IMG/VR virus record: IMGVR_UViG_3300046513_000348
Span: 62,001 to 126,000 of that record
Source of the DNA: a virus
Length of the DNA: 64,000 nucleotides
Strand: one strand, 5' to 3'
How positions within the stretch are numbered: position 1 is the stretch's first letter; every line of letters begins with the position of its first letter. Under the pieces are notes generated by a model. That model saw nothing but the letters and a program-made list of their open reading frames with translations. It was not told where the DNA came from and did not search any database. Of this stretch, positions 1-64,000 are shown one piece after another. A program made the position numbers and the translations under genes.

Positions 1-2054
1 GATTCGCGAACGATCTTGCGTGCATTCGAACCAGCCAGTATCTCGTCAGGGATACCGGAGATTTGAACGATGCTCACTGGAACGTAAAGAGTCGTAAGGA
101 TCTTGCGACCAATCCTTTCCATTTCGGTTTTGATGTCTTCAACAAGACGTTGGTCCTTGATCTGTTCGAGCCAAGTCGCAAACTCAGTCACGTTGTTAAC
201 TTCAAGCGAAACCTTCAGCATGGTGTAAGGAGGCTCATCAACCATTCCGTAGACTTTGCCGAATGTACGATTCCAGAACAGATGGTTCCAGTACGGGGTA
301 CGATCCTCGTCCTGAACCTTGTAGGCCTTTGCAGGCTTCAAGTGAGCCATCTTGAAGTACTCGGTCTTGCCGGATTTCACATCGCTGTAGATTCCGTTTT
401 CCTTCTCGGCGATGGTGTCGATCAGATCGTTCAGGTAGATATCCTTCCCGGCCACTATGTCTTTCATCTGGTCGAGCAGGAACTTCTTCACATTCTTCAC
501 GATATCACCAGGCGTAGCTGAGGAGATCATGTTCGCACCCTTCAGTTCCAGTTCCGGCTTCTTAAAGACGTTACCTTCCTGAGCAGATTTCATTGCCCAG
601 TAGTGCTTTGCCATCAAGGTTGGGACGAAGATGTCGAACTTGTACTCGTTCTTCATCTGCACGTCGAACAGACGATCGCGATGGACGCCATAGTTCGCGC
701 TCATCTTGGCATGCAGGTGCGAGGAGGTCTGTGCTGCGAGATAAACTACAACGTCAGACGTCGAGTTCATTTCGTCAGTGAAACCAATCGTACCGTAAAT
801 GCGCTGAACCCATTCCTGTACGGTGAACAGAGTCGAGTCAGTATCGCCACCCAGCACGGAACGACGGACCGAGGTCGGGAAGTTACCGGTGGATGCTGGC
901 ATGTTGTCGCTGAGCCAGAATGCATTGATGATCGGCTGTACGCCAACGAGGACGTCGTTGATGTTCTTGGCCACATGCGCCAGAATGCCGTAGTTGCGTT
1001 CGTCGGTCTTGCGAATCTCTTTCGGCTTCATGCCTTTCGAGAAAGAACGGCACAGCTGACGAGCCAGATTGAGCGTATCTTCCGAAACAGCTTTCAGAAC
1101 GAAGTCGGCTTCTTCAACTGGTAGGGATTCACTCGGAATCCAAATCAGACGACCAAGCAGATCCGAAACGAATTGCTTGTTGTGCTTGTACAGATGGTAG
1201 AAATCACCAACGTACACAAATGCCGCACGTTCCAGCGGAGACATCTTCGAGATGAACTCGTACACCGGACCCATCATCTTGTTCGACTGGAAGTACAGCT
1301 GCCTGGACCGCTCGATACATTCCAATACTTCGTCGGATGTCGGATAAGCCAGGCCGTAGATCCGCATTGCGGTTTCGACCTTTTCCATGTCGGTGATTTG
1401 CGAGATCGACACCAGGTTGTTCAGGATGGTATCGACGTCCATGTAATGGCGATTGCCTTCGATGAACTTCTCGTTGTTGGCGTTACCGTACGCCGTGGTA
1501 TTGCGGCAGTTCGTCGTGAGGGACGAGTGCGAGGTCGGATTGAACAGGCAGGTCGACGGAGTCAGCGATGCGCCCGACAGCGAGTTGTTGGTGGTCTTCT
1601 TGTTATTCTGTTCGAGGTTCTTAAAGATGTACAGAACATCGTCACCAGCATTCTTCGCATCGAACATCTGACCCTTACTAATGTCTCGGCCCACGATGTT
1701 GTCCATGGTGTACAGGGACAGAAGCGATTGTCGCACATCTGGCGAGCAGTAAGAGGTGAAGGTCGGTGACATGGATTCGTCGTTAGCGATCACGTCCGAC
1801 AGGTATTTCGACATCGTAGTTTCTTCGAGACGGCGGTCTTCGAAGTTGCTGCGATGCAGGAAGCGAACCTTCGGGTCATGGAATTCAAACAGACCACCCG
1901 GGCGTAGGTTTTGGATAACGAACTCGCGAGCTTCTTCCAGCGAGATGTTCTTGGTTTTGTGGAGATAGAAAGATGCCTGGTCAACGTAACCATTGAGCAT
2001 CTTCGTATCTCGATGGTATTCGCTTTTCTCTTTACGGAATACAACTGTTTGCAT
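1..2054 (-). CDS. DNA polymerase family B, catalytic part (partial, runs off left edge)
   Basis: Template-directed DNA synthesis. The reading frame is open from the ATG at 2054 to the window edge, about 684 codons, so the C-terminus is missing. Palm motifs in order: motif B as KTTNNSLSG (about residues 153-161), motif C as GGDTDST (about 402-408, with the catalytic GDTDS), then the KKRY-like stretch AKHYWAMK and the thumb-type segment ELELKGANMI. The start is preceded by AGGAAG 9 nt upstream and by a terminator, so the protein seems to begin only ~150 residues before motif B. That leaves no room for the 3'-5' exonuclease domain, and I do not see a convincing motif A. The spacing of about 240 residues between motifs B and C is unusually long. 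Family assignment is firm from motifs B and C; a split polymerase is inferred. Confidence 0.88.
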   Translation of the reverse strand, partial: MQTVVFRKEKSEYHRDTKMLNGYVDQASFYLHKTKNISLEEAREFVIQNLRPGGLFEFHDPKVRFLHRSNFEDRRLEETTMSKYLSDVIANDESMSPTFTSYCSPDVRQSLLSLYTMDNIVGRDISKGQMFDAKNAGDDVLYIFKNLEQNNKKTTNNSLSGASLTPSTCLFNPTSHSSLTTNCRNTTAYGNANNEKFIEGNRHYMDVDTILNNLVSISQITDMEKVETAMRIYGLAYPTSDEVLECIERSRQLYFQSNKMMGPVYEFISKMSPLERAAFVYVGDFYHLYKHNKQFVSDLLGRLIWIPSESLPVEEADFVLKAVSEDTLNLARQLCRSFSKGMKPKEIRKTDERNYGILAHVAKNINDVLVGVQPIINAFWLSDNMPASTGNFPTSVRRSVLGGDTDSTLFTVQEWVQRIYGTIGFTDEMNSTSDVVVYLAAQTSSHLHAKMSANYGVHRDRLFDVQMKNEYKFDIFVPTLMAKHYWAMKSAQEGNVFKKPELELKGANMISSATPGDIVKNVKKFLLDQMKDIVAGKDIYLNDLIDTIAEKENGIYSDVKSGKTEYFKMAHLKPAKAYKVQDEDRTPYWNHLFWNRTFGKVYGMVDEPPYTMLKVSLEVNNVTEFATWLEQIKDQRLVEDIKTEMERIGRKILTTLYVPVSIVQISGIPDEILAGSNARKIVRE

Positions 2055-2094
2055 AAATTCCGACTTCCTAAAGTTTACGGCATAAAGAATGAAA

Positions 2095-2132
2095 ATCCCC
2101 TTAGAGCAATCCGAAGATCTCTCTAAGGGGAT
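2095..2132 (-). terminator. Intrinsic terminator between the 135-aa gene and polB
   Basis: A 12-bp perfect stem ATCCCCTTAGAG / CTCTAAGGGGAT with a 14-nt loop. Read on the minus strand it is followed by TTTTC. It lies between the stop of the upstream minus-strand gene and the polymerase start. Confidence 0.7.
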
Positions 2133-2169
2133 CGGATCAAAGCAGTAGGGTAGCCAACAAAAAAATATG

Positions 2170-2577
2170 TTAGCTGCCGAACTTGATCTCGACGTCGACG
2201 AAACCCGCCTGCGTGAACATGTCGCGCAAACGGATCAGGTCGCTGGTACTTGCATTCGGAACCGTGCAGATGGCGGCGCCAACTGCAACTTCACGAATCG
2301 ACGCTTGATCGATCCAGGGTTCACCCAGCATCGTTATCGAGCCGTCGGGCTTCTTGATACGATACCAGTTGTATTGACGTGGGTCATTGGGCGTACCAGC
2401 CGGCAGACGACCCGTCGAGAAGACTTCAGCATGCACGGGAGCGAGGTCGCCTTGCAGCACGATAGCCGTTTCGAACGGGAAGTAACCGAGGATTTCGATA
2501 CGCTTGAATCCGGTGCCTAAGACATTCGGGGCGTACACCTCGAAGTCATAGGTCTTTTTATTTTCCATCTGAGCCAT
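2170..2577 (-). CDS. Hypothetical protein, 135 aa
   Basis: Not recognised. The ATG at 2577 is chosen over a GTG 9 nt upstream because AAGGTG sits at the right distance from it. The protein looks beta-rich, with many aromatic and proline residues (KKTYDFEVYAP near the start) and no membrane segment. It is 11 nt downstream of the next minus-strand gene, so is probably co-transcribed with it, and is followed by a terminator before the polymerase gene. Confidence 0.7.
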   Translation of the reverse strand: MAQMENKKTYDFEVYAPNVLGTGFKRIEILGYFPFETAIVLQGDLAPVHAEVFSTGRLPAGTPNDPRQYNWYRIKKPDGSITMLGEPWIDQASIREVAVGAAICTVPNASTSDLIRLRDMFTQAGFVDVEIKFGS

Positions 2578-2587
2578 TGCAGTCACC

Positions 2588-2965
2588 TTAGTAGGATGTT
2601 TCGAACTTCTTCACCACAATAGATCTGTTTTTACGGTTGTGCTCAGGACGATATTCGAAACCGTCCTCTGCGTAAATGCCATGACCGCGAAGGATATCGG
2701 CAATAAAGCGCAAGAGTACAAAAAAAGATTCCACGAACAACTTGTAGAATCTTGGATCGGGCTCGAGTTCATCACGATAGAAATTCCCCAGGCGTGACAG
2801 CTGGGGTTCATCGCGACAATCTTCGAGCTCGTAAATGAGGACGTCGAAAACTTGGTTAACGACTTCCTCTAAAACGTATTCAGGAATGCGACTGACCTTG
2901 TGCGAGAGGGCATGCGAGAAATTTCGCAGCGGCTCACGCAGGTCGATAATTACCCGCTCAGACAT
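2588..2965 (-). CDS. Hypothetical protein, 125 aa, small-protein cluster member
   Basis: Not recognised. Mostly helical, acidic in the middle, ending in a basic strand-like tail (SIVVKKFETSY). Overlaps the end of its upstream neighbour by 16 nt, so translation is probably coupled. The general design, helices followed by Gly and a terminal beta strand, is shared with the next four genes and suggests diverged paralogues. Confidence 0.75.
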   Translation of the reverse strand: MSERVIIDLREPLRNFSHALSHKVSRIPEYVLEEVVNQVFDVLIYELEDCRDEPQLSRLGNFYRDELEPDPRFYKLFVESFFVLLRFIADILRGHGIYAEDGFEYRPEHNRKNRSIVVKKFETSY

Positions 2966-3381
2966 GCCCTTTCTTCCATTTCATTAACATAAGGTTCCCC
3001 GGCAGCGAGGACACTGATTACCATGTTCATATTTACTAAGCCCTCGAATTGCATTGCGGTTGGAATCCTGCCGAGGATTTCCAGTTCTTTTAAATAGCCG
3101 ACCAAGTCGACGCAGAAGTCATAAGCGGTTTGTGCTGCCCCGTCTGCTTCGTCTTCATAGATCAACCCCCTGCTAACCAGGTCCAGCGACATCACGAGAG
3201 TGTTCTCGTAAAGCTCGAAGAACTGGTTCTGATTGTTGTGATCATCATAGGCCAACGACATGGACATCATGATCATCGACTGCATGAGATCTTTTTGATA
3301 TTCTTCAGTCTGCCCGGCCGCAGAGAAGAAACTCATCCAAGTCTGAATCTTATCCTTGGTTGGAACAATGAATTTTTTCAT
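2950..3381 (-). CDS. Hypothetical protein, 143 aa, small-protein cluster member
   Basis: Not recognised. Met-rich helical N-terminal half (MQSMIMMSMSLAY), then a helix and the segment LGRIPTAMQFEGL that lines up loosely with similar C-terminal segments in its neighbours. No signal peptide or membrane span. Lies in the minus-strand operon between phuZ and the polymerase and overlaps its downstream neighbour. Confidence 0.75.
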   Translation of the reverse strand: MKKFIVPTKDKIQTWMSFFSAAGQTEEYQKDLMQSMIMMSMSLAYDDHNNQNQFFELYENTLVMSLDLVSRGLIYEDEADGAAQTAYDFCVDLVGYLKELEILGRIPTAMQFEGLVNMNMVISVLAAGEPYVNEMEERACLSG

Positions 3382-3439
3382 GGTGTAAACAATTCGTCGA
3401 AAGCTGTCTCATAACCATTGCCGGGTGAACGATTGAAAT

Positions 3440-3799
3440 TTACTCGTATACCTCGAACTTAAGAGACATGCTCGTCGTGTGCTTTATCAAATATCGGAAG
3501 TGCAAGTGGTAGGGAGTTCTACCCGTTTGGTGTATCTCCCAGACAATCTTTCCACGCACGTCCAATAAGAACCTAAACAGCCGAGCTTTTTGTTCGTCGG
3601 TATACGGCTCGTGGTGACCCTGATACCAGGCATCACCATAGACCATGTCACGAATGTGAGTCTGATCTCGAGCGCTTCCATTGATCCCGCTACATAAACA
3701 ATCCAGGGCATCATCATAATCAACGATCCCGAATTCCAACGTAAAGAACCGACGAAACATTTTCAAAAGCGGGATTTTGTTGATGATGAGGATTGCCAT
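3440..3799 (-). CDS. Hypothetical protein, 119 aa, small-protein cluster member
   Basis: Not recognised. Hydrophobic first 20 residues (MAILIINKIPLLKMFRRFF) then an acidic helical core and the C-terminal pattern GRTPYHLHFRYL ending in SLKFEVYE. One nucleotide separates it from the next upstream gene, typical of a tightly packed phage operon. The C-terminal layout resembles its neighbours. Confidence 0.72.
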   Translation of the reverse strand: MAILIINKIPLLKMFRRFFTLEFGIVDYDDALDCLCSGINGSARDQTHIRDMVYGDAWYQGHHEPYTDEQKARLFRFLLDVRGKIVWEIHQTGRTPYHLHFRYLIKHTTSMSLKFEVYE

Positions 3800-3800
3800 T

Positions 3801-4232
3801 TTAGAAGGATACTTCCATTGCCAAAGCTTTTGCAGGAGTCCAGTTCATGGACTTAGCACTGATTGCCAGATCACCATGCGTATCGTACAGCATGTGCATT
3901 ACGCGATAGACGAACGTATCGATCGCTTGTGCCGCATGGGCCAGGTTCATCACCTTGTAACTATCGGCAGACATGCCGTTGATCCAGGAACCAGAGATAC
4001 GCGCCATGGCGTCCTCTTCTTTACGGTTCCAGTTGTCCATTGCATACATCAGATCGTTCATGATGTAACGATGGCGTGTTTCCGCATCCATCTCGCGCTG
4101 AGTTGCGAGTACGCATGATTCGATAAAACCGTAGACCTCGCCCGGGTAGAAGTAAAAGTCCTCAGCCTTCGTTCCCAGCGCCTGGAAAACAGGTTTGAAG
4201 TCTACGATGTATTTACTAGAAGAAATAGCCAC
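3801..4232 (-). CDS. Hypothetical protein, 143 aa, small-protein cluster member
   Basis: Not recognised. Helical protein with aromatic-rich N-terminal third (EDFYFYPGEVYGFIE), a central acidic/basic helix and a short C-terminal strand (ALAMEVSF). Start overlaps the end of the 140-aa gene by 17 nt. Similar size and position to the other members of this run. Confidence 0.75.
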   Translation of the reverse strand: MAISSSKYIVDFKPVFQALGTKAEDFYFYPGEVYGFIESCVLATQREMDAETRHRYIMNDLMYAMDNWNRKEEDAMARISGSWINGMSADSYKVMNLAHAAQAIDTFVYRVMHMLYDTHGDLAISAKSMNWTPAKALAMEVSF

Positions 4233-4638
4233 GTTGGTCCTCGTAATTAGGCGGAACGTCGATTATGAGATCCATTTTGTTGAATAGGTAGAAGTGTCGA
4301 GGCAGTTCAGCAGCAATCTTCGGAAAGTGGCCAAGGATCACTTGCGAGATCCGATGCTCCAGTTCCTCCAGGACGTATTCTGCTTCCCGGTTAACCATGC
4401 AATCCAGGTTAAGAAGTTTGTATTGCTCTTCCTCGTCATACTCCTCGTCACCGAAGAACTTGTCGACCAAAGCCGTCATGATATCGCTGACATTGGTACT
4501 TGTATACGTCTTGCCCTTTTCACATGCTCGACGTATGTACCAGTTCGCTACGTTGCGAAGACTTATTACGTGATTCCCACCGCGGTAAGGCGGTTCCGGA
4601 TAAATACTACCACGATCAAATGTCTTCATGGCGAGCAT
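4216..4638 (-). CDS. Hypothetical protein, 140 aa, small-protein cluster member
   Basis: Not recognised. Acidic stretch (FFGDEEYDEEEQY) then a helix and VILGHFPKIAAELPRHFYLF, matching the G-x-x-P/F C-terminal layout of the neighbouring proteins. The first ATG (4638) overlaps the preceding gene by 23 nt; an alternative ATG three codons later (4629) is equally possible because neither has a clear ribosome-binding site. Confidence 0.72.
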   Translation of the reverse strand: MLAMKTFDRGSIYPEPPYRGGNHVISLRNVANWYIRRACEKGKTYTSTNVSDIMTALVDKFFGDEEYDEEEQYKLLNLDCMVNREAEYVLEELEHRISQVILGHFPKIAAELPRHFYLFNKMDLIIDVPPNYEDQRGYFF

Positions 4639-5239
4639 CGATTTTCGCCTGTTCGTTCTTTGTCCACTGGATGACCCGCCAGTCGTCGAATTCTTCCAGC
4701 CAGAATACCCGACCGTCTTTCGAGTTGGTGAGATCGTGAAGCACGAACTGGTTAGGGTTCATGAGGTTCTTCATGAGGTCGGCGATATCTTTCAGCAAGC
4801 TGACGATGCGGACAGCTGCCTTCTTCGATTCCTCGGTGTACGCCTTTTTGTCGATGCGTTCGATCACACGCGGATCCAGATCGAAATCCAGTTCGTAGCG
4901 GATCTGATCGCGAAGACGAGCATCGATGTCGAAACCGAAGATCTTCTTCAGTTCGATGATGCTGAGAATCACATCGGCATCTTCTCCGTACACCCAGGCA
5001 CGACGACCAGAGATGATGGCGGTCATGATGGTACGAATGGAAGACTTGGCCAGATGTTCGAGAGCCCGGTTGGTCAGGTTCTCTTCCTTGATCGCTTCGA
5101 GCGTTTCAAGGATGTCCATCATCGCCATCACGTAAGGGCGCGGGTCAATGATGGTGACCTTTCTTGGTTTGTCAGATATCACGGATGTATCCATCCAATT
5201 CTGTTTGTCCGAAGACTTGGTAAACTCGGCTTCTTTCAC
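4616..5239 (-). CDS. Hypothetical protein, 207 aa, first gene of the small-protein operon
   Basis: Not recognised. GTG start at 5239 with AAGGAAA upstream. Predicted mainly helical and strongly charged, with repeated Asp/Glu and Lys/Arg pairs and no membrane span. It follows ~195 nt of non-coding AT-rich DNA holding a promoter-like site, so is probably the first gene of a minus-strand operon of six or seven small proteins running to position 2170. Confidence 0.78.
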   Translation of the reverse strand: MKEAEFTKSSDKQNWMDTSVISDKPRKVTIIDPRPYVMAMMDILETLEAIKEENLTNRALEHLAKSSIRTIMTAIISGRRAWVYGEDADVILSIIELKKIFGFDIDARLRDQIRYELDFDLDPRVIERIDKKAYTEESKKAAVRIVSLLKDIADLMKNLMNPNQFVLHDLTNSKDGRVFWLEEFDDWRVIQWTKNEQAKIDARHEDI

Positions 5240-5318
5240 CAGACTGTTTCCTTTTAAAATAAATGCCCCAAATCTTCGTTAAAAAGACCCGTAGTGCATT
5301 TGATTAGTGTCCGATATA

Positions 5319-5326
5319 AGAATATA
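5319..5326 (-). promoter_or_regulatory. Candidate early-type promoter core TATATTCT
   Basis: Minus-strand TATATTCT inside AT-rich DNA about 80 nt before the first gene of the small-protein operon. It differs by two bases from TATATTAC, the core reported for phiKZ early promoters. The rest of 5240-5390 is non-coding. Confidence 0.4.
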
Positions 5327-5390
5327 CTTGTAGAATCATAAACGCCTCAAAACGCCGTTTTGCCAAGATAAATTTTGACAGCATAAAAAA

Positions 5391-5423
5391 TGCAATCCAG
5401 GAACCCGAAGGTCCCTGGATGCA
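5391..5423 (-). terminator. Terminator downstream of phuZ
   Basis: Stem TGCAATCCAGG / CCTGGATGCA extended inward by ACC/GGT, with a CGAA loop. On the minus strand it is followed by TTTTTTA. It lies 11 nt after the phuZ stop codon. Confidence 0.8.
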
Positions 5424-5433
5424 CAGCTGGATA

Positions 5434-6474
5434 TTACTCGTCGAAGACCAGGCCGTTGGCAGCGACCTTTTCTTTACCGGTGGTCAGCTTGTTGCGAACC
5501 ACGCGGCTGTCGGCTTTCAGTGCGAACTCGTCACGTTGCTTGCGCAGGTTGCGCATGACGATGTCGACAAAGCCGTCGGTGATGGCGTAGTGCAGCGGGA
5601 ACTTGAGGTCCTTCTGCTCTTCGTTGACGTACATCGGAACGCCGACACGCTGGAACTCGACCGGCTGCGAAACACGGGTGTTGTTCAGCGAGTCGTTCAG
5701 GGTTGCCAGCGAGATGATCGAACGGTCACCGATTTCCAGTTTGCCTTGCTGGATGTGCAGGACCGCGACTTGCGGACCGTACGAGGTGACGCCCTTGCGG
5801 GAGAAGTCCAGGACGTTGGCGATGTCACGCGAGTCCAGGTTCTTGTTCTGGCCGGACAGCAGGACTGCCAGGCACGAGATGTCCAGCTGGATCTTGCGGT
5901 CGACGTCTTCGATGGTGCCGTCCAGACCGTTCTGCAGGTAACGCAGGACAACCGGCCGCTCGCGCAGTTCGGCCATGCTGCCGTAGCCGGACAGGACGCT
6001 GATCGTGTTCTTGATGTAGTTCAGGGTGTCGTCGCCGCCGACGGTGAAGACGATGACGTTCTGGCCCATTGCCAGCAGTTCGGAAACGATCGACGGACCC
6101 ATGACGGAACCAGAGCCGCCGGTGGTCGAGTGGACGACGATGTTCCACTTCTTCGGTTTGAAGCGCTGCAGGATCTCGCGGGTGTACTCGATGATGGTCG
6201 AGCCGTGTTCCGAGCGGACGCCGCCGGAGCCGTCGGCGGTTTCGCCGGGTTCTTTTTCGAGGTGGTAGAAGTGCTGTTCCGGCACACCGAAGGTAGATGC
6301 TTTGGAGGTGTCCAGGTATACCGGGTGCAGGGAGGCGTAGCCGGGGATGCGTTTCGCGCGATCGGCTTCGAAGTATTTCGTGATACCGATGCCAGCGCCA
6401 CCGGTACCGTAAATAGCGATCTCATCGAATTCGACGGTATCGATGTCTTTTTCTTGGGCATTCAGTTGCGACAT
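5434..6474 (-). CDS. phuZ: Phage tubulin/FtsZ-like GTPase (PhuZ)
   Basis: Cytoskeletal GTPase of 346 residues. In phiKZ-type phages it polymerises into filaments that centre the phage nucleus and move capsids to it. Visible motifs: N-terminal glycine loop GTGGAGIG (23-30), tubulin signature STTGGSGS (116-123), GGDD (147-150), and a VDRKIQLDI segment in the T7-loop region. The C-terminal tail is short and ends in FDE. The ATG has GGAG upstream. A TATATTAC site lies 65 nt upstream, inside the end of the GIY-YIG gene, so early expression is likely. Its presence points to, but does not prove, a nucleus-forming infection. Confidence 0.9.
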   Translation of the reverse strand: MSQLNAQEKDIDTVEFDEIAIYGTGGAGIGITKYFEADRAKRIPGYASLHPVYLDTSKASTFGVPEQHFYHLEKEPGETADGSGGVRSEHGSTIIEYTREILQRFKPKKWNIVVHSTTGGSGSVMGPSIVSELLAMGQNVIVFTVGGDDTLNYIKNTISVLSGYGSMAELRERPVVLRYLQNGLDGTIEDVDRKIQLDISCLAVLLSGQNKNLDSRDIANVLDFSRKGVTSYGPQVAVLHIQQGKLEIGDRSIISLATLNDSLNNTRVSQPVEFQRVGVPMYVNEEQKDLKFPLHYAITDGFVDIVMRNLRKQRDEFALKADSRVVRNKLTTGKEKVAANGLVFDE

Positions 6475-6533
6475 TAAAATCTCCAGATTGTAAAAGATGA
6501 CGTTGGCATTGAACCTATTCCAATGCTACATCC

Positions 6534-7175
6534 TCATGGTAATATATCTACGAAAAAATATCGAGTTCGATAACTTGAACCCGGATGCTTGCGGTCTCGG
6601 AATCGACTCCGCAGTGCTCCATAGGAAATCCCTAGAGCTTTGGCAGCATCGATCATTGACGGGTAGATAGTTCCGTCGATTGAGACTGGTATCTTCCTTG
6701 CTTCCCAGGCGGCTTTGATTTTGCCTGAGTCTGCAACTCGTTTACCGATCTTACTTTGCCTGAGCTTACTTTCTTCGCTGACTTGCCGTCCGTGCCCATT
6801 CACCTTTGCATTGGTGAAGACGTTAATCAGTTTGCCAGAATCCTTAAAGAGGTCGAGAAGTTTCTGCTCTTCCTTGTAAGCCTCTTCGCGGTCCTTCACT
6901 TTATAAAAGCTCACTCGCAAGTTTTTATTTTCGTGGCGGTCGTAAAGTTCTTGGAAAGTTTTGGTTGGGTATTTCCCGGCGATCAGTTTATTCCGATGCC
7001 AGGCAATTCGAACGTACAGATTGTTCGTGCTTCCCACATAAAGCATGTCGCTTGCTTCATGGTAGATGATGTACATAGCTGCAAAGCTATGTACCTTTCG
7101 TTGTAGTCGAGCGTGTCCTTTGCGGATCGCTTCTAGAGCAGTTTGCCAGTTGTCATAAGTCTGTTTCGTTTCCAT
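6534..7175 (-). CDS. GIY-YIG homing endonuclease, free-standing
   Basis: Site-specific DNA endonuclease of the kind that spreads itself between phage genomes. The catalytic module lies at about residues 33-123: YIIY (35-38) and YVG (46-48) are the GIY and YIG equivalents, R56 follows, then a Glu in AYKEEQKLLDLF (102 or 103) and an Asn in LINVF. The C-terminal half holds NUMOD-like DNA-binding segments (SEESKLRQSKIGK and DAAKALGISYGALRSRF, the latter helix-turn-helix-like). It stands between phuZ and a divergent plus-strand gene and is not inside an intron I can see. Confidence 0.87.
   Translation of the reverse strand: METKQTYDNWQTALEAIRKGHARLQRKVHSFAAMYIIYHEASDMLYVGSTNNLYVRIAWHRNKLIAGKYPTKTFQELYDRHENKNLRVSFYKVKDREEAYKEEQKLLDLFKDSGKLINVFTNAKVNGHGRQVSEESKLRQSKIGKRVADSGKIKAAWEARKIPVSIDGTIYPSMIDAAKALGISYGALRSRFRDRKHPGSSYRTRYFFVDILP
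6539..6546 (-). promoter_or_regulatory. Candidate early promoter of phuZ, TATATTAC
   Basis: Exact minus-strand TATATTAC, the core reported for phiKZ early promoters. It overlaps the last codons of the endonuclease gene and lies 65 nt before the phuZ ATG. Confidence 0.5.
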
Positions 7176-7226
7176 AACTTGTACCAGAAAAATATCACTA
7201 ACCTTTGGTTGTGATCATCTTAATGA

Positions 7227-7234
7227 TATATTCT
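7227..7234 (+). promoter_or_regulatory. Candidate promoter core TATATTCT upstream of the 270-aa gene
   Basis: Plus-strand TATATTCT 28 nt before the ATG at 7263, inside the 87-nt divergent gap. An adjacent short inverted repeat ATCAT-CTTA-ATGAT lies just upstream. The same octamer occurs on the minus strand before the 207-aa gene. Confidence 0.35.
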
Positions 7235-7262
7235 TAACCTTATTTAAAAGAGGACTTTCCCC

Positions 7263-8075
7263 ATGCATGCTGGTGGTGCAGTTGAGAAGGCTCTGAGTGA
7301 AATCAAATACCAGATTCCGGAAGAGATCTTGGATTTGGTCTTCATTAAGAAAGCCTATACCTACCGCGACAGGCCTACCAACCTGGATCGCGAAATCATC
7401 AAAAAGGTTATCGGTCCCCGTGTCATGGTGGACTGCAACCTGTTGGGTGGCGTGGACTACATTGTCCCGCTGCTTGACATCTATCGCGAAACCACTGAAG
7501 AGTGGATGGCGATTTACCGGATCCCGAAAGAGTTCACGGACAATCGAAGCATCATGTCGATCCTCGGTATCATGTACATCAACCCTTACATGGTCTCGGC
7601 TCCTGCCGGTCAGAACGTACAAGGCTGGTCGCATGTGATGGCAACTTCCCAGGCCGTCCTGGATGCGATGTCGCCTATCCCGAACTTCACTTCTTCGGAA
7701 GTATCGCTGGAAGGTGAGAACACGATCCTCGTTCGCGATGCCCGTGTACTGCCGCAGTTCAGCTATGCTCGATGCATTCTGTCGTACGACGAGTACATGA
7801 GCAACATCAATCCTCGCTCGTATATAGCTTTCTCGAAGATGTGCGTACTTGCAGTCAAGTCGTTCATCTGGAAGAACCGCGTCATTCCAATGGACAAAGG
7901 CGAAATGACCGCTGGCGTTACGCTGGGTGCGATCAAGGAAGTCATCGACGAATACCGCGATGCGGAAGAACAATACCAGGACTATCGCATGAACACGATG
8001 CGTAAAGTTCTGATGATGAATGACGATGTGCAGAAGCGTCGTCTCATTACCCGCATCGTTGGCGGCTACCGATAG
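7263..8075 (+). CDS. Conserved-type phage protein, probable virion component, 270 aa
   Basis: Not recognised to family. No signal peptide or clear membrane span; mixed alpha/beta composition with many Tyr and Ile, ending in a charged helix rich in Arg, Met and Glu (about residues 218-260). AGAGGA precedes the ATG. It is a single-gene plus-strand unit ended by a strong stem-loop shared with the converging LamG gene. A structural or connector role is guessed from size and composition only. Confidence 0.75.
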   Translation: MHAGGAVEKALSEIKYQIPEEILDLVFIKKAYTYRDRPTNLDREIIKKVIGPRVMVDCNLLGGVDYIVPLLDIYRETTEEWMAIYRIPKEFTDNRSIMSILGIMYINPYMVSAPAGQNVQGWSHVMATSQAVLDAMSPIPNFTSSEVSLEGENTILVRDARVLPQFSYARCILSYDEYMSNINPRSYIAFSKMCVLAVKSFIWKNRVIPMDKGEMTAGVTLGAIKEVIDEYRDAEEQYQDYRMNTMRKVLMMNDDVQKRRLITRIVGGYR

Positions 8076-8085
8076 CAAACAAAAG

Positions 8086-8115
8086 TATACTCCAGGCCGC
8101 AAGGCCTGGAGTATA
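8086..8115. terminator. Bidirectional terminator between converging genes
   Basis: Stem TATACTCCAGGCC / GGCCTGGAGTATA, 13 bp, GCAA loop. The minus-strand reading is followed by CTTTTGTTT. It separates the 270-aa plus gene from the LamG minus gene. Confidence 0.8.
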
Positions 8116-8126
8116 TGCCGCATGCT

Positions 8127-8897
8127 TTATTGAAACTGACCTGGGTTGGCGTAAGGTGCCGGATAAACAGAGAAGTCTCCGTTGTATCGACCAACGCCTT
8201 TAGTTATGCGAACCTCATCAACGTAGCCGTTCATGATGTAATTCCACTGGGTATCAGTAAGAAGTCGACCCAAACGTAGGGGGCCGCCAGATGTAACTGT
8301 CTTTCCAGTCGAGAAGCTGTTCATCGTCAGAGGTAGGCTTTTGCCATTGACTAGCAAATAGAACGAGTTTCCGACTCGACTCACTGCGACGTGATACCAT
8401 TTGCCGATCTTAATTGACCCGGCAGCGGTTTTGAGGGTAAAAGCATTGGAACCATCTTGCCAGGCATTGTCGAAAACAAGAGTTCCATCATTCGAAACGA
8501 AAAGCGCCCATGCAGCAACGCCACCGGTGCTACCGCTGGTACCGCTTCCAGTAATGAAACAATTTTGCCCATATTGGGAATTTAGGGCTACGAAGTAAAC
8601 ATACGCCTCGATCGTGAAATCACCGGTACCAAAGCTATAGCCGGGTCGATTGATGCCATACGCATAACCGCCGCTTCCGTCGAAGTATGCACTGGTCGGA
8701 CCAAAACGTTTCTGAGCCGAACTCAACATCGCTGGACTAACGACGTTGAGCTGATAGGAATTTATGGTGTCGACGAATGCGGAAGATCCGCCGGCGGTAT
8801 CCATGTGCATCAACAAACTGACATTGCTGATGTATGGGTCAGCGATCGGCGGGTATTCAACGTTTCCGTTTCTCCGGCCCATTAAGATTTCATGCAT
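8127..8897 (-). CDS. LamG/concanavalin-like lectin-domain protein, 256 aa
   Basis: Beta-sandwich carbohydrate- or surface-binding protein. Visible LamG-type features: YFDGSGGYAY near residue 70, GDFTIEAYVYF near 91, the GKWYHVAVSRVGN segment near 164 with following YLLVNG, and the terminal GYVDEVRITKG strand near 224. The domain fills nearly the whole protein after a ~30-residue lead. The ATG has AAGGTG upstream and a TATG element lies ~33 nt before it. Likely a virion decoration or host-surface-binding protein; no signal peptide. A second LamG protein lies at 60737-61465. Confidence 0.8.
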   Translation of the reverse strand: MHEILMGRRNGNVEYPPIADPYISNVSLLMHMDTAGGSSAFVDTINSYQLNVVSPAMLSSAQKRFGPTSAYFDGSGGYAYGINRPGYSFGTGDFTIEAYVYFVALNSQYGQNCFITGSGTSGSTGGVAAWALFVSNDGTLVFDNAWQDGSNAFTLKTAAGSIKIGKWYHVAVSRVGNSFYLLVNGKSLPLTMNSFSTGKTVTSGGPLRLGRLLTDTQWNYIMNGYVDEVRITKGVGRYNGDFSVYPAPYANPGQFQ

Positions 8898-8929
8898 AAG
8901 TCACCTTAAGAGTATTGTGTTATTTTTTA

Positions 8930-8933
8930 CATA
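8930..8933 (-). promoter_or_regulatory. TATG element, candidate late promoter of the LamG gene
   Basis: Minus-strand TATG followed by an A/T-rich run, 33 nt before the LamG start and just after a terminator stem. TATG is the core reported for phiKZ late promoters; such a short motif is weak alone. Confidence 0.3.
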
Positions 8934-8952
8934 GAATCTCCGGCAAAACCAT

Positions 8953-8978
8953 ACACTCCTGGCGTTTGCCAGGAGTGT
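8953..8978 (-). terminator. Terminator after the 47-aa gene
   Basis: Stem ACACTCCTGGC / GCCAGGAGTGT with a GTTT loop. It lies 4 nt past the stop of the small minus-strand gene; the minus-strand reading continues ATGGTTTTG. Confidence 0.7.
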
Positions 8979-8981
8979 AGT

Positions 8982-9125
8982 TTAATGCATGCCATCGTAA
9001 AGCCAGGCAACCACTTTGGCCATCCAGCGGAATCGATAAGGTCCGAAAACCTCAGTCAGCTTTCCCCAGTAAACTTTTGCTACCCAGCGCTTTCCTTCTT
9101 TCACTACTTCCGTACGTGTCACCAT
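8982..9125 (-). CDS. Small basic protein, 47 aa
   Basis: Short gene read directly from the sequence: ATG at 9125 with GGAGAG five nucleotides upstream, TAA at 8982-8984. The product starts MVTRTEVVKEGKRW and ends VVAWLYDGMH; it is basic and aromatic-rich with a mildly amphipathic C-terminal helix. Isolated between two terminators on the minus strand. No family recognised. The ribosome-binding site and flanking terminators support it as a real gene. Confidence 0.6.
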   Translation of the reverse strand: MVTRTEVVKEGKRWVAKVYWGKLTEVFGPYRFRWMAKVVAWLYDGMH

Positions 9126-9146
9126 TGTTCTCTCCAATGCAAAAAA

Positions 9147-9201
9147 AATACCAGGAGTGAACCTGGTATTAAAAGACTCCCGGTGATCGGGACGGGAGTC
9201 T
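9147..9201 (-). terminator. Tandem double terminator
   Basis: Two stems in series. First in transcription order is AGACTCCCG / CGGGAGTCT (9175-9201) followed by TTTT on the minus strand. Second is AATACCAGG / CCTGGTATT (9147-9170) followed by eight T. They end the operon of three small membrane/secreted proteins. Confidence 0.78.
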
Positions 9202-9216
9202 GGGCCCTGCTGATTC

Positions 9217-9408
9217 TTACTTGACGATCTTACTGATGATCGTGGGCGTGTGTGCTGCAGTGCTGACGACGGCGTCAGCGAATGGCGCGAGCAGGAAGAC
9301 CGTGATTACGGCCATGCAGATCCAGTTCTGGCGACGTTCTTCTTTCGGATCGTTCTTCAGGAATGCTTTCTGGTTTTTGTCTTCGGCGTACCATGCGAAT
9401 TTGCTCAT
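9217..9408 (-). CDS. Small membrane protein, 63 aa
   Basis: One predicted membrane span (about residues 30-52, ICMAVITVFLLAPFADAVV) after a charged N-terminal segment rich in Lys, Asp and Glu. Its start overlaps the end of the 62-aa gene by 4 nt (ATGA-type), so translation is coupled. No family recognised. Size and topology would suit an inner-membrane accessory such as a holin or antiholin, but nothing specific supports this. Confidence 0.65.
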   Translation of the reverse strand: MSKFAWYAEDKNQKAFLKNDPKEERRQNWICMAVITVFLLAPFADAVVSTAAHTPTIISKIVK

Positions 9409-9593
9409 TTCTTTTTCCTCTTCTTAAATACCGTCTTCTTGACGGGTGTTTCAATTTTAGGCGGTGGTGTAATCCGACGGCGAATACCGTTCACGATTTC
9501 AAAGGCGACAAGGATAGTTCTCAGATTACCGTCCTTGTCGCGTTCCACCATTTTGGTGTGTACGACTTTATTGCTTGGCTTGCTTTTGTCCAT
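9405..9593 (-). CDS. Small basic protein, 62 aa
   Basis: Highly basic: a KRKKK tail and TPPPKIETPVKK proline-lysine stretch. No membrane span. Overlaps its upstream neighbour by 26 nt and its downstream neighbour by 4 nt, a compact operon. Function unknown; the charge would suit nucleic-acid or acidic-protein binding. Confidence 0.6.
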   Translation of the reverse strand: MDKSKPSNKVVHTKMVERDKDGNLRTILVAFEIVNGIRRRITPPPKIETPVKKTVFKKRKKK

Positions 9594-10215
9594 CCTCGTT
9601 ATCTTCGAAGTCGATGAGGAACGACTGGCCGTCGAGTACGACGCGAGTTATCGGAAAGCCAGGAAAGACTTCGGCCGATACGGAACAGTAGCCGGGGAAA
9701 TCTTTGATCATCTCGAACTCTCCTTTTGGTTTGAGCCAGAGGAGTCGAAAAAAAGTGTCACACTTCGTTCCCTGCCTCCCAGAGATCAGGAGCAGAGGAT
9801 TGCCTTGGAGCCGGCCCGACCATCGGATGCTCACTTCGTCGAAGGCTTCGTGCAGTTCTGCACTATGACCATCGTAGAGCGTGTACCATTTCTTCTGGTC
9901 GAGATCCTTGACGATCTTGACGCCCTCGGCCTGTGCTTTGACTTCCGGCGCTGCCTGAGCGGCGTTGGCAAAGGCCCACGCGAAGATGACGACGATCGCG
10001 ATGACCCAGTACTTCCATTCGTTACGAACGTAGCTGCAGGTAGCTGCCATGATTGCCTCCAATTTACTGCGTTTGGAAATCCGCCCGTTCTTGTCGAACA
10101 GGTGGTCATTGCGCCGCCGAGCATAGCCGATCTCAGCAAGAGCATTCCGGACGAGAATCTCTTTCTCTTCGACAGAAGAGATCTCGCGCATGTCTGCGTA
10201 AATGATGTTGTTCAT
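9568..10215 (-). CDS. Signal-anchor/secreted protein with possible internal start, 215 aa
   Basis: Not recognised. The ATG at 10215 (MNNIIYADMREI) has GGAG upstream and is preferred over an ATG four codons earlier. Residues ~67-90 form a hydrophobic segment ending in ANAAQA-AP, which looks like a signal peptide with a type I cleavage site. An internal in-frame ATG at 10050 has its own strong GGAGG and would put this signal peptide at the very N-terminus, giving a 160-residue secreted form. The part after it is soluble with two Cys (KCDTFF and YCSVSA). Both products may be made. Confidence 0.65.
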   Translation of the reverse strand: MNNIIYADMREISSVEEKEILVRNALAEIGYARRRNDHLFDKNGRISKRSKLEAIMAATCSYVRNEWKYWVIAIVVIFAWAFANAAQAAPEVKAQAEGVKIVKDLDQKKWYTLYDGHSAELHEAFDEVSIRWSGRLQGNPLLLISGRQGTKCDTFFRLLWLKPKGEFEMIKDFPGYCSVSAEVFPGFPITRVVLDGQSFLIDFEDNEDGQKQAKQ

Positions 10216-10263
10216 GTTAAACTCCATTGTAAAAAGTTTGCACTGTTCAGAGCATCTCGCTCT

Positions 10264-10854
10264 TTATTCCCAGTTGATTCGGGCGTCAAGCATAGCCATT
10301 ACGGCTGGCGCCATTTCCTTCGGGAGCCTTTCGGTCATCTCGGTCGCACGGTCCTTGATGTATTCGAGCGTCTCGACGCGTTCTTCGTTCGATCCCAGAA
10401 CGGCCGCTGCGAAATTGTCGGCTTCGACTTCGCGATCGTTGTAGCCTTTGGTGCCGAACGGCGGCGCGTCCACCATGGCGCAGTGATCCAGTTCATGATG
10501 GCCGAGTTCGTGAGCGAGGATAAAGGCCAGGCGTTTCGAATGCTTTTCTTGGAAGAGCTTCGAGGTCACCACGATGGCTTTCACCGTTTTCTCTTCGTCG
10601 AACGTATGGTCGAGCATGAAGAGATGGATCTTCGAACCGGAGTTTTCGTACGACACGACGAGTTCATCGCGACGATACACAATCGCTGCGCCTCCTCCGC
10701 ATGCGTCAATTATGTCGGCAAGTACTTGTACGCCAGGATCTTTGTCCGCCTGATCGATCTTGATGAAGAAGTAACTACCACTCAGCGCGATCGAGTTGGT
10801 ATTCAAGTCGGCAATGATCGAGTTGATTTTATCTTTATTCCAGAATGCATTCAT
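10264..10854 (-). CDS. Zinc metalloprotease-like protein (HELGHH), 196 aa
   Basis: Probable zinc-dependent peptidase. The zinc motif ILAHELGHH puts the metal His at 115 and 119 and the catalytic Glu at 116; a third ligand is supplied by EVEADNFAAAVL (about 142-152), the E-x-E-A-D layout of the IrrE/ImmA and M48-like groups. The ATG at 10854 is chosen because ACGGAG precedes it; the longer frame from 10914 lacks a ribosome-binding site. No helix-turn-helix or membrane span. In the ImmA family such proteins cleave repressors or anti-sigma factors, but the substrate here is unknown. Confidence 0.75.
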   Translation of the reverse strand: MNAFWNKDKINSIIADLNTNSIALSGSYFFIKIDQADKDPGVQVLADIIDACGGGAAIVYRRDELVVSYENSGSKIHLFMLDHTFDEEKTVKAIVVTSKLFQEKHSKRLAFILAHELGHHELDHCAMVDAPPFGTKGYNDREVEADNFAAAVLGSNEERVETLEYIKDRATEMTERLPKEMAPAVMAMLDARINWE

Positions 10855-10935
10855 GTTATTCTCCGTAAATTTTGGCAGGTCAAAAAGACCTATTTTAAAA
10901 GGTCGGATAATCATTACTGACTATCTTCACGGGAA

Positions 10936-10943
10936 CTATATAT
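10936..10943 (-). promoter_or_regulatory. Candidate early-type promoter, CAGACATATATAG context
   Basis: Minus-strand TCAGACATATAT followed by AGTTCCC, 82 nt before the metalloprotease start. The 12-mer TCAGACATATAT recurs exactly before the 170-aa gene at 50113, where it leads into TATATTAC. Confidence 0.38.
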
Positions 10944-10983
10944 GTCTGAAATTCTTTATAGTTGAGTTTACTCGAGCATAAAA

Positions 10984-11009
10984 CTAGGGTGAGTTTTACC
11001 CCACCCTAG
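10984..11009 (-). terminator. Terminator after the AAA+ ATPase gene
   Basis: Stem CTAGGGTG / CACCCTAG; the minus-strand reading continues TTTTATG. It lies 6 nt past the stop codon of the ATPase gene. Confidence 0.75.
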
Positions 11010-11014
11010 ATCAT

Positions 11015-12334
11015 TTATTCAGGCAATGGCATGCGGGAGATGTGACGAGAATGTACGTCGGCCAGGAAAGCGATCGGATTATCCGGGTTTTCCTTGAATG
11101 CGTTTTCCACCTCGCAGCCAGGCAGGCGGATTGTATTCTTCGACAGCAAAGACATGCAGCGAATATGATGCTCTTCGGAAATGTTGTCATACATCTGTTC
11201 GATGTATTCGAAGATTTCCACCGAGGTCAATTCGTCGATGAGGTATTCGTTGTCGATACGCGACTTGCGACGAACGGCGGGATCCAGATCTTCAGGATGA
11301 TTGGTAGTCATGATGATGATCAAGTTGTCCAGACCAACCACGCCGTCGAACGCATTCAGCAAGCCCGACATGGTAAGACCGCCGCCAGTCAAAGCTTCTG
11401 CCGCAATGGATGCCGCATCTTTCTCTTTGTCTTGCTTACGTTTACGAACTGCGCTGCCTGCCTGGTCCACATCTTCCAGCAAGAGGAACGAACCTGGGCG
11501 AATGTTTGCCAGAGCAGCCATCAGCGTTTCGTTGGTCATGGCGGACAGATCCATGACGTAGATGTCCCGGCGGAAATGCATTGCCAGCAAACGCGACAGC
11601 GTAGTCTTGCCAGTACCAGGCGGCCCGTAGAAAAGGAAAGAAGATTTGTAGGTCAAACCTTTGCGACGGTACCAGTCACGATTCTCGATGAAGTGCTGGA
11701 TCTTCCCAATGATGTCGTTCTTCTGCTCACGGTTCATGCAGAACGTCGAAATGTCCCGCGGAGCTACCTGGCAGATTTCCTTCCAGCCATCGCGACCACC
11801 CACACCGTGCACACTGATCGTGTCAGTCTTGGCCTTCTTCGAATTGAACAGGTTAGTCAGGCGTTCGAATACCGTGTTGTTCAAACCGAAGGTACGAATC
11901 GTGATCTCTTCCTTCTCACGTTCAGCGCCAGACGAATCGAGCTTGCGTTTCGTGAACCAGAACAGACGACGTTCGTAGAAGAAGAAGTGATAGCCGAAAC
12001 CAATGCCCAGGCGATAAGGCGAATAGTTCTCTTCAGCAAACAGATCTTCGCGCCATTGACGGAACATAAAGAAGTTGCGACTGAACCGTTTGTAGCCCGA
12101 CTGCATGAACCACTTGTCGAACAAAGTGTATGCATCGATGTTACCATCGTAACCTGCATTGTTCAGGCTCATCGTCACGGTCGTGAAGCGAATGAACGCA
12201 TCCCAGATACGAGATGGCAGATTCTTCAGATAGAACATCAAACCACCGATCAGTGGGATTGCGATCGTTGCGACCAGTGGGTTAGCTCTGGTGATTTCGT
12301 TGTAGTGGCTGATGATCGAAGTGATCCAGTCCAT
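11015..12334 (-). CDS. Membrane-anchored Bcs1-like AAA+ ATPase, 439 aa
   Basis: AAA+ ATPase of the Bcs1 type. One N-terminal membrane segment (about residues 19-36, NPLVATIAIPLIGGLMFYL) is followed by a ~190-residue Bcs1-N-like region. The AAA core has Walker A GPPGTGKT (237-244), Walker B FLLLEDVD (283-290), sensor 1 IMTTNHPEDL (341-350) and an arginine-finger cluster DPAVRRKSRID (351-361). A charged insertion RKRKQDKEKD (about 297-306) sits after Walker B. The start has AGGAG. Bcs1 proteins translocate or remodel folded proteins at membranes; the phage role is unknown. Single-gene unit with its own terminator. Confidence 0.87.
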   Translation of the reverse strand: MDWITSIISHYNEITRANPLVATIAIPLIGGLMFYLKNLPSRIWDAFIRFTTVTMSLNNAGYDGNIDAYTLFDKWFMQSGYKRFSRNFFMFRQWREDLFAEENYSPYRLGIGFGYHFFFYERRLFWFTKRKLDSSGAEREKEEITIRTFGLNNTVFERLTNLFNSKKAKTDTISVHGVGGRDGWKEICQVAPRDISTFCMNREQKNDIIGKIQHFIENRDWYRRKGLTYKSSFLFYGPPGTGKTTLSRLLAMHFRRDIYVMDLSAMTNETLMAALANIRPGSFLLLEDVDQAGSAVRKRKQDKEKDAASIAAEALTGGGLTMSGLLNAFDGVVGLDNLIIIMTTNHPEDLDPAVRRKSRIDNEYLIDELTSVEIFEYIEQMYDNISEEHHIRCMSLLSKNTIRLPGCEVENAFKENPDNPIAFLADVHSRHISRMPLPE

Positions 12335-12391
12335 TTGAAACTCCTAAAGGGTTGACTAGATTAGAAATCTGACAAACAGAAAAATACCTAA

Positions 12392-12415
12392 CCATCCTGC
12401 CGTGAGGCAGGATGG
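12392..12415 (-). terminator. Terminator after the 196-aa gene
   Basis: Perfect 10-bp stem CCATCCTGCC / GGCAGGATGG with GTGA loop, followed on the minus strand by TTAGGTATTTTTC. Confidence 0.8.
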
Positions 12416-12419
12416 AGGA

Positions 12420-13010
12420 TCAACGGAGTTTCGATAGATCAAGGTAAAACGACATTGCACGGTAGGGTTTCGGGAAGTACAACTTCGCCTTACCCAGATA
12501 GTGGCCAGGACTATCGTTGCCAATCAGACGGGAGAATACGGCGACCTCGATGATTGCCGAAGTGTCGTTCAGTTCAGCACGGCTGATCGTTCCCTTGAAA
12601 ACGTAGAGATGTAACCGCTCTGCGACTTTCGAAGCATTGAGGTTTCCAACATCTTCCTTAGCCAGGTTTTCGTAATTGATGCAGTCCAGTGCCATCGGCG
12701 CATGCCAGCCCGGAGTCGTCTTGGCGAAGTAAAACACGATCTCGCGATCTTCCGCCAGGGAAAAACTCATGCCAGGGACCCATCTTTTCGGCTCATGACC
12801 CACGATGTTCGTCAGACGTCCTAACGGGGGATTGTACAGGTCGTATTCGTTTACAGGCGCTACAAGCTCTTTTTGTTGTTCTGAGCTGCGCTGTTGTGTC
12901 CGAGGTGTCCGGAGCGCTGCCACGAGGCTCTGAGGACTTGCCAGGGGCATTCCTGCCTCCTCATCACGCTCCCCGCTCGCTGCGCGCTTGCGATCTACGA
13001 AAGTTTTCAT
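12420..13010 (-). CDS. Hypothetical protein, 196 aa
   Basis: Not recognised. A basic, probably disordered N-terminal ~50 residues (DRKRAASGERDEEAG and a Gln-rich TQQRSSEQQKE) precede a compact beta-rich domain with many Tyr, Phe and Trp. No membrane span. Start is an ATG with a short AT-rich leader. It is the first minus-strand gene left of the 400-nt non-coding divide at 13011-13406. Confidence 0.7.
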   Translation of the reverse strand: MKTFVDRKRAASGERDEEAGMPLASPQSLVAALRTPRTQQRSSEQQKELVAPVNEYDLYNPPLGRLTNIVGHEPKRWVPGMSFSLAEDREIVFYFAKTTPGWHAPMALDCINYENLAKEDVGNLNASKVAERLHLYVFKGTISRAELNDTSAIIEVAVFSRLIGNDSPGHYLGKAKLYFPKPYRAMSFYLDLSKLR

Positions 13011-13064
13011 TTTTTTACTCCATGACTTTTATTCAAAAGATCAAAAGTCAAATAGGATAAAACA

Positions 13065-13090
13065 CCAAGACCACCTTTCGGCGGCCTTGG
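13065..13090 (-). terminator. GNRA-capped stem-loop terminator in the non-coding divide
   Basis: On the minus strand CCAAGGCCGCC-GAAA-GGTGGTCTTGG, 11 pairs including G-T pairs, capped by GAAA and followed by TGTTTTATCC. No well-supported protein gene lies upstream on that strand before the divergent plus-strand gene, so it may end a small RNA. Confidence 0.6.
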
Positions 13091-13216
13091 GTTTCGGGAT
13101 TGGGGATTATCAAGCATGTTGTATCCCTCTGTACGAGAGGGATACTAACTTCTTTTTTACACAAAGCGAGTAGCTTTGTCATTTCTTTGTTTTTGAAAAA
13201 AAGACTTCTTTCTTAT
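13065..13216 (-). ncRNA. Candidate small structured RNA
   Basis: A minus-strand transcript started in the AT-rich DNA around 13220-13260 would fold into the 10-bp stem GTATCCCTCT/AGAGGGATAC (13121-13145) and then the terminator above. A 44-codon ORF (13182-13048) runs through both stems but has no ribosome-binding site. Boundaries are guesses; I do not recognise an RNA family. Confidence 0.3.
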
Positions 13217-13217
13217 T

Positions 13218-13243
13218 AATATAAATACGTTAGTATTTATATT
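13218..13243. repeat. Perfect AT-rich inverted repeat in the divergent intergenic region
   Basis: AATATAAATAC-GTTA-GTATTTATATT, 11-bp arms and a 4-nt spacer, with TATAAT-like sequences just to its right. The surrounding 13011-13406 holds no convincing gene. Likely an operator, promoter pair or replication-related site. Confidence 0.6.
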
Positions 13244-13307
13244 CATTATAATACTAAGAATAATAAAGTCTCGCACTATATCAAAGTAGGCAATAATAAA
13301 TAACATA

Positions 13308-13323
13308 AACACCGTAGACGGTG
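13308..13323. repeat. Short inverted repeat upstream of the 215-aa gene
   Basis: ACACCGT-AG-ACGGTGT, perfect 7-bp arms, 84 nt before the ATG at 13407. Could be an operator or a leader hairpin. Confidence 0.4.
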
Positions 13324-13406
13324 TCGAGTTTCTTTCGCGGTAAAATTTTCGGAAAACGCAGATCTTCTGACCTTGAATCCACCATACTTTTCGAGAGGAC
13401 ATACAG

Positions 13407-14054
13407 ATGGGTTTGGTAGCCACCATGCGCGACGTGCAAACCAGCACGAAGCCCGAAGAACTGAATCGATACAATCCGGAACGGCCGATCATGGTCGATG
13501 GCAGTCTGAGCGAACTCGTGACTCACGCTCTGAACATCGCCTATTCCAAACGCAGCATGACTACGGGTGATCCGTTTTACGGCAATCCCAATCCGACTGG
13601 CAATCCTGCGCCAGGTGCTGGCTTCGTGCCGAACATTCAAGCACCGGATGCGAACCGTACCGAAAAGGTCGTTCGTCCGACGCTCGAAGGCATGCAGATG
13701 CACCAGGAAGAAGCCGAGCACGTTGCCGCTGCTCTGTCCACGGTGCTGAACGCCAAGGACAAAGATGCGACTTCGTATCTGGCCCAGGAACCACTGGTCG
13801 TGTACGCCCTGCCAGCCGACGGCATGGTGAGCGAAGAAATGAATGCCGACATCGACATGTATGCTGAAAGCGGCGCGGTCGACATCGGTGATTTCGTCTT
13901 CGTCTTCTCCGACAACAACGATCCGACGATCGCTCAAGACTATCGTCCGGTCGACCTGAACCAGCGCGTCAAGGATTACGAAGGCAAAGGAGCCCGGGTC
14001 TACAAAGACCTGCAGTCGTTCCTGATTGCGCTGCCAGATTTGCGTCGTAAGTAA
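13407..14054 (+). CDS. Hypothetical protein, 215 aa
   Basis: Not recognised. The ATG has AGAGGA upstream. A Gly/Pro/Asn-rich linker (YGNPNPTGNPAPGAGFVPN, about residues 58-76) separates an N-terminal segment from an acidic domain. No membrane span. First gene of a four-gene plus-strand operon that ends at 16310, with 6 nt to the next gene. Role unknown; could be a virion or early protein. Confidence 0.75.
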   Translation: MGLVATMRDVQTSTKPEELNRYNPERPIMVDGSLSELVTHALNIAYSKRSMTTGDPFYGNPNPTGNPAPGAGFVPNIQAPDANRTEKVVRPTLEGMQMHQEEAEHVAAALSTVLNAKDKDATSYLAQEPLVVYALPADGMVSEEMNADIDMYAESGAVDIGDFVFVFSDNNDPTIAQDYRPVDLNQRVKDYEGKGARVYKDLQSFLIALPDLRRK

Positions 14055-14060
14055 TCCGCC

Positions 14061-15308
14061 ATGCCTGGTCAGATTAAAGCTGTGATGGATCAGGAGTTCA
14101 GTCATCTTCCGATCGACAAGAAACTCTTGGATCGCATCCTGAAATACGAACGCGATTTCATTAACAAAAACGAAGACCACATCACCTTCTTCGGTGGCCA
14201 CCTGATGGGTGTGCAAGTGGTTCGCTTCGATCCGCGTGATCGTGCTTACTGGTTCGACGACGTTCTCGAGATCAACGAGTCCTCGCTCCAGGAAGTTCTG
14301 TACGCACTGAAAAGCGAAGAACACAAAAACGAACCACTGATCGACCCAGAGTTCAATGTCCGCAGTGACGTGATGAACATCACTTGTGGCTACCTGGTCC
14401 ATCGGTTCATGAACGCAACTCACCTCCCACTCGACAAACGGGAACAAGGTGCAGAAGCAGTCATCCGCATTATGCTCTACAAGTTCCTGACCTCGCTGCT
14501 CTGGAACTACTTCAAATACCCGGCCAATCCACAAGTGGCAGAAGCGACCTACAATGCTCTGTCGCTGAAGTTCGGCCTGAAGAAAAACGGCAATTGGAAG
14601 AAGTATCTGGACGAGCGTGCTCACCTGACATTGGCCAAGGGTTCGATTCACCACAAGACCCTGGTCGACATGCGTGATGATGAAGCTTTCCTGTACTTCA
14701 TCGGCGATACCCAAGGTCGTGTGCGCGGTACGGTGAAATCCATCTACGCAATCTTCGACCGCATGAACAAAGCAGGCGTTCGCATCATTTCTTCGTCTTC
14801 AGTGATGGAGTACGATGGCGAATTGATTCTGAAGGACAAGTCTCGAACTTACCAGGCCGAGATCCGTTACATTGCCGACATCATCGGTGACCGTGGTTCC
14901 TTCGTCAAACCTGAACTCCTGCGCATCATCGAGAAATCGGTTCCGACAGCCAATCCGACGATGCTGATCAAAACGCTGAACTGGATGTCCGACAATGCTG
15001 GTTACGGCAAAGACGATATCGTTAATCAACTGACGATGAAAACAGTCATCTATTCTTTCAACTACCTGACCCGCAATCCAGGTCTCGTTAAAGGTCGCCG
15101 TGACATCTCTGGTGTTCTGGTGAGTCTGCGTGGCTCCTTCACTGCTTCCCGTGCTTCGGATGAAGATCTGATGGAACTTCGCGAGATGGCTGAGAAAGTG
15201 GCAGGCTTCGCAACGGGATCCAAAAATGAAACGGTTCTGAAAGCAATTCGTACGGCAGTGCTGTTGTACATCATCGGCCGCATCATGTCGAAAGACTACT
15301 ACAGCTGA
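14061..15308 (+). CDS. Hypothetical protein, 415 aa
   Basis: Not recognised. Soluble, mixed charge, largely helical in the C-terminal half, with a short hydrophobic helix near the end (AVLLYIIGRIM). Tightly follows the 215-aa gene and is 2 nt from the GNAT gene, so co-transcribed. In position it lies on the far side of the terminase from the sheath genes. A conserved phiKZ-group protein of unknown role is the likeliest description. Confidence 0.75.
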   Translation: MPGQIKAVMDQEFSHLPIDKKLLDRILKYERDFINKNEDHITFFGGHLMGVQVVRFDPRDRAYWFDDVLEINESSLQEVLYALKSEEHKNEPLIDPEFNVRSDVMNITCGYLVHRFMNATHLPLDKREQGAEAVIRIMLYKFLTSLLWNYFKYPANPQVAEATYNALSLKFGLKKNGNWKKYLDERAHLTLAKGSIHHKTLVDMRDDEAFLYFIGDTQGRVRGTVKSIYAIFDRMNKAGVRIISSSSVMEYDGELILKDKSRTYQAEIRYIADIIGDRGSFVKPELLRIIEKSVPTANPTMLIKTLNWMSDNAGYGKDDIVNQLTMKTVIYSFNYLTRNPGLVKGRRDISGVLVSLRGSFTASRASDEDLMELREMAEKVAGFATGSKNETVLKAIRTAVLLYIIGRIMSKDYYS

Positions 15309-15310
15309 TC

Positions 15311-15745
15311 ATGATCCTCACGCGCTCGTCTGATCTGCCAAGTGGCGGACTTCATGATTTTAAGGGACAGTACCTGGCATTGCTGGAGGAGGCAAACTCC
15401 GAACAGTTCTTCTACGGTACTCCCTTGGACCCAAAAGCTTTCCGTCAGGTAATCTTGCATGGCGGAAACGTAGTAGGCGCATTCGAATACGGCACGACTG
15501 AGTTCGAAGGACGCAACTACTACCGGACCAATCGTCCGTACACCAGGAAAGAGTTTCGTGGTCAAGGCCACATGCGTGAAGCACTGGAATTCTGGTACGT
15601 CCACCGACGTCCTGCTCTGAGCTGGATCGATGATGAGAACGTCTCGTCGATTCGCCTCTTCCAGTCCCTGGGCTTCCGCATCGGACGTTCGTACTTCCAC
15701 AAAAACAAAGACGGTCACTTCTACATCTTGACACACGATGCGTGA
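15311..15745 (+). CDS. GNAT-family N-acetyltransferase, 144 aa
   Basis: Probable acetyl-CoA-dependent transferase. The acetyl-CoA-binding motif A appears as RKEFRGQGHMREALEF (about residues 78-93, the R-x-x-G-x-G/A turn), and motif B as SWIDDENVSSIRLFQSLGF (about 103-121, Asn-x-x-S and LGF). Length fits a single GNAT domain. It overlaps the next gene by 8 nt. The substrate is unknown; phage GNAT proteins may modify host proteins or small molecules. The start lacks a strong ribosome-binding site, consistent with coupling to the gene before it. Confidence 0.8.
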   Translation: MILTRSSDLPSGGLHDFKGQYLALLEEANSEQFFYGTPLDPKAFRQVILHGGNVVGAFEYGTTEFEGRNYYRTNRPYTRKEFRGQGHMREALEFWYVHRRPALSWIDDENVSSIRLFQSLGFRIGRSYFHKNKDGHFYILTHDA

Positions 15746-16310
15746 CATTCCGCCTCTCTACCACATCTCGTTCAATCGTAAGCTGCCTTTAACTCTGGTT
15801 CCTCGTGAGCCCTGGGGATCTGAGTTGCAGCCTGACGAGAACACTCCACAAGACATTCCAACCGATCCGGATGCATGGATCTTCGCAGAGTTTAGGACTC
15901 CTCGAGTTTCTTTCTCGCCGACTCTCCTGCACTGCGTTCAGGCGGTATACCCAAACACCCACCACATTTTCGAAGACCCTCGTGGTATTAAGGAAGGTGT
16001 TGAGTTTGCGGTCTATCGTTACGACCCTCGTTCCCGCGCCAGGATCATGTTCCCTGAAGACTTGTCCAAGCAAAGAGCGGTCTGGGACGCACACGTCACT
16101 CAGGAACATTGTTTCCTCGACCCTGTTCAAATTTACTATTGCGGCAGCATCATTGCCCGATTGCAAAATGGTGTCAGGGGGTTTGATGTTATTCCATTTA
16201 ACGATAAGTCCATGAAGCCGATTAATTCGAAAGTACCAACTGCCGATGATATCGTCTTCAAACAAAGCGTACGCTTGCGCGGGGACAAATACCAGCTGAA
16301 GTTTTTCTGA
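15738..16310 (+). CDS. Hypothetical protein, 190 aa
   Basis: Not recognised with confidence. The opening PLYHISFNRKLPLTLVPREP and later RVSFSPTLLHCVQAV give a Y-H-x-S ... S-x-S layout loosely like small ADP-ribosyl-transferase folds, but the similarity is too weak to name. A second conserved-looking segment is DAHVTQEHCFLDPVQIYYCG. Last gene of the operon and translationally overlapped with the acetyltransferase, so the two may act together. Confidence 0.72.
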   Translation: MRDIPPLYHISFNRKLPLTLVPREPWGSELQPDENTPQDIPTDPDAWIFAEFRTPRVSFSPTLLHCVQAVYPNTHHIFEDPRGIKEGVEFAVYRYDPRSRARIMFPEDLSKQRAVWDAHVTQEHCFLDPVQIYYCGSIIARLQNGVRGFDVIPFNDKSMKPINSKVPTADDIVFKQSVRLRGDKYQLKFF

Positions 16311-16312
16311 CG

Positions 16313-16356
16313 GCATATACTCCTACTCCTGGCTTGCGCCAGGAGTAGGAGTATGC
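16313..16356. terminator. Strong bidirectional terminator between converging operons
   Basis: Very long stem: GCCAGGAGTAGGAGTATGC (right arm) pairs with the left arm through a TTGC loop, ~19 bp. Plus-strand reading ends in TTTTGTTTTAG. Separates the plus operon from terminase. Confidence 0.85.
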
Positions 16357-16363
16357 TTTTGTT

Positions 16364-18547
16364 TTAGTAAACCGTACCGCCCGAATCGGTAACCCGACGA
16401 TAGACACCGGCAAAGATGTCCCTGTCGTTTGGCCGGTTGGCATTGATGCGTTTGTTTTCCCTGGACTTTTTGATGAGGTCCGAGACACTAAACGTTTCGC
16501 CTTCCTCTTCCACGATTTGGGAAGCCAGATTCTTCATCTCCGATTCGAGACGCATGATGACGAAGTGGTCTTTTGCATTTGCCAGCTGATCGGCGACTGC
16601 TTTCAGATCTTCGCGAAGTTGTTGTTGTTTGCGATCGAACGCGCTCATCTCCGTGTACGACTTCTTGACGAGCGTCGAACTCATGAGGTTAGTTGCATCC
16701 AAACCGTAGTACTGCAGATTACGACCGAACTTAGCCAGCCACATCGGAAGCAGCCAAGCCACCACGCCGTCGTCATGTCCACCTTTCGGGTGATCCACAC
16801 GACCGTTAATGACTTCCAGCGCCAGCAGCTGGTCGATGGTCTTGACGTCGTTGATTCGATCCATGGCATGGCGCACAGCTTCTTGCAGAACCTGGCCGTA
16901 GAGCAAGGAACGAGCATTGTCGCCGGTTGCACTCGTCTTGAAGCCGAATGCCGTTTTGTATTGGTTGTACAGATCGCCGTAGGTGTACTTGGTCGCTCCT
17001 CGGATTTCATCCATGACGTCCTTGTACTTCTCCATGTCCTGCACGATGCTGTTGTACAGTCGCTTGAAAGCGTTCTGACCATTCAGTCGGAACAGCAGGA
17101 GTAGCTGATCGATCAGGGATACACCAGTCGACTTACGTTCGATTACGGCGATGAGTTTAGGCCAGCGCTGCAGCTGATCAAAGAACCACTGGCCAAATTC
17201 GATCAGGTTGGACATCTGGACAAAGCAGGTGCCGATTGTTTCGAGAGTTGTCAGGTCGACATATTGCAATGCGATCTCGTCTTTACCACCGGCTTCGGAG
17301 GTATCGACACCGACTGCAATGTTGCCTTCTTCCATGAGGGCATCGCGGGTCTTCAGGCTGACGTACCATTTCGTCATGTAGCGCATCTTCGGGTCGATCT
17401 CCGCCACGAAGTCTTCACGCTGGTTTGCACGAATGGTGTCAAGTTGGTCTGCGGTAAGAGGGGATCCGCGGCCGCCAGAAGTCCAGACGTTGAAGTAATC
17501 TCGGTCGGCCTCTTCGCCGCTAATCATTGCCTTCTTGATGTTGTCGTAGTGCTGGGCATCGGAGATACCGAGCATGCGATGGCTGAACGTGCAGTTGATC
17601 GCAAAGCCGTTCGCACTGCCTGCCAACACCATCTTCTTCAGGTCATCGTGATCCTTGCAATCAAAGATCAGATCCGTGAATGGGAAGGAGTCGGTCAGAA
17701 TCTGGTAAGCATACTTACCGTCGCGATCGTCTTTCTTGCCCGCGGTAGTCGCCAGCACAATGCCATGGTGGGCATTGTTTTCTTTTGCACTAACGAATGC
17801 CGCGTTGGTTGTCGACAGAATGGTAGTCAGGGTTGCTTTGAGCCAGGAGATGTAAGCAAATTCGTCAATGCGGATGTTTGCAGACGTAAAGCCTCGACCA
17901 ACTTTATAAGCACCCTTCTCGTCGCCTCGTGGGACGTGGGTTTCATACTTGTTGTCAACTGCCGACAAGTAGATGTATTCTTGGTTGCTCGGATCTTTCT
18001 TCGGAGTGGACCTTCGCAGGTACATCGGAAGAACTTCCTCATACTCCTTGAGACGAGCAATGTCGTTTCGACGCAGCTGGTCTTCTTTTGTCAGGAGGTG
18101 GATACTGGAGTGAACCAGACCGAAGTTCAACAGGTATCGGTCAAGCGCCGAAATGTTCACTGACTTGCCAGTCTGACGTGGCTGAATCAGGAAGGTGGTA
18201 ACGTGATTGAAGTAGCACCACCAGAGTGCACAGTTACCGCGGTTCGCTTTCACAACACTCGGTTTCATCGAGCCCTGAACTGGGATCCTGGCAATCTCGC
18301 GGAAGAAGTACCATGGGTTCTCGAAGCACTCCTTGGTGATCAGAGCTTTCATTTCGAGAGACAGGTTGTTCTCATCGAAAGGATCAACTCCCACCAGGTC
18401 CTCGTTATGTAAGGCCAGAGGCCAGAGGTTGTTCTTTACCCCCATATCCTCAAGGATATAACAGATGTCGACAAAGGACTTGTTGGGGGTGTCTATGTCG
18501 ATAATGGCATGCGGATATCGCTTCCAGTCTTGCTCGAACAGAATCAT
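16364..18547 (-). CDS. terL: Terminase large subunit (DNA packaging ATPase/nuclease)
   Basis: Packaging motor, 727 residues, positioned like phiKZ gp25. ATPase domain: Walker A IQPRQTGKS (121-129), Walker B IRIDEF (225-230), coupling motif ATTAG (266-270). Nuclease domain of RNase H fold: GVDTSEAGG (D415), AVIERKSTG (E470) and a late GGHDDGVVAW with acidic residues. N-terminal ~100 residues and a C-terminal charged helical tail (~620-727) extend the core. No intron seen. Start is the ATG at 18547, preceded by a TATG element just downstream of a terminator. Acts at the portal during head filling. Confidence 0.93.
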   Translation of the reverse strand: MILFEQDWKRYPHAIIDIDTPNKSFVDICYILEDMGVKNNLWPLALHNEDLVGVDPFDENNLSLEMKALITKECFENPWYFFREIARIPVQGSMKPSVVKANRGNCALWWCYFNHVTTFLIQPRQTGKSVNISALDRYLLNFGLVHSSIHLLTKEDQLRRNDIARLKEYEEVLPMYLRRSTPKKDPSNQEYIYLSAVDNKYETHVPRGDEKGAYKVGRGFTSANIRIDEFAYISWLKATLTTILSTTNAAFVSAKENNAHHGIVLATTAGKKDDRDGKYAYQILTDSFPFTDLIFDCKDHDDLKKMVLAGSANGFAINCTFSHRMLGISDAQHYDNIKKAMISGEEADRDYFNVWTSGGRGSPLTADQLDTIRANQREDFVAEIDPKMRYMTKWYVSLKTRDALMEEGNIAVGVDTSEAGGKDEIALQYVDLTTLETIGTCFVQMSNLIEFGQWFFDQLQRWPKLIAVIERKSTGVSLIDQLLLLFRLNGQNAFKRLYNSIVQDMEKYKDVMDEIRGATKYTYGDLYNQYKTAFGFKTSATGDNARSLLYGQVLQEAVRHAMDRINDVKTIDQLLALEVINGRVDHPKGGHDDGVVAWLLPMWLAKFGRNLQYYGLDATNLMSSTLVKKSYTEMSAFDRKQQQLREDLKAVADQLANAKDHFVIMRLESEMKNLASQIVEEEGETFSVSDLIKKSRENKRINANRPNDRDIFAGVYRRVTDSGGTVY

Positions 18548-18576
18548 AGGTCACCAAATAAAATGTTACACTGCGT

Positions 18577-18580
18577 CATA
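18577..18580 (-). promoter_or_regulatory. TATG element, candidate late promoter of terL
   Basis: Minus-strand CCTTATGACGC, 30 nt before the terL start and immediately after a terminator stem. Confidence 0.33.
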
Positions 18581-18586
18581 AGGTTA

Positions 18587-18618
18587 GTACTCGACTGAGC
18601 TTTCGCCCAGTCGAGTAC
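18587..18618 (-). terminator. Terminator after the 560-aa virion gene
   Basis: Stem GTACTCGACTG / CAGTCGAGTAC with inner GC pairs and a TTTC loop, 7 nt past the stop codon. Minus-strand reading continues TAACCTTATG. Confidence 0.75.
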
Positions 18619-18624
18619 GTAGTC

Positions 18625-20307
18625 TTACCAGGTCAGGACTTGATTCACCGGCGCACCTGCCACCGCGAGAACCAGATCTCCCTGAGCGCCTTCTTTCACG
18701 AACTGGAGATACCAGGTCGTGTCTTGAGTGACGCCGAAGTTGACGGTGAAGCGCTTATTCCAGTAATCGGAGATCAGCAGCTTCACTTTATTCGTACCGT
18801 TGCCATCCGTGAAGATGAAGTGGGTCGGTTGAACCGGCTCAGTTTCATACAGCGGGTTGGTCAGAGGACGAGTGTTGTCGTAGAAGGCAGCCAGCCATGC
18901 TTCTTTCGTTGCATAGTCGGACTTGACTTCGATTTCGGACAAGTTCTGGTTGATGAACTTCGCACGGAACGAATTGCCTTCGCCGTATTCCGGAGTCTGA
19001 TTCGGATCGAACGATACGCGCCACTTGGTCCCGGTGAGATCGCCGGCGCGCAGCAGGGTGATGCCGATGGTCTGCACGAAACGCCATGCACGCCAGTTGC
19101 CGTTGACCTTGGACAGGTCCAGTGCCACGGTCAGCTGTTGCTTGACGCCGTACAGAGTCGGATCCAGTACTGGCGAGCCTTGTCCGGTTTCCACCAGCGT
19201 ACTCACGTCGTACATCATGTTGCGATCCAGGTTCAACAGGAACCAGCGCAGACGGTAACCAGCCGCATTGCTGACCCACACTGGGTACGGGAACAGCTTC
19301 ACGGTCAGCTGGTTCTCCACGTCCACCACCAGACAGTCGATGTCGTGGGTGATGAAGCGGGAAGCGCCGACTTCCGAACCGGTGTAGCTGACTTCGCTCT
19401 GGCTCAGAGCGTAGCGCAGGCTCATCTTGAAGTGCTCGCCCGCTTGAGTCGGAACGAACGACGACAGGCCCAGTAGGGTCATGCGGCCGCCGTCCACGTT
19501 CATCTTCTTCGGTTCGCCGCTGTTGTAGTTGATCACGCCCAGCAGGTTGATCGAGTTCAGCGTGAGGTTCAGCGGAACTTCCAGACGGTCCGGCACGAGC
19601 TTGCTCATGAGCGGGCCTTCCAGTGCGATACCAGTCACGGCCTTGATCGTCAGATCGTTCGAGCTGGTGAACGAAGTCACCGTTGCACGCAGTTCTTTCG
19701 AGGACAGCGGGGCACCGGTATCGTCGAAGAGGGCCACGTAGAGGAACTCGCCGTTCTTGACGTCGGTCGTGGTGTAGGCGGTCGGCACGTAGTACTGGGC
19801 CACGTTCTCGCCGTTCGGAATCACGCACAGCTGCAGCGGAATCGCAGTACCGATCGGGAGACCGGATTGATCCAGCATGAGGCTGATAATTTCTTCAGCA
19901 CCGTTGACTGGGTTACCACGATAGACGCGGGCGGTCTTTGCATTGCGGGCATTCACGTAGCAACGACCGTCCACTTGCAGACGGTGAGGCATGACGCTTT
20001 TGTCGATGAAGCAGCGGAAGGCGTCACGGGTCTGACCCATGAGCAGATCTTCCGAATCCATGTCGGCAATCGGCTTCGGCGTGATGCGTTTCAGGATCGG
20101 CGTCCAGTCGTCGTTATGACCGATCACCTGGTAGGTGATATGGTAATCCGTGTCTTCGACGTAGTCGTCGACCTTCGGAATGTATTTACCGTTGGCCAGG
20201 TCGCCCAGCCAAATTTCTTTCTTTGCCCAGCGGTGCCAGAGGTTGCTCGTATCCCGGATAGGTACGGCACCATCGGAACCCCAGGGCAACGGATTTTCTT
20301 CTGCCAT
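18625..20307 (-). CDS. Probable virion structural protein, 560 aa
   Basis: Beta-rich protein with many Thr, Val and Asn and no membrane span, typical of a tail or baseplate component. It is separated by 12 nt from the 862-aa gene and by a terminator from terL. Gene order terL, this, 862 aa, 299 aa, sheath, tube matches the phiKZ gp25-gp30 block, so it is the positional counterpart of gp26; I cannot confirm this by sequence. AAAAGGT precedes the ATG. Confidence 0.8.
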   Translation of the reverse strand: MAEENPLPWGSDGAVPIRDTSNLWHRWAKKEIWLGDLANGKYIPKVDDYVEDTDYHITYQVIGHNDDWTPILKRITPKPIADMDSEDLLMGQTRDAFRCFIDKSVMPHRLQVDGRCYVNARNAKTARVYRGNPVNGAEEIISLMLDQSGLPIGTAIPLQLCVIPNGENVAQYYVPTAYTTTDVKNGEFLYVALFDDTGAPLSSKELRATVTSFTSSNDLTIKAVTGIALEGPLMSKLVPDRLEVPLNLTLNSINLLGVINYNSGEPKKMNVDGGRMTLLGLSSFVPTQAGEHFKMSLRYALSQSEVSYTGSEVGASRFITHDIDCLVVDVENQLTVKLFPYPVWVSNAAGYRLRWFLLNLDRNMMYDVSTLVETGQGSPVLDPTLYGVKQQLTVALDLSKVNGNWRAWRFVQTIGITLLRAGDLTGTKWRVSFDPNQTPEYGEGNSFRAKFINQNLSEIEVKSDYATKEAWLAAFYDNTRPLTNPLYETEPVQPTHFIFTDGNGTNKVKLLISDYWNKRFTVNFGVTQDTTWYLQFVKEGAQGDLVLAVAGAPVNQVLTW

Positions 20308-20319
20308 GGTTTTACCTTT

Positions 20320-22908
20320 TTAAGTAGCGTCGGACAGACGCAGGAAATTGTTGAGAACGACTTTGCCCGACATGTAGGTCAGGATAACTTTTTGCAGGAA
20401 GTTGAAGTGACTACGACTCACCGTCATCACGTTGTTGTGGTGGATCGGATGAATGATCACGTAATCGCTATTCAGCGCATTTGCTGCTTGGGTTGGGTCG
20501 AATGCCAGGATAGGCTCGTAAGGAGCGCAGATCGCTTTCACGCCAGCCATGTCCAGGTTATCTGTGATCACTGCAGGATCGATCACACGATCTACGAGAT
20601 CGTAAATGATCTTGCAAAGGAACGGAGTGAACACCGGATACTTCTCGTTGATCACGTTCGGAGCAGACGGTACCGGTTCAGGCAGGTTCGCCGACAGATA
20701 TTCGCTCACCGACGCATCGATGACACGGGAAGCAGCACGAAGGCTGTAGGTATCGCCATCCGTCAGGGAACGCATCGGTACCACCATGTCACGCACGGCA
20801 TATGGAACACCGTTCTGGGCACTCGGAACGAGATATGCTGTATCCTTCTCCGAATACTTCAGACTGTCACGATGGTAGAGGCGGCCGTCCACCACAATGC
20901 GCAGGACTCGATCGTCACGGATGTTGAACACCGAGTTGCGAGAAAGCAATTCCCACTTCACGAAGTTAACATCTTCCGCTTTCTCACGGGTCATGTCCTT
21001 CTTGCAGAAGCCCATCGCACGAATTGCGATTTCCTGCTTTTGCGTTTCAGGATTGATGAGGTATTTCTTGTTGTGGATGTAACCTTTGTAACCCTGGATG
21101 ACGTAGTCGATTCCTTCGATGATCGAACGGCCATTAAGGAACAGGTCCAGTTCGCCCATCGGAACTTCCAGAGGACGGCTACCAGTCACACCGTTCACGG
21201 TGGTTACTTGAGTGAGATCGAATTCCAGCAGACCGTCACGACAGTCCGTTTGGAAGATGTAGCCCAGCGGGATCTTGTCCGAACGAACCAGGGTACGGAT
21301 GGCATTCATGTTCACCAGCCACTGGAGCTCGTCACCAATCATGGCGTAGTTGGCCGAGCCAGTTACGTCACGCCAGTTATTCAGTGATACGCCGTCGAGC
21401 TTGTCGCAGATGTACATGCGGTAGTTCAGTTTCGGATCCAGCGTCTGCTTTTGCTTGTCGTAGGTATCGTCGATCTGCTGCGAAGCACGACCAACAACCA
21501 TTTCGACCAGAGTGCAAGCTGCATTGTTCACGATGTAGCGGGTACCGACCGGATGGTAGTACCAGCCCAGGAGCAGGCCGTTTGCGTCGTACTCATAAGC
21601 CGTCGCATTTTCATACAGACCGCGAGGCACAGATACGGAACGCTGGCCATTGAACACTTCCACTTTCATGGGAGTGTCGCCCAGGATCTTGGACATGGCA
21701 TTGTAGCCGTATGCTTCCTGGACCATCGCGCGAGTGATGGTTTTGTAAGTCGGCTGTTCCATGATCAGGTTGTACTTCGAATTCTCGAGGTACGCTGCCT
21801 GCCAGTTGGGTACTGCCGAATACTCGCCGACCATTGCCGGGAGGATTTGCGTATTGCTCAACTTGTACAGCTCATGGATACGGTTGTTCTCGAACACCAG
21901 GGAGCGATTGAAACCGTTCTCACGAATCATTGCCAAGACGCGCAACTTCTGCGGATCCGTCCAGGTAGGATGTCCGTCGACGAAGGCATTCACCAGCTGG
22001 ACACTCATGGAGTAATCCTTGTGCGTGACCATGCGCAGTGCCTTGGCGGTGTTCTTGTGGTGGTACAAGCCGTTTGCTTTACCGACGGCAGGACGCTCCA
22101 CGAGGAACAGATCCACGTCGTCTTCGTATTGAATACGAGGCATCGTAGCGCCGTAATGCAGCAGATACTTACGCTGCTGGTCACGAGTCGAATCGAATGC
22201 TGGAAGTTTGTTGATTTCGAACTCGACGACTTTACTCACCGACGAATCGTAAACCCAGTCAACCAGGTCGCCGACCTTGCAAGTGAATGGCGAGATCTCT
22301 TCGTAGTACAGGCCGTTGATGATGGCCCATGCGTAACCGACGGTCTTGGAACGGTAAGCTTGAAGATCTTGCTGCATGGCAAGGATCTCTGCCATGGTAC
22401 CCGGAGAACCACCTTTGGTCACCACCTTTTCAGTCAGCGACTGGGAACGCGATGATTGGTAGAACGCATTGGTGTAGACACGGAAGTACAGGTCTTCGTT
22501 GTTGTAGTCGATCTTCAGCTGCTCTTCGCGTTTGCGAGTTGCGATCAGCAAATTGCCAGCCCGGGTAACCATGTAGTAGGTTTCGAACTTCGGAGCGATA
22601 CGACCGTTGTTCGCATAAAGGTCAGCCAGCATGCCCATTCGGTTGCAGACCTCTTGCAGACTCACCCAGCGAATCTCCACAGGGAACAGGCCCAGGAAGT
22701 CAGGATGCAATCCACCGATCTGATACAGGTGGTAGTAATTCTTGTTATCGGGCAGGAAGATCTGCAACCAGTCCGATTCGAATTGTACGACTTCGCCACT
22801 GTTACGGCTGATTCGTTTAGGGCGAGTGATGAAATGACGATCCTGTCGTGGCGAGCACCAGACATTATCGATAGCATGTTGTACGAGATAATCCATTTTC
22901 GACGCCAT
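20320..22908 (-). CDS. Probable virion structural protein, 862 aa
   Basis: Large protein of mixed alpha/beta composition. A segment near residue 610 (DLFLNGRSIIEGIDYVI) resembles repeated beta elements of phage baseplate or tail proteins. No enzymatic motif seen. Positional counterpart of phiKZ gp27 by order between terminase and sheath. Its start ATG follows GTAACTTCTTTTT rather than a clear ribosome-binding site; the terminator stem of the preceding gene sits directly upstream. Confidence 0.8.
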   Translation of the reverse strand: MASKMDYLVQHAIDNVWCSPRQDRHFITRPKRISRNSGEVVQFESDWLQIFLPDNKNYYHLYQIGGLHPDFLGLFPVEIRWVSLQEVCNRMGMLADLYANNGRIAPKFETYYMVTRAGNLLIATRKREEQLKIDYNNEDLYFRVYTNAFYQSSRSQSLTEKVVTKGGSPGTMAEILAMQQDLQAYRSKTVGYAWAIINGLYYEEISPFTCKVGDLVDWVYDSSVSKVVEFEINKLPAFDSTRDQQRKYLLHYGATMPRIQYEDDVDLFLVERPAVGKANGLYHHKNTAKALRMVTHKDYSMSVQLVNAFVDGHPTWTDPQKLRVLAMIRENGFNRSLVFENNRIHELYKLSNTQILPAMVGEYSAVPNWQAAYLENSKYNLIMEQPTYKTITRAMVQEAYGYNAMSKILGDTPMKVEVFNGQRSVSVPRGLYENATAYEYDANGLLLGWYYHPVGTRYIVNNAACTLVEMVVGRASQQIDDTYDKQKQTLDPKLNYRMYICDKLDGVSLNNWRDVTGSANYAMIGDELQWLVNMNAIRTLVRSDKIPLGYIFQTDCRDGLLEFDLTQVTTVNGVTGSRPLEVPMGELDLFLNGRSIIEGIDYVIQGYKGYIHNKKYLINPETQKQEIAIRAMGFCKKDMTREKAEDVNFVKWELLSRNSVFNIRDDRVLRIVVDGRLYHRDSLKYSEKDTAYLVPSAQNGVPYAVRDMVVPMRSLTDGDTYSLRAASRVIDASVSEYLSANLPEPVPSAPNVINEKYPVFTPFLCKIIYDLVDRVIDPAVITDNLDMAGVKAICAPYEPILAFDPTQAANALNSDYVIIHPIHHNNVMTVSRSHFNFLQKVILTYMSGKVVLNNFLRLSDAT

Positions 22909-22917
22909 AAAAAGAAG

Positions 22918-22950
22918 TTACCCTACCCACCGGAACCCGGCAGGTAGGGA
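22918..22950 (-). terminator. Terminator after the 299-aa gene
   Basis: Stem CCCTACC / GGTAGGG with inner CCGG / CCGG pairing; minus-strand reading continues TAACTTCTTTTT. It lies between the 299-aa stop and the 862-aa start. Confidence 0.6.
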
Positions 22951-22962
22951 TGAACGAGTTTC

Positions 22963-23862
22963 TTACGACTTCAGCGTTGCGGTCATCTGCAACACGAAAT
23001 CGTCTCTAGCGCTCTTGGCCGGAACACGCTCACTCATTTTGGAGAGCATCGAGCGCGTGTAAGCACGCTCCGTTACAGCGCTCATGCAGATTGCCATGAA
23101 CGTCGGAACATGTTCGATAGCCACTGCGACCACCTCGTTGGAGTTGGCGCCGAACCAGGTCGAGTTCAGGATCGGATACAGCAGAATGCTGCTGAAGTTC
23201 TTCAACTGAACGCTGCCAGTCATCTCTTCCAGGCGGTTGCAGTAGTCCGTGATGTCCTTGACGTAGTCTTGGCCATCCAGGATCTGCATGACCTGGTCGA
23301 TGTTGATTCGAGTGGCTTTGGCGATGCCCTGGCACACGCGCAGGTACTCACGTTCGTCCGGACGTTCCTCGTCTGCGAACAGCGAGAAGAAGAACCAGGC
23401 CGAGAAGATCGTAAGCTTGTACTGATTCTCTGGCTCGAGCCCGAAACGCCGTTGGATGTTTTCGGCCAGCCAATGAGAATACACCGACGCTGGGAACGTT
23501 GCACCCGAGCGGAACAGGGTCGGGGATTCGGTGCGCCAGATGTGTTCGAGGCCGGCACGGGCCTTGAGCAGATTGTAATCCGCAACCGAAGAAACCTTCA
23601 GCTCACCACTCTGACGGTTCCGCGTGACGAAGCTTCGAGCGTCGACATAGAGACCATCGTATGGTGCCTTCTCTACATAGAGAGGGTGCGTGAATGCAGG
23701 AATGTCGACGGGCATGTCCGACGTATCCTCGATGACGGTATAACCGTCGTCGTTTTTAGCAAGATAATTTGATACCGTTGCTTTCACGATCGCTGCTTTG
23801 GTCGCATCCGTGCTGTAGCGGCGTCCAAACGTCGTATCGTAAGCAGATCGAAAAATAGGCAT
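22963..23862 (-). CDS. Probable virion protein, 299 aa
   Basis: Not recognised beyond position. Predicted helical in the C-terminal two thirds, with an aromatic stretch IFSAWFFFSLFADEE around residue 155. No signal peptide. It diverges from the sheath gene across 113 nt of non-coding DNA and is the positional counterpart of phiKZ gp28. AGGTGG precedes the ATG. Confidence 0.78.
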   Translation of the reverse strand: MPIFRSAYDTTFGRRYSTDATKAAIVKATVSNYLAKNDDGYTVIEDTSDMPVDIPAFTHPLYVEKAPYDGLYVDARSFVTRNRQSGELKVSSVADYNLLKARAGLEHIWRTESPTLFRSGATFPASVYSHWLAENIQRRFGLEPENQYKLTIFSAWFFFSLFADEERPDEREYLRVCQGIAKATRINIDQVMQILDGQDYVKDITDYCNRLEEMTGSVQLKNFSSILLYPILNSTWFGANSNEVVAVAIEHVPTFMAICMSAVTERAYTRSMLSKMSERVPAKSARDDFVLQMTATLKS

Positions 23863-23939
23863 TTTTTGCCACCTTTAAACATGTAAATTTTTATCGCCTG
23901 TTACCCGGGCAATAAAGTGTTGGAATCCGAAATAAACGT

Positions 23940-23943
23940 CATA
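23940..23943 (-). promoter_or_regulatory. TATG element, candidate late promoter of the 299-aa gene
   Basis: Minus-strand TATGACGTTTATTTCGG, 78 nt before the start of the 299-aa gene, in the divergent gap with the sheath gene. The TATG plus GTTTATT/GTATTTA layout recurs before several other genes. Confidence 0.38.
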
Positions 23944-23975
23944 TCATGAACCTCATTTCTAAGGAAGGCTGAAAC

Positions 23976-26081
23976 ATGGCTACTGCCAATTTCAACTCGA
24001 TGCCTCAGAACATTTCTGACGGCATCCGGGACAAGTCGATCCCGGATCCGATCCTGCTGCCGAAGCAGTACGCCACGCACCTCCCGCTGTGGTTTATCTT
24101 CGGTAAAAAGGGTCCTTCCGGTCGCGTCGTTGCCGACGGCGCTGTTCGTGAACAGCTCTTCGGTGCCGAATCGTTCCTGGCTTCGTCCAAGTTCTTCACC
24201 CACCAAACCCAATACGCCAACTCGGTCACCAGCAAAGGCAATCAAGGCATCTATCAGCGTATCTACGCCGAGAACGCCAAGAAGGCCATGATGCGTGTCT
24301 GGCTGGACGTGCTGCCGGTCAATGTCCCGCTGTACAAACGTGGCACCGATGGCAAGTACATGCTGGACGCGACGGGTTCCCCGATCCCGACCGGTACCAC
24401 CACGCCTGGTTTCCAGATCAAGCTGGTCAAGACCCCGATCAACACCCAGAACGGCGGCGAGTTCGGTCAGGCATCCCAGATGGCCGGCGATCAGATCAAC
24501 GCCGAGAACGCGGTTCAGTCGACCCGCTTCCCGTTCCTGGACATCCCGGTTTCGTTCGTTGGCCAGTACGGCGACGACCTGGGCTTCCGCATGTGGGCTC
24601 CGGTCCAAGGTTCGCGCGTCGCTGTCGACACCGAACTGCTGGAAGACAACAAGGCCTACCCGTACATCTTCGAATGCCTGGATCGTTCCTCGGACACCAT
24701 CCAGAACATCGCGACGGTGACCGGCACCCAGTCGATGACCGCAGTGATGCGCCGTGACCAGGTGAAAGCCTCGGTTGGCGATCAGGCCATCTCGTTCGAA
24801 CCGCGCTTCTTCGAGATGTACAACGACCGCGAACGTACTGGCATGGCCCCGCTGTACGGTCCGTTCGACGAAGTGCATGTCTACTACGACAACCTCGTCA
24901 CCCTGCTGAAGCAGTTCTACGACGCCGAAACCCCATTCATCGACCAGTTCTCGGACTTCGATGGCTCGGGCTACAGCGACAGCGACGACGGTGAGATCCA
25001 CCGCTTCAACTTCATCTCGGGCAAGAGCTCGAAGAACGTTCCGTATCACTCGTTCATCATCGATCGTTCGGCCGCTAACGCCGAAGCTTTCTCCGACATC
25101 TCGACGGTGTGGGGCGAAGGCGGCGCCGATGGCGACATGGACCTCGACACCTTCGACCGCCTGGTCGCAGCCGAGATCCGCAAGTACGGTTCGATCGAAA
25201 ACGAAGTCACGGAAAATCGCCTGGGCAACCCGGAATCGATCTTCTACGACACCGGCTTCGGCTCGGAAGTCAAGCTCGACCTGGCGAACTTCATCGCCGT
25301 CCGTAAGGACACCTTCCTGGTGTGGTCGCTGCAAGACGCCCAGCAGGCTCGTCCGCTGACTGCCGACGAAGAATCGTCGCTGGCGATCGCTCTGTTCACC
25401 CGCGGCCAAATGCTGCCGGAATCGACCGAGTTCGCTACGCCGGCCTGCCGCTTCATGATCGTTGCTTGCGACGGTCGTCTGGTTGGCTCGACCAATCGCA
25501 AGCGCCTGCCGCTGTCGCTGGAAATCGCGACCAAGTCCGCTGAATACATGGGTGCTGGTAACGGCCTGTGGAAATCGGCGTTCTCCTTCTCGCATGGTCC
25601 TCGTGCAGAAGTGTCGCTGTTCCGTGACGTGAACGTGACCTGGCGTCCGATCGCTGCTCGTCAGCGTGACTGGGCAAACGGCATGGTCTACGTCCAGAAG
25701 AAGGACATGGAAAAGCTGTTCTTCCCTGGCCTGCGTACCGGCTACAGCAACGAGCGTTCGATCCTGACCTCGTTCTTCACCGTCATGGTGTTCGTGGACC
25801 TGCAGAAAGTCGCAGACCGCGTGTGGGCCGAGTTCTCGGGTGCTGACCAGTACTCGAACGAACAGTTCAAGAAATACGTGGAAGCAGAGTTCCGCCGCCA
25901 GACCGAAGGCAAGTACGACGGTCGTGTGGAACTGCGTGGTACCGTCAGCTTCACCGCTGTCGACGAGTACAACGGCTTCTCGTGGACCCTGAATGTGGAC
26001 GTGGGTGCGGACAACATGAAGACCGTTCAATACACCCTGCTGACCGGCTACCGTCGCGAGTCGATGCCGGCGGCTAACTAA
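23976..26081 (+). CDS. Tail sheath protein, 701 aa
   Basis: Contractile tail sheath. Length and position, directly before a 288-residue tube protein, match phiKZ gp29/gp30. AAGGAAG precedes the ATG. Visible: N-terminal PILLPKQYATHLPLWFIFG strand region, Asp-rich loop YSDSDDGE near residue 330, and a C-terminal FVDLQKVADRVWAEF segment (~600) typical of the conserved sheath C-terminal domain that forms the inner, tube-facing mesh. The coding strand is unusually rich in C at third positions, consistent with very high expression. A 1027-codon ORF on the other strand is a shadow of this bias. Confidence 0.87.
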   Translation: MATANFNSMPQNISDGIRDKSIPDPILLPKQYATHLPLWFIFGKKGPSGRVVADGAVREQLFGAESFLASSKFFTHQTQYANSVTSKGNQGIYQRIYAENAKKAMMRVWLDVLPVNVPLYKRGTDGKYMLDATGSPIPTGTTTPGFQIKLVKTPINTQNGGEFGQASQMAGDQINAENAVQSTRFPFLDIPVSFVGQYGDDLGFRMWAPVQGSRVAVDTELLEDNKAYPYIFECLDRSSDTIQNIATVTGTQSMTAVMRRDQVKASVGDQAISFEPRFFEMYNDRERTGMAPLYGPFDEVHVYYDNLVTLLKQFYDAETPFIDQFSDFDGSGYSDSDDGEIHRFNFISGKSSKNVPYHSFIIDRSAANAEAFSDISTVWGEGGADGDMDLDTFDRLVAAEIRKYGSIENEVTENRLGNPESIFYDTGFGSEVKLDLANFIAVRKDTFLVWSLQDAQQARPLTADEESSLAIALFTRGQMLPESTEFATPACRFMIVACDGRLVGSTNRKRLPLSLEIATKSAEYMGAGNGLWKSAFSFSHGPRAEVSLFRDVNVTWRPIAARQRDWANGMVYVQKKDMEKLFFPGLRTGYSNERSILTSFFTVMVFVDLQKVADRVWAEFSGADQYSNEQFKKYVEAEFRRQTEGKYDGRVELRGTVSFTAVDEYNGFSWTLNVDVGADNMKTVQYTLLTGYRRESMPAAN

Positions 26082-26099
26082 TCCGAAACGAGGTAAATC

Positions 26100-26966
26100 A
26101 TGAGTCGTCTCGCTGACGCAATGATGGCTACAGGTCGCTCGTTCGCGATCGGCGCCACTCATCGCATGTCCAACCCGAACTACGGCGGAGTCATGGGCTG
26201 GTCGCCCAACCCGACGCAGTGGGTCAACAAAACCGGTTACGTTCGTCGTAACCTGATTCCGATCGTGCTCCGTGCACCGGCCGGTTTCGCCTACATGCCC
26301 AACCCGGATGACTGGTACGCAGCTACCCGCTCGATCTTCGAGACGCTGCCGATCAGCATCGAGGGCATGAACTCCACCCTGACCGTGGCTGCATCCGACA
26401 CCCCGTACGGCGGTGCTGGTGAACAGTTCCAGGATCCGACCAACGTGACGCGCGAACGTACCAACCCGAGCTTCACGCTGCCTGACCTGTACGGTGCGCC
26501 GGTCAACGCCTATCTGGAATCCTGGATCCAGTACCTGATCATGGATCCGGAAACCAAGACGGCGCTGATCAACACCCTGGGTGGCCAGATCCCGCCGGAC
26601 ATGATGGCCGACATTTACACGATGGACATGCTCTTCATCGAGCCTGACCCGCAGCAAGCGCAAGTCATCCGCGCCTGGATCGTGTACAACATGTTCCCGC
26701 TGTCCGGCGGCGAAGTGGTGGGTCGTCGTGACATCACGACCGACATGGAATCGATCCGTTACAACATCTCGATGGCCGGCTTTGCGCAGGTCGGTACGGG
26801 TGTGAAGGCGTTCGCCCAGTCGGTCCTCGATGGCATGCGTATTGCTGGTGCGAATCCGTTCCACCGCAAGACCTACCTGGAAGGCATCGACGCGGACATC
26901 ATCCGTGCCAAGACCGGTTTCGGCAACCAGATCGAAGAACTGGCGAACAACCAGGTCGTCGCGTAA
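26100..26966 (+). CDS. Tail tube protein, 288 aa
   Basis: Forms the inner tube through which DNA passes. Starts 18 nt after the sheath stop with GAGGT upstream, so co-transcribed with it. Size and order equal phiKZ gp30. N-terminal ~40 residues are Asn/Gly-rich (NPNYGGVMGWSPNPTQW), the rest is a beta-barrel-type domain with the segment SFTLPDLYGAPVNAYLE. C-rich third positions as in the sheath. The call rests mainly on size and adjacency. Confidence 0.82.
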   Translation: MSRLADAMMATGRSFAIGATHRMSNPNYGGVMGWSPNPTQWVNKTGYVRRNLIPIVLRAPAGFAYMPNPDDWYAATRSIFETLPISIEGMNSTLTVAASDTPYGGAGEQFQDPTNVTRERTNPSFTLPDLYGAPVNAYLESWIQYLIMDPETKTALINTLGGQIPPDMMADIYTMDMLFIEPDPQQAQVIRAWIVYNMFPLSGGEVVGRRDITTDMESIRYNISMAGFAQVGTGVKAFAQSVLDGMRIAGANPFHRKTYLEGIDADIIRAKTGFGNQIEELANNQVVA

Positions 26967-26995
26967 TCCCTCACGGGAATACAAAAAAAATAAGG

Positions 26996-27021
26996 CCGCC
27001 TACCCCGCAAGGGGTAGGTGG
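26996..27021. terminator. Bidirectional terminator after the tail tube gene
   Basis: Stem CCGCCTACCCC / GGGGTAGGTGG with GCAA loop. Minus-strand reading continues into a T8 run; plus-strand reading into ACTTATG. Confidence 0.8.
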
Positions 27022-27033
27022 ACTTATGCCGCA

Positions 27034-27897
27034 TTATGCACGAGCGGTAGTCGAGTGGCGTTCGTGTTCGCGATCCAGTACCTGTTCGGTAACCTGAGCA
27101 TACGGAGGCATGTGAGTATGGTCTTTCGGATCGACGCCCTGAGGAGTCATCTCACGGCGTTCCTGACGACCACGGCGATCGCCATCGCGGCGCTCGGTAC
27201 CACGCGGTTGATTCATGGCGCCAGCGAATGCCAGGCCCATAGCGGTCTGTGGAATGGCCACCACGGGGTCAGCGCCCGGAGTCTGGAGTTCCACCGTACT
27301 CGACGATGCCGACGGCTCTGCGGCCGGCGTAACCGTGCGCAGTTCAGGTGCAGTCGAGTTGCGTTCATTGATCAGCTCTGCGGCCTGCCCTGCCGGGATG
27401 ACAGGAGTGCCACCGATATGCCAACGCCAGAAAGGACGTTGGTCAGTGGTGACGGACGCAGTCGGAACATCCTTGATGATGTTTTCCGGCGTGAAGCCGA
27501 AGATGCGATCCAGGATCGTGAAGTCCGTGAATACCGGGGTCGTGATGCCGAGGGTAACCAGAACCGACTCGGTAGTACCAATCGCCATGTAGCGATCGTA
27601 CCACGGTCCCAGAGGGTAGAACACGGCAACGAGGTCGTTGCCGTGTGCCTTCACGTAGTAGGTGATGTTGTCAGTCGGATCGCGGAAGACCACGAAACGA
27701 TCAGCAACCAGCATCTGAGCATAGTGACGAGCCAGTGGGCTGATCTCCACTGCCGGTGCTTGGGAGCCGCCGGTCGAGCTGACCAGTTCAGCGAACGCCG
27801 AGGTCAACATGTTGAGGGGCAGGTCGACGATGTCTTTGTCCAGGTTCTCGCTGTGGAGGGCTTCCATGGTACGACGGCTAAGATAGGATTGGGTCAT
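27034..27897 (-). CDS. Probable virion protein, 287 aa
   Basis: Not recognised. The ATG at 27897 has AAGGAG at ideal spacing; the longer frame from 28002 is rejected because it runs through the terminator stem. The first ~185 residues look folded; the remainder is a low-complexity tail with Ala/Pro/Thr followed by a highly charged, Arg-rich stretch (RRDGDRRGRQERREM). Such tails often bind DNA or are removed during head maturation. Converges on the sheath/tube unit. Confidence 0.75.
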   Translation of the reverse strand: MTQSYLSRRTMEALHSENLDKDIVDLPLNMLTSAFAELVSSTGGSQAPAVEISPLARHYAQMLVADRFVVFRDPTDNITYYVKAHGNDLVAVFYPLGPWYDRYMAIGTTESVLVTLGITTPVFTDFTILDRIFGFTPENIIKDVPTASVTTDQRPFWRWHIGGTPVIPAGQAAELINERNSTAPELRTVTPAAEPSASSSTVELQTPGADPVVAIPQTAMGLAFAGAMNQPRGTERRDGDRRGRQERREMTPQGVDPKDHTHMPPYAQVTEQVLDREHERHSTTARA

Positions 27898-27962
27898 GTT
27901 GTTCTCCTTGAAAAGGTTTTGGCCAAAAAAGATTTTGATTGCGTTTCGTAAATCCGAGAGAG

Positions 27963-27975
27963 CATAACACCCATA
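27963..27975 (-). promoter_or_regulatory. Two TATG elements upstream of the 287-aa gene
   Basis: Minus-strand TATGGGTGTTATGC, directly after a terminator stem and ~66-78 nt before the start at 27897. Candidate late promoter. Confidence 0.33.
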
Positions 27976-28004
27976 ATTGCTACTGGCCGAAGCCAGTAGC
28001 AATT
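27975..28004 (-). terminator. Terminator after the 166-aa gene
   Basis: Perfect 13-bp stem AATTGCTACTGGC / GCCAGTAGCAATT with a CGAA loop. There is no T-tract on the minus strand; the right edge runs straight into a TATG element. Confidence 0.65.
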
Positions 28005-28020
28005 ACAGATGGGTTTCGTC

Positions 28021-28521
28021 TTACGACGAGAAGGCGGTGCTGTAGCCCTCGGACAGGAAGCCGCGAACTGCTTTCAGTTCGCCCTTCGAGTTCTGGGTGC
28101 CGCGAACCTTGTACTTCACGGTCGCATCGCCCCACAGGTCGCGCTCGCCGTCGACCTTGAAGGCGCCGCTTTCCTTGTCCAGGACACGGTTCGGCACGCG
28201 CTGGTGTTTCTCGAACGAGACTTCCATGCGGTTGCGGCCGATTTCGAAGACGCCCGACACCGTCGAGACGTCCTTGTTGTTGCGCTTGTGCTCGAGGGCG
28301 ATCTCGCCTTGTGCCAGGGTATTGGCGGCGATGAAGTCCGAACGGTATTCGTCGTCGCGTTCCATCTGGTCGACGTCGCGGCCGTCTTCGGTTGCGATCT
28401 TGCGGAACAGGCCGTCGTCCTTCAGGGTGTTGTTGCTGTCGACGCCGGTGCCTTGCACTGCCTTGATGCGATCGGCCAGGGTGCGGGTTTTCGGGCTGAC
28501 GTTGAATTCTTTATCGCTCAT
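28021..28521 (-). CDS. Hypothetical protein, 166 aa
   Basis: Not recognised. Highly charged and probably flexible N-terminal third (DKEFNVSPKTRTLADRIKA), then a beta-rich C-terminal half. No membrane span. Codons are strongly C/G-ending like sheath and tube, suggesting an abundant late protein such as a head or scaffold component. Lies 58 nt downstream of the 161-aa gene on the same strand. Confidence 0.72.
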   Translation of the reverse strand: MSDKEFNVSPKTRTLADRIKAVQGTGVDSNNTLKDDGLFRKIATEDGRDVDQMERDDEYRSDFIAANTLAQGEIALEHKRNNKDVSTVSGVFEIGRNRMEVSFEKHQRVPNRVLDKESGAFKVDGERDLWGDATVKYKVRGTQNSKGELKAVRGFLSEGYSTAFSS

Positions 28522-28579
28522 GATGCTGCCTTTGTAAATTACAGGGGTTAACGTTAACTACTTGTAAAAGAACCGGGTT

Positions 28580-29065
28580 CTAGTTACCGCGGTTACCAAA
28601 GCTGCGGGCCTGGCCATTCCAGTTGCCGCCGCTGTGATTCCTTTGTCCTTGCGGACGATTCGGGGTCCACTCGCGCTTCGGATAGGGAGCACGAGGGGCA
28701 GGCGTTTCATGTACGACGGGCGGCGCCGGCGGTACGTACTTGGCCTGGTTGAAATTGTACTTGGTCACGAACTTGGCCTTGAAGCCGACAGCGACCTTGA
28801 TGCCGTCTTTGGTTTCGGTGAAGTTTTCATCGGCGCCATTGGCGACGAGAACGACGTACTTGCCTTCGTGGAGAGTAACCACGGGACGGCGAACGCGTTC
28901 GTTAATACCTTCGGGCCAGTTGGTTTCGTCGAAGCGAATGGCGTGAATTGCGCTACCCGGTTCGATATAGCTTTCGGTCGATTTACCGATTGCCTGTTCG
29001 AGGAGTTTCAGATCGAACTCCCGGTCCAGAAACATGATCGTTCCGGACTTCTCATTACTGGTCAT
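28580..29065 (-). CDS. Hypothetical protein with Gly/Asn-rich tail, 161 aa
   Basis: Not recognised. The ATG at 29065 (MTSNEKSG) has AAGGGAC upstream and is preferred over the frame from 29095. Residues 1-105 form a beta-rich domain; residues ~110-161 are Pro-rich then Gly/Asn/Arg-rich (RNHSGGNWNGQARSFGN). The layout, a compact beta domain plus flexible tail, resembles single-stranded DNA-binding proteins, but no SSB motif is certain and the tail lacks the acidic tip of bacterial SSB. Confidence 0.65.
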   Translation of the reverse strand: MTSNEKSGTIMFLDREFDLKLLEQAIGKSTESYIEPGSAIHAIRFDETNWPEGINERVRRPVVTLHEGKYVVLVANGADENFTETKDGIKVAVGFKAKFVTKYNFNQAKYVPPAPPVVHETPAPRAPYPKREWTPNRPQGQRNHSGGNWNGQARSFGNRGN

Positions 29066-29169
29066 GAATGTCCCTTTGTAAAAATCGATTATCACAGCTC
29101 TTACTAAACCAGTAAGACTGCCATTATTTTTTTACGCATTGTGAAAGAGTAATACCGAAACTCATTGCA

Positions 29170-29177
29170 GTAATATG
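29170..29177 (-). promoter_or_regulatory. Candidate early-type promoter, CATATTAC
   Basis: Minus-strand CAACATATTACTGC, 105 nt before the 161-aa gene in a 177-nt non-coding gap. One base from the TATATTAC core. Confidence 0.4.
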
Positions 29178-29205
29178 TTGCTGAAAATAAATAGAACAGC
29201 ATATA

Positions 29206-29230
29206 TCCCAGGGGCTTGTGGCCCCTGGGA
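29206..29230 (-). terminator. Terminator after the prohead protease gene
   Basis: 10-bp stem TCCCAGGGGC / GCCCCTGGGA. Minus-strand reading continues ATATATGC without a clean T run. 12 nt past the protease stop. Confidence 0.7.
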
Positions 29231-29242
29231 ATGCGCAGCTTA

Positions 29243-30022
29243 TTACAGCTTCGGGGTGTTCAGCAGCTCCATGAAGTTGCGACGTGCTTGTGGCGTATCG
29301 CGAACTTCCCAGCCACAGGCCGACATCAGCGCTTGTACCGGCACGATCGACGACTCGTTCGAACCAGGTGCATTGCGAATGTGACGTGCTGCTTGACGGA
29401 TCGTACCTTGGGTGAAGGTCTTCTCGTTGTACGATTCGAGCGCCGGCGAGTTGTACTTCGTCGCCTGCTTGATGCCCGGTTCGTTCACGTAGTCAAAGGT
29501 GACGACGTGTTTCATTTCCTTGATGACGCGACCGCCGATGCGATGCGGCATCGAGAAGCAACGGATGGAGAAGCAGACGTTCTCTTCACCGTTCTCGATC
29601 GACTTCTCCAGAGCAGGACCGTAGTAGCCGCTCGGACCGATCTCGCTCATGATGCCGACGTACGGCTTGCCGTTGTCGTCTTTGAAGTTGTCGAAGTCCA
29701 GCCAGATGCGACGATGGTGGCAGCAGGTCAGGGTTTCTTCGACAGTCAGCAGACGCTCGATGAATTGCTCATCGGACATCATGCCTTGTTTCGGATGACC
29801 GTACTCGCCACGCAGGACGCCCTTCTTGGCCATGCGGACCAGGTCGCTTGCTTCTTCGAAGAATTTACGACCGTAGTTGTAGTCGTAGAATTCATTCTTG
29901 TTGTTGACCATGTTCAGGGCACCTACCAGAAATGGATAGTAACCCCGTTCATTCTTTTTGATAGTGCCCGCAACGTTCCGGCCGTTCAGAACTTGACAGG
30001 ACACTTCGACGGTATTTTGCAT
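29243..30022 (-). CDS. Prohead core protease (T4 gp21-like, S80 type), 259 aa
   Basis: Serine protease that matures the capsid by cleaving scaffold and many head proteins. Seen: catalytic-type His in RGEYGHPKQG (H76) and Ser in NVCFSIRCF (S152), with a GPSGYYGPALEKS segment between, the order and spacing expected of T4 gp21 and phiKZ gp175. It is the last gene of the block containing the RNA polymerase beta genes, exactly as gp175 lies near gp178/gp180 in phiKZ. The protein may self-process at its C-terminus. Confidence 0.83.
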   Translation of the reverse strand: MQNTVEVSCQVLNGRNVAGTIKKNERGYYPFLVGALNMVNNKNEFYDYNYGRKFFEEASDLVRMAKKGVLRGEYGHPKQGMMSDEQFIERLLTVEETLTCCHHRRIWLDFDNFKDDNGKPYVGIMSEIGPSGYYGPALEKSIENGEENVCFSIRCFSMPHRIGGRVIKEMKHVVTFDYVNEPGIKQATKYNSPALESYNEKTFTQGTIRQAARHIRNAPGSNESSIVPVQALMSACGWEVRDTPQARRNFMELLNTPKL

Positions 30023-30043
30023 GTCTTTCCTGCGCTAAAAAAA

Positions 30044-30766
30044 TTACATACGGAGATATTCTTCGATTTTCTCCACACGCTCGGAAGGATTGTTCAGTGC
30101 GGCAATGAAGCCGCGGCTCTGATACGAACCGGCAATCCGAGTAAGCGTGGAGCTTGCCGAGTACTCGATGGTACGGATACTCGTCGGGACCTGTTCCTTT
30201 TGAGTCAGGTCGGCAACCGACTTAACGGCATGCCTGAACATTTTGCTACGATCGGATTTAAGACGCGTGTTGTGCGCCACGATCAGTTCGGTCACCTCGA
30301 CCTGTTCCGTGATATTCGTGCCTGCATGCTTGGGAGCCGAGTCGAACACTTTGCAACGGTCAAGATAATTGATGAACCAGGGAACGCGAGCCTTTGCGAT
30401 GATCTCGGTGAAGATGTGATAAACGATACCACTGTTCTTCACCAGATCCAGACTCGGGCTTACTACGGTATTTGCATCAAAGTGATACATCACGTAGCAG
30501 TCGCCATCGACATCGACTTCCGAGATCGACGACGGCTTGAGTGGAATGAAGGCGTTCGTCATCGTGATAAAGTAGGAATTGCCTACAATCCACGCGCAAA
30601 TGCCAACGGTTTTGTTTTCGGAACCTACGGTCGCGAGCTTAACTTCGACGAAGCGTTTGGGGATCATGACAGAACAAGCAGCATTCGTCATGAGTACCCC
30701 ATCCTTCGAAACTACGAAGTGCTTCTCGGCAAGCTTAGGGTCCCGGGTGAGACCCTTGACGTTCAT
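30044..30766 (-). CDS. Conserved-type phage protein, 240 aa
   Basis: Not recognised. N-terminal beta-rich domain with an acidic patch (SEVDVDGDCYVMYHFD) and a basic helical C-terminal part. Its start overlaps the end of the 478-aa gene by 4 nt (ATGA type), so translation is coupled. By order it is the counterpart of phiKZ gp176. Probably a virion or assembly protein. Confidence 0.75.
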   Translation of the reverse strand: MNVKGLTRDPKLAEKHFVVSKDGVLMTNAACSVMIPKRFVEVKLATVGSENKTVGICAWIVGNSYFITMTNAFIPLKPSSISEVDVDGDCYVMYHFDANTVVSPSLDLVKNSGIVYHIFTEIIAKARVPWFINYLDRCKVFDSAPKHAGTNITEQVEVTELIVAHNTRLKSDRSKMFRHAVKSVADLTQKEQVPTSIRTIEYSASSTLTRIAGSYQSRGFIAALNNPSERVEKIEEYLRM

Positions 30767-32199
30767 ACGTCGATTTCAACCTGGCTTGCGAACCAGCTGG
30801 CGACGTAGTTCGTCATCGACAGGTTCAGGGCGTCTTCCTTGGTGATGTCCGGATTAGCGACCATCGCTTCGGTAACGCCCATCAGGATCTGCAGCGCGTC
30901 GGTGTGGTTGAAGATGACTTCGCACACGACCTTCATCGCCAGGGTGTCGACTTCCTTCAGGGCGGGTGCGTACACGCCTTCCAGGTAGTCGCGGCAGTTC
31001 TCGACGATCAGCTCACGGTTGGCGATGACGACCAGATCTTCGGTGGTGCGGACGTACTGGCGAACGAACACGTCGATCGCACGGCGCACATCCAGCAGTT
31101 CCGACGAAGCGGCGTTCAGCTTGGCCTGCGTAGCGTGGTATGCCCAGGCCTGCTTGAACTTCTCGACGTTCTCGACGATCTCGTTCACGTAGACCTTCTT
31201 GTCGCCGGAGACGACCGAGCCCAGAACGGTTTCGATGTCGCCGCCGTCGGCCATGAAGCGGTCGAAGACAGGCTTGTTGACGTAGACGACTTTGCCATCG
31301 ACCTTGTCGATCAGCTTGCCGGTCTTTTCCATGTTGCGCTGGATCATCAGCTGCGTGTACAGCGCGGAGCCGGCGACTTCTTGCAGGCTCTTCAGGACCA
31401 TGGTATACTTGTTCGAAGACAGACGACCCAGACCCGTCACTTCCGGCAGGTTGTCCGAATCGTTCAGCAGCTTGGTGGCGATCAGGAAGACTGCGAAGTT
31501 GCGGGACAGGCCTTTGACGCGATCCGAACGGAACATGTCGTAGTGGGCGTATGCGCCCTTGTCGCCGCAGAACACGACGTTCCATACTTCACGGATCAGT
31601 TCCATGCCGGCCTGCGAAACGAACGCTGCAACAGCGGTGTCGTAGGCATCGGCGCCGATCTTCATCAGGTCGACGATGGCTTCATCCGACATGGGCTTGA
31701 AGTCCAGTTGGAAGGCCATTTCACGCGGCGGCGTGATCTTGCCGAAGTTGTCGATCTGGTTCACGATGTCGGCCACATCCAGCAACGGTGAACCGGAAAC
31801 CATTTCGATCTTGAAGCTGCGGATACCGCAACGCTCGTCCAGATTCTGGGCGGCCTTGATGGCATTGTGCAGTTCGCCGATGACCGGCAGGACGACGGTG
31901 GTGGCGTGAGCAACGTGACCTGCCAACTGGATACCCAGTTCTTTCGAAGCGGCTTCCAGGTAAGCGGTATGCACGTCGTCGACGGCTTCACCGCCGCTCA
32001 CGCGGATTTCGTTCTGCTGGTACAGGTCAGCCGGCAGTTTGTCGATGTCGCCCAGATCGTCCAGGGTCGTGCCCCAGGTCTTGGTCGCAGCCATGGCTTC
32101 AGCCAGAGGCGTATCGCCCATCGGGCGCAGGGAAACGCCTTTGTCAGCCAGCAAGGCGACCAGGTCGGTAGTGGAGGTGAGGGCTTCGAGGTTCAGCAT
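30763..32199 (-). CDS. Probable virion protein, 478 aa
   Basis: Not recognised. Largely helical with C/G-ending codons, suggesting high expression. No signal, membrane span or enzymatic motif seen. Sits between the 240-aa and 90-aa genes in the protease-RNA polymerase block; by position the counterpart of phiKZ gp177. A head-internal protein and substrate of the protease is plausible but unproven. Confidence 0.78.
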   Translation of the reverse strand: MLNLEALTSTTDLVALLADKGVSLRPMGDTPLAEAMAATKTWGTTLDDLGDIDKLPADLYQQNEIRVSGGEAVDDVHTAYLEAASKELGIQLAGHVAHATTVVLPVIGELHNAIKAAQNLDERCGIRSFKIEMVSGSPLLDVADIVNQIDNFGKITPPREMAFQLDFKPMSDEAIVDLMKIGADAYDTAVAAFVSQAGMELIREVWNVVFCGDKGAYAHYDMFRSDRVKGLSRNFAVFLIATKLLNDSDNLPEVTGLGRLSSNKYTMVLKSLQEVAGSALYTQLMIQRNMEKTGKLIDKVDGKVVYVNKPVFDRFMADGGDIETVLGSVVSGDKKVYVNEIVENVEKFKQAWAYHATQAKLNAASSELLDVRRAIDVFVRQYVRTTEDLVVIANRELIVENCRDYLEGVYAPALKEVDTLAMKVVCEVIFNHTDALQILMGVTEAMVANPDITKEDALNLSMTNYVASWFASQVEIDV

Positions 32200-32211
32200 G
32201 GTTTCGATTCC

Positions 32212-32484
32212 TTAGGCGGAGACGTTGGGAGTACCGGCGCCGCTCTGGTGTTTGCCTTGCAGGACCGACTTGTTGAATTGGCCACCCGGCAGATTGCGGA
32301 TGCGACCCGACAGTTTCTTGTTGACGGCCAGCACGGCGGCTGCGTACACGTTCTCGCGTGCAGCCGGCATGCCGAACAGATTGCGGACGTTCTCGTTGCT
32401 CATCATCGACGAGACGGTGAGACGAGTCATTTCCGCGACGTTGGCAAGGATTGCCATGTTGATTTCGGGCGAAGCATGCGCCAT
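32212..32484 (-). CDS. Small protein, 90 aa
   Basis: Not recognised. Helical, Ala/Met/Asn-rich N-terminal half (MAILANVAEMTRL), basic Gly-rich C-terminal third. 12 nt before the 478-aa gene, so co-transcribed. It is the first gene after the beta-subunit terminator and a TATG element lies ~40 nt upstream. Confidence 0.7.
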   Translation of the reverse strand: MAHASPEINMAILANVAEMTRLTVSSMMSNENVRNLFGMPAARENVYAAAVLAVNKKLSGRIRNLPGGQFNKSVLQGKHQSGAGTPNVSA

Positions 32485-32522
32485 GATCGTTTCCTATTAA
32501 AAAGTATTTACCACGAGACAGA

Positions 32523-32526
32523 CATA
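32523..32526 (-). promoter_or_regulatory. TATG element, candidate late promoter of the protease block
   Basis: Minus-strand TTTATGTCTGTCTCG, starting at the very end of the terminator stem of the beta-subunit gene and 39 nt before the 90-aa gene. Confidence 0.35.
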
Positions 32527-32554
32527 AATGGGTGAGGATATACCTCACCCATTT
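32526..32554 (-). terminator. Terminator after the RNA polymerase beta gene
   Basis: Perfect 12-bp stem AAATGGGTGAGG / CCTCACCCATTT, loop ATATA. Lies 13 nt past the stop codon and abuts a TATG element. Confidence 0.8.
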
Positions 32555-32566
32555 TCATTTTCTCAA

Positions 32567-35500
32567 TTACGAGTCGTATGCGGCCACAGCAAGTTCCGCA
32601 CCGCGCATCAAGATGGCCACGGTAGTGCCAACCTTGTCGGGCGAAGTCACAATACGACGCTGACTCGACGTGTAGCTGAACCGCCCCAGGATCTTCCTGC
32701 CATCCTGAGCTTGCATGGGTTCCTTGATGACCTTGCCGATAATCGATTTCAACTGATTAACGAGCACGATCTTGTCACCCACACCTGCTGGTTCTGGCCC
32801 GGTGATGTAGATACGAATTGCGATCGAGTCCAGAGGAATGGAATTCCCCTTAACTTTAAAGCCCTCGTCCACTTCACCAGTGACCACTGTCTTGTTCATT
32901 GACTTACGACGAGCTGCCAATTCGCGGTCGCCTTGGTTGACAATTTTGCGGATGTTATCCGACATGTCTTCCTTATCGCCGCGGTAGAACACCTCGATTC
33001 GTTCGACAACGCCATCGTATTTAGCTTTCGGAGCCTGAGAGCCAAGGGCTTTCAAACTATCAATGTCCGCTTCATCGTAAAGGTCGAGACCGCTCGTGAT
33101 CTCGTCCTGGATGAGGCACAATACGTCATCGTATTTCACCGCTTCGCCTGCTTTAACCAAACGAGAAATCGCCTGTTTGAAGCTGACAATAATGGTGCGT
33201 TGTTTTGTCTGTTCCGTCACCAACATGTCGGCCAGTTCTTGGCTAATCACGCTAGCGTCTTCAATCACGTCAGAAGGTTCGCACATAGCGAAGTATGCGT
33301 AGGTGCCGTTGCACCATGTCACCTGACGTGGGTTCAGGGTATCCGGTTTGAAGTAGCCTTTGTTGTAAGCGATTGCGTCGCCTTCCTGGAACTTCGTACC
33401 GACCTTGAGATTAGTTACGAGCATGTGCGGAATCGTCATGCCAGCGTTTTCGCCGTATTGACGACCCAGGGGATAACCCTTGACCGATCCGTCAGCATAC
33501 TGGACGGTAATGCCATGATCGGTGATTTCTTTAACGACGCCTTTCTGCTTGGCAGTGGTGGCGAAGAGTTCGGAAGTACGATGAGGGATAACTGCCTCGT
33601 AACCAGTACGCAGGATGTTTTCCATCTGACCGTTGACAGCCACTCCGTGATCATGCTGAATGGAAATGAATCCCATTCGTTTCATGTCATCGTGAGTAGC
33701 CGCGGGAGATGCCAGGACGCTCGACGAGAAGATCGAGCTCATGCCGAAGTCTTTCTGATCGACATCGACGGGCATGCCCAGTGTATTTTTCAGTTGCGCA
33801 TTTGGAGCCAGGTAAGTATTGATGCCGACCTCACCCGAGTCTTTGGTAGCCTCGGAGATAATCCCTTTATCGTTCTTACCATATTCACGGGTAGCTGCCG
33901 TCATCGTGTCTTTCGAACGACCACCGGCACCGGTGAAAGTAACTTCCTCACGCTGTTTGACGTTTGCGATCGGATTGATGTCCTTCACGACGACGATCGA
34001 CTGGTCTTGGGCCAGCGATTGCCAAACAGCGAAAGGTTTCATTTCGATCGGATAACGCGACTTGCCTGGGCGAGCATTGTGGACACGCATGGCTTTCACG
34101 AGTTCCTGGTATACTGCACCAGCCACACGTTCGTAACCCTTGATGCGCATCTCGCTCATGTCGAGCTCAGGACGATGCATGTCGTCCATCAGCAGTTCTG
34201 TCGCAAAGACCAGAATGCCCATGAAGTCGGTCGGTTGTTTGAGTTGGGTCAGTACCTCACGCGTAATCGGATCCACGAAAAGATCGCGAGCGAGATTGAT
34301 TTCCCGCAGAACACGAGTACCGCCACCAGTCGAATCGAATACGTTCTGGTAGACGCCCTTCTGATCGAAGTCGGTAATGCTGAAGCCGCGTATGACGCGT
34401 TTGAACTCCAGGAAACCACCGAGTAACAGACAGGCCAAACGGTCCTGCTTAGAGAACAGCAGGGTTTCGTCGTTAAAGACCAGAGCCACTTCGTCAGGTT
34501 GTGCATTCACGCGAGTGCCGACAGGGACACGACGCGTTTGGATTTTGAGGCGACGTACGAGTTCAGTCAAGCCGTAATCGTAAGCCAGAATCATGCCGAT
34601 CGGAACATACTTGCCGCCGATCTTCAGTTCGCAGTACTCCGCAGGAGCGCCACCGATGTCCAGGCCCAGAATGTCTTCCAGTTCACCTAGCGGTTTGACG
34701 TTCTCTCCCTCGATGAGGTAGAAGCTGTCGCCTTCGTAGTAGACGATGTGCTTCTTGTTGGAGATTGCGATTGGAACGAAGCCCTTCTTGATCCAAGGGG
34801 CAACGATTTCCATGTTGAAGTTTTCTTCGATCTTGGTCAAGTCCAGATGGAACACGAAGTTCAGGCCGTCTTCTGCCTTCACCGTGAACTGCTTGATCTG
34901 CTTGGCCAGCGACGAAACGCTACGAGGAGCTTTGACGCCCATCTGGAAAACGTTCGCCGTCTTCACATCGCTGATGCGATCGACGTCCGGACTGAAGCCC
35001 AGAGACATCACTTCATTGACGATCCACTGGCCGTAATCATTCACTGCCTTGCGGCTGCGATAGATAAAGAACTTGCCGTAGTAGCTGGTCAGAGCCACCT
35101 TGTTGGATGCCACCTTACGGATCGGGAAGTCGCCACGCTGGTTACGCATGGAGTACTTGACGCCGTTAGCCGTGTAGGTCCCGTCTTCCTGGATTTCAGG
35201 AATAGGGAAACGAAGCGTGGTCGGGGAACCTTCCACAGGGACGAGACGAACCATGTAGTTCATGTTCGAACCCATCACGGTTTCAGTCTTCTCGACCTCG
35301 AGGTTGTCAATGATGACGTTCGCATTCTGGACGTGAGTAATCATGCCCAGGATGTGCTTCGGCAGCGTCTTCGTGATGTAACGCTTTTGGGCTTCTTCGA
35401 TCGGCGAATACAGCATCGATTCGTCAACGACGGTAGCGCCCGGAGCCACCACATGTTTGTTGTTAATGTCGAGTTCCCCTTCCTCGATTTTCATCGCATC

Positions 35501-36997
35501 GAGGAGAGTGCCCTTGCCGCCCGGCATTGGGTTAGGCAGGGTTTTGTATTTCTCGGCTAAGGTCGTCAAGCGACGATACTCGGCAGCAGTCATGAGACTT
35601 GCTTCAGCGAGAACGCCGCAGCGGTCTTTGATCTTCTCGTCGTAGGTGCGAGTGTCGCCAACAGCCAGAGGAAGGACTTCGCCAGTCGACGGATTCACGA
35701 CGTCACGGGTTTCTTCAGCCGCATTGATCTTTTCGAGCTCAGCCAGGTCAGCATCGATGATCGCGTTGACGTCAGCATTGAGTTCCAACTTGGAAGAATC
35801 CTCGTCTTCTTTCGCAGTAACGCGAGCGGCTTCGCGAAGGATCTCTTCGCTAGATTTCACCCCGCTTCCGTTTAAGCTCGAAGATGAGGTCGTCGAGTCC
35901 TCCAAGTCGCTTCCTTTTTTTACCGCGATTTCCTCCTCATCTTCCGCGTTCGGCATGGAGACGGCATTATCCTTCTCCTCGCTCTCGTCTTCCTGTTCTT
36001 CAGGAGCCGGAGCTGCACCGTGCGTATTAATGACGGGTTTCGGGCCTTGCAGGGCGTCTTGCAGCTCTGCATCGCCATCGATAGCGACATCCGAACGAGC
36101 CGAGGCTAGGGTCATGTACATCCGCAGGAAGTACTTCTGCAGTTGCGCATTCTCGTAGCTGGTCGATTCGTAGGGCTGGCCCTGCTGAGGGTCGACGGTC
36201 TTTGCCTTGACATCGGCGCGATACTTTTCGACGGTCGACTTCTTCCACCAGTGCAGTCGGTCCAGATTGATGGCGACCCACTGATTGTGGTCCTGGATGA
36301 TCAGGTTGATGAAGCGGTAGTTCTTCGGTTCGATGCGGTCGAAGATGTTCGGGGTCGGTTCATCGCTCAGCCACTTCCAGATCTCCAGCAGCACGCGAGC
36401 GCCGTCGTTGTTGAAGACCTTCAGTGATGCCTGGTCCATGTTCTTCATGGCGGTGTTCAGGCGAGACACGGCAGGCAGGATCATCGGGACATCGATGACC
36501 ATGAACTGATGACGCTGCGTTGCCTTGGCGACTTCGTTCATCGTGGACGTGACCGTGTGCATCATGTCGACCCACTCATTGTAATCCGCGAACAGCGAAC
36601 GGATGTACTTGTAGCCATGATGCAGCAGGGCATAGTTGGCGACGACCAGGGTCTTCTCGTCCTTCGGCATCTTGTCCAGATCAGTCAGACGACGGAAGCG
36701 GCGATTGCGAACCAGATAACCACGCATGATCGGATTCGGATCGAACGTCACCTTCTGGGGTTTGTTCGGCGGATCGATCAACAACAGCGGAGTGTAGATC
36801 TGGATCGGCTTGGTGTAGGGGCGGAACAGCGGATGATCGCTGCCGGGACCGACATCGACCTTACTGTTGCTCACGTAATGCAGGAAAGCGTTTTGAGGAA
36901 GTTGGTACTCCCTCAGGCCGGAGATCGGTGGGGCTACAAGCTGAGTAGCCTTACGAATCATCCGCGCCTTTTCAAACGCTGGATAAAGAATGTTCAT
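32567..36997 (-). CDS. DNA-directed RNA polymerase beta-like subunit (virion RNAP), 1476 aa
   Basis: Counterpart of phiKZ gp178, part of the multisubunit polymerase injected with the DNA to start early transcription. The C-terminal half carries RpoB-type landmarks: AATREYGKNDKGIISEATKD, THDDMKRMGFISIQHDHGV (the HDD-x-x-R region), and GDKIVLVNQLKSIIGKV (about 1407-1423), equal to the beta GDK-x-x-x-x-x-x-x-K-G motif. Thus beta is complete in one chain. Residues ~310-440 are a very acidic, Ser/Glu-rich, probably disordered insert (EDESEEKDN and STTSSSSLNGSG). The start is the ATG at 36997, 12 nt after the beta' fragment. Confidence 0.9.
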   Translation of the reverse strand: MNILYPAFEKARMIRKATQLVAPPISGLREYQLPQNAFLHYVSNSKVDVGPGSDHPLFRPYTKPIQIYTPLLLIDPPNKPQKVTFDPNPIMRGYLVRNRRFRRLTDLDKMPKDEKTLVVANYALLHHGYKYIRSLFADYNEWVDMMHTVTSTMNEVAKATQRHQFMVIDVPMILPAVSRLNTAMKNMDQASLKVFNNDGARVLLEIWKWLSDEPTPNIFDRIEPKNYRFINLIIQDHNQWVAINLDRLHWWKKSTVEKYRADVKAKTVDPQQGQPYESTSYENAQLQKYFLRMYMTLASARSDVAIDGDAELQDALQGPKPVINTHGAAPAPEEQEDESEEKDNAVSMPNAEDEEEIAVKKGSDLEDSTTSSSSLNGSGVKSSEEILREAARVTAKEDEDSSKLELNADVNAIIDADLAELEKINAAEETRDVVNPSTGEVLPLAVGDTRTYDEKIKDRCGVLAEASLMTAAEYRRLTTLAEKYKTLPNPMPGGKGTLLDAMKIEEGELDINNKHVVAPGATVVDESMLYSPIEEAQKRYITKTLPKHILGMITHVQNANVIIDNLEVEKTETVMGSNMNYMVRLVPVEGSPTTLRFPIPEIQEDGTYTANGVKYSMRNQRGDFPIRKVASNKVALTSYYGKFFIYRSRKAVNDYGQWIVNEVMSLGFSPDVDRISDVKTANVFQMGVKAPRSVSSLAKQIKQFTVKAEDGLNFVFHLDLTKIEENFNMEIVAPWIKKGFVPIAISNKKHIVYYEGDSFYLIEGENVKPLGELEDILGLDIGGAPAEYCELKIGGKYVPIGMILAYDYGLTELVRRLKIQTRRVPVGTRVNAQPDEVALVFNDETLLFSKQDRLACLLLGGFLEFKRVIRGFSITDFDQKGVYQNVFDSTGGGTRVLREINLARDLFVDPITREVLTQLKQPTDFMGILVFATELLMDDMHRPELDMSEMRIKGYERVAGAVYQELVKAMRVHNARPGKSRYPIEMKPFAVWQSLAQDQSIVVVKDINPIANVKQREEVTFTGAGGRSKDTMTAATREYGKNDKGIISEATKDSGEVGINTYLAPNAQLKNTLGMPVDVDQKDFGMSSIFSSSVLASPAATHDDMKRMGFISIQHDHGVAVNGQMENILRTGYEAVIPHRTSELFATTAKQKGVVKEITDHGITVQYADGSVKGYPLGRQYGENAGMTIPHMLVTNLKVGTKFQEGDAIAYNKGYFKPDTLNPRQVTWCNGTYAYFAMCEPSDVIEDASVISQELADMLVTEQTKQRTIIVSFKQAISRLVKAGEAVKYDDVLCLIQDEITSGLDLYDEADIDSLKALGSQAPKAKYDGVVERIEVFYRGDKEDMSDNIRKIVNQGDRELAARRKSMNKTVVTGEVDEGFKVKGNSIPLDSIAIRIYITGPEPAGVGDKIVLVNQLKSIIGKVIKEPMQAQDGRKILGRFSYTSSQRRIVTSPDKVGTTVAILMRGAELAVAAYDS

Positions 36998-37009
36998 TTT
37001 TCTTCCCAG

Positions 37010-38620
37010 TTAACGGGTCAGGTTATGACAGACCAGTTCAGCCGTCGAAACAACTGCCGAAGCGATCAACCGACCACGCGGGTCAACATATGCAATTTTC
37101 TTTTTGAGCAGGGCGTGTACTTCTGCCACTCCCTCGTCGGTGTAGAGCGAGTTCGCCGATCCGGTGTCACCGTCGAAGTCTGCATTCAGCATTGCCAGAC
37201 GAATCATGTTCGGGCAAAGCGTGTTAATGAATGCTTCCCCACGAATCGGGAAGGACATGACGACTTCGCCGAAGCGCTGCCAGTTCTCATCGAGAGGCCA
37301 CCGCTTTTCGCTGTTGGTGGTCGTCTTGACGTAGGCGATCGATGGATAGATACTGCCCAGAGATGCGACCGGATAACGAGTCACAAACAATGGGAGGGTA
37401 CTAAGTTTTTTAATAGTGGACAGATAAATGAGCTCGGCGTAGGTAACCGGGCTTACATCGTTTTTGTCCAGCGTTTCAGGCAGCTCGCTAATGTCATGCA
37501 TCAACCTCACATCGCCGTCTTTGTTCTTGTAGATCAAGGCCATGAAGTGGCTACCCACAACAACCGGCTTATGACGCATCTCGACGTTCTGGAAGAGCGT
37601 GAAGAGTTTGTCGATGCCTTCGTCACTGAACCAGCGGTCCCATTCGTCCGCCTTCAGAACAACCTGCTCGCTCTTGAAGGTATTCTTGTTGACGAGTCGA
37701 ACTGGCGAACCAGGACCACTGTGCAGATGGTTCAGGAAGTTGTTCTTGAACTCGAAGATCGCCACAGGACGACACGCGCGGATAGCCTGATAGAGACCGT
37801 AGACCGTGTGGTTCGGCCCGACGTTGCCCGGATCACCCAGTTCCACGATACCTTCGTCCAGAGGCGAGATGACGTTACGAGTGCCGTCTGCAACGTGGCG
37901 TGATGCCCACTTGCCGAGGACCAGCTTGCGCTTACCGTCGATCAGGTTGGACAGACTCTCGTGGATTTCGTTAAACGTCATCTGCAGCTTGAAACGAGCA
38001 GCATCGGAAACATCACGATCGTTCTTACCGTCACCTGGAATCGTGTTCGATACGGCCAGGAGCTTACGGTAGATCTTGTTGATTTCGTCTTCTTCAGTAC
38101 GACCGTCGTCCCCAACCATCAAGTCACGCATAGCGGCTGGGATCACCATGACTTTATCAGTCATGGCAACGTGTTTATAGTTGACGATCATTTTCTGCGC
38201 TTCTTGTTTCTCCGGACTGTTAGTCGGTGCGAAACGGATTTCTTTCCAGTAGCGTAGGAAGAAGTTAAAGCCGGTCTTGCCGTTGATCGGATCGGACGGA
38301 AGGAAGTCTTTTTCTTTGTCGTCCCAAACAGCGTAACCTTTACCGGACACGATGTCCATGTAGAGACGCTTGTTGCCAACTAAGGCGTGGAAGTAGGCCG
38401 GATGGAAGATCTGGGCCTTGGTGTTAATGTAGGAGAAAGTATCTGCACGACGCTCTTCGCCAACCTTACCGAAGATGAGGGCAGAGAACAGTCCGTCTGG
38501 GTGAAAATTCACCCCGGTGTTATCGAAGATATCGAGAGCCGTAACGGGACGAAAGCGTTTCAGGCGTTCATCCTTTGGATCAAGAACCTTGATATTAAAA
38601 GGTATATCAACACGTTTCAC
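37010..38620 (-). CDS. RNA polymerase beta' subunit, N-terminal fragment (virion RNAP), 536 aa
   Basis: Counterpart of phiKZ gp180. Residues 479-485 are NADFDGD, the triple-Asp motif that holds the catalytic magnesium in all multisubunit RNA polymerases. The chain ends ~50 residues later, so the trigger loop, bridge helix and rest of beta' must be encoded elsewhere, as in phiKZ. N-terminal VLDPKDERLKRFRPVTALDI resembles the beta' clamp entry region. First gene of the two-gene RNAP operon; it diverges from the 2080-aa gene across 28 nt. Confidence 0.9.
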   Translation of the reverse strand: MKRVDIPFNIKVLDPKDERLKRFRPVTALDIFDNTGVNFHPDGLFSALIFGKVGEERRADTFSYINTKAQIFHPAYFHALVGNKRLYMDIVSGKGYAVWDDKEKDFLPSDPINGKTGFNFFLRYWKEIRFAPTNSPEKQEAQKMIVNYKHVAMTDKVMVIPAAMRDLMVGDDGRTEEDEINKIYRKLLAVSNTIPGDGKNDRDVSDAARFKLQMTFNEIHESLSNLIDGKRKLVLGKWASRHVADGTRNVISPLDEGIVELGDPGNVGPNHTVYGLYQAIRACRPVAIFEFKNNFLNHLHSGPGSPVRLVNKNTFKSEQVVLKADEWDRWFSDEGIDKLFTLFQNVEMRHKPVVVGSHFMALIYKNKDGDVRLMHDISELPETLDKNDVSPVTYAELIYLSTIKKLSTLPLFVTRYPVASLGSIYPSIAYVKTTTNSEKRWPLDENWQRFGEVVMSFPIRGEAFINTLCPNMIRLAMLNADFDGDTGSANSLYTDEGVAEVHALLKKKIAYVDPRGRLIASAVVSTAELVCHNLTR

Positions 38621-38648
38621 AATGTGTCCTTAATGGAGAAATCGTAGT

Positions 38649-41600
38649 ATGGCGTCTAAAAAGAAGCGGGGTGGACGCGACGATATCGAGTGGGACAGCG
38701 ACTTAGACTTCGACATACCGGACTTCGGGGGTGATAACCCCGAAGTCACGTCGAATAATCGCAAACCTATTGCCACTGGCCTAAAGTCGGCGGCTGAGGG
38801 ATTCGGCAAGACGTTCACCAATGAGGCACGTCTGCGCAAAACCCTTACGAGATCGCTCCCCCGGGAGTACGAAGAACCTATCTCGAAAGCCTTCGAAATC
38901 AAAGATGGCGCACGGGATCTATACAATATCGCGGGCAGTCAAGTCAACGAAACTGTTCGCGAAACTAAACGTTCTGTCGGTCGCATTGCACGCAATCTGG
39001 AAAGTGCCCTGCCCCGAGGCGTTTATGAGAAGGTTACCAAATGGGCTGCAACGGCAGACCAAGATAACAGTTCTGGTCCGTCGAAAGACGAAGTGGAACA
39101 GGGTACGATCAACAATGCGATGCTCGAGATCTTCGCCGAATCGACGAAGGCCGATGCCGATAATCGCAAGAAAGATCAAGCTCGCGAAATAATGCAGGAC
39201 GCTATCGATAAGAAGCGTCATGCCGATATGACCGCCATCCTGGGCTCGATTGATCAGTCGCTGATCTCTCTGCAGACTTTCCAGGACAAGGCTGGTACGA
39301 ACTACATGAAGAAGTCGCTGGAGCTCCAGTTCCGCTCTTACTTCGTACAAAACGACATGCTGCAACTGCAGACTAAGTTCTTCGAAGAATTCAAGAACAG
39401 TCTCGGAGCAATTACCAAGAACACCGGCTTGCCTGACTATGTCAAGAAGGCTCCCAAGGAAGCTCTCATGGAGCGTCTGCGCGAGAAGACATTCGACTCG
39501 CTGGGTAACACGATTGCTAAGAAGCGCAATGAATGGCTCTCTGGCGTTGTGCGTAAAGCTGGTAACAAAATCAAAGATACGTTCCAGGATGTTCGCGATG
39601 GTGCATCGCAGATCCTCGATACGGCCGAAATGGCAACGAGTATGTACGGCTCCGGTATGGGTCCGTCGGCTCCTGAATTCGCAGGAGACCTGGCCGGCGG
39701 TTACGCAGGTAATAAAGCCCAGGACTTCATGGCGAAGCACATCAAAGCCTACATGTTGAAGAATCCTGGCGCCCTTAAGAAGGGCAACCAGCTTTCGATG
39801 ATCGCTGGCAACTTGCCGCAGTGGATCAATCAGCAAGTCACGTCGGGCCAGCATGCTGACAAAATTCCGGATTGGCTGAAGGACATCTTGGCTCAAGACG
39901 GCGAGCGTTCTGGCGTTGCGATTAATCGCGAAGTCGACCTCGAGCGTGCAGCACAGTTCAGCGATAAGAACTCCCGTTCCCTGAACTACGTGATCCCGCA
40001 GCTTCTGTCGAAGATCCATCACGAACTTTATGTCACTCGTACTGGCGATGTCGGCTCCAAGCCGCTGTCCTATGACTTCGAGAAAGGCAAGTTCGTCACC
40101 AGTAAAGAACGTCAGGAACAACTGGCAAACTCCATCGTGTCCAAGCGCACCGTGGAGCATACCCAAGGTCAAGTCGACAGTATCTTCAAGGAGATCGATC
40201 CGGAAGGTAAGCTTGACAAAGAAACCCGTGACGAGATCGCGAAGAAAATCTACGGTGCCAATAAAAAAGGCGCTTTCTTCGACCGTGACGAAATGATGAG
40301 AACCGTTGACAACGATAAGGCTGCTGCACTTCTGAGCGCATATGTTGATCGTGATTCCAAGAAGGGTCACGAAAACAAGATGTCGAAGATGTTCGGTCGT
40401 GTCGGTGGCAACAACGGTGAGGTTCAAGACCTTATCCAGGAACTGATCGACAACGGCCGGCATGGCGAGTTGGCAGACCTGGGCATCATCGACTTGAAGT
40501 CCGGCAAAATCAATCTTGACGTCGTTCGTCAAATGGAACTCGGTCAGTGGAAACTGCCTGAAGATCCAACCCAACAATCAACACCTGGCCAATCCGGTCA
40601 GCCCGGTGGTTCCCGCCCTCCGAAGGTGCGTCCTCCGAATACCCGTCAGGGTGGTTTCATTCGTCTCGGCTCTGCTGCGAACGAAGCGAACCGTAACCAG
40701 GCTGCTACCGGTCCTGCTGGTGCAAGCCTGGAAGACCTGACCAAGGCGTTCAAGGAAGCCATGGGTTCGTCTGGTGGAAACGCCAGCGGCACGGATGAGA
40801 AACTGATCAAGGCTATCTCCGAAGCCAGCGGCAAAACCGAACTCACTGAGATCCGTGACATCTTGAAGCGGATTGAAGAGAAGGGCATTCAAGGCGGCGG
40901 CATTATGACGCCTGAGATGCTCGAGCAATACATGAGCGGTAAGTTCGGCGGCTTCTTCGGTAAAGCAGGGCAGATGGGTCGTGGCGCTGTCGGTAAAGTT
41001 GGCAACTGGCTCAAGGGCGGTTTCAATAACTCGATGGGCCTTGGCAAGAAACTTGGCGGCTGGGCAAAGACTGGCGGCAAGAGTGCTTTCAATTGGCTCG
41101 GTGAACAGAAAGACAAGTTCGACCTTTTCATCGGCAACGAAGTTGAGCCTCGACTGAACAAAGCAAAACTGGAAGCGGGTCGTTATTACGACATCAACTC
41201 CAAGAAAATCGTAACCAAGTTCGAAGACATCACCGGCGATATCAAAGACCTTGATACCGACAAGATCGTCCTCAAGTACTCTGAGTTGAAAGACTCGGTG
41301 CTGAAGAACTTCGAGACTGGTAAATCTGTCCTGGGGCGCATGACTTCCTGGGGTAAGAAATCCATCGAGTTCACTACCAAGAAAGCTAAGGAACTGGCTG
41401 AGAAAACCTTTAGCCTTGGTAAGACTGCCCACGGCATGGCTTGGAGCGGACTCAAGAAAGCTTATGAGTTCCTGACGGACGGTCCGATGGATGTGTATCT
41501 GAAAGACAACTATGAAACACCTGTCCTTCTGAAACGCGTTATGGCACAGGGCCTGTACTTCGATAAGGAATCCCTCGACTCGATTACGAAAGTGAGCGAG

Positions 41601-44600
41601 ATCAAGGGTGCTGTGGTCGACAATCAGGAAAACGTTCTTATCACCAAGGAAGACCTGCACAACGGTCTCTACGACAAGCACGGTAAAGAAATCAAGACGG
41701 GCTTCGATCGGGTCCTCCAATTCGTTGGCGGTTCGATCAAGAAGACCATCGGTACCTACAAGAAAATCCTTGGCAAGGCTAAGGACATGGGTGTTAAGGC
41801 AATGGGCTGGCTGAAAGGACTCTTCGGGTTCGATTCGCCGTTCACTGTCTTCTCCAAACGAACGAACGACATCCTCGGTGCCATCTACAACCTGTTGAAT
41901 GACAGGATGCCTGGCGAGAGATCCCCTGACCTGGACACTGCAGCTGAGCAGGCTTCCTCTGCAAGTGGTGGCGGTGGTAAGGGCGAGGTCAAGAAGAAGG
42001 TCGGCGTGTTCAAGGAGGCCTTCATGAAGAGGTTCTCCAGCGCAAAAGACAAAGCCGAAGAAAAGCTCGAACACGCCAAGCTGAAAGCAGGCGAGGTTTA
42101 CGAGAATCGGGACGAGCACTGGAACAAGGCTCGTGATGAGGTTGCCAAGCATACTGGTAACGCTAAGGAACGCGGAATCGCAGTTTGGGACAAGATGTAC
42201 AAGCTGATGGAGGAGCGTTTGCCTGCCGCCAAGAAGAAAGTCTTTGGCGACACTGATGGCGACGGCGATCGCGATGGCGACATCGACGATACCCGTTCAA
42301 GGCGACAGAAGGCAAAGGATGCGGCTCGGGAAGCGAAGGACAAGGCTCTTGGCAAAGTCAAGGACTCTGGCGCCTACGCTACCATTGCCAAACTCCTGGC
42401 GGATCTCATCAAGAAAAACAAAAAAGAGGAAGAAGAGGACGACGACGATGGCATTGGTCTCGACGACGTTCTCGGAGATGGTGACGATAACGACGAACAC
42501 CATGGCGACAAGAAGAAGGCGCGTGACGCTAAACGCAAACGCCGCCTGAAACGTCTCAAGGCCAACAAGCCTCGTGGTCGCATGGGTCGTGGCTGGGACA
42601 AGCTGAAGAGTAAGATTCCTGGACGCGGCTTGCTTGGTCGCGGTGCTGGCACCGTTGCTCGTGGCGCAGGTGCACTTGCCGAAGGCGGTGCTGCAAGTGC
42701 CCGTGCCGCTGGCGGTGTCGCTCGCGCTGGTGGTGCAGTAGCTCGTGGCCTGGGTCCTACCGCTCTTCGCCTTGTTGGCACGGTTGGTCGCGTCGGCCTG
42801 ATGGGCGCTGGTACTCTGTTGGAAGGCGGCTTGATGAGCGCAGGCATGGTGTCCGGTGGCCTGAGTCTCTTGGGTTCTGCCTTGGGTATGGCAGGAACTG
42901 CTATTGCTGCAATCGTCTCCTCTCCAATTACGGTTCCGCTGTTGGCAGCTGCAGCTATCGGTACCGCCGGTTACTTCGCCTATAAGTGGCTGACTAAACC
43001 GGATCCTCAACCAATCGAAAAAGTACGACTCGTGCAGTATGGCTGGAAGGCCTCTAATATCGAAGCGTACAAGAAGATGAAGTCGCTGGAGCAGAAGGTT
43101 GCCTCCGCGGTTGTCTTTAAGGGTGAGAACGCAGAGTTCGATTCCAAAAAGCTTAACTTCCAAGACATGATGAAGGACTTTGGCCTCGATCCGACCAACA
43201 AGGATCACGCCTCGAAATTCATCGACTGGTTTGCCAATCGTTTCCGCCCGATTTACCTGCATCATAGGGCGTTGATTAAGATCGTCAAATCACCAAAAGA
43301 ACTGGACAGTGTCGACGATAATAAACCCGACATCAAGAAGCAGTACCTTGATCAGTGTTTGTTCCCTGGCGAACATTACGACATTACAACCAGTCCGATC
43401 AAAGACGAACCTCACTTGTTTACCTCCCAAGGCTCTGCGGAGCGCGCAATCACTGAAGCGAAAGCTGAGGTTGAGAAGGAAGGTACCAAGAAGGACGACA
43501 AGAAAGAGAAACCACTACCACCAGGCGGATTTGGCACGGCATTAAAAGCCGAGTTGGCTAAGAAAGACCTGGAATCCGAAAAGAAAAAGGACGCCGCAAC
43601 TAACGCTGCTGGAGTTCCGAACAAGATCGGCGCAGATCTCGAAAAGACTTCTGCGATGAATCGCCTCAAGGCCGCAACCGCTGGCTCGATGGCCGGACCT
43701 GGCTCGGATCCCAACAATCCAGTCAATAGTCCCGCTGCTCCGGACGGTAAACCAGCTGGTCCTCCTAAGTCGAAAGACGTTAAACCGAAAAGCGGCGACG
43801 CTGAAAAGGTTAAGGCGGAACTGATCAAAAATATGCCTCGCTTCGGTATCACCACGCCGAACCAACAGGCAGCCATCCTCGGTAACGTGGAACATGAGTC
43901 TGGTTTCCAGCCAATCTCTGAGAACCTGAACTACAAACCCCAGACGCTGCAAAAGCTCTGGCCTAACCGTTTCCCTGATTCGGCTACTGCTCAAGCAACT
44001 GCTGCTAAAGGTCCTGTTGGCATTGCTAACACGATCTACGGCGGCCGCATGGGTAACACCGAAGCCAATGACGGTTGGGACTACCGTGGACGCGGTCCGA
44101 TCCAAATCACCGGTAAGAGTAACTACTCCGCATTGTCGAAGATCATGGGCAAGGACATTGTCGATGATCCCGATAAGCTCGTTACAGATCCGAAGACTTC
44201 TGCCGAATCGGCACTGGCTTATTGGAAGCTCAATCCCCAGCTGGGTAAACTGGCTGATGCGGGTAACTTCCAGAAAGTCCGTCAGCTGATCAACGGCGGC
44301 AGCATCGGAGCGGAAGACGCGAATGCTCGCGTTTACGATTACCTGGATAAAATCAAATCCGGAGAGATGAAACTGGATGGCACTTCGTCCAGTGGCGAAG
44401 GTGGTACCATTACCCAGACCGCAACTGTTTCTTCTCCGAAACCGACTACGGCAAATAGCGTCGAGAACAACCCGAATGCGGGTCCGACGCCTTCTACGTA
44501 TTCGCGGCCATCTCCTGCATCCATGGTCGCTTCCCCTCGACCAAGCTACGACGCGTCCTCGAGCTCCAGCTCGGTACCACAGGCTGCTCCGGTTCGTTCA

Positions 44601-44891
44601 GCTACGCAGGATCCGTATTACCAGTCTCAGTCGAAAGTCAACACTGGCGATTCCATCGGCATCATGAAGGATTCGCTGGATGAATCGAAGGCGCAAACGG
44701 GTCTCCTGACTCGCATCGCTGACGCTCTTGACAATCTTCCGAAGGCTTTGGCCGAAACTCTGGCGGGAAATGCTTCAGCAACCCCTCCAGCAGCCACGGA
44801 GAAGCCTTCAGAGGCGAATAACTATGGTCGGACGCCCACGCCTATGCCGAAAGCGTCGAATGCCTTTAAACGCCAATTGGCTGGTGCATAA
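38649..44891 (+). CDS. Giant tail-associated lytic protein with GH19-type muralytic domain, 2080 aa
   Basis: Probable tape-measure or cell-puncturing tail protein positioned like phiKZ gp181. Layout: charged helical N-terminal ~600 residues; Pro/Gly linker near 640-680; helical middle with repeated Lys-rich amphipathic segments (780-1190); Asp-rich loop DTDGDGDRDGDIDDT (~1200-1215), like a calcium-binding loop; acidic then basic stretch (~1260-1300); Gly/Ala-rich region and long hydrophobic zone (~1370-1445) able to span membrane; muralytic domain (~1720-1905) with GNVEHESGF and YGGRMGN...WDYRGRGPIQITG, the GH19 chitinase/lysozyme signature; Ser/Pro-rich tail. It degrades peptidoglycan during entry. 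Confidence 0.83.
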   Translation: MASKKKRGGRDDIEWDSDLDFDIPDFGGDNPEVTSNNRKPIATGLKSAAEGFGKTFTNEARLRKTLTRSLPREYEEPISKAFEIKDGARDLYNIAGSQVNETVRETKRSVGRIARNLESALPRGVYEKVTKWAATADQDNSSGPSKDEVEQGTINNAMLEIFAESTKADADNRKKDQAREIMQDAIDKKRHADMTAILGSIDQSLISLQTFQDKAGTNYMKKSLELQFRSYFVQNDMLQLQTKFFEEFKNSLGAITKNTGLPDYVKKAPKEALMERLREKTFDSLGNTIAKKRNEWLSGVVRKAGNKIKDTFQDVRDGASQILDTAEMATSMYGSGMGPSAPEFAGDLAGGYAGNKAQDFMAKHIKAYMLKNPGALKKGNQLSMIAGNLPQWINQQVTSGQHADKIPDWLKDILAQDGERSGVAINREVDLERAAQFSDKNSRSLNYVIPQLLSKIHHELYVTRTGDVGSKPLSYDFEKGKFVTSKERQEQLANSIVSKRTVEHTQGQVDSIFKEIDPEGKLDKETRDEIAKKIYGANKKGAFFDRDEMMRTVDNDKAAALLSAYVDRDSKKGHENKMSKMFGRVGGNNGEVQDLIQELIDNGRHGELADLGIIDLKSGKINLDVVRQMELGQWKLPEDPTQQSTPGQSGQPGGSRPPKVRPPNTRQGGFIRLGSAANEANRNQAATGPAGASLEDLTKAFKEAMGSSGGNASGTDEKLIKAISEASGKTELTEIRDILKRIEEKGIQGGGIMTPEMLEQYMSGKFGGFFGKAGQMGRGAVGKVGNWLKGGFNNSMGLGKKLGGWAKTGGKSAFNWLGEQKDKFDLFIGNEVEPRLNKAKLEAGRYYDINSKKIVTKFEDITGDIKDLDTDKIVLKYSELKDSVLKNFETGKSVLGRMTSWGKKSIEFTTKKAKELAEKTFSLGKTAHGMAWSGLKKAYEFLTDGPMDVYLKDNYETPVLLKRVMAQGLYFDKESLDSITKVSEIKGAVVDNQENVLITKEDLHNGLYDKHGKEIKTGFDRVLQFVGGSIKKTIGTYKKILGKAKDMGVKAMGWLKGLFGFDSPFTVFSKRTNDILGAIYNLLNDRMPGERSPDLDTAAEQASSASGGGGKGEVKKKVGVFKEAFMKRFSSAKDKAEEKLEHAKLKAGEVYENRDEHWNKARDEVAKHTGNAKERGIAVWDKMYKLMEERLPAAKKKVFGDTDGDGDRDGDIDDTRSRRQKAKDAAREAKDKALGKVKDSGAYATIAKLLADLIKKNKKEEEEDDDDGIGLDDVLGDGDDNDEHHGDKKKARDAKRKRRLKRLKANKPRGRMGRGWDKLKSKIPGRGLLGRGAGTVARGAGALAEGGAASARAAGGVARAGGAVARGLGPTALRLVGTVGRVGLMGAGTLLEGGLMSAGMVSGGLSLLGSALGMAGTAIAAIVSSPITVPLLAAAAIGTAGYFAYKWLTKPDPQPIEKVRLVQYGWKASNIEAYKKMKSLEQKVASAVVFKGENAEFDSKKLNFQDMMKDFGLDPTNKDHASKFIDWFANRFRPIYLHHRALIKIVKSPKELDSVDDNKPDIKKQYLDQCLFPGEHYDITTSPIKDEPHLFTSQGSAERAITEAKAEVEKEGTKKDDKKEKPLPPGGFGTALKAELAKKDLESEKKKDAATNAAGVPNKIGADLEKTSAMNRLKAATAGSMAGPGSDPNNPVNSPAAPDGKPAGPPKSKDVKPKSGDAEKVKAELIKNMPRFGITTPNQQAAILGNVEHESGFQPISENLNYKPQTLQKLWPNRFPDSATAQATAAKGPVGIANTIYGGRMGNTEANDGWDYRGRGPIQITGKSNYSALSKIMGKDIVDDPDKLVTDPKTSAESALAYWKLNPQLGKLADAGNFQKVRQLINGGSIGAEDANARVYDYLDKIKSGEMKLDGTSSSGEGGTITQTATVSSPKPTTANSVENNPNAGPTPSTYSRPSPASMVASPRPSYDASSSSSSVPQAAPVRSATQDPYYQSQSKVNTGDSIGIMKDSLDESKAQTGLLTRIADALDNLPKALAETLAGNASATPPAATEKPSEANNYGRTPTPMPKASNAFKRQLAGA

Positions 44892-44899
44892 ACGATAGG

Positions 44900-44929
44900 A
44901 TACGAGAGTGGGGAAACCCACTCTCGTAT
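44900..44929 (+). terminator. Terminator after the 2080-aa gene
   Basis: 13-bp stem ATACGAGAGTGGG / CCCACTCTCGTAT with GAAA loop, followed by TTTATTATG, so the TATG of the next gene begins right after it. Confidence 0.82.
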
Positions 44930-44933
44930 TTAT

Positions 44934-44955
44934 TATGACCTGTATTTATTTAAAG
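44934..44955 (+). promoter_or_regulatory. TATG element, candidate late promoter
   Basis: TATGACCTGTATTTATTTAA immediately downstream of the terminator and 27 nt before the ATG at 44964. GTATTTATT occurs twice around it. Confidence 0.42.
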
Positions 44956-44963
44956 GAGTCGCA

Positions 44964-46850
44964 ATGGGCATCACAAGTCGCGACGTAAAGTGGTTGCGGA
45001 GATCCTTCTTACTGGCAACGGACAATCTTGATGATCAGTCCCTGCAAGAGTTCGGATATACGGACACCATCGCACGTCCATTCGATACCAGCCCCGGCGG
45101 TAACGAAGTGATCAATCCCCTGCCTCAATTCACGAGGCATGCGGACATCAAAGTCAAATCTGCGCTGGTCAAGAATTCGTTTGGTATCGGTCGCTGGTAC
45201 GACGAAACCTACGGCCAGTTGCAACAGAAAATCTACATGCGCTTCGGTGTACCCGAATTCACTCCGATGACGCAGTTCTTCACTGGCTTCTACAGCTACC
45301 AAGCAAGCCTCTTGGCTCGTACTGGTCGTGCCAGTGCCAGTATTGGTTACTACCTGGGCCGCGGTGTTGGTCTGGCTGTTACCATCTTCAACATTCCGCT
45401 TCTGATTGGTTCGGTGGCGTTTGAAGCATATCGCTTCTTCATGGACAAAGGAACTTCGAAGTTTTACTACTTCAAGCCTGCCATGCACCTGTACTGGAAC
45501 ACAGTCACCACGCTCGTGAACCACTACTGCGTCAACCGCGGTATCGTTCCCCGTGTCTTCACGTCGGATGACAACCAGTCCATGGCATCCGAGAACAACT
45601 ACTCCAAGGAAGAACTGAAGCGATTCGCTGAAGTCCTGGAGATCTTCGATGAGAACGGTCAGGTCGACATGTATCGATACGCGTCCCTGGCTCACCGTCG
45701 TAAGAAAGCGTTCATGCATGCTTTGAAAGCAGGCCTGGATGTGGATGACTTGAACTTCGCTTCCATCTCCGCACGATACAAGAGCATCGTCAAGAGTACC
45801 GTCGATGTTCCTCGTGGTCGTACTCACAAGGAATACATGGAACTCTGGATGGCGAGTAATCATGGTAACGCTAGCGGCGGTAAAGAAGGTGATACCGAGT
45901 CGAATGCCGAGGCACAAGTCAACACTGCTGAAAAGGAAGATCGCGCAAGTCTGTGGGATCTGGTGAAGACCGAGCTTGACGATGGTTCCGCTTTCGTCTG
46001 CTTCCGCGTCAACTCCACTGGTGAAGTCTCCGAGTCGTTCTCGAACTCCACTACCAAATCGGCAATCGAAGACAAGATCAATGGCATGGCCTCGTCGAAG
46101 CGTTCTACCAACTTCAGCTTCTCCGGTGGTAAGCTGGCAGGCCTGGTCGATGGTGCAGTGGGTCAGGTGAAAGACTTCATTGGCGGCGTGGCTGACCAGT
46201 TCAACATTGCAGGTCTTGCGGTGCTGGGTGGTGCGGCTTTCGTGGATATCCCGGAACACTGGGAATCGTCCTCGGCTTCCCTGCCAACGCAGTCGTACAC
46301 GGTGAGTCTGGTATCGCCCTACGGCAATGCCCTCTCGCAGCTGTTCTCCATGTACATCCCGTTGTTCATGCTCCTGGCCGGCGCTCTCCCCCGCTCGACC
46401 GGTAAGCAGTCCTATACATCACCTCCGCTCGTTCAGCTCTTCGACAAGGGCAAGCAACAGACGCGACTTGGCATGATCGACTCGATCTCGGTTCGCCGCG
46501 GCATCACGAACCTGCCTTACAACAAACACATGCAAGCGATGGGCATCGAAGTGACCTTCTCCGTGAAGGACCTTTCCTCCATCATGCACATCCCGATCTC
46601 CGAAGGTTTCAGCCTGAATCCGACCAAGGGCCTGTTCGATGAAGATACCGTCTTCTCGGACTACATGGGCGTCCTGGCAGGCCTCGACCTGGATGATCAG
46701 ATCTATCCTTTCCGCAAGCTGTTCCTGAACATGACTCGTTGGACGACAAACTGGCGCAGCTGGACTTCCGCTTCGCACATCGCGTCCTTCCTGGGTAACG
46801 GTACGCCTCTGCGATTCGGTTCCATCTTCTACAAGGGCGTGGATCCTTAA
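44964..46850 (+). CDS. Probable virion protein with membrane segments, 628 aa
   Basis: Not recognised. AAAGGAG precedes the ATG. A hydrophobic stretch at about residues 125-158 (GVGLAVTIFNIPLLIGSVAF) and a second near 453-475 (YIPLFMLLAGAL) could insert in membrane. The middle (~300-330) is a charged, probably flexible linker (SGGKEGDTESNAEA). The C-terminal ~180 residues look beta-rich. It follows the lytic tail protein on the same strand, so a tail or internal protein that acts at the host membrane during DNA entry is plausible. It is not chimallin by any feature I can see. Confidence 0.75.
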   Translation: MGITSRDVKWLRRSFLLATDNLDDQSLQEFGYTDTIARPFDTSPGGNEVINPLPQFTRHADIKVKSALVKNSFGIGRWYDETYGQLQQKIYMRFGVPEFTPMTQFFTGFYSYQASLLARTGRASASIGYYLGRGVGLAVTIFNIPLLIGSVAFEAYRFFMDKGTSKFYYFKPAMHLYWNTVTTLVNHYCVNRGIVPRVFTSDDNQSMASENNYSKEELKRFAEVLEIFDENGQVDMYRYASLAHRRKKAFMHALKAGLDVDDLNFASISARYKSIVKSTVDVPRGRTHKEYMELWMASNHGNASGGKEGDTESNAEAQVNTAEKEDRASLWDLVKTELDDGSAFVCFRVNSTGEVSESFSNSTTKSAIEDKINGMASSKRSTNFSFSGGKLAGLVDGAVGQVKDFIGGVADQFNIAGLAVLGGAAFVDIPEHWESSSASLPTQSYTVSLVSPYGNALSQLFSMYIPLFMLLAGALPRSTGKQSYTSPPLVQLFDKGKQQTRLGMIDSISVRRGITNLPYNKHMQAMGIEVTFSVKDLSSIMHIPISEGFSLNPTKGLFDEDTVFSDYMGVLAGLDLDDQIYPFRKLFLNMTRWTTNWRSWTSASHIASFLGNGTPLRFGSIFYKGVDP

Positions 46851-46865
46851 ACAAAAAAGATACAG

Positions 46866-46899
46866 CATATACTCCTGGCCGCGAGGCCAGGAGTATATG
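46866..46899. terminator. Bidirectional terminator
   Basis: 15-bp stem CATATACTCCTGGCC / GGCCAGGAGTATATG, GCGA loop, between converging genes. Nearly the same stem occurs at 16313-16356 and 8953-8978. Confidence 0.83.
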
Positions 46900-46906
46900 T
46901 TTGTGT

Positions 46907-48157
46907 TTACCAGAAGTCGCCACTGCCGCCGGTCAGAATACCCTCTTTGTCCAGACCACTCAGGATTGAACCTTTGTCTGGATTGCTGAGGATAGCATTC
47001 TTATCGGAGTTACTCAGGATCGCGTTCTTGTCCGAGTTGGCAAGAATCTCACGCTTTGCTTGTTCCATGTCGATACGTGGATCAGCATCGCGCAGAATCG
47101 CATTACTTGCCGACGAAGCCGTCGACATTGGGTAACGACTCTTGATTGATTCAGTCACCGTTTTCGGTTCAGGGAAAGCGTCCACTGCAGCGTACCAGCG
47201 GGTACTCGGATCATTGGACATCTTGGCACCGTTGGAGAACAGATCTTTCGTTTCTTTGGAAGCGCCCATCAGACAAGTCAGATCGTTCATGGAAGTGGAC
47301 GAGCCGGCTGGTTGGAAAGAAGACTTATTCCAGTTGGGATCGATCTTCGAATAGGCGCCTTGATACTCGTAGAACTGACCGAGCGTTTGGGTGCCCGGGA
47401 CAGCTACTTTCGTATTGGCCGTCAATTTCTTAACTGCCGAGGAATCCATCATTCCGACGACACCAGTGCCCAGATGGTCAGCCATCGAAGACACCGACAG
47501 ATAGTCGCCGCGCTTCAGTGCGCCAGGCAGAGAAGTACTCGCCATGTTGTACAGGACATTACCCTTATTGGCAAGGGTCGTGGAATCCCTCACAGCGCCT
47601 GCAACGATACCGAACGAATTGGAGATACCCGCCATGCTAGCTTGATCGACCACCTGCCCGTAGATCTTCCCCAACGAACCATTGGGAGACAGAAGAACAC
47701 TCGTCTTACCCGTGATAGCGTTCAACGTGTTCGTAATACCACGCAGGTCTTTCAGGTTACCGCTCTTAACGGCCTTGACGAGTCCGTCTACTTGAGCGTA
47801 TGCCTGGGTTGCGGTCTTGAGTGCATTGCCGGCACTCTTGACCATCCCGGCTGCCGACTTGACACTCTTGAGCGTATCGCCAATCAGCGATTTCGCTTTT
47901 GATGCAGTGGAAGGCAAGGAGCCATCGAGTTGGTCCTTGAGACTTGCCGCCGCTTCGTTAGTTGGTCCTGCGAGTTTTTGGCCCGAGGTGAATTTACTCA
48001 GGAAGCTGAACTGGTCGTACAGATCGGTGCTGGTGCCAGTGATGTCCTGATAGCTGTTAACAGCCTCGGGAGTTGTCTTCTGGTATACGTCCGCAACGAT
48101 TGTTTCTTCGTCTGGTTTCCTGGCAAAGATACTCTTCGCGAGTTGGGCATTAGCCAT
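46907..48157 (-). CDS. Probable virion protein with C-terminal 9-residue repeats, 416 aa
   Basis: Not recognised. Helical N-terminal half with Lys/Ser/Ala-rich heptad-like stretches (LKSVKSAAGMVKSAGNALK). Near the C-terminus four tandem units of nine residues follow ANSDKNAIL, SNSDKNAIL, SNPDKGSIL, SGLDKEGIL (about 372-407). No signal peptide. Single-gene unit converging on the 628-aa gene; AGGTGAC precedes the ATG. A tail or head component is guessed from composition. Confidence 0.75.
   Translation of the reverse strand: MANAQLAKSIFARKPDEETIVADVYQKTTPEAVNSYQDITGTSTDLYDQFSFLSKFTSGQKLAGPTNEAAASLKDQLDGSLPSTASKAKSLIGDTLKSVKSAAGMVKSAGNALKTATQAYAQVDGLVKAVKSGNLKDLRGITNTLNAITGKTSVLLSPNGSLGKIYGQVVDQASMAGISNSFGIVAGAVRDSTTLANKGNVLYNMASTSLPGALKRGDYLSVSSMADHLGTGVVGMMDSSAVKKLTANTKVAVPGTQTLGQFYEYQGAYSKIDPNWNKSSFQPAGSSTSMNDLTCLMGASKETKDLFSNGAKMSNDPSTRWYAAVDAFPEPKTVTESIKSRYPMSTASSASNAILRDADPRIDMEQAKREILANSDKNAILSNSDKNAILSNPDKGSILSGLDKEGILTGGSGDFW
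46940..47050 (-). repeat. Four imperfect 27-bp tandem repeats inside the 416-aa gene
   Basis: Each unit encodes (A/S)-N-S-D-K-N-A-I-L or a variant. The DNA units differ mostly at third positions, so the repeat is old or kept by protein-level selection. Confidence 0.7.
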
Positions 48158-48205
48158 TTGTCACCTGTTAGAAAAAAATATAGGTCACAACATCAAAGCA
48201 GAATC

Positions 48206-48237
48206 CTACTATCGTGACCCGAAGGTCACGATAGTAG
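48206..48237. terminator. Terminator after the 56-aa gene
   Basis: 14-bp stem CTACTATCGTGACC / GGTCACGATAGTAG with CGAA loop, 12 nt past the stop of the small minus-strand gene. Confidence 0.75.
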
Positions 48238-48249
48238 TTTCCATATGAT

Positions 48250-48420
48250 TTACTTCTTCAGGTCGCAGGGCTTACGTTCCGGGTAGAAGAACCCGCAGGC
48301 CTTCGTATCGTCCGTAGTCATCTTGACGTTGTCCGAATGGTTCAGGTAAACCATCGGATTGCCGCACTGGCCGAGACCAGGGAAGAAGTCACGACATTGA
48401 CCACATTTGTCTTGTTCCAT
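48250..48420 (-). CDS. Small Cys-rich protein, 56 aa, possible zinc ribbon
   Basis: Read directly from the sequence: ATG at 48420, TAA at 48250-48252. Five cysteines: MEQDKCGQCRDFF (C6, C9), GQCGNP (C19), KACGFF (C42) and KPCDLKK (C52). Spacing suits one zinc-binding knuckle. It lies 8 nt after the 174-aa gene on the same strand and is followed by a terminator, so is the last gene of that operon. Function unknown; could contact nucleic acid or protein. Confidence 0.68.
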   Translation of the reverse strand: MEQDKCGQCRDFFPGLGQCGNPMVYLNHSDNVKMTTDDTKACGFFYPERKPCDLKK

Positions 48421-48428
48421 GACAGTTC

Positions 48429-48953
48429 CTATTTATCGAGCGGTTTGAAGTTCATGTCCTTAAACCGCACAAAGTGATGCTCCTTCTCGCCGCGAAGGAT
48501 AGCGCGTACATCGTCGAGAACGGCAATGTACAGAGACGCGATCTTTGGTCGAACAGCCAGGTGATCCTTACCTTTTACAAAGTAGTGATCAAACGGCAGC
48601 GTTTCATTGATCATCGCATGAACCCAGTCAGTGTGCGTCTGGAGTTTCAGGATGGTCGCATCCACGGTCAGTTCCGCGAACTTGTCGCATTGGAACTTCT
48701 TCGTCAGCCGCACGAAGTTACGAGCCACATGAGGCTCCATCGTACGGATGTTATCGCGGGTACCACCGGTGTTCAGGTAGTGCCAGAGGTTTTCGACAGA
48801 GCGGAAGTGAGCCAGTGTCGGGTGATGAAACGGCTCTCCGGTATCGTAAGAAGGAGAAAGGATTTGACCCAGCGGAGTTTTAGCCTTCGTGTGGGTGTTG
48901 ATGTGAGTGATGCCGTCTTTTTGCGGATCCGGCCTGACGGTAAAGTCAATCAT
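48429..48953 (-). CDS. Hypothetical protein, 174 aa
   Basis: Not recognised. The ATG at 48953 overlaps the stop of the upstream gene (ATGA) with GGAG just before it, so this start is favoured over the frame from 49010. Contains a GEPFHHPTLAHFRSVENLWHYL segment rich in His and aromatics and ends in basic strands (HHFVRFKDMNF). The HPTLAHFRSVENLWHYL pattern resembles proteins that bind small ligands, but no family is assigned. Confidence 0.72.
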   Translation of the reverse strand: MIDFTVRPDPQKDGITHINTHTKAKTPLGQILSPSYDTGEPFHHPTLAHFRSVENLWHYLNTGGTRDNIRTMEPHVARNFVRLTKKFQCDKFAELTVDATILKLQTHTDWVHAMINETLPFDHYFVKGKDHLAVRPKIASLYIAVLDDVRAILRGEKEHHFVRFKDMNFKPLDK

Positions 48954-49531
48954 TTCATTTCTCCAGTCTGATTCTTCTTCTTGTTTTTCAGCTCTTTCAG
49001 TTTTGCCCACAGCTTCTCCAAATGGGCATCGTCCTTTTCATCACCCTCGAGTTGAAGATAGTCACTGATCTCCGAAAGGAGACGAGTTTCTTCATCTTCT
49101 TCCTTGAGGCTCATGAGGACGTCAGGGGTTAATGGATAGCGGACCTTGCCGACAATGCGTCGGTTGCCCTTCATTTTCCAAACAGCAATCAGTTCGATTT
49201 CCTGAACGTCTGCCACTACAGCTGCGTTCACGAAAGTACTGATAGACATGCCCTCTTCTTCGGAGAAGATTTGGGAAGTCAAATTGCCGCGGGCCGAGGT
49301 ACGAGCCTCGGGCGTTTGCTTAACGCCGTTCTTCGGATCGTTAACGTAACGCTTCAGTAGTGTGTCCCAGGTCTCGAGGCGTGTGATCTTGAGACCGCGG
49401 AACAGAAATCGATGCACCAGATACCAGAGAATGTTCTTCGGCCTTCTGGGAAAGTCGAATATGTCTTTGGAGGTTAGCTCCATTCGACTATTGACTCTTT
49501 TAGTCACACGACTATCTTCTTTACGTGCCAT
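48950..49531 (-). CDS. Hypothetical protein, 193 aa
   Basis: Not recognised. Basic N-terminal third (RVTKRVNSRME, FPRRPKNILWYLVHRFLF) and an acidic-then-basic C-terminal coiled-coil-like helix (LEKLWAKLKELKNKKKN). No membrane span longer than 15 residues. Coupled by a 4-nt overlap to the 174-aa gene. Confidence 0.72.
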   Translation of the reverse strand: MARKEDSRVTKRVNSRMELTSKDIFDFPRRPKNILWYLVHRFLFRGLKITRLETWDTLLKRYVNDPKNGVKQTPEARTSARGNLTSQIFSEEEGMSISTFVNAAVVADVQEIELIAVWKMKGNRRIVGKVRYPLTPDVLMSLKEEDEETRLLSEISDYLQLEGDEKDDAHLEKLWAKLKELKNKKKNQTGEMK

Positions 49532-49600
49532 TTGTTAGGCTCCAAAAATGAGTATGGTAGGCCATACCTTAAAACGTGCTGCGTTAAAAGTAACTTTGGT

Positions 49601-50113
49601 TCATTCTCCAAAGTGGTCAAAGAGTGAGGTCAGGAATTGGATCAGCGTTTCCGTGTAGCTATAGAGCTGCCGATGATTATGCTCCATCGCTCCGTAAAGA
49701 GCCTTGTCGGCCTCTTTCATCAATTCGTAGTACCGGTCAATCTGTTCCAGCGTTTGTTGCAGCTTTGCAGGAACGTCGTCAACGTAGTAGCCATCTTCTA
49801 CGAACAGGAATTTGTCAAACTTAACGGTCTTGGCATTCTTGATGAAGAACAAGCCGCGTTCAATGTGCTTATTTTCTTTGAGGGTAGCATTTACCTCCAC
49901 GAGAGATTTTAGTAAACCAGCCAACGTTTCGGAGAAGCTTTCGATTCTTCCTAACGATGCTGGGCTAGCGCCTAGCCGAAGCTGAGTAGACCCAACTCTT
50001 TCTATGGCCAATTTCAAACGGACATAGATGTTGTTCGGATCTATCTCTACGACTTCTTCTGGCTTTTTCTCAGCGACTTTGCCACTGAGCAACTTGAAGA
50101 GTCTTTGTATCAT
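49601..50113 (-). CDS. Hypothetical protein, 170 aa
   Basis: Not recognised. The ATG at 50113 (MIQRLFKLLSGK) is preferred; the frame continues to 50200 but that region holds the divergent promoter sites. Helical protein with two long amphipathic helices and no membrane span. The start lacks a strong ribosome-binding site. A TATATTAC site is 39 nt upstream. Confidence 0.68.
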   Translation of the reverse strand: MIQRLFKLLSGKVAEKKPEEVVEIDPNNIYVRLKLAIERVGSTQLRLGASPASLGRIESFSETLAGLLKSLVEVNATLKENKHIERGLFFIKNAKTVKFDKFLFVEDGYYVDDVPAKLQQTLEQIDRYYELMKEADKALYGAMEHNHRQLYSYTETLIQFLTSLFDHFGE

Positions 50114-50151
50114 GTGATGATCAACGTTCAGTTTAGACAGAGATCCCAAGA

Positions 50152-50159
50152 GTAATATA
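50152..50159 (-). promoter_or_regulatory. Candidate early promoter, exact TATATTAC
   Basis: Minus-strand TCAGACATATATTACTC. The TCAGACATATAT part repeats exactly upstream of the metalloprotease. The opposite strand reads ATATATGTCTGACATG, which also holds TATG and could serve the divergent plus-strand gene. Confidence 0.5.
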
Positions 50160-50188
50160 TGTCTGACATGTTTTAAAGGAGAGTTACC

Positions 50189-50620
50189 GTGTCCGGTCAA
50201 AAACCTGAGGATATCGAGCGGAGTTTCCAGGATCTGGATTACACGCAGGGTATCCGCCGCCGTATCGTAGAAGGCATCGCTGATAAAGCGATTGCCAATG
50301 AAGATCCCGAAATGCTGGACAAGACCATGAAGGCCTTGGACGGCATGGACAAACAGTCTCTGGGCAAACTCAAGATCAATGAGAAAGCCAAGGAAAACGA
50401 AACGAAAGCTGGCGAGTCCGAGGCACTGGCAAAGTATTTGGTTACTTTGTCAGACCGTCGTGCTGGCAGCGCTAAACCGGAGATGCAAGATAGCGACATC
50501 CCCGGTCGTAAGCTTCCGTCGGAACGTCGTCCCAACTACGATCCGTCGATCCGTGATGCAACGGCGGGTACTGAAAACACCGCCGAGTTCACGGCACGTA
50601 TCGAAGGCGACCAGAAGTAA
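50189..50620 (+). CDS. Hypothetical charged helical protein, 143 aa
   Basis: Not recognised. GTG start at 50189 with AAAGGAG eight nucleotides upstream. Acidic and basic helices through residue ~95 (DPEMLDKTMKALDGMDKQSL), then a flexible Pro/Arg-rich tail (RKLPSERRPNYDP). A DNA-packaging small subunit or scaffold would fit size and composition, but no motif decides it. It is a lone plus-strand gene inside a minus-strand region and its stop codon abuts the stop of the converging 266-aa gene. Confidence 0.68.
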   Translation: MSGQKPEDIERSFQDLDYTQGIRRRIVEGIADKAIANEDPEMLDKTMKALDGMDKQSLGKLKINEKAKENETKAGESEALAKYLVTLSDRRAGSAKPEMQDSDIPGRKLPSERRPNYDPSIRDATAGTENTAEFTARIEGDQK

Positions 50621-51421
50621 TTACGCTTCCGGAATACGCTTCTGTTTCACCAGCATGCGGTCCAACTCTTCGATAGGGATGGATCGCGTGTCGTCCGGCA
50701 CATCGACCTTCAGCACCCGATCGTCCGGATAGACAATGCTGAAGACTTCGACGTTCACGAACTTCACACACAACTTATCCTGGATCCCTGCCTCGAGCAG
50801 GGCCAGGGAGTTTATGCCCTGTTTGAGTTGGTCGATGGTCTCGTCGTGGGTTTCCGGATCGTTGTTGATGTAGACCATCGGAGCCACGAGAATCAGATAC
50901 GGCTTGGGGTTGCGAATGAGCTCGTTGGAGTGCGCATTCAGGTAATCCACGAAATCGTACATGACCATCATGTGATAATTTTCGGCACACTTCGTCGGGG
51001 TCATTTCCTCGATCGGTTTGCTGAAGACATTCACGCCAACGATACCACGCAGCTGCATGTGGACGAGAGTACGCAAGATGGCCATCTCGTCGTCGGACAG
51101 CTCGTAAGGCCAGACATTGACATCGAGGAACGGCCGCTGGTGTTCCTGGTGGTTGTGCGCCACGTATTCCTTCATCGCATCAGCAATCTGCGGATAGAGG
51201 AACTGGAAGACGTTGGTGATCGTCGATTCCGGCAGCGCGTTCGCATCACGTTCCATGTACAACTTGCGGAACGTCTCGTGATCGATCCCTGGGAAGAAGT
51301 CGCCCTTACGCTGATGATATCCGTTTCGGATGATCTCTGCATAGGCTTCCGGATTCATCATGCGAATGATTGCGGCTCGGATGTCGAAGATCGAATCGAT
51401 GTGTACGTAGAAACCTTTCAT
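50621..51421 (-). CDS. Hypothetical protein, 266 aa
   Basis: Not recognised. N-terminal helical domain with the acidic KLYMERDANALPE segment, a Met-rich central helix (YHMMVMYDFVDYL) and a C-terminal beta-rich part (YLILVAPMVYINND). No signal peptide. ATG overlaps the stop of the 163-aa gene (TAATG), so the two are translationally coupled. Confidence 0.75.
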   Translation of the reverse strand: MKGFYVHIDSIFDIRAAIIRMMNPEAYAEIIRNGYHQRKGDFFPGIDHETFRKLYMERDANALPESTITNVFQFLYPQIADAMKEYVAHNHQEHQRPFLDVNVWPYELSDDEMAILRTLVHMQLRGIVGVNVFSKPIEEMTPTKCAENYHMMVMYDFVDYLNAHSNELIRNPKPYLILVAPMVYINNDPETHDETIDQLKQGINSLALLEAGIQDKLCVKFVNVEVFSIVYPDDRVLKVDVPDDTRSIPIEELDRMLVKQKRIPEA

Positions 51422-51912
51422 TACTTACCTCCGCCCACGGCTTCCTTGATGATGTTGGTGTCCAGATACAGTGTAGCCGTAATCAGCATCACCAGCATAC
51501 GGTTGTTACGCAGCATCATTTCGATGGCTTGGGGGTTCGTGAGACGGTCACGATATTCCTTCGGCATCATCGACAGCTTCTCGTCTTCGTTATCTTGCGT
51601 GAAGAACGATTCGGCGATGTGTTTCACGTAACGATCGTAGTCTTCCTTTTCCAGCACGAAGCGCTGACGGAAAATGGCCGTCAAGGTGAACACCAGGTTG
51701 ATGTGGATCGTGTCCTTGTAGATGAAGTCGATCAGCTGCTCCATCGCTTCTTCAGTGAAGAAGAGCCAGGGCTGGATCATCTGCAGCGTTTCCGCTACGA
51801 ACTTCGCTTCGAACAACTTGTCTTCACCAGAAGCCAGGTGAAAGAAGTAATGGGCAAAGGCCCCGTCGATCGCCTTCTCGGCGACCTTGTTGATTTCGGC
51901 AATTGGTGTCAT
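51421..51912 (-). CDS. Hypothetical helical protein, 163 aa
   Basis: Not recognised. The ATG at 51912 (MTPIAEINK) is preferred to a TTG five codons upstream. All-helical appearance with aromatic clusters (FAHYFFHL, PWLFFTEEAME) and a Met/Leu-rich C-terminal helix (RMLVMLITATLYL) that could be buried or membrane-associated. Partner of the 266-aa gene by coupling. Confidence 0.72.
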   Translation of the reverse strand: MTPIAEINKVAEKAIDGAFAHYFFHLASGEDKLFEAKFVAETLQMIQPWLFFTEEAMEQLIDFIYKDTIHINLVFTLTAIFRQRFVLEKEDYDRYVKHIAESFFTQDNEDEKLSMMPKEYRDRLTNPQAIEMMLRNNRMLVMLITATLYLDTNIIKEAVGGGK

Positions 51913-51940
51913 AAAGAATCCAAACAAAGATAAAGTAAAC

Positions 51941-51964
51941 AGATCGTGGCGTTAGCCACGATCT
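51941..51964 (-). terminator. Terminator after the 227-aa gene
   Basis: 10-bp stem AGATCGTGGC / GCCACGATCT, GTTA loop, minus-strand reading continues GTTTACTTT. Confidence 0.75.
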
Positions 51965-51977
51965 GCTACACGTATGG

Positions 51978-52661
51978 TCAAAGCGTGGTGTCGTAGTGCA
52001 TGCCGATCAGGATGTTGCGCAGCGACTTGGTAGACGTCACCTCACCCGCGTACGGGGACAATGCATCCATCGAAGCGCCGCCGGTCTTGAGAATCTGTTG
52101 ATTCATCAAGCGGTTACCTTTCACGTCACCACCACGCCAGTGCATGAATTCTTCAATCGTGCGAGACAGACCGAAAGCTTTCAGCAGGGACAGCTCGGGA
52201 TAGCTAATCTTCGAGCCTTTGGAATCACCGGTGACCTGACCAGTAAAGTCGTCGATGGAGTGGTTATTTTCAGGGATGGAGATCTTCTCCACCAGAAGCT
52301 GTGCCTGACGCCGCACCGGGAAGGGCAGGATCAGATACGCATTGGGAGTCAGGAACCATTCGCCGGAATCGTCCTGATACCAGATTTGTTGGAAGAATTC
52401 GATGCCGTACTTGGGACCGAGTTCGTGAAGGTTGCGATCGACACTCAGCTTAAACTTGCTGCCAGGCGGATCAACATAAACGAGCGCGCCTTCCTTGCGA
52501 CGCATGCGTTCCATCCAATCATCGAACTGTTTGTCGTTCAAGTACTTGGGACTATTTGGATCGAAGAGCTGTTGATACAGCGCTACGTTTGGATTGCCGG
52601 GTGCGATGGAGTCGATGACACCGAGTATCACCTTCTCCGCCGCTTTTCTGTTTTTCGCCAT
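51978..52661 (-). CDS. Hypothetical protein, 227 aa
   Basis: Not recognised. The ATG at 52661 (MAKNRKAAEK) overlaps the stop of the SLOG gene as TAATG, so coupling fixes the start. Mixed alpha/beta with aromatic-rich segments (GIEFFQQIWYQDD) and no membrane span. Co-expression with the SLOG protein suggests a shared process, but no catalytic motif is seen. Confidence 0.72.
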   Translation of the reverse strand: MAKNRKAAEKVILGVIDSIAPGNPNVALYQQLFDPNSPKYLNDKQFDDWMERMRRKEGALVYVDPPGSKFKLSVDRNLHELGPKYGIEFFQQIWYQDDSGEWFLTPNAYLILPFPVRRQAQLLVEKISIPENNHSIDDFTGQVTGDSKGSKISYPELSLLKAFGLSRTIEEFMHWRGGDVKGNRLMNQQILKTGGASMDALSPYAGEVTSTKSLRNILIGMHYDTTL

Positions 52662-53140
52662 TAACGTTGTTCCTGAGGTACGCGGATAAGACGGATGGTT
52701 ACCTTCTTGTCGTTGCAGCATTCCGCCATGTGCTTGGTGCCAGGGGAATGCCCGTCCCAGAAGCCGAGAGCGTGAGAAGAGACATTGGCCATGTCCTGGT
52801 TACGCATGAAGCCCGCCACGCAGTTGTATTGCTTACCCGCAGCGTTAGTCTTGATACGTGCACCAGGAGCATCGATGTTGTCCCAGTCGGCAGGACACTC
52901 GTGCCAGCGCCAGCCATTCTTTTTACACCATTCGACGATGAGTTTATCCGGGCCATCCGCCATGCCGGACACGAACACCGTGTTCTCTGGAGTAAAGTGA
53001 TTATCGTTAATGAAACCTATCAGGCAAGCCTCGAAGGTTTCGTAGTCGTTGTATTTCCGGCTACCAAAAACGGTACAAACGTTTTTGAACTTACGCAGTT
53101 CGTCACGCCGGATGGGACGAACGGGCTTCCCGTCGCTCAT
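52661..53140 (-). CDS. SLOG-fold nucleotide-binding protein (YAcAr/DUF2493-like), 159 aa
   Basis: Rossmann-like SLOG domain, a fold that binds nucleotides or nucleotide-derived ligands. Seen: VCTVFGSRKYNDY (about 21-33, the G-S-R loop), NTVFVSGMADGPDKLIVEW (~53-71, strand plus G-x-A-x-G-x-D), an Arg-Asn pair in AGFMRNQDM, and LGFWDGHSPGTKHM (~125-138) as the second ligand loop. Several Cys and His are scattered (ECCNDKK). AAGGAT precedes the ATG. Heads a two-gene coupled unit. Such domains occur in phages and in defence or signalling systems; the ligand is unknown. Confidence 0.78.
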   Translation of the reverse strand: MSDGKPVRPIRRDELRKFKNVCTVFGSRKYNDYETFEACLIGFINDNHFTPENTVFVSGMADGPDKLIVEWCKKNGWRWHECPADWDNIDAPGARIKTNAAGKQYNCVAGFMRNQDMANVSSHALGFWDGHSPGTKHMAECCNDKKVTIRLIRVPQEQR

Positions 53141-53161
53141 GATTCCGCTATCCTTATTGAG

Positions 53162-53196
53162 GCCCGATAATTGAGCGAGTGCTCATCTTATCGGGC
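53162..53196 (-). promoter_or_regulatory. Stem-loop in the leader of the SLOG operon
   Basis: Minus-strand GCCCGATAA / TTATCGGGC outer stem with an inner TGAGC / GCTCA stem, 22 nt upstream of the SLOG ATG. It lacks a T tract, unlike the true terminator just before it, so it may be a leader element or RNA stabiliser. Confidence 0.45.
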
Positions 53197-53201
53197 TAAA
53201 A

Positions 53202-53225
53202 GGAGAGCGATCTTTCACGCTCTCC
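53202..53225 (-). terminator. Terminator after the RecA-like gene
   Basis: 8-bp stem GGAGAGCG / CGCTCTCC, followed on the minus strand by TTTTAG. Six nucleotides past the stop codon. Confidence 0.8.
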
Positions 53226-53230
53226 GGTGT

Positions 53231-54637
53231 TTACATCCAGTACGGTTTGTACTTGTCCAGTCGCATACGCAGCAGGTCCAGGGTCGACAGGAATTTGATT
53301 GGGTGTTCGTCGTTGTTCAGAGTCCACCATCCACGGGTACCGCCCAGGATCATGTCCCAGTCGTAACCCTTCTCTTTGATACCGCTGAACAGCTCTTGCG
53401 GAGTGCACAGCAGGCCTTGGTTGCGAAGCTCGGGCATCAGACGACTCATCTGCATGAGTTCCATCGTGATGTTCAGAGCGCGTTGCAGCATCGGATCGCT
53501 GTCGATCTTCGAACGAACCTTCGTACGCGACAGCTTGGCGTCAGGACGCAGCGTCAGGTAGTAGTTCGTATCGTTACCTTCGAGACCGAAAGAATCCGGG
53601 TGATCCCACAGATTATAGAATTCGGTCATTGCTGGCAGAACGCCATGCTTCTGCGACACCACCAGGCGAATCGGTACACCCGACGGGCCGGACTTGCCGC
53701 GCAGTTCGACCGCATGCAAGACATTCAGGTCGGTGTCGCCTTCGGCTTTATCGAATTCGTCGCGTGGGAACAGCGGCAACTTGGTCTGCTTGTGGATCAG
53801 CTTCTCCAGGTTGTAGAACTGGAGGATCGAGTTCATGATGTAGGTGAACTTGTCGGTCACACCCTTCATCTTGACGTTGCCCTGAATGTTGGACAACTTC
53901 TTCTTCTCGGGGTTGTACTGGTCCATGTTGAAGATCGGGCCGACCTGTGCCGTCATGGAATAGTAATGCGACGCCTTATGCAGCAAAGGCGGGAACTCGG
54001 ACAGCAGACGCAGCTTCTGGATACCCTGCTTCATGAACATGGTCTCGGCACCTTTGCCGCCCAGTTCGATGTCGTCGTTCATCTTGGCGACGTCTTTGGT
54101 CACGAAGTCGGTGAACGAGTCCAGGCCGCCGAAAGTCGGAATGATCATGTCCATCAGCTCTTTGGTACCGAGCTTCAGGAAAGGCAGCAGCGCGCGGTAT
54201 TCCTTCTTCTTGCCGAGCTCGATCTTCTGCTCGAGGAATTCCTTGGTCTGGTCGTAGTACTCGTCGCCGGTGTATTGCTTGCGCGAGGTCACGATGAAGC
54301 GTTCGGATTCGATCGGATCGATACCATCGAACTCAGGGAGTTGGAGCGCGAGGTCGCCAACACGAGTGCCCTGTGTGTTCATTTCGGTTTCGTACATCGA
54401 ACCAGTCGACTGCGCGTGAATGCGATACATCGCCCGCAGGTTTTTGTACAGCATGGTGGTGGTCTTGAACAGGTTACCACCGCCGACGTAACCGCTCAAC
54501 ATGGCGTGTCCGCCATTCAGAACAGCTTCGTCATGCTGGCCGTAATACCAACGACCGGTGATAATATCCAGGCCGGCGCCGACGTTGACCATCGGTGCGA
54601 GGTGCTCTGCTTTTTGATACGGTTGTTTAAACAACAT
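53231..54637 (-). CDS. RecA/UvsX-like P-loop ATPase, 468 aa
   Basis: Probable recombination or helicase-type ATPase. The P-loop is GYVGGGNLFKTT (49-60), a degenerate Walker A of the kind seen in UvsX/DnaB-like phage proteins. The rest has mixed alpha/beta with LLPFLKLG (~150) and a basic middle. The ATG at 54637 (MLFKQPYQK) has GGAGAG; a TTG five codons earlier is rejected. Residues after 60 lack an obvious canonical Walker B, so the exact family is uncertain. Single-gene unit, divergent from the 292-aa gene across 112 nt that hold an inverted repeat. Confidence 0.6.
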   Translation of the reverse strand: MLFKQPYQKAEHLAPMVNVGAGLDIITGRWYYGQHDEAVLNGGHAMLSGYVGGGNLFKTTTMLYKNLRAMYRIHAQSTGSMYETEMNTQGTRVGDLALQLPEFDGIDPIESERFIVTSRKQYTGDEYYDQTKEFLEQKIELGKKKEYRALLPFLKLGTKELMDMIIPTFGGLDSFTDFVTKDVAKMNDDIELGGKGAETMFMKQGIQKLRLLSEFPPLLHKASHYYSMTAQVGPIFNMDQYNPEKKKLSNIQGNVKMKGVTDKFTYIMNSILQFYNLEKLIHKQTKLPLFPRDEFDKAEGDTDLNVLHAVELRGKSGPSGVPIRLVVSQKHGVLPAMTEFYNLWDHPDSFGLEGNDTNYYLTLRPDAKLSRTKVRSKIDSDPMLQRALNITMELMQMSRLMPELRNQGLLCTPQELFSGIKEKGYDWDMILGGTRGWWTLNNDEHPIKFLSTLDLLRMRLDKYKPYWM

Positions 54638-54674
54638 ATGAATGCTCTCCAATCATTTGAAACGAAGAATGCGT

Positions 54675-54718
54675 GAGTCAAACTATGGGTTTATTCGTTA
54701 AAAATTATAGTTTGACTC
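54675..54718. repeat. Perfect 12-bp inverted repeat in the divergent promoter region
   Basis: GAGTCAAACTAT / ATAGTTTGACTC with a 20-nt spacer. It contains TATG (54684-54687) and a TTGACT sequence, and lies between the RecA-like gene and the plus-strand 292-aa gene. Candidate operator or double promoter site. Confidence 0.6.
54684..54703 (+). promoter_or_regulatory. TATG element, candidate late promoter of the 292-aa gene
   Basis: TATGGGTTTATTCGTTAAAA, 63 nt before the ATG at 54750, sharing the TATG then GTTTATT layout with the elements at 23940 and 44934. Confidence 0.38.
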
Positions 54719-54749
54719 TTGTTTACTTGTCTAACCGTGAGACTTAAAA

Positions 54750-55628
54750 ATGGATAACGTCTTTGGCGCCCAGCACTTTTCTGACCGTGACCCGGAACAG
54801 AACCTGATTCAAATGAACGCTCTGTTCATGGATCTCATCACCCAATCGGCAACGGCTGACTGCCAGAGCTTCCCCCTGAAGGAGCATTTCGCTGACTTCT
54901 ACATGAAGGCCCGCTTCTCGATCGAGAACACCTTCGACAAACTCATGTCGGTCTCCCCGATCGAATTGCGTCCCTACGGCATCTTCCAGCGCTTCGTCAA
55001 CTCGATGCCTTACTCGGACACGATGCAATACCGTGCCGAAGTTCCTGAAGGCCTGCGGGTGACCTATCTGGATTACCTGGAAGTCCTGATTCCTGCCCAG
55101 CAGCGTGCCAACAAGATCATCGCGGACGTGATCGATCCGTTCACCAAGTTCGTCGGCAAAATGATCAGCGATGAGATCTACCGCAATCAGGTCGGCCACG
55201 AGATCAAGGAATTCAAGAAGCTCGAACCGGAATATCAGAAGACCATCAAGGACTTCAGTAACTGCTTCGGCAAGAACGACTACCACTCCTCGGCAGCTTT
55301 CGGCGAAGTCGTCAAGCGCTCGAATGATTGGCGTGTCGTGTTCGAGAATACTTTCGAACTGCGCGACTACTACAGGGAATTCCCGCACAAGGAAATCTCC
55401 GCGAAGCTGAACCGCCTGTACGAAATGCTCGACACCCTGATCGACCAGGTCAAGCTCGACCATTACGCCGCAGTCGAAAAGAACGTGACCCAGCTGCTCT
55501 CGACCGGCATGTATCACATCGCCAAAGAGATCGAACTGGCTGCCCTGACGACCTTCCGTACGAAGACCTTCATCACGGCAATCAACACCACGATCATGAA
55601 CATCGAGGAAATGGCTTACGCAACTTAA
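54750..55628 (+). CDS. Hypothetical protein, 292 aa
   Basis: Not recognised. Helical, acidic and aromatic-rich, no membrane span, with long helices in the second half (KLNRLYEMLDTLIDQVKLD). C-ending codons as in sheath and tube suggest strong late expression. Single-gene plus-strand unit that ends in a perfect palindromic terminator. A structural role is likely but not shown. Confidence 0.75.
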   Translation: MDNVFGAQHFSDRDPEQNLIQMNALFMDLITQSATADCQSFPLKEHFADFYMKARFSIENTFDKLMSVSPIELRPYGIFQRFVNSMPYSDTMQYRAEVPEGLRVTYLDYLEVLIPAQQRANKIIADVIDPFTKFVGKMISDEIYRNQVGHEIKEFKKLEPEYQKTIKDFSNCFGKNDYHSSAAFGEVVKRSNDWRVVFENTFELRDYYREFPHKEISAKLNRLYEMLDTLIDQVKLDHYAAVEKNVTQLLSTGMYHIAKEIELAALTTFRTKTFITAINTTIMNIEEMAYAT

Positions 55629-55655
55629 GCCAAAAAAAATCATAGCGGCATACTA

Positions 55656-55685
55656 CTCTACCAGTCCCCTAGGGGACTGGTAGAG
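55656..55685. terminator. Perfect 30-nt palindromic terminator
   Basis: CTCTACCAGTCCCCT and its exact reverse complement with no spacer, between converging genes. Forms a stem with a minimal loop. Confidence 0.78.
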
Positions 55686-55700
55686 GCTTATGCTGTTGCA

Positions 55701-56120
55701 TTAAGGCATTACGAACAGTTCATCTTTCTTCACGAGCAGCTCGCGTACGTCTTCGACGATCTTCTTCGTCTGTCCGTAAACAAGCCAGCAGGGCATCAAT
55801 ACAACGATCTGTCTTGCCATCCGTGTGAGTTCCTGATCGGTGAGTTCAGAGCTCAGGCGAATGGGGCATACCAGATTTTCGATCGGACGGTTGGACCAGA
55901 TCTTATCGTTGTAGGCGAGCGGTAAGGCCACCGCGTCAGGGTCCTTGCACAAGTCGAACTTCTCTTGCAGGCGAAGTCGGGTCGTCCTGTCTAATTCTGC
56001 CTGACCGGAAACCTTCCCGGACAAAGATGACAGGAACACGAGACGTTTGGTGCGCCGGGGGAGTATATGAAAGAGGACCCTCAGCGCTCTGGAACGGAAT
56101 CTCTTGTTGGGTTGGTTCAT
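55701..56120 (-). CDS. Hypothetical basic protein, 139 aa
   Basis: Not recognised. Very basic N-terminal 25 residues (NKRFRSRALRVLFHILPRRTKR), then an alpha/beta segment with ELTRMARQIVVLMPCWLVYG and a charged helical end. Lies 33 nt after the RNase H gene on the same strand; the start has no strong ribosome-binding site. Confidence 0.65.
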   Translation of the reverse strand: MNQPNKRFRSRALRVLFHILPRRTKRLVFLSSLSGKVSGQAELDRTTRLRLQEKFDLCKDPDAVALPLAYNDKIWSNRPIENLVCPIRLSSELTDQELTRMARQIVVLMPCWLVYGQTKKIVEDVRELLVKKDELFVMP

Positions 56121-56153
56121 GTCGTAAAACGTTTGAACGAAAAGTTAATCATC

Positions 56154-57734
56154 TTACTTGGCCTTTTTCTTACCCGCTTTGTTCAAGCGGAGATTGGAGT
56201 AGTAACCACAGTAAGCCCCGACGTCATCATTACTTTGGATAACGGTGAAGTAGCGGAAGACACCCGGCGATTCTTCCCACGACAGCATCGTGACTTTCGG
56301 CACCGATTCTTCAACACGCTTCAGGCCATTGCGATCGGGAAGATCGATGCCGAAGGTGAGAATCGTTGGGAGGACGTGCTCGACGCCATTCGAATCGCGG
56401 AAATTAGCGTCAACAGAGATCGAAGCTACCCCAGGCTTGATCGACGCTAAAAGCTTCGCTACGTGTACGTCCTGCTTCTTCTTCTGGATCACGGACGCTT
56501 CATATAAATGAGGCGTAAGATCGGTAATCGTGAAGCGTTTTGCTTCGTCTTTACCATCCAGGAAGTCGTTCATCCACATGGCAACGTTGTTCATTGCCAT
56601 GACCGCTTCAAGGGCCTTCTTGGGCGGTTCGATGACTTCGGTGACGATCTGTTTATCAGCCGATACCATGCTGTTGCTGTGGCTCACGGGCTGGTAGACC
56701 GAGAAGGTTCCGTATTCCGTGAACTGCTTGAAGACCATCGGCTTGAAGAAGGTGCTCAGGTGAGCGACCACCATCTCGTTTGCTTGTTCGCCGTTCTCGC
56801 AGTGGAACTCGATCAGCTTCTCGATGGACTCGATTGGCTGTGCAAGTTTCAGCACGGAGTACGACGTATCGGACAGGCGCTTGCCGAACAGGCCCAGGTC
56901 CTTGTCTACTGCACCCATGTAGTAGGTGCCGGGAACGTGATTCGAATGATCACCGTTGAAGAACAGCTTCTGATGGACCATGAGCGGATGCTTGTCCACT
57001 TCGCCCATCTTCCAATAGCCAGTTGCTTCCGAACGCTTGATGATGGGTTCTTTCATGCCAGCAACGGTCATGTTCTTGCCCAGGTTCGCGTTCATGTCGG
57101 CCATGACGTTACCCATGAAGATCGAATGACCCTTCAGCCACGAAGCGTGGATGTTAAAGTCTTTCATCTCGTTCTTCAGACGCCAGGCACGTTTCCACAG
57201 CTCGACGTTCTTGATGGTCTGGCCATCGCGACGGCACCAGTTGTTCTTTGCCCACAGCGGCAGCACTTTGTTCCAGCCATCGAGCGTGTATTCGCTATCC
57301 GCATAGATTTGGATTGTGCGAATGTTTTCACGCTGGCAGTATTCCAGCGCCATGATGAGAGCGCAGAGCTCGGCCACGTTGTTGGTGGTACGCAGGCCAG
57401 GTTCGTCGATTGGTGCAGGACCGAAGCCGTCCAGATAGAACAGCGGAGTTACTTCCTGGGCTTCCATGAAACGATCGAGAATGCTGATCGTCTCTTCGTT
57501 CATGTAACGCTCGTCCAGGCTTTCGTAAGGGTTCCCACCCTTACGATGAGCGTCCAGCATCGTCTTCTCGACGTAGCCTTCATTGGTTACGTAGTAGTCG
57601 GCGTTGCCGCTACCTTTCTTGGGCGCCTCCAGCGAATACGCATAGCCGTGGAATCCCCAACCACCGTCACCGGGATTAGGAACGCACGAACCATCCGTAT
57701 GCAGGATGATCGCATCGATTTTTTGTTCACTCAT
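56154..57734 (-). CDS. RNase H with large C-terminal extension, 526 aa
   Basis: Ribonuclease H type I domain that cleaves RNA in RNA-DNA hybrids, used for primer removal. Catalytic set: D14 in HTDGSCVPNPG, E122 in TTNNVAELCALI, D146 in IYADSEYT, D213 in GNVMADMN, with H203 in WLKGHS. Between D14 and E122 there is an insertion of ~70 residues compared with bacterial RNase HI, and ~300 residues after the domain have no family I recognise (aromatic, alpha/beta). Single start ATG at 57734. The extension could bind DNA or another replication protein. Confidence 0.87.
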   Translation of the reverse strand: MSEQKIDAIILHTDGSCVPNPGDGGWGFHGYAYSLEAPKKGSGNADYYVTNEGYVEKTMLDAHRKGGNPYESLDERYMNEETISILDRFMEAQEVTPLFYLDGFGPAPIDEPGLRTTNNVAELCALIMALEYCQRENIRTIQIYADSEYTLDGWNKVLPLWAKNNWCRRDGQTIKNVELWKRAWRLKNEMKDFNIHASWLKGHSIFMGNVMADMNANLGKNMTVAGMKEPIIKRSEATGYWKMGEVDKHPLMVHQKLFFNGDHSNHVPGTYYMGAVDKDLGLFGKRLSDTSYSVLKLAQPIESIEKLIEFHCENGEQANEMVVAHLSTFFKPMVFKQFTEYGTFSVYQPVSHSNSMVSADKQIVTEVIEPPKKALEAVMAMNNVAMWMNDFLDGKDEAKRFTITDLTPHLYEASVIQKKKQDVHVAKLLASIKPGVASISVDANFRDSNGVEHVLPTILTFGIDLPDRNGLKRVEESVPKVTMLSWEESPGVFRYFTVIQSNDDVGAYCGYYSNLRLNKAGKKKAK

Positions 57735-57789
57735 TTTGAAGTCCGTTGTAATAGGCCATTGACAATGAATAGGTGTCAGGCCTAAGTTT

Positions 57790-58107
57790 TTATCGACAGT
57801 CTTCTACGAGACGTCGTGTTTTCAGAATAACACCTTCAACCACATCGATGTGTTTCTCGAGATCGTCGATATGCTTCTTGATGCGCTTGTCCATTTCTGC
57901 TTCGCTAAGATCCTTCAGTTCTTCCGCCTTCAGTTTCGGACGGTTAGGATATCGAGGCATGTTTTCTTTAGTGCACATGTCAATGACATACGCATGGTTC
58001 TTCTTAACAATGATATATTGTTCTATTTCCTTGGGCTCTTCTTTTCGTGGAACGTACATGCACGAGGTCAAAAGGAGCAGGACGATGAAAACGATTAGTT
58101 TCTTCAT
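57790..58107 (-). CDS. Putative outer-membrane lipoprotein (o-spanin candidate), 105 aa
   Basis: Starts at the ATG at 58107 with a short lipoprotein signal MKKLIVFIVLLLLTSCMYV, lipobox LTSC, predicted lipidated Cys at residue 16. The mature part is charged, with a C-terminal coiled coil (MDKRIKKHIDDLEKHIDVVE) and two later Cys. A longer frame from 58170 has no support. Sits 60 nt after the membrane protein below; together they match the paired inner- and outer-membrane spanins that fuse the two membranes at lysis. Identification is from topology only. Confidence 0.65.
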   Translation of the reverse strand: MKKLIVFIVLLLLTSCMYVPRKEEPKEIEQYIIVKKNHAYVIDMCTKENMPRYPNRPKLKAEELKDLSEAEMDKRIKKHIDDLEKHIDVVEGVILKTRRLVEDCR

Positions 58108-58166
58108 TACGAGGTATCCAGCAAAAGCGAATGTAAGGGGAAGGCCACGATTAGCCTCCCCCTTCG

Positions 58167-58634
58167 TCATTCTTCGTATTTACTAAAGAAGTCCATGTAG
58201 GCCTTCTTTCTGTCGTTCTTGTCTTCCGGAATCTTTTCAGGGACGGCAGGAAGCTTCTTTGGACGGTGCCTCTTCTGAGGCTTTTTAGTTTCTGGGACTT
58301 CTGGAGCAGGTGGGTCCGCTTTAGGCGGCTCTGGGCGCTTGACCTCCACCGGAGGATCGGGCTTCTTCACTGCTGCTTCGAGTTCCTTAATTCTCTTCTC
58401 CAGTCGTTGCACATTAACTGCATCGACGGACTTCTCTAGTTTGATGTGTTCTTGTGACAGTTGGTAAAATCTTGGGATGATCAGGAAGAGCGAAAAGATC
58501 AATCCAGAGACAAAGAAGAGCAAGAACACCTTCTTCTTCTGAGTCCTCATCCCCTCTTTCAGAGATAACCCGCCTAAGACCAGTTCTTTAAGGAAAGGCC
58601 AAACGAGCCGAAAGATGTACATTGCTGCAGACAT
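58167..58634 (-). CDS. Putative inner-membrane spanin-like protein, 155 aa
   Basis: Short N-terminal amphipathic segment (RLVWPFLKELVLGG), one membrane span (about 35-54, VFLLFFVSGLIFSLFLIIP), then a coiled-coil segment (EKSVDAVNVQRLEKRIKELE) and a long Pro/Lys-rich stretch ending in a charged helix. This N-in, C-periplasm design with coiled coil and proline-rich linker suits an i-spanin. Adjacent downstream gene encodes the lipoprotein partner. No sequence family is named. Confidence 0.62.
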   Translation of the reverse strand: MSAAMYIFRLVWPFLKELVLGGLSLKEGMRTQKKKVFLLFFVSGLIFSLFLIIPRFYQLSQEHIKLEKSVDAVNVQRLEKRIKELEAAVKKPDPPVEVKRPEPPKADPPAPEVPETKKPQKRHRPKKLPAVPEKIPEDKNDRKKAYMDFFSKYEE

Positions 58635-58656
58635 GCAGAGGACCTCTTATCAATTT

Positions 58657-58660
58657 TATG
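58657..58660 (+). promoter_or_regulatory. TATG element, candidate late promoter of the 433-aa gene
   Basis: TTTTATGACGGTTCTGTG, 86 nt before the ATG at 58746. The intervening DNA has a short CCACC-type hairpin and A/T tracts but no gene. Confidence 0.3.
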
Positions 58661-58745
58661 ACGGTTCTGTGTTCCTCATGTATTTTACCACCAAGTGGTG
58701 GGAAAAATAAAACTTTTTTAACAGATTTATTTTACCAGGCGTGCC

Positions 58746-60047
58746 ATGGACATTATCAAAGGCTTTGCTCTGAATCGCAATTTCATCAATAACACCCCAG
58801 GTGTTGTTGCTGATATTGGCGAGTTGTCGACTAAGGGCTTCACGTTCGTCAAGGAACCCCGCGTTTATTCCTCGCAAACATATCCCACAATATCACTGGT
58901 GCACTTCCCTTCGCCGGGTAGTGGTGTGGGCACGTCCGCTTCGATTCCGGATGCCCAGAAAGACCATATCCTGAAGGTCATCAACAAGATTTACGAGAAG
59001 TCGGCCAGTGCAACCATCGTGTTCGCTCCGGGCGCTTTCATCGAATACCTGTTGGCTCAGATGGGTAATGAAGTCGCCGACATCACCGTCGGAGGCGTCG
59101 TTGCCAATGGCAACTACTCGATCATCGAATGGATCCAATGGCGTAACACGGCAGGTAGCGCCGGTAACGTCAACAAGATCTGGTTCTCGAATGCGGCATT
59201 CGAAGGCCAGTTCGACGAATACGAAATCACGGTCATTCCGCCGTTCCTGCCCCCGAATCAGTTCTTCGGCCAGCCTGCTGAAGTCAAGTATCTCCTGGGC
59301 AACCTGAGCTACTCGCAGGAAGTGGAAAAGATTCAGGACGCCCGCGGCAAATCGTCCGAGACCATCCTCTGGGGTAATACGTACAACTACGTGAACCCAG
59401 TGAATCAGAATGACAAGACGCCTGCGAAGTTCACCTGCCTGATCTACGGTATGGCAGGCAACAACATCGACCTGATCAAGGACGCGATCGTTCAGTACCT
59501 GCTGGCGAACTCGACCTACACTCGTGACCAGTGGAAGAACATCCTGCCGGATCTTTTTCTGCGGACTGAATTCCTGATCTTCCCGCAGTGGGAACGTATG
59601 GCGATCGAGAATGTGGTCGGCAGCAACAACGGCATCTTCTCGCCGGTCGTTGACCTGACCGCGATCATGAACAAGCTGGTGGTCGAATCGGTCGAATACG
59701 ACGAGACTCACGTCCGCACCAACGGCCAGGCATTTACCTTCCCGTACATGTCGGTTGCCGCTACCTCGATCGGTCACATCGAAAACCGCGATGGCAAGAA
59801 GAAAATCACGGATTGGTATCCGGACTACTTCTTCGTGAACAATACGAACGCCGACTTCAACCGCATGTCGCTCACCACTCAGGAATGGGTACTGATGATC
59901 ATGGAAATGTTGAAGATCGCCCGCGACCTGACCACGAGCTCCACGATCCCGCAGGGTTACTCCCGCGTTAAACGTGGCACCCGCCTCTTCCTGGCCAAGA
60001 GCCACAAGAGCGTCCAATACCTCGTGGCAGCGCCTGGTACCTACTAA
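58746..60047 (+). CDS. Probable virion structural protein, 433 aa
   Basis: Not recognised. Beta-rich, Asn/Ile/Val-rich with many aromatics (WEWIQW-type and YFFVNNTNADFN), no signal peptide, C-ending codons suggesting abundance. First of a two-gene plus-strand unit; its stop codon overlaps the ATG of the next gene (TAATG). A tail-fibre-proximal or baseplate role would fit composition, but no motif proves it. Confidence 0.78.
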   Translation: MDIIKGFALNRNFINNTPGVVADIGELSTKGFTFVKEPRVYSSQTYPTISLVHFPSPGSGVGTSASIPDAQKDHILKVINKIYEKSASATIVFAPGAFIEYLLAQMGNEVADITVGGVVANGNYSIIEWIQWRNTAGSAGNVNKIWFSNAAFEGQFDEYEITVIPPFLPPNQFFGQPAEVKYLLGNLSYSQEVEKIQDARGKSSETILWGNTYNYVNPVNQNDKTPAKFTCLIYGMAGNNIDLIKDAIVQYLLANSTYTRDQWKNILPDLFLRTEFLIFPQWERMAIENVVGSNNGIFSPVVDLTAIMNKLVVESVEYDETHVRTNGQAFTFPYMSVAATSIGHIENRDGKKKITDWYPDYFFVNNTNADFNRMSLTTQEWVLMIMEMLKIARDLTTSSTIPQGYSRVKRGTRLFLAKSHKSVQYLVAAPGTY

Positions 60048-60685
60048 TGGCGAACGAACTCTTGCCATCGATTGGCATGTCGGGGCAATGGAAACTCAAA
60101 GCCCCGTTTGACACCAAGATCGTTGCGAACCTCACCTACACTTGTAAAGAAGTCCGCAAGCTGGGTGCGATGATTGCAGCGGGTGTCGATGCCTTCGAAG
60201 AATTCTACGTTCCAAACGAAATCACTCGTGACGTGTACGACCAACACGTCGCTAGCGATATCTCGGTCATCACTCTGTCCTCTTCGTCTGGCAACTGGAT
60301 TAATGTCCCGACGCCTTACCTGGATGGCTGGCCCAATGCTAACGTAATCCCTTACGTTGTCGTTGGTCTGATCGCTGATATCGGTGCATTACCCAACACG
60401 ATTGATCCGACATTCCTTGCCGAGAAGGTGAAGAACACGATCATGAGTTCCCTGGGTCATGAACCCCAGATCACTTTCGTTGCTCTGTCGGAAGTCACCA
60501 ACATGCCTTTCGATGAGCACGAAGCTCTGGAGAATCTCCGTATGTCGAACATCGAGGACGACAACACGGATTACTCCCGCCGTATCAAAGCCGAAGCTGA
60601 CCTGGCAAAAGCGCGCGCAGAAATTGCCGCACTCCAGCAGTTCATCATCGACTCGGGTGTACCAATTCCAGTTGTGACCGGATAA
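60047..60685 (+). CDS. Probable virion protein, 212 aa
   Basis: Not recognised. Starts at the TAATG overlap with the 433-aa gene, so translation is coupled. Beta-rich first two thirds, then a C-terminal coiled-coil-like helix (IKAEADLAKARAEIAALQQF). Such a helix often mediates trimer or partner assembly. Ends in a strong terminator. Confidence 0.75.
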   Translation: MANELLPSIGMSGQWKLKAPFDTKIVANLTYTCKEVRKLGAMIAAGVDAFEEFYVPNEITRDVYDQHVASDISVITLSSSSGNWINVPTPYLDGWPNANVIPYVVVGLIADIGALPNTIDPTFLAEKVKNTIMSSLGHEPQITFVALSEVTNMPFDEHEALENLRMSNIEDDNTDYSRRIKAEADLAKARAEIAALQQFIIDSGVPIPVVTG

Positions 60686-60697
60686 ACAAAAGACATA

Positions 60698-60725
60698 CCT
60701 ATCCTGCCCTCGCGGGCAGGATAGG
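60698..60725. terminator. Terminator between converging genes
   Basis: 12-bp stem CCTATCCTGCCC / GGGCAGGATAGG, TCGC loop. Confidence 0.8.
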
Positions 60726-60736
60726 ATTATGTTCGT

Positions 60737-61465
60737 TTAGTACAGAGTCGAGATTGGAGTAAAGTCAGAAACAGCCAAGCACTTGTTATACAAGCGAATT
60801 CGATCCATATTACCGTTGATGCCAGAATAGCCAGGGCCGCCATTTCGAGCATCGTAATAATTACCGATGTACAGGTTCGAACCGAAGCCGATTGCCGAGT
60901 TATAAATCTCAGTCGATGTTCCAACAAGCTTACCTCCCAAGAAGAGGTAGACCTTGCCGTCCTTACGGCCAACGGCATGATGCTGCCATAAACCATTCGC
61001 AGCACGCATGGTTGCCTTGACGAGTGTCCTGGACGAAGTGCCGCCGTCAGTAACGTTCAAGATCGGATAGAGATCCGACAGGCCCCAGAAACTCATACCG
61101 CCTGCGGCAGTAAAGGCACCGTAAGAAAGGAAGACGTTATTGCCGCCGGTGAATGTATAGTTGCCCTGACCGTTGCAGAACGCCCAGGTTTCGAACCAGA
61201 AGTCCCCAGGGAAATTCAGTTCGGCGGATCGTGGCGTATACAGACTACCACAAGCTGACGAAGGCTGTTGCGACTGAAGGAAGCTCTGCGTACCGTTGAT
61301 TTTTCGTGCAGTCGACAAACTAACGTCAGCAGCCTGGATCGTTCCGTAGGTACGTGCCGTATTAACGGAGTCCTTCCAGGAGGCTCCTTCAAAGTCCATC
61401 GCCAGGACAGCTCCGCTGTCGCCGTACGAAAAGCCCTTCTTTTTCAAAAGGTTAGATTCAAGCAT
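60737..61465 (-). CDS. Second LamG/concanavalin-like domain protein, 242 aa
   Basis: Beta-sandwich binding protein. Features: VLAMDFEGASWKDSV near the start, FPGDFWFETWAFCNG strand pair, QHHAVGRKDGKVYLFLGG (the W/H-H-x-A-V-x-R strand typical of LamG) and NMDRIRLYNKCLAVSDF at the end, matching the terminal strand of the other LamG protein. The ATG at 61465 is chosen because AAGGAG lies 9 nt upstream; the longer frame includes this ribosome-binding site as coding. Probably a virion surface or receptor-binding protein. It contains four Cys, so disulfides are possible. Confidence 0.78.
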   Translation of the reverse strand: MLESNLLKKKGFSYGDSGAVLAMDFEGASWKDSVNTARTYGTIQAADVSLSTARKINGTQSFLQSQQPSSACGSLYTPRSAELNFPGDFWFETWAFCNGQGNYTFTGGNNVFLSYGAFTAAGGMSFWGLSDLYPILNVTDGGTSSRTLVKATMRAANGLWQHHAVGRKDGKVYLFLGGKLVGTSTEIYNSAIGFGSNLYIGNYYDARNGGPGYSGINGNMDRIRLYNKCLAVSDFTPISTLY

Positions 61466-61510
61466 AGAGTATTGCTCCTTAGATTTCATAGGATTTCGCG
61501 TAAATACGGA

Positions 61511-61514
61511 CATA
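61511..61514 (-). promoter_or_regulatory. TATG element, candidate late promoter of the second LamG gene
   Basis: Minus-strand TATGTCCGTATTTACG, just after the terminator stem of the SbcC-like gene and 46 nt before the LamG start. Confidence 0.38.
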
Positions 61515-61515
61515 A

Positions 61516-61541
61516 CCATCCTACCCTTTCGGGTAGGATGG
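61516..61541 (-). terminator. Terminator after the SbcC-like gene
   Basis: Perfect 11-bp stem CCATCCTACCC / GGGTAGGATGG with TTTC loop, 8 nt past the stop codon. Confidence 0.8.
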
Positions 61542-61548
61542 AAACGTG

Positions 61549-64000
61549 TCAGTTTAACGTGACGTGTTCATTGAACACCGTATTCGATGGCAGCATCAGA
61601 TTGTCAGTACTGAGCACGCAGGTTTGTGCCAGACTACTCAATGCGCCGTGGTTCGATTCGTAGTGGGAGACCATGAAGATCTGACCATACGCATCTTCGT
61701 CGATCAGCTTCTTGATGAAGTAAATCGCACGTTCACGGTGCACGTCGTCGAATGCTGCTTCGAACTCGTCAAGGAACAACGGAATATGCCCCAAACCCAG
61801 TTGCCTCAAAGCACAGATCCGAAACGCGAAGTTGAAAATGTCGACGATCGATTCCGATCCCTCGTTCACATCCTTCTTCGGTTTCTCGCCCTTGTTCATC
61901 GCAAACGGGAACTTGTAATCCATATCCGCTTGGCCATCCTCCATGATGAACGGAAGGATTTCCAACGGGTATGACCAGACCGATCCGACCACTCGGTTCA
62001 TACGTGAAACGAAGACGTTTACGAAGCGATGAAGACCTTCCGCAATCGCCCCACTCGTCGGCGATAATGCAATGTGTGCCATCTTCGCCACTCGTTCGTT
62101 CATGATTGCTTCGTCCAGCTGATACTGGATCTCGTCCACGATCTGCTGCTGGCTGGTCAGTTGCGCTAATGCATCTTCCTTCCGTGCCAGTTGAGTTTGA
62201 AGGGAAAGGATCAGTTGCCACAAGGCCTCCTGGAAACGGCTATACACATAGCCCTTGATGTGATCTTGGTGAACGCCATGTGCACTGAGCATCTTTTCGT
62301 GCAGTGCTGCAACACGATTGCTCTGTTGGATCAGGTTCTCGACGTCGGCCAGTTCTTCCGTCAGGCCTTTCAGCTTACGAGTCTGAACGCCCATCTTCTC
62401 TTCGATACCAGACATTTCGGTTTCGATGGATTCGAGAGTATCAGCGTCGAGATTCTTTTTGAGCTCGATCTGTTCTTGCGCAGATTCCAAGATCTTCTTC
62501 TGCTTGGCGATCTCGACTTGATGCTCGATGTCGCTTTGCATAGTGTAAAGCTCGGCTGCCACACTGCCCGGATATTGTATCAGGCGATTGTTCTGCGTGA
62601 TCTCGTTAAAGTAAGCACGAAGGTTCGGAGCGGAACGCATCATGTTGATGACGTTGCGATAGGCGTCAGCATACTCGGTGTATTCCGCCATGTACTTCGA
62701 CTCATCGCTGATCCGCTGGACCAGATTGTCCGAATCTTCCTTCAACTGAGCCAATACCGTTTCGGCTTTCTTGATATCGTCTTCCGACGCTTTCGTGGTC
62801 CAGGAATGCGAGCATTGCGGGCAAGTGATCGAATCTTTCTGGACGTGATCGCGACGATGCTCGATATCGGCATTTAAACGCGATATGCGGGCCTGTAGGG
62901 CCGTGTACTGGCCCGAATGCTGAGTGAGTCGAGCCTGAGCCATCTCGGCCTTCTCGCGCGTATAAACACCGTCGTTGGAAGGCAGGCTAGAAATCTTGTC
63001 GTAGAGCTCGTGATAGATTTCTTTCAGCGTAGCCGCCATCTGGACCGCGTCGAACTCGATCCGGACATTAGGAAGAGCAATGAAGGTCTCTTCATAAGCG
63101 ATGGTTTCCTTAGCCGTGGTTACCTTGGCTTGGAGTTCAGCCAGAGATTCTGTACCGGCCTTCACCAGCATGTCATACTTCTTCTTGACACGGGAGTGCT
63201 CGGTGTACAGGTGCTGCTGCATTTGTTGTGCAGCAGCGATCTCGATCTTGATCACATCACGGCAGTCGAGCAGATCCTGATGGTTATCATGACCCGACGA
63301 AGTAATCAGTTCGGTATTGAGCCGATCGATCTCGTTACCGTAACGATCCAGGTCATGCCAGTTCGATTCCAACACTTGCAATACTTCCGGACCTTTCTTG
63401 GCCTCAGCATTGCGCATGTCGTAGATCTCACCAATCAGGGCCTTGATATCGTAGACTTCGTTGTTCAGGGTCTTGATGACGTTTGCATCTGCCAGCTTGA
63501 TGCGTTCATCCACCAGACGCTTCTGCAAGCGCTTGATTGCGCCCTGTGCGTCACGGTGTGCTTCCTGGAGCTTCTTGTAGATACTCATGGCGTAGGTGAA
63601 GTCGGTATCGGCCAGTCGAACCAGCCAGTAACGACGACGACCAGGACTCATGGTGGTCAGGAGTTCTTTGCCCAATGCCAGAGCACGGATTTCATTGGTG
63701 ATGTGGAAATGCTCTTCGACCAGAGCACGGTACATCTCGATCTTACCGTCACCATTCATCTCCACGCCATCGCACATAAAGCTATGATGAGGCTTCGGCC
63801 CTTCAAATGACGACGACAGTTCGTAGAACTTGCCGTTGTATTGGATGTCGATTTCTTTGCGACCATTGATACCAAAGTCATCTTTATCGGCAGGCAGTGG
63901 CCACATCTCGTTCATGAGGGAGCTCTTACCGCTACCGTTCGTTCCCAGAACCATCTGGAGAATGTACAGCAAATCGGGCGTGTACAGGAAGCGTTTGATT
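61549..64000 (-). CDS. SbcC/Rad50-like DNA repair ATPase (partial, N-terminus beyond right edge)
   Basis: SMC-type ATPase that works with an Mre11/SbcD-like nuclease on DNA ends. The frame is open to the window edge (IKRFLYTPDLLYILQ precedes the motif), so the start lies outside; a TTG at 63972 is only an internal codon. Seen: Walker A LGTNGSGKSS near the N-terminus, long heptad-rich coiled-coil arms, a central zinc-hook motif ITCPQCSHSW (C-x-x-C), then the second arm and C-terminal ABC part with EGSESIVDIFNFAFRI (signature region), IPLFLDEFEAAFDD (Walker B and D-loop) and FMVSHYES (H-loop). About 817 residues are visible. The partner nuclease is probably just beyond the edge. Confidence 0.9.
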   Translation of the reverse strand, partial: IKRFLYTPDLLYILQMVLGTNGSGKSSLMNEMWPLPADKDDFGINGRKEIDIQYNGKFYELSSSFEGPKPHHSFMCDGVEMNGDGKIEMYRALVEEHFHITNEIRALALGKELLTTMSPGRRRYWLVRLADTDFTYAMSIYKKLQEAHRDAQGAIKRLQKRLVDERIKLADANVIKTLNNEVYDIKALIGEIYDMRNAEAKKGPEVLQVLESNWHDLDRYGNEIDRLNTELITSSGHDNHQDLLDCRDVIKIEIAAAQQMQQHLYTEHSRVKKKYDMLVKAGTESLAELQAKVTTAKETIAYEETFIALPNVRIEFDAVQMAATLKEIYHELYDKISSLPSNDGVYTREKAEMAQARLTQHSGQYTALQARISRLNADIEHRRDHVQKDSITCPQCSHSWTTKASEDDIKKAETVLAQLKEDSDNLVQRISDESKYMAEYTEYADAYRNVINMMRSAPNLRAYFNEITQNNRLIQYPGSVAAELYTMQSDIEHQVEIAKQKKILESAQEQIELKKNLDADTLESIETEMSGIEEKMGVQTRKLKGLTEELADVENLIQQSNRVAALHEKMLSAHGVHQDHIKGYVYSRFQEALWQLILSLQTQLARKEDALAQLTSQQQIVDEIQYQLDEAIMNERVAKMAHIALSPTSGAIAEGLHRFVNVFVSRMNRVVGSVWSYPLEILPFIMEDGQADMDYKFPFAMNKGEKPKKDVNEGSESIVDIFNFAFRICALRQLGLGHIPLFLDEFEAAFDDVHRERAIYFIKKLIDEDAYGQIFMVSHYESNHGALSSLAQTCVLSTDNLMLPSNTVFNEHVTLN

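What the first reader, a model, noticed from the sequence alone, without database searches (positions are those of the whole stretch)
13065..13216. Possible small RNA in the 400-nt divide
A GAAA-capped 11-bp terminator with a T-rich tail on the minus strand has no credible protein gene feeding it, and a second 10-bp stem lies 30 nt upstream. Together with the AT-rich promoter-like DNA further upstream this suggests a ~150-nt structured RNA.
Basis: inference. Interest (0 to 1): 0.52.

Follow-up and report, generated by a model that had tools for sequence, protein, structure and literature searches.

The report
Conserved small RNA in jumbo phages
Between two divergent genes of a giant bacteria-infecting virus lies a roughly 150-letter stretch whose folded RNA shape, more than its exact sequence, has been kept in five related viruses, so it very probably makes a functional RNA; what that RNA does is still unknown.

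Summary
The window is part of a 218,660-bp phiKZ-like phage. The same divergent gap occurs in five relatives (Burkholderia phages FLC6, FLC8, SURPRISE13 and two IMG/VR records). All six carry, on the minus strand, a 26-nt dyad, a purine-rich leader, hairpin P1, hairpin P2, a C-rich unpaired linker, and the GNNA-capped terminator-like hairpin P3. P3 pairs in 66 of 66 cells, with two-sided changes at 8 of 11 pairs; its 12 G-U cells would all be unpaired if the plus strand were read. P1 has two-sided changes at 4 of 7 pairs. A structure model built from the five relatives alone finds the window at 52.1 bits (E about 1e-11); the sequence-only model gives 20.3 bits. The RNA is single-copy, has no Rfam match and encodes no conserved protein. 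P2 and the linker are conserved in sequence, P3 only in structure. Best reading: a stand-alone ~150-nt noncoding RNA ended by P3. Rivals: a gp19 leader/attenuator, an array of terminators, or an origin element. A search for phage mRNA targets was negative. No transcript evidence exists here. New family of a known kind; moderate interest.

The parts
13056..13212 (-). predicted noncoding RNA, about 150 nt; the 5' end is a guess (about +-8 nt) from the promoter-like element
   Evidence: covariance model match 13053-13183 (-); dyad and promoter-like element upstream; transcription not shown
13218..13243 (.). perfect dyad AATATAAATAC-GTTA-GTATTTATATT; arms change in concert in relatives; TTTATATT (promoter-like) reads outward on both arms
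13161..13179 (-). hairpin P1 (7 pairs, loop TACTC)
   Evidence: two-sided change at 4 of 7 pairs in 6 phages
   Evidence: sequence conserved among relatives
13091..13120 (-). unpaired linker with AUCCCC (13107-13102), conserved C-rich block
   Evidence: 66 of 66 cells paired, 8 of 11 pairs with two-sided change, G-U pairs legal on this strand only
13055..13064 (-). T-rich tail TGTTTTATCC
12420..13010 (-). downstream gene, 196 aa, homologue of FLC6 gp19 (31-34% identity); no Pfam or PHROG match
13407..14054 (+). divergent gene, 215 aa, homologue of FLC6 gp20 (56%; phrog_29071, unknown function)

Best explanation
A phage-encoded, stand-alone noncoding RNA of about 150 nt on the minus strand. Transcription starts at the AT-rich dyad between the two divergent genes, runs through a purine-rich leader, P1, P2 and a C-rich single-stranded linker, and ends at P3. 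P3 is kept only as a structure (terminator and 3'-end protection). P2 and the linker (CCACAUUCAUCCCC in the relatives, AUCCCC shared with the window) are kept as sequence and are the likely active part, acting in trans on a host RNA or on a protein. SHOWN: conserved structure, its strand (through P3), single copy, no conserved protein, sequence conservation of P2 and linker. INFERRED: transcription, the start site, termination at P3, action in trans. Pairing through the C-rich linker is a guess: it failed against phage mRNAs and was not tried on host mRNAs.
For: Same architecture in 6 of 6 phages of this clade. On the five relatives, covariation score 0.341 against 0.152 +/- 0.034 shuffled (0 of 500) and 0.026-0.081 when helices are slid. 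A model from the five relatives finds the window at 52.1 bits, E 7.6e-12; without structure 20.3 bits, E 4.4e-5. All 12 G-U cells of P3 are legal on the minus strand only. Segment identity among FLC6, SURPRISE13 and the 222,888-bp record: dyad 1.00, P2 0.91, linker 0.82, P3 0.54, P1-P2 spacer 0.48. In 4 of 4 relatives counted, gp19 has its own promoter-like TTTTAMAAT and SD downstream of P3. No conserved ORF on either strand; 1-nt indels break the frames. phiKZ makes ~100 and ~180-nt structured ncRNAs seen by northern blot (PMC8545117, section 12 read).
Against: No transcript data. The P3 tail is weak in the relatives (GGUCUUUC), so termination there may be partial. P1 and P2 have T-rich tails on the plus strand too and, taken alone, do not tell the strand. 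In the window's phage, gp19 starts only 54 nt after P3 and lacks TTTTAMAAT there, so here the RNA could be a leader. Linker-to-phage-mRNA pairing is no better than chance: in 190 genes, 21 of 39 shuffled linkers have a best gene at least as good. The P1 loop is GUGGA in most relatives but UACUC in the window. Only six phages, and FLC6/FLC8 are near-identical here.
Confidence: 0.6

Rival explanations
1. 5' leader of the gp19 gene with an attenuator: the RNA is the first part of the gp19 mRNA, P3 stops most transcription, and something that acts on P1/P2/linker (a protein, a ligand or a trailing ribosome) allows read-through.
For: Same strand, directly upstream; in the window gp19 starts 54 nt after P3 and has no TTTTAMAAT of its own. 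Precedent: ~180-nt 5'-UTR fragment of phiKZ p40 with a second stem-loop that may terminate early (PMC8545117, section 12). P3 tails in relatives are weak.
Against: In 4 of 4 relatives counted, gp19 has its own promoter-like motif and SD beyond P3. gp19 is poorly conserved (31-34% to the window), while the RNA architecture is kept. No alternative (antiterminator) pairing was found; none was searched for systematically.
Confidence: 0.2
2. An array of terminators (insulator) between divergent operons: P1 and P2 stop plus-strand antisense read-through, P3 stops minus-strand read-through; no functional RNA as such.
For: P1 and P2 are followed by T-rich DNA on the plus strand and were called terminator-like there, P3 on the minus strand. 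Covariation alone cannot tell a terminator from an RNA with a function.
Against: P2 and the linker are kept in sequence (0.91 and 0.82) where spacers are at 0.48, which terminators do not need. The plus-strand T-run after P2 is lost in the 222,888-bp record (GTTAAAACTTT). The phage's ordinary hairpins look different (perfect stems of 11 bp or more).
Confidence: 0.12
3. A DNA element, such as a replication origin with unwinding region and dyad, to which the RNA is an accessory (primer or R-loop) or incidental.
For: AT-richest 100 nt of FLC6 (0.82, next 0.74) and of the window's genome (0.81, next 0.76); unique, fully conserved dyad; second largest of 240 gaps in FLC6.
Against: Strand-corrected G+C skew shows no inflection here (112 of 500 shuffles as large; extremes elsewhere). 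Compensatory G-U pairs in P3 show selection on RNA. A dyad also fits an operator.
Confidence: 0.06

Closest known systems
phiKZ 5'-UTR ncRNA of p40 (~180 nt; Grad-seq and northern blot, PMC8545117)
   Same: Structured RNA of similar size in a phiKZ-like phage; stem-loops, the last of which may terminate before a start codon; no small ORF.
   Different: Not at the same place: by locus-tag order p40 lies between p23/p24 (about 71 kb) and p76 (247 kb), while PHIKZ032, homologue of the window's 14061 gene, is at 25 kb. The model finds no convincing match in phiKZ (best E 0.002, a plain hairpin). In the relatives gp19 has its own promoter-like motif.
phiKZ 3'-UTR ncRNA of PHIKZ298 (~100 nt; PMC8545117)
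   Same: Two stem-loops, the last possibly a terminator; phage ncRNA.
   Different: Thought to be cut from an mRNA 3' end; here no gene lies upstream on the strand.
Noncoding RNA misc_4 of jumbo phage phiR1-37 (PMC4848604, passages read)
   Same: Noncoding RNA between two genes of a giant phage, proposed there to act on host mRNA.
   Different: 297 nt; no conservation or structure analysis in the passages read; sequence relation not tested.
Intrinsic (Rho-independent) terminators
   Same: P3: GC-rich stem, GNNA loop, T-rich tail in the window.
   Different: Not at the end of a gene; preceded by two conserved hairpins and a sequence-conserved linker; tail weak in relatives.

Membership tests
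Conserved structured noncoding RNA | compensatory base changes supporting the helices | tested here: met
   8 of 11 (P3), 4 of 7 (P1), 1 of 8 (P2) pairs with two-sided change in 6 phages; 0 of 500 shuffles reach the score in the five relatives
Conserved structured noncoding RNA | no conserved protein-coding frame | tested here: met
   no shared ORF on either strand in 6 phages
Conserved structured noncoding RNA | a transcript exists | not testable with these tools
   no RNA data held
Any Rfam family | score at or above the gathering threshold | tested here: not met
   0 matches to 4227 families in the whole window and in four of the six syntenic loci; sub-threshold hits at most 20.4 bits against a cut-off of 110
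Intrinsic terminator (P3) | GC-rich hairpin followed at once by a T-run | tested here: inconclusive
   window called terminator-like; the scans of L002 and L004 did not call P3, tail GGTCTTTC or GGTCTTGC
Trans-acting antisense sRNA | accessible conserved seed with conserved pairing to target start regions | tested here: inconclusive
   conserved unpaired C-rich linker, but phage targets no better than shuffles (21 of 39); host targets not tested
Trans-acting antisense sRNA | binding of Hfq or ProQ | not testable with these tools
   needs co-purification
5'-leader attenuator | downstream gene lacks its own promoter and is transcribed through the leader | tested here: inconclusive
   4 of 4 relatives counted have a promoter-like motif beyond P3, the window's phage does not; FLC8 not in that count
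Replication origin | G+C skew inflection at the site | tested here: not met
   gene-strand-corrected skew not significant, extremes at 59 and 155 kb of FLC6, the gap being at 13 kb

The most novel reading that the evidence does not exclude
The most AT-rich, dyad-bearing site of a jumbo phage of the nucleus-forming phiKZ group launches a dedicated structural RNA that works in the infection itself, for example as an origin-linked RNA or as a host-directed regulator whose P2 hairpin and C-rich linker engage host translation or a phage RNA-binding protein. It would found a new RNA family of the Chiangmaivirus group, possibly with counterparts in the equivalent large gaps of FLC9 (719 nt) and LucasX (434 nt).
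Probability: 0.15. Interest if true: 0.75.

Novelty: new member of a known kind. Interest (0 to 1): 0.45.

Why it matters
Few noncoding RNAs of phiKZ-like jumbo phages are known, and those reported in phiKZ itself are UTR pieces (PMC8545117). A covarying, single-copy RNA with its own candidate promoter, kept across six phages of a Burkholderia/Ralstonia-infecting group, gives a defined target for knock-down or deletion in cultured phages (FLC6, FLC8, SURPRISE13). The dyad and the TTTTAMAAT motif give a first handle on promoters in a group of which RSL2 and RSF1 are reported not to multiply under rifampicin, unlike their cousins RP12 and RP31 (PMC5468394, abstract).

Tried and rejected
Protein gene: rejected. 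tRNA/tmRNA: none. Known RNA family: none. Positional equivalent in phiKZ: PHIKZ032 has only a 90-nt gap to PHIKZ033, and the model's phiKZ matches that I looked at (2 of 7) are plain CCCUCC hairpins. More relatives: in viral contigs, gp20 homologues only in the two IMG isolates plus a fragment without the gap; none for gp19; none in genome contigs; no contig with the window's P2, and for the relatives' P2 two records, both already held. Among 55 stretches sharing a 17-mer of the dyad plus L063, only the same two isolates carry the RNA (one of them cut by the locus end; L040 at 22 bits and L032 at 15 bits judged chance, the L040 alignment seen). No match in FLC9 or LucasX (the tool warns that an empty answer shows little). 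Phage targets of the linker: negative; gp154 of FLC6 pairs strikingly but its orthologues do not. Origin by G+C skew: negative. A CsrA-type GGA in the P1 loop: present in relatives, absent in the window, dropped (by eye; motif recalled). The full shuffle scan timed out and was replaced by a regression scan. A W-run pattern search gave nothing. A third covariance model with all six was not built.

Names: the records of 222,888 and 223,932 bp are called RSF1like and RSL2like in scripts because I recall those lengths for Ralstonia phages RSF1 and RSL2; no call verified this. S13 is SURPRISE13 (PP856017.1).

Full report
WHAT THE WINDOW IS. The window is bases 62001-126000 of a 218,660-bp virus record, G000. 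Its large terminase (16364-18547, minus) is 75-76% identical to those of Burkholderia jumbo phages FLC6, FLC8 and SURPRISE13 and 37% to that of phiKZ, so this is a phiKZ-like jumbo phage related to the genus Chiangmaivirus (taxonomy lines of FLC6 and FLC8). The finding lies in the 396-nt gap between two divergent genes: a 196-aa protein on the minus strand (start 13010, homologue of FLC6 gp19) and a 215-aa protein on the plus strand (start 13407, homologue of gp20).

THE OBSERVATION. The number of terminator-like sites in the area is not unusual, but the minus strand folds far better than its shuffles (z = -6.3, 0 of 200), and 13001-13150 (-) ranks 2nd of 5108 windows after correction for dinucleotides, against rank 107 for the plus strand.

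RELATIVES. The gap is syntenic in FLC6, FLC8, SURPRISE13 and two IMG/VR records of 222,888 and 223,932 bp. All five, and the window, have the same order on the minus strand: a perfect dyad with GTTA at its centre, a purine-rich stretch, P1, a spacer, P2, a linker holding a C-run, P3. In the window: dyad 13218-13243, P1 13161-13179, P2 13121-13145, linker 13091-13120, P3 13065-13090.

RNA-LEVEL SELECTION. Paired by hand, P3 forms a standard pair in 66 of 66 cells, with two-sided changes at 8 of 11 pairs; P1 in 42 of 42, two-sided at 4 of 7; P2 (the 8 pairs common to all) in 47 of 48, two-sided at 1 of 8. P3 contains 12 G-U cells on the minus strand, all of which would be A-C mismatches if the plus strand were the RNA; P1 has none and P2 one, so the strand rests on P3. 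In the five relatives alone the covariation score is 0.341, against 0.152 +/- 0.034 in shuffles (0 of 500) and at most 0.081 when helices are slid by 1-3 columns. The alignment is small and two sequences (FLC6, FLC8) are almost the same. A covariance model built without the window (R1) finds the window at 13053-13183 (-) with 52.1 bits, E 1.9e-11 in 344 kb. On the same six sources the sequence-only model from the same alignment scores 20.3 bits, E 4.4e-5, against E 7.6e-12 for R1. R1 mis-registers P1 in the window, whose loop is shorter; the P1 pairing given here is by hand.

DISTRIBUTION. Of 13 phage records searched whole with R1, six (the window's phage and the five relatives) hold a match at E 1.2e-11 or better, one such match each. 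The other seven give nothing better than E 0.002, in phiKZ, where the aligned part is a plain CCCUCC hairpin; one relative has a second, partial match at E 0.009 (P3-like only). FLC9 and LucasX: 0 of 2. The dyad core TAAATACGTTAGTATTTA occurs exactly once in each of six genomes, always here; three of them have one further 3-mismatch site. No Rfam family matches.

WHICH PARTS MATTER. Among FLC6, SURPRISE13 and the 222,888-bp record, mean identity is 1.00 for the dyad, 0.91 for P2, 0.84 for P1, 0.82 for the linker (CCACATTCATCCCC is the same in all three), 0.54 for P3, 0.48 for the P1-P2 spacer, 0.73-0.76 for the RNA leader, the gp20 leader and the P3-gp19 stretch, and 0.62 for the gp19 start region. 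So P3 is kept as a shape only, as a terminator would be, whereas P2 and the linker are kept as letters, which an array of terminators would not need. The window shares AUCCCC of the linker.

CODING. The window's minus-strand frames (44 and 36 aa) have no counterpart in the relatives, and the relatives' plus-strand frames are broken against each other by 1-nt indels in P1 and the linker.

PROMOTERS. In FLC6, TTTTAAAAT occurs 18 times on both strands, 10 of them sense within 70 nt upstream of genes, and TTTTACAAT 6 times, 4 of them there; such stretches are 3.7% of the sequence. In four other phages, 4-11 mapped gene starts carry TTTTAMAAT within 35 nt, against 0.24-0.37 expected. I take it as a phage promoter motif (inference). 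It lies before gp19, beyond P3, in 4 of 4 relatives in that count (FLC8 not included), but not in the window's phage. A near match, TTTACAAT or TTTATAAT, lies on both arms of the dyad in the relatives, TTTATATT in the window. A bidirectional start at the dyad is thus the natural source of the RNA, but this is not shown.

AT-RICHNESS. The dyad region is the AT-richest 100 nt of FLC6 (82%, next 74%) and of G000 (81%, next 76%), and the FLC6 gap is the second largest of 240. That invites an origin reading; the one test possible here, strand-corrected G+C skew, did not support it.

MECHANISM. Most likely a stand-alone RNA ended by P3, with P2 and the C-rich linker as active module. A comparative search for phage mRNA start sites pairing with the linker (190 of 241 FLC6 genes, those placed in at least 4 of the 5 phages compared) was negative: 21 of 39 column-shuffled linkers had a best gene at least as good. 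Host RNAs and proteins remain as partners and could not be tested. The leader/attenuator rival has a direct precedent in phiKZ (p40 5' UTR; PMC8545117, section 12 read) and is strongest for the window's own phage.

NOVELTY. Paper searches: 'jumbo phage/small RNA/phiKZ/terminator', 'RSL2/RSF1/Ralstonia/phage', 'Chiangmaivirus/RNA' (4 papers), 'RSL2/RSF1/small RNA' (none), phage sRNA terms, 'jumbo phage/noncoding RNA/structured RNA/covariation'. In the listings and the passages read I saw no report of this RNA; the word searches of the FLC6 and SURPRISE13 papers found no 'promoter', 'terminator' or 'non-coding' in the main text. Papers outside the open library could not be checked. It is a new family of a known kind.

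Noticed in passing
FLC6 genome (L072, L097-L100) and relatives; window minus strand 10900, 10234, 6495, plus strand 5252: TTTTAMAAT is a strand-specific motif about 16-35 nt before start codons, roughly 15- to 30-fold above expectation in five phages; candidate promoter of this phage group.
   Followed up: partly
window 11015-12334 (-): AAA ATPase with a BCS1-type N-terminal domain (Pfam BCS1_N E 2e-11; phrog_7485), found in 150 of 50,697 phage records by tblastn.
   Followed up: no
L149 4466-4899 (LucasX) and L148 4753-5471 (FLC9): The homologue of the 14061 gene lies next to (LucasX) or one gene from (FLC9) a large hairpin-rich intergenic gap in two distant jumbo phages too (434 and 719 nt); LucasX has a long near-perfect dyad with GTAGTACTAC arms there.
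   Followed up: partly
window 13308-13325: Small hairpin in the leader of the plus-strand gene; by eye the relatives have a different but paired sequence at the same place (TGCCT...AGGCA, TACCT...AGGTA).
   Followed up: no
L002 7948-7960 and the same place in L004 and L062: TGTTTCAGAAACA palindrome followed by conserved ATATAAC between P3 and gp19, not seen in the window: possible operator of gp19 (by eye).
   Followed up: no
window 27951-28100 (-), 60601-60750 (-), 61501-61650 (-), 2726-2875 (-), 7976-8125 (+): Other stretches with unusually stable folds in the composition-corrected scan.
   Followed up: no
G000 and FLC6, many sites: Dozens of perfect 11-19-bp hairpins with mostly 4-nt loops, several with CATATAC or CATACAC outer arms: probably the ordinary terminators of this phage group.
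   Followed up: no
window 13007-13117 (-): 36-aa frame with GAGGG 7 nt before its ATG, its stop overlapping the start codon of the 13010 gene; not conserved in relatives.
   Followed up: yes
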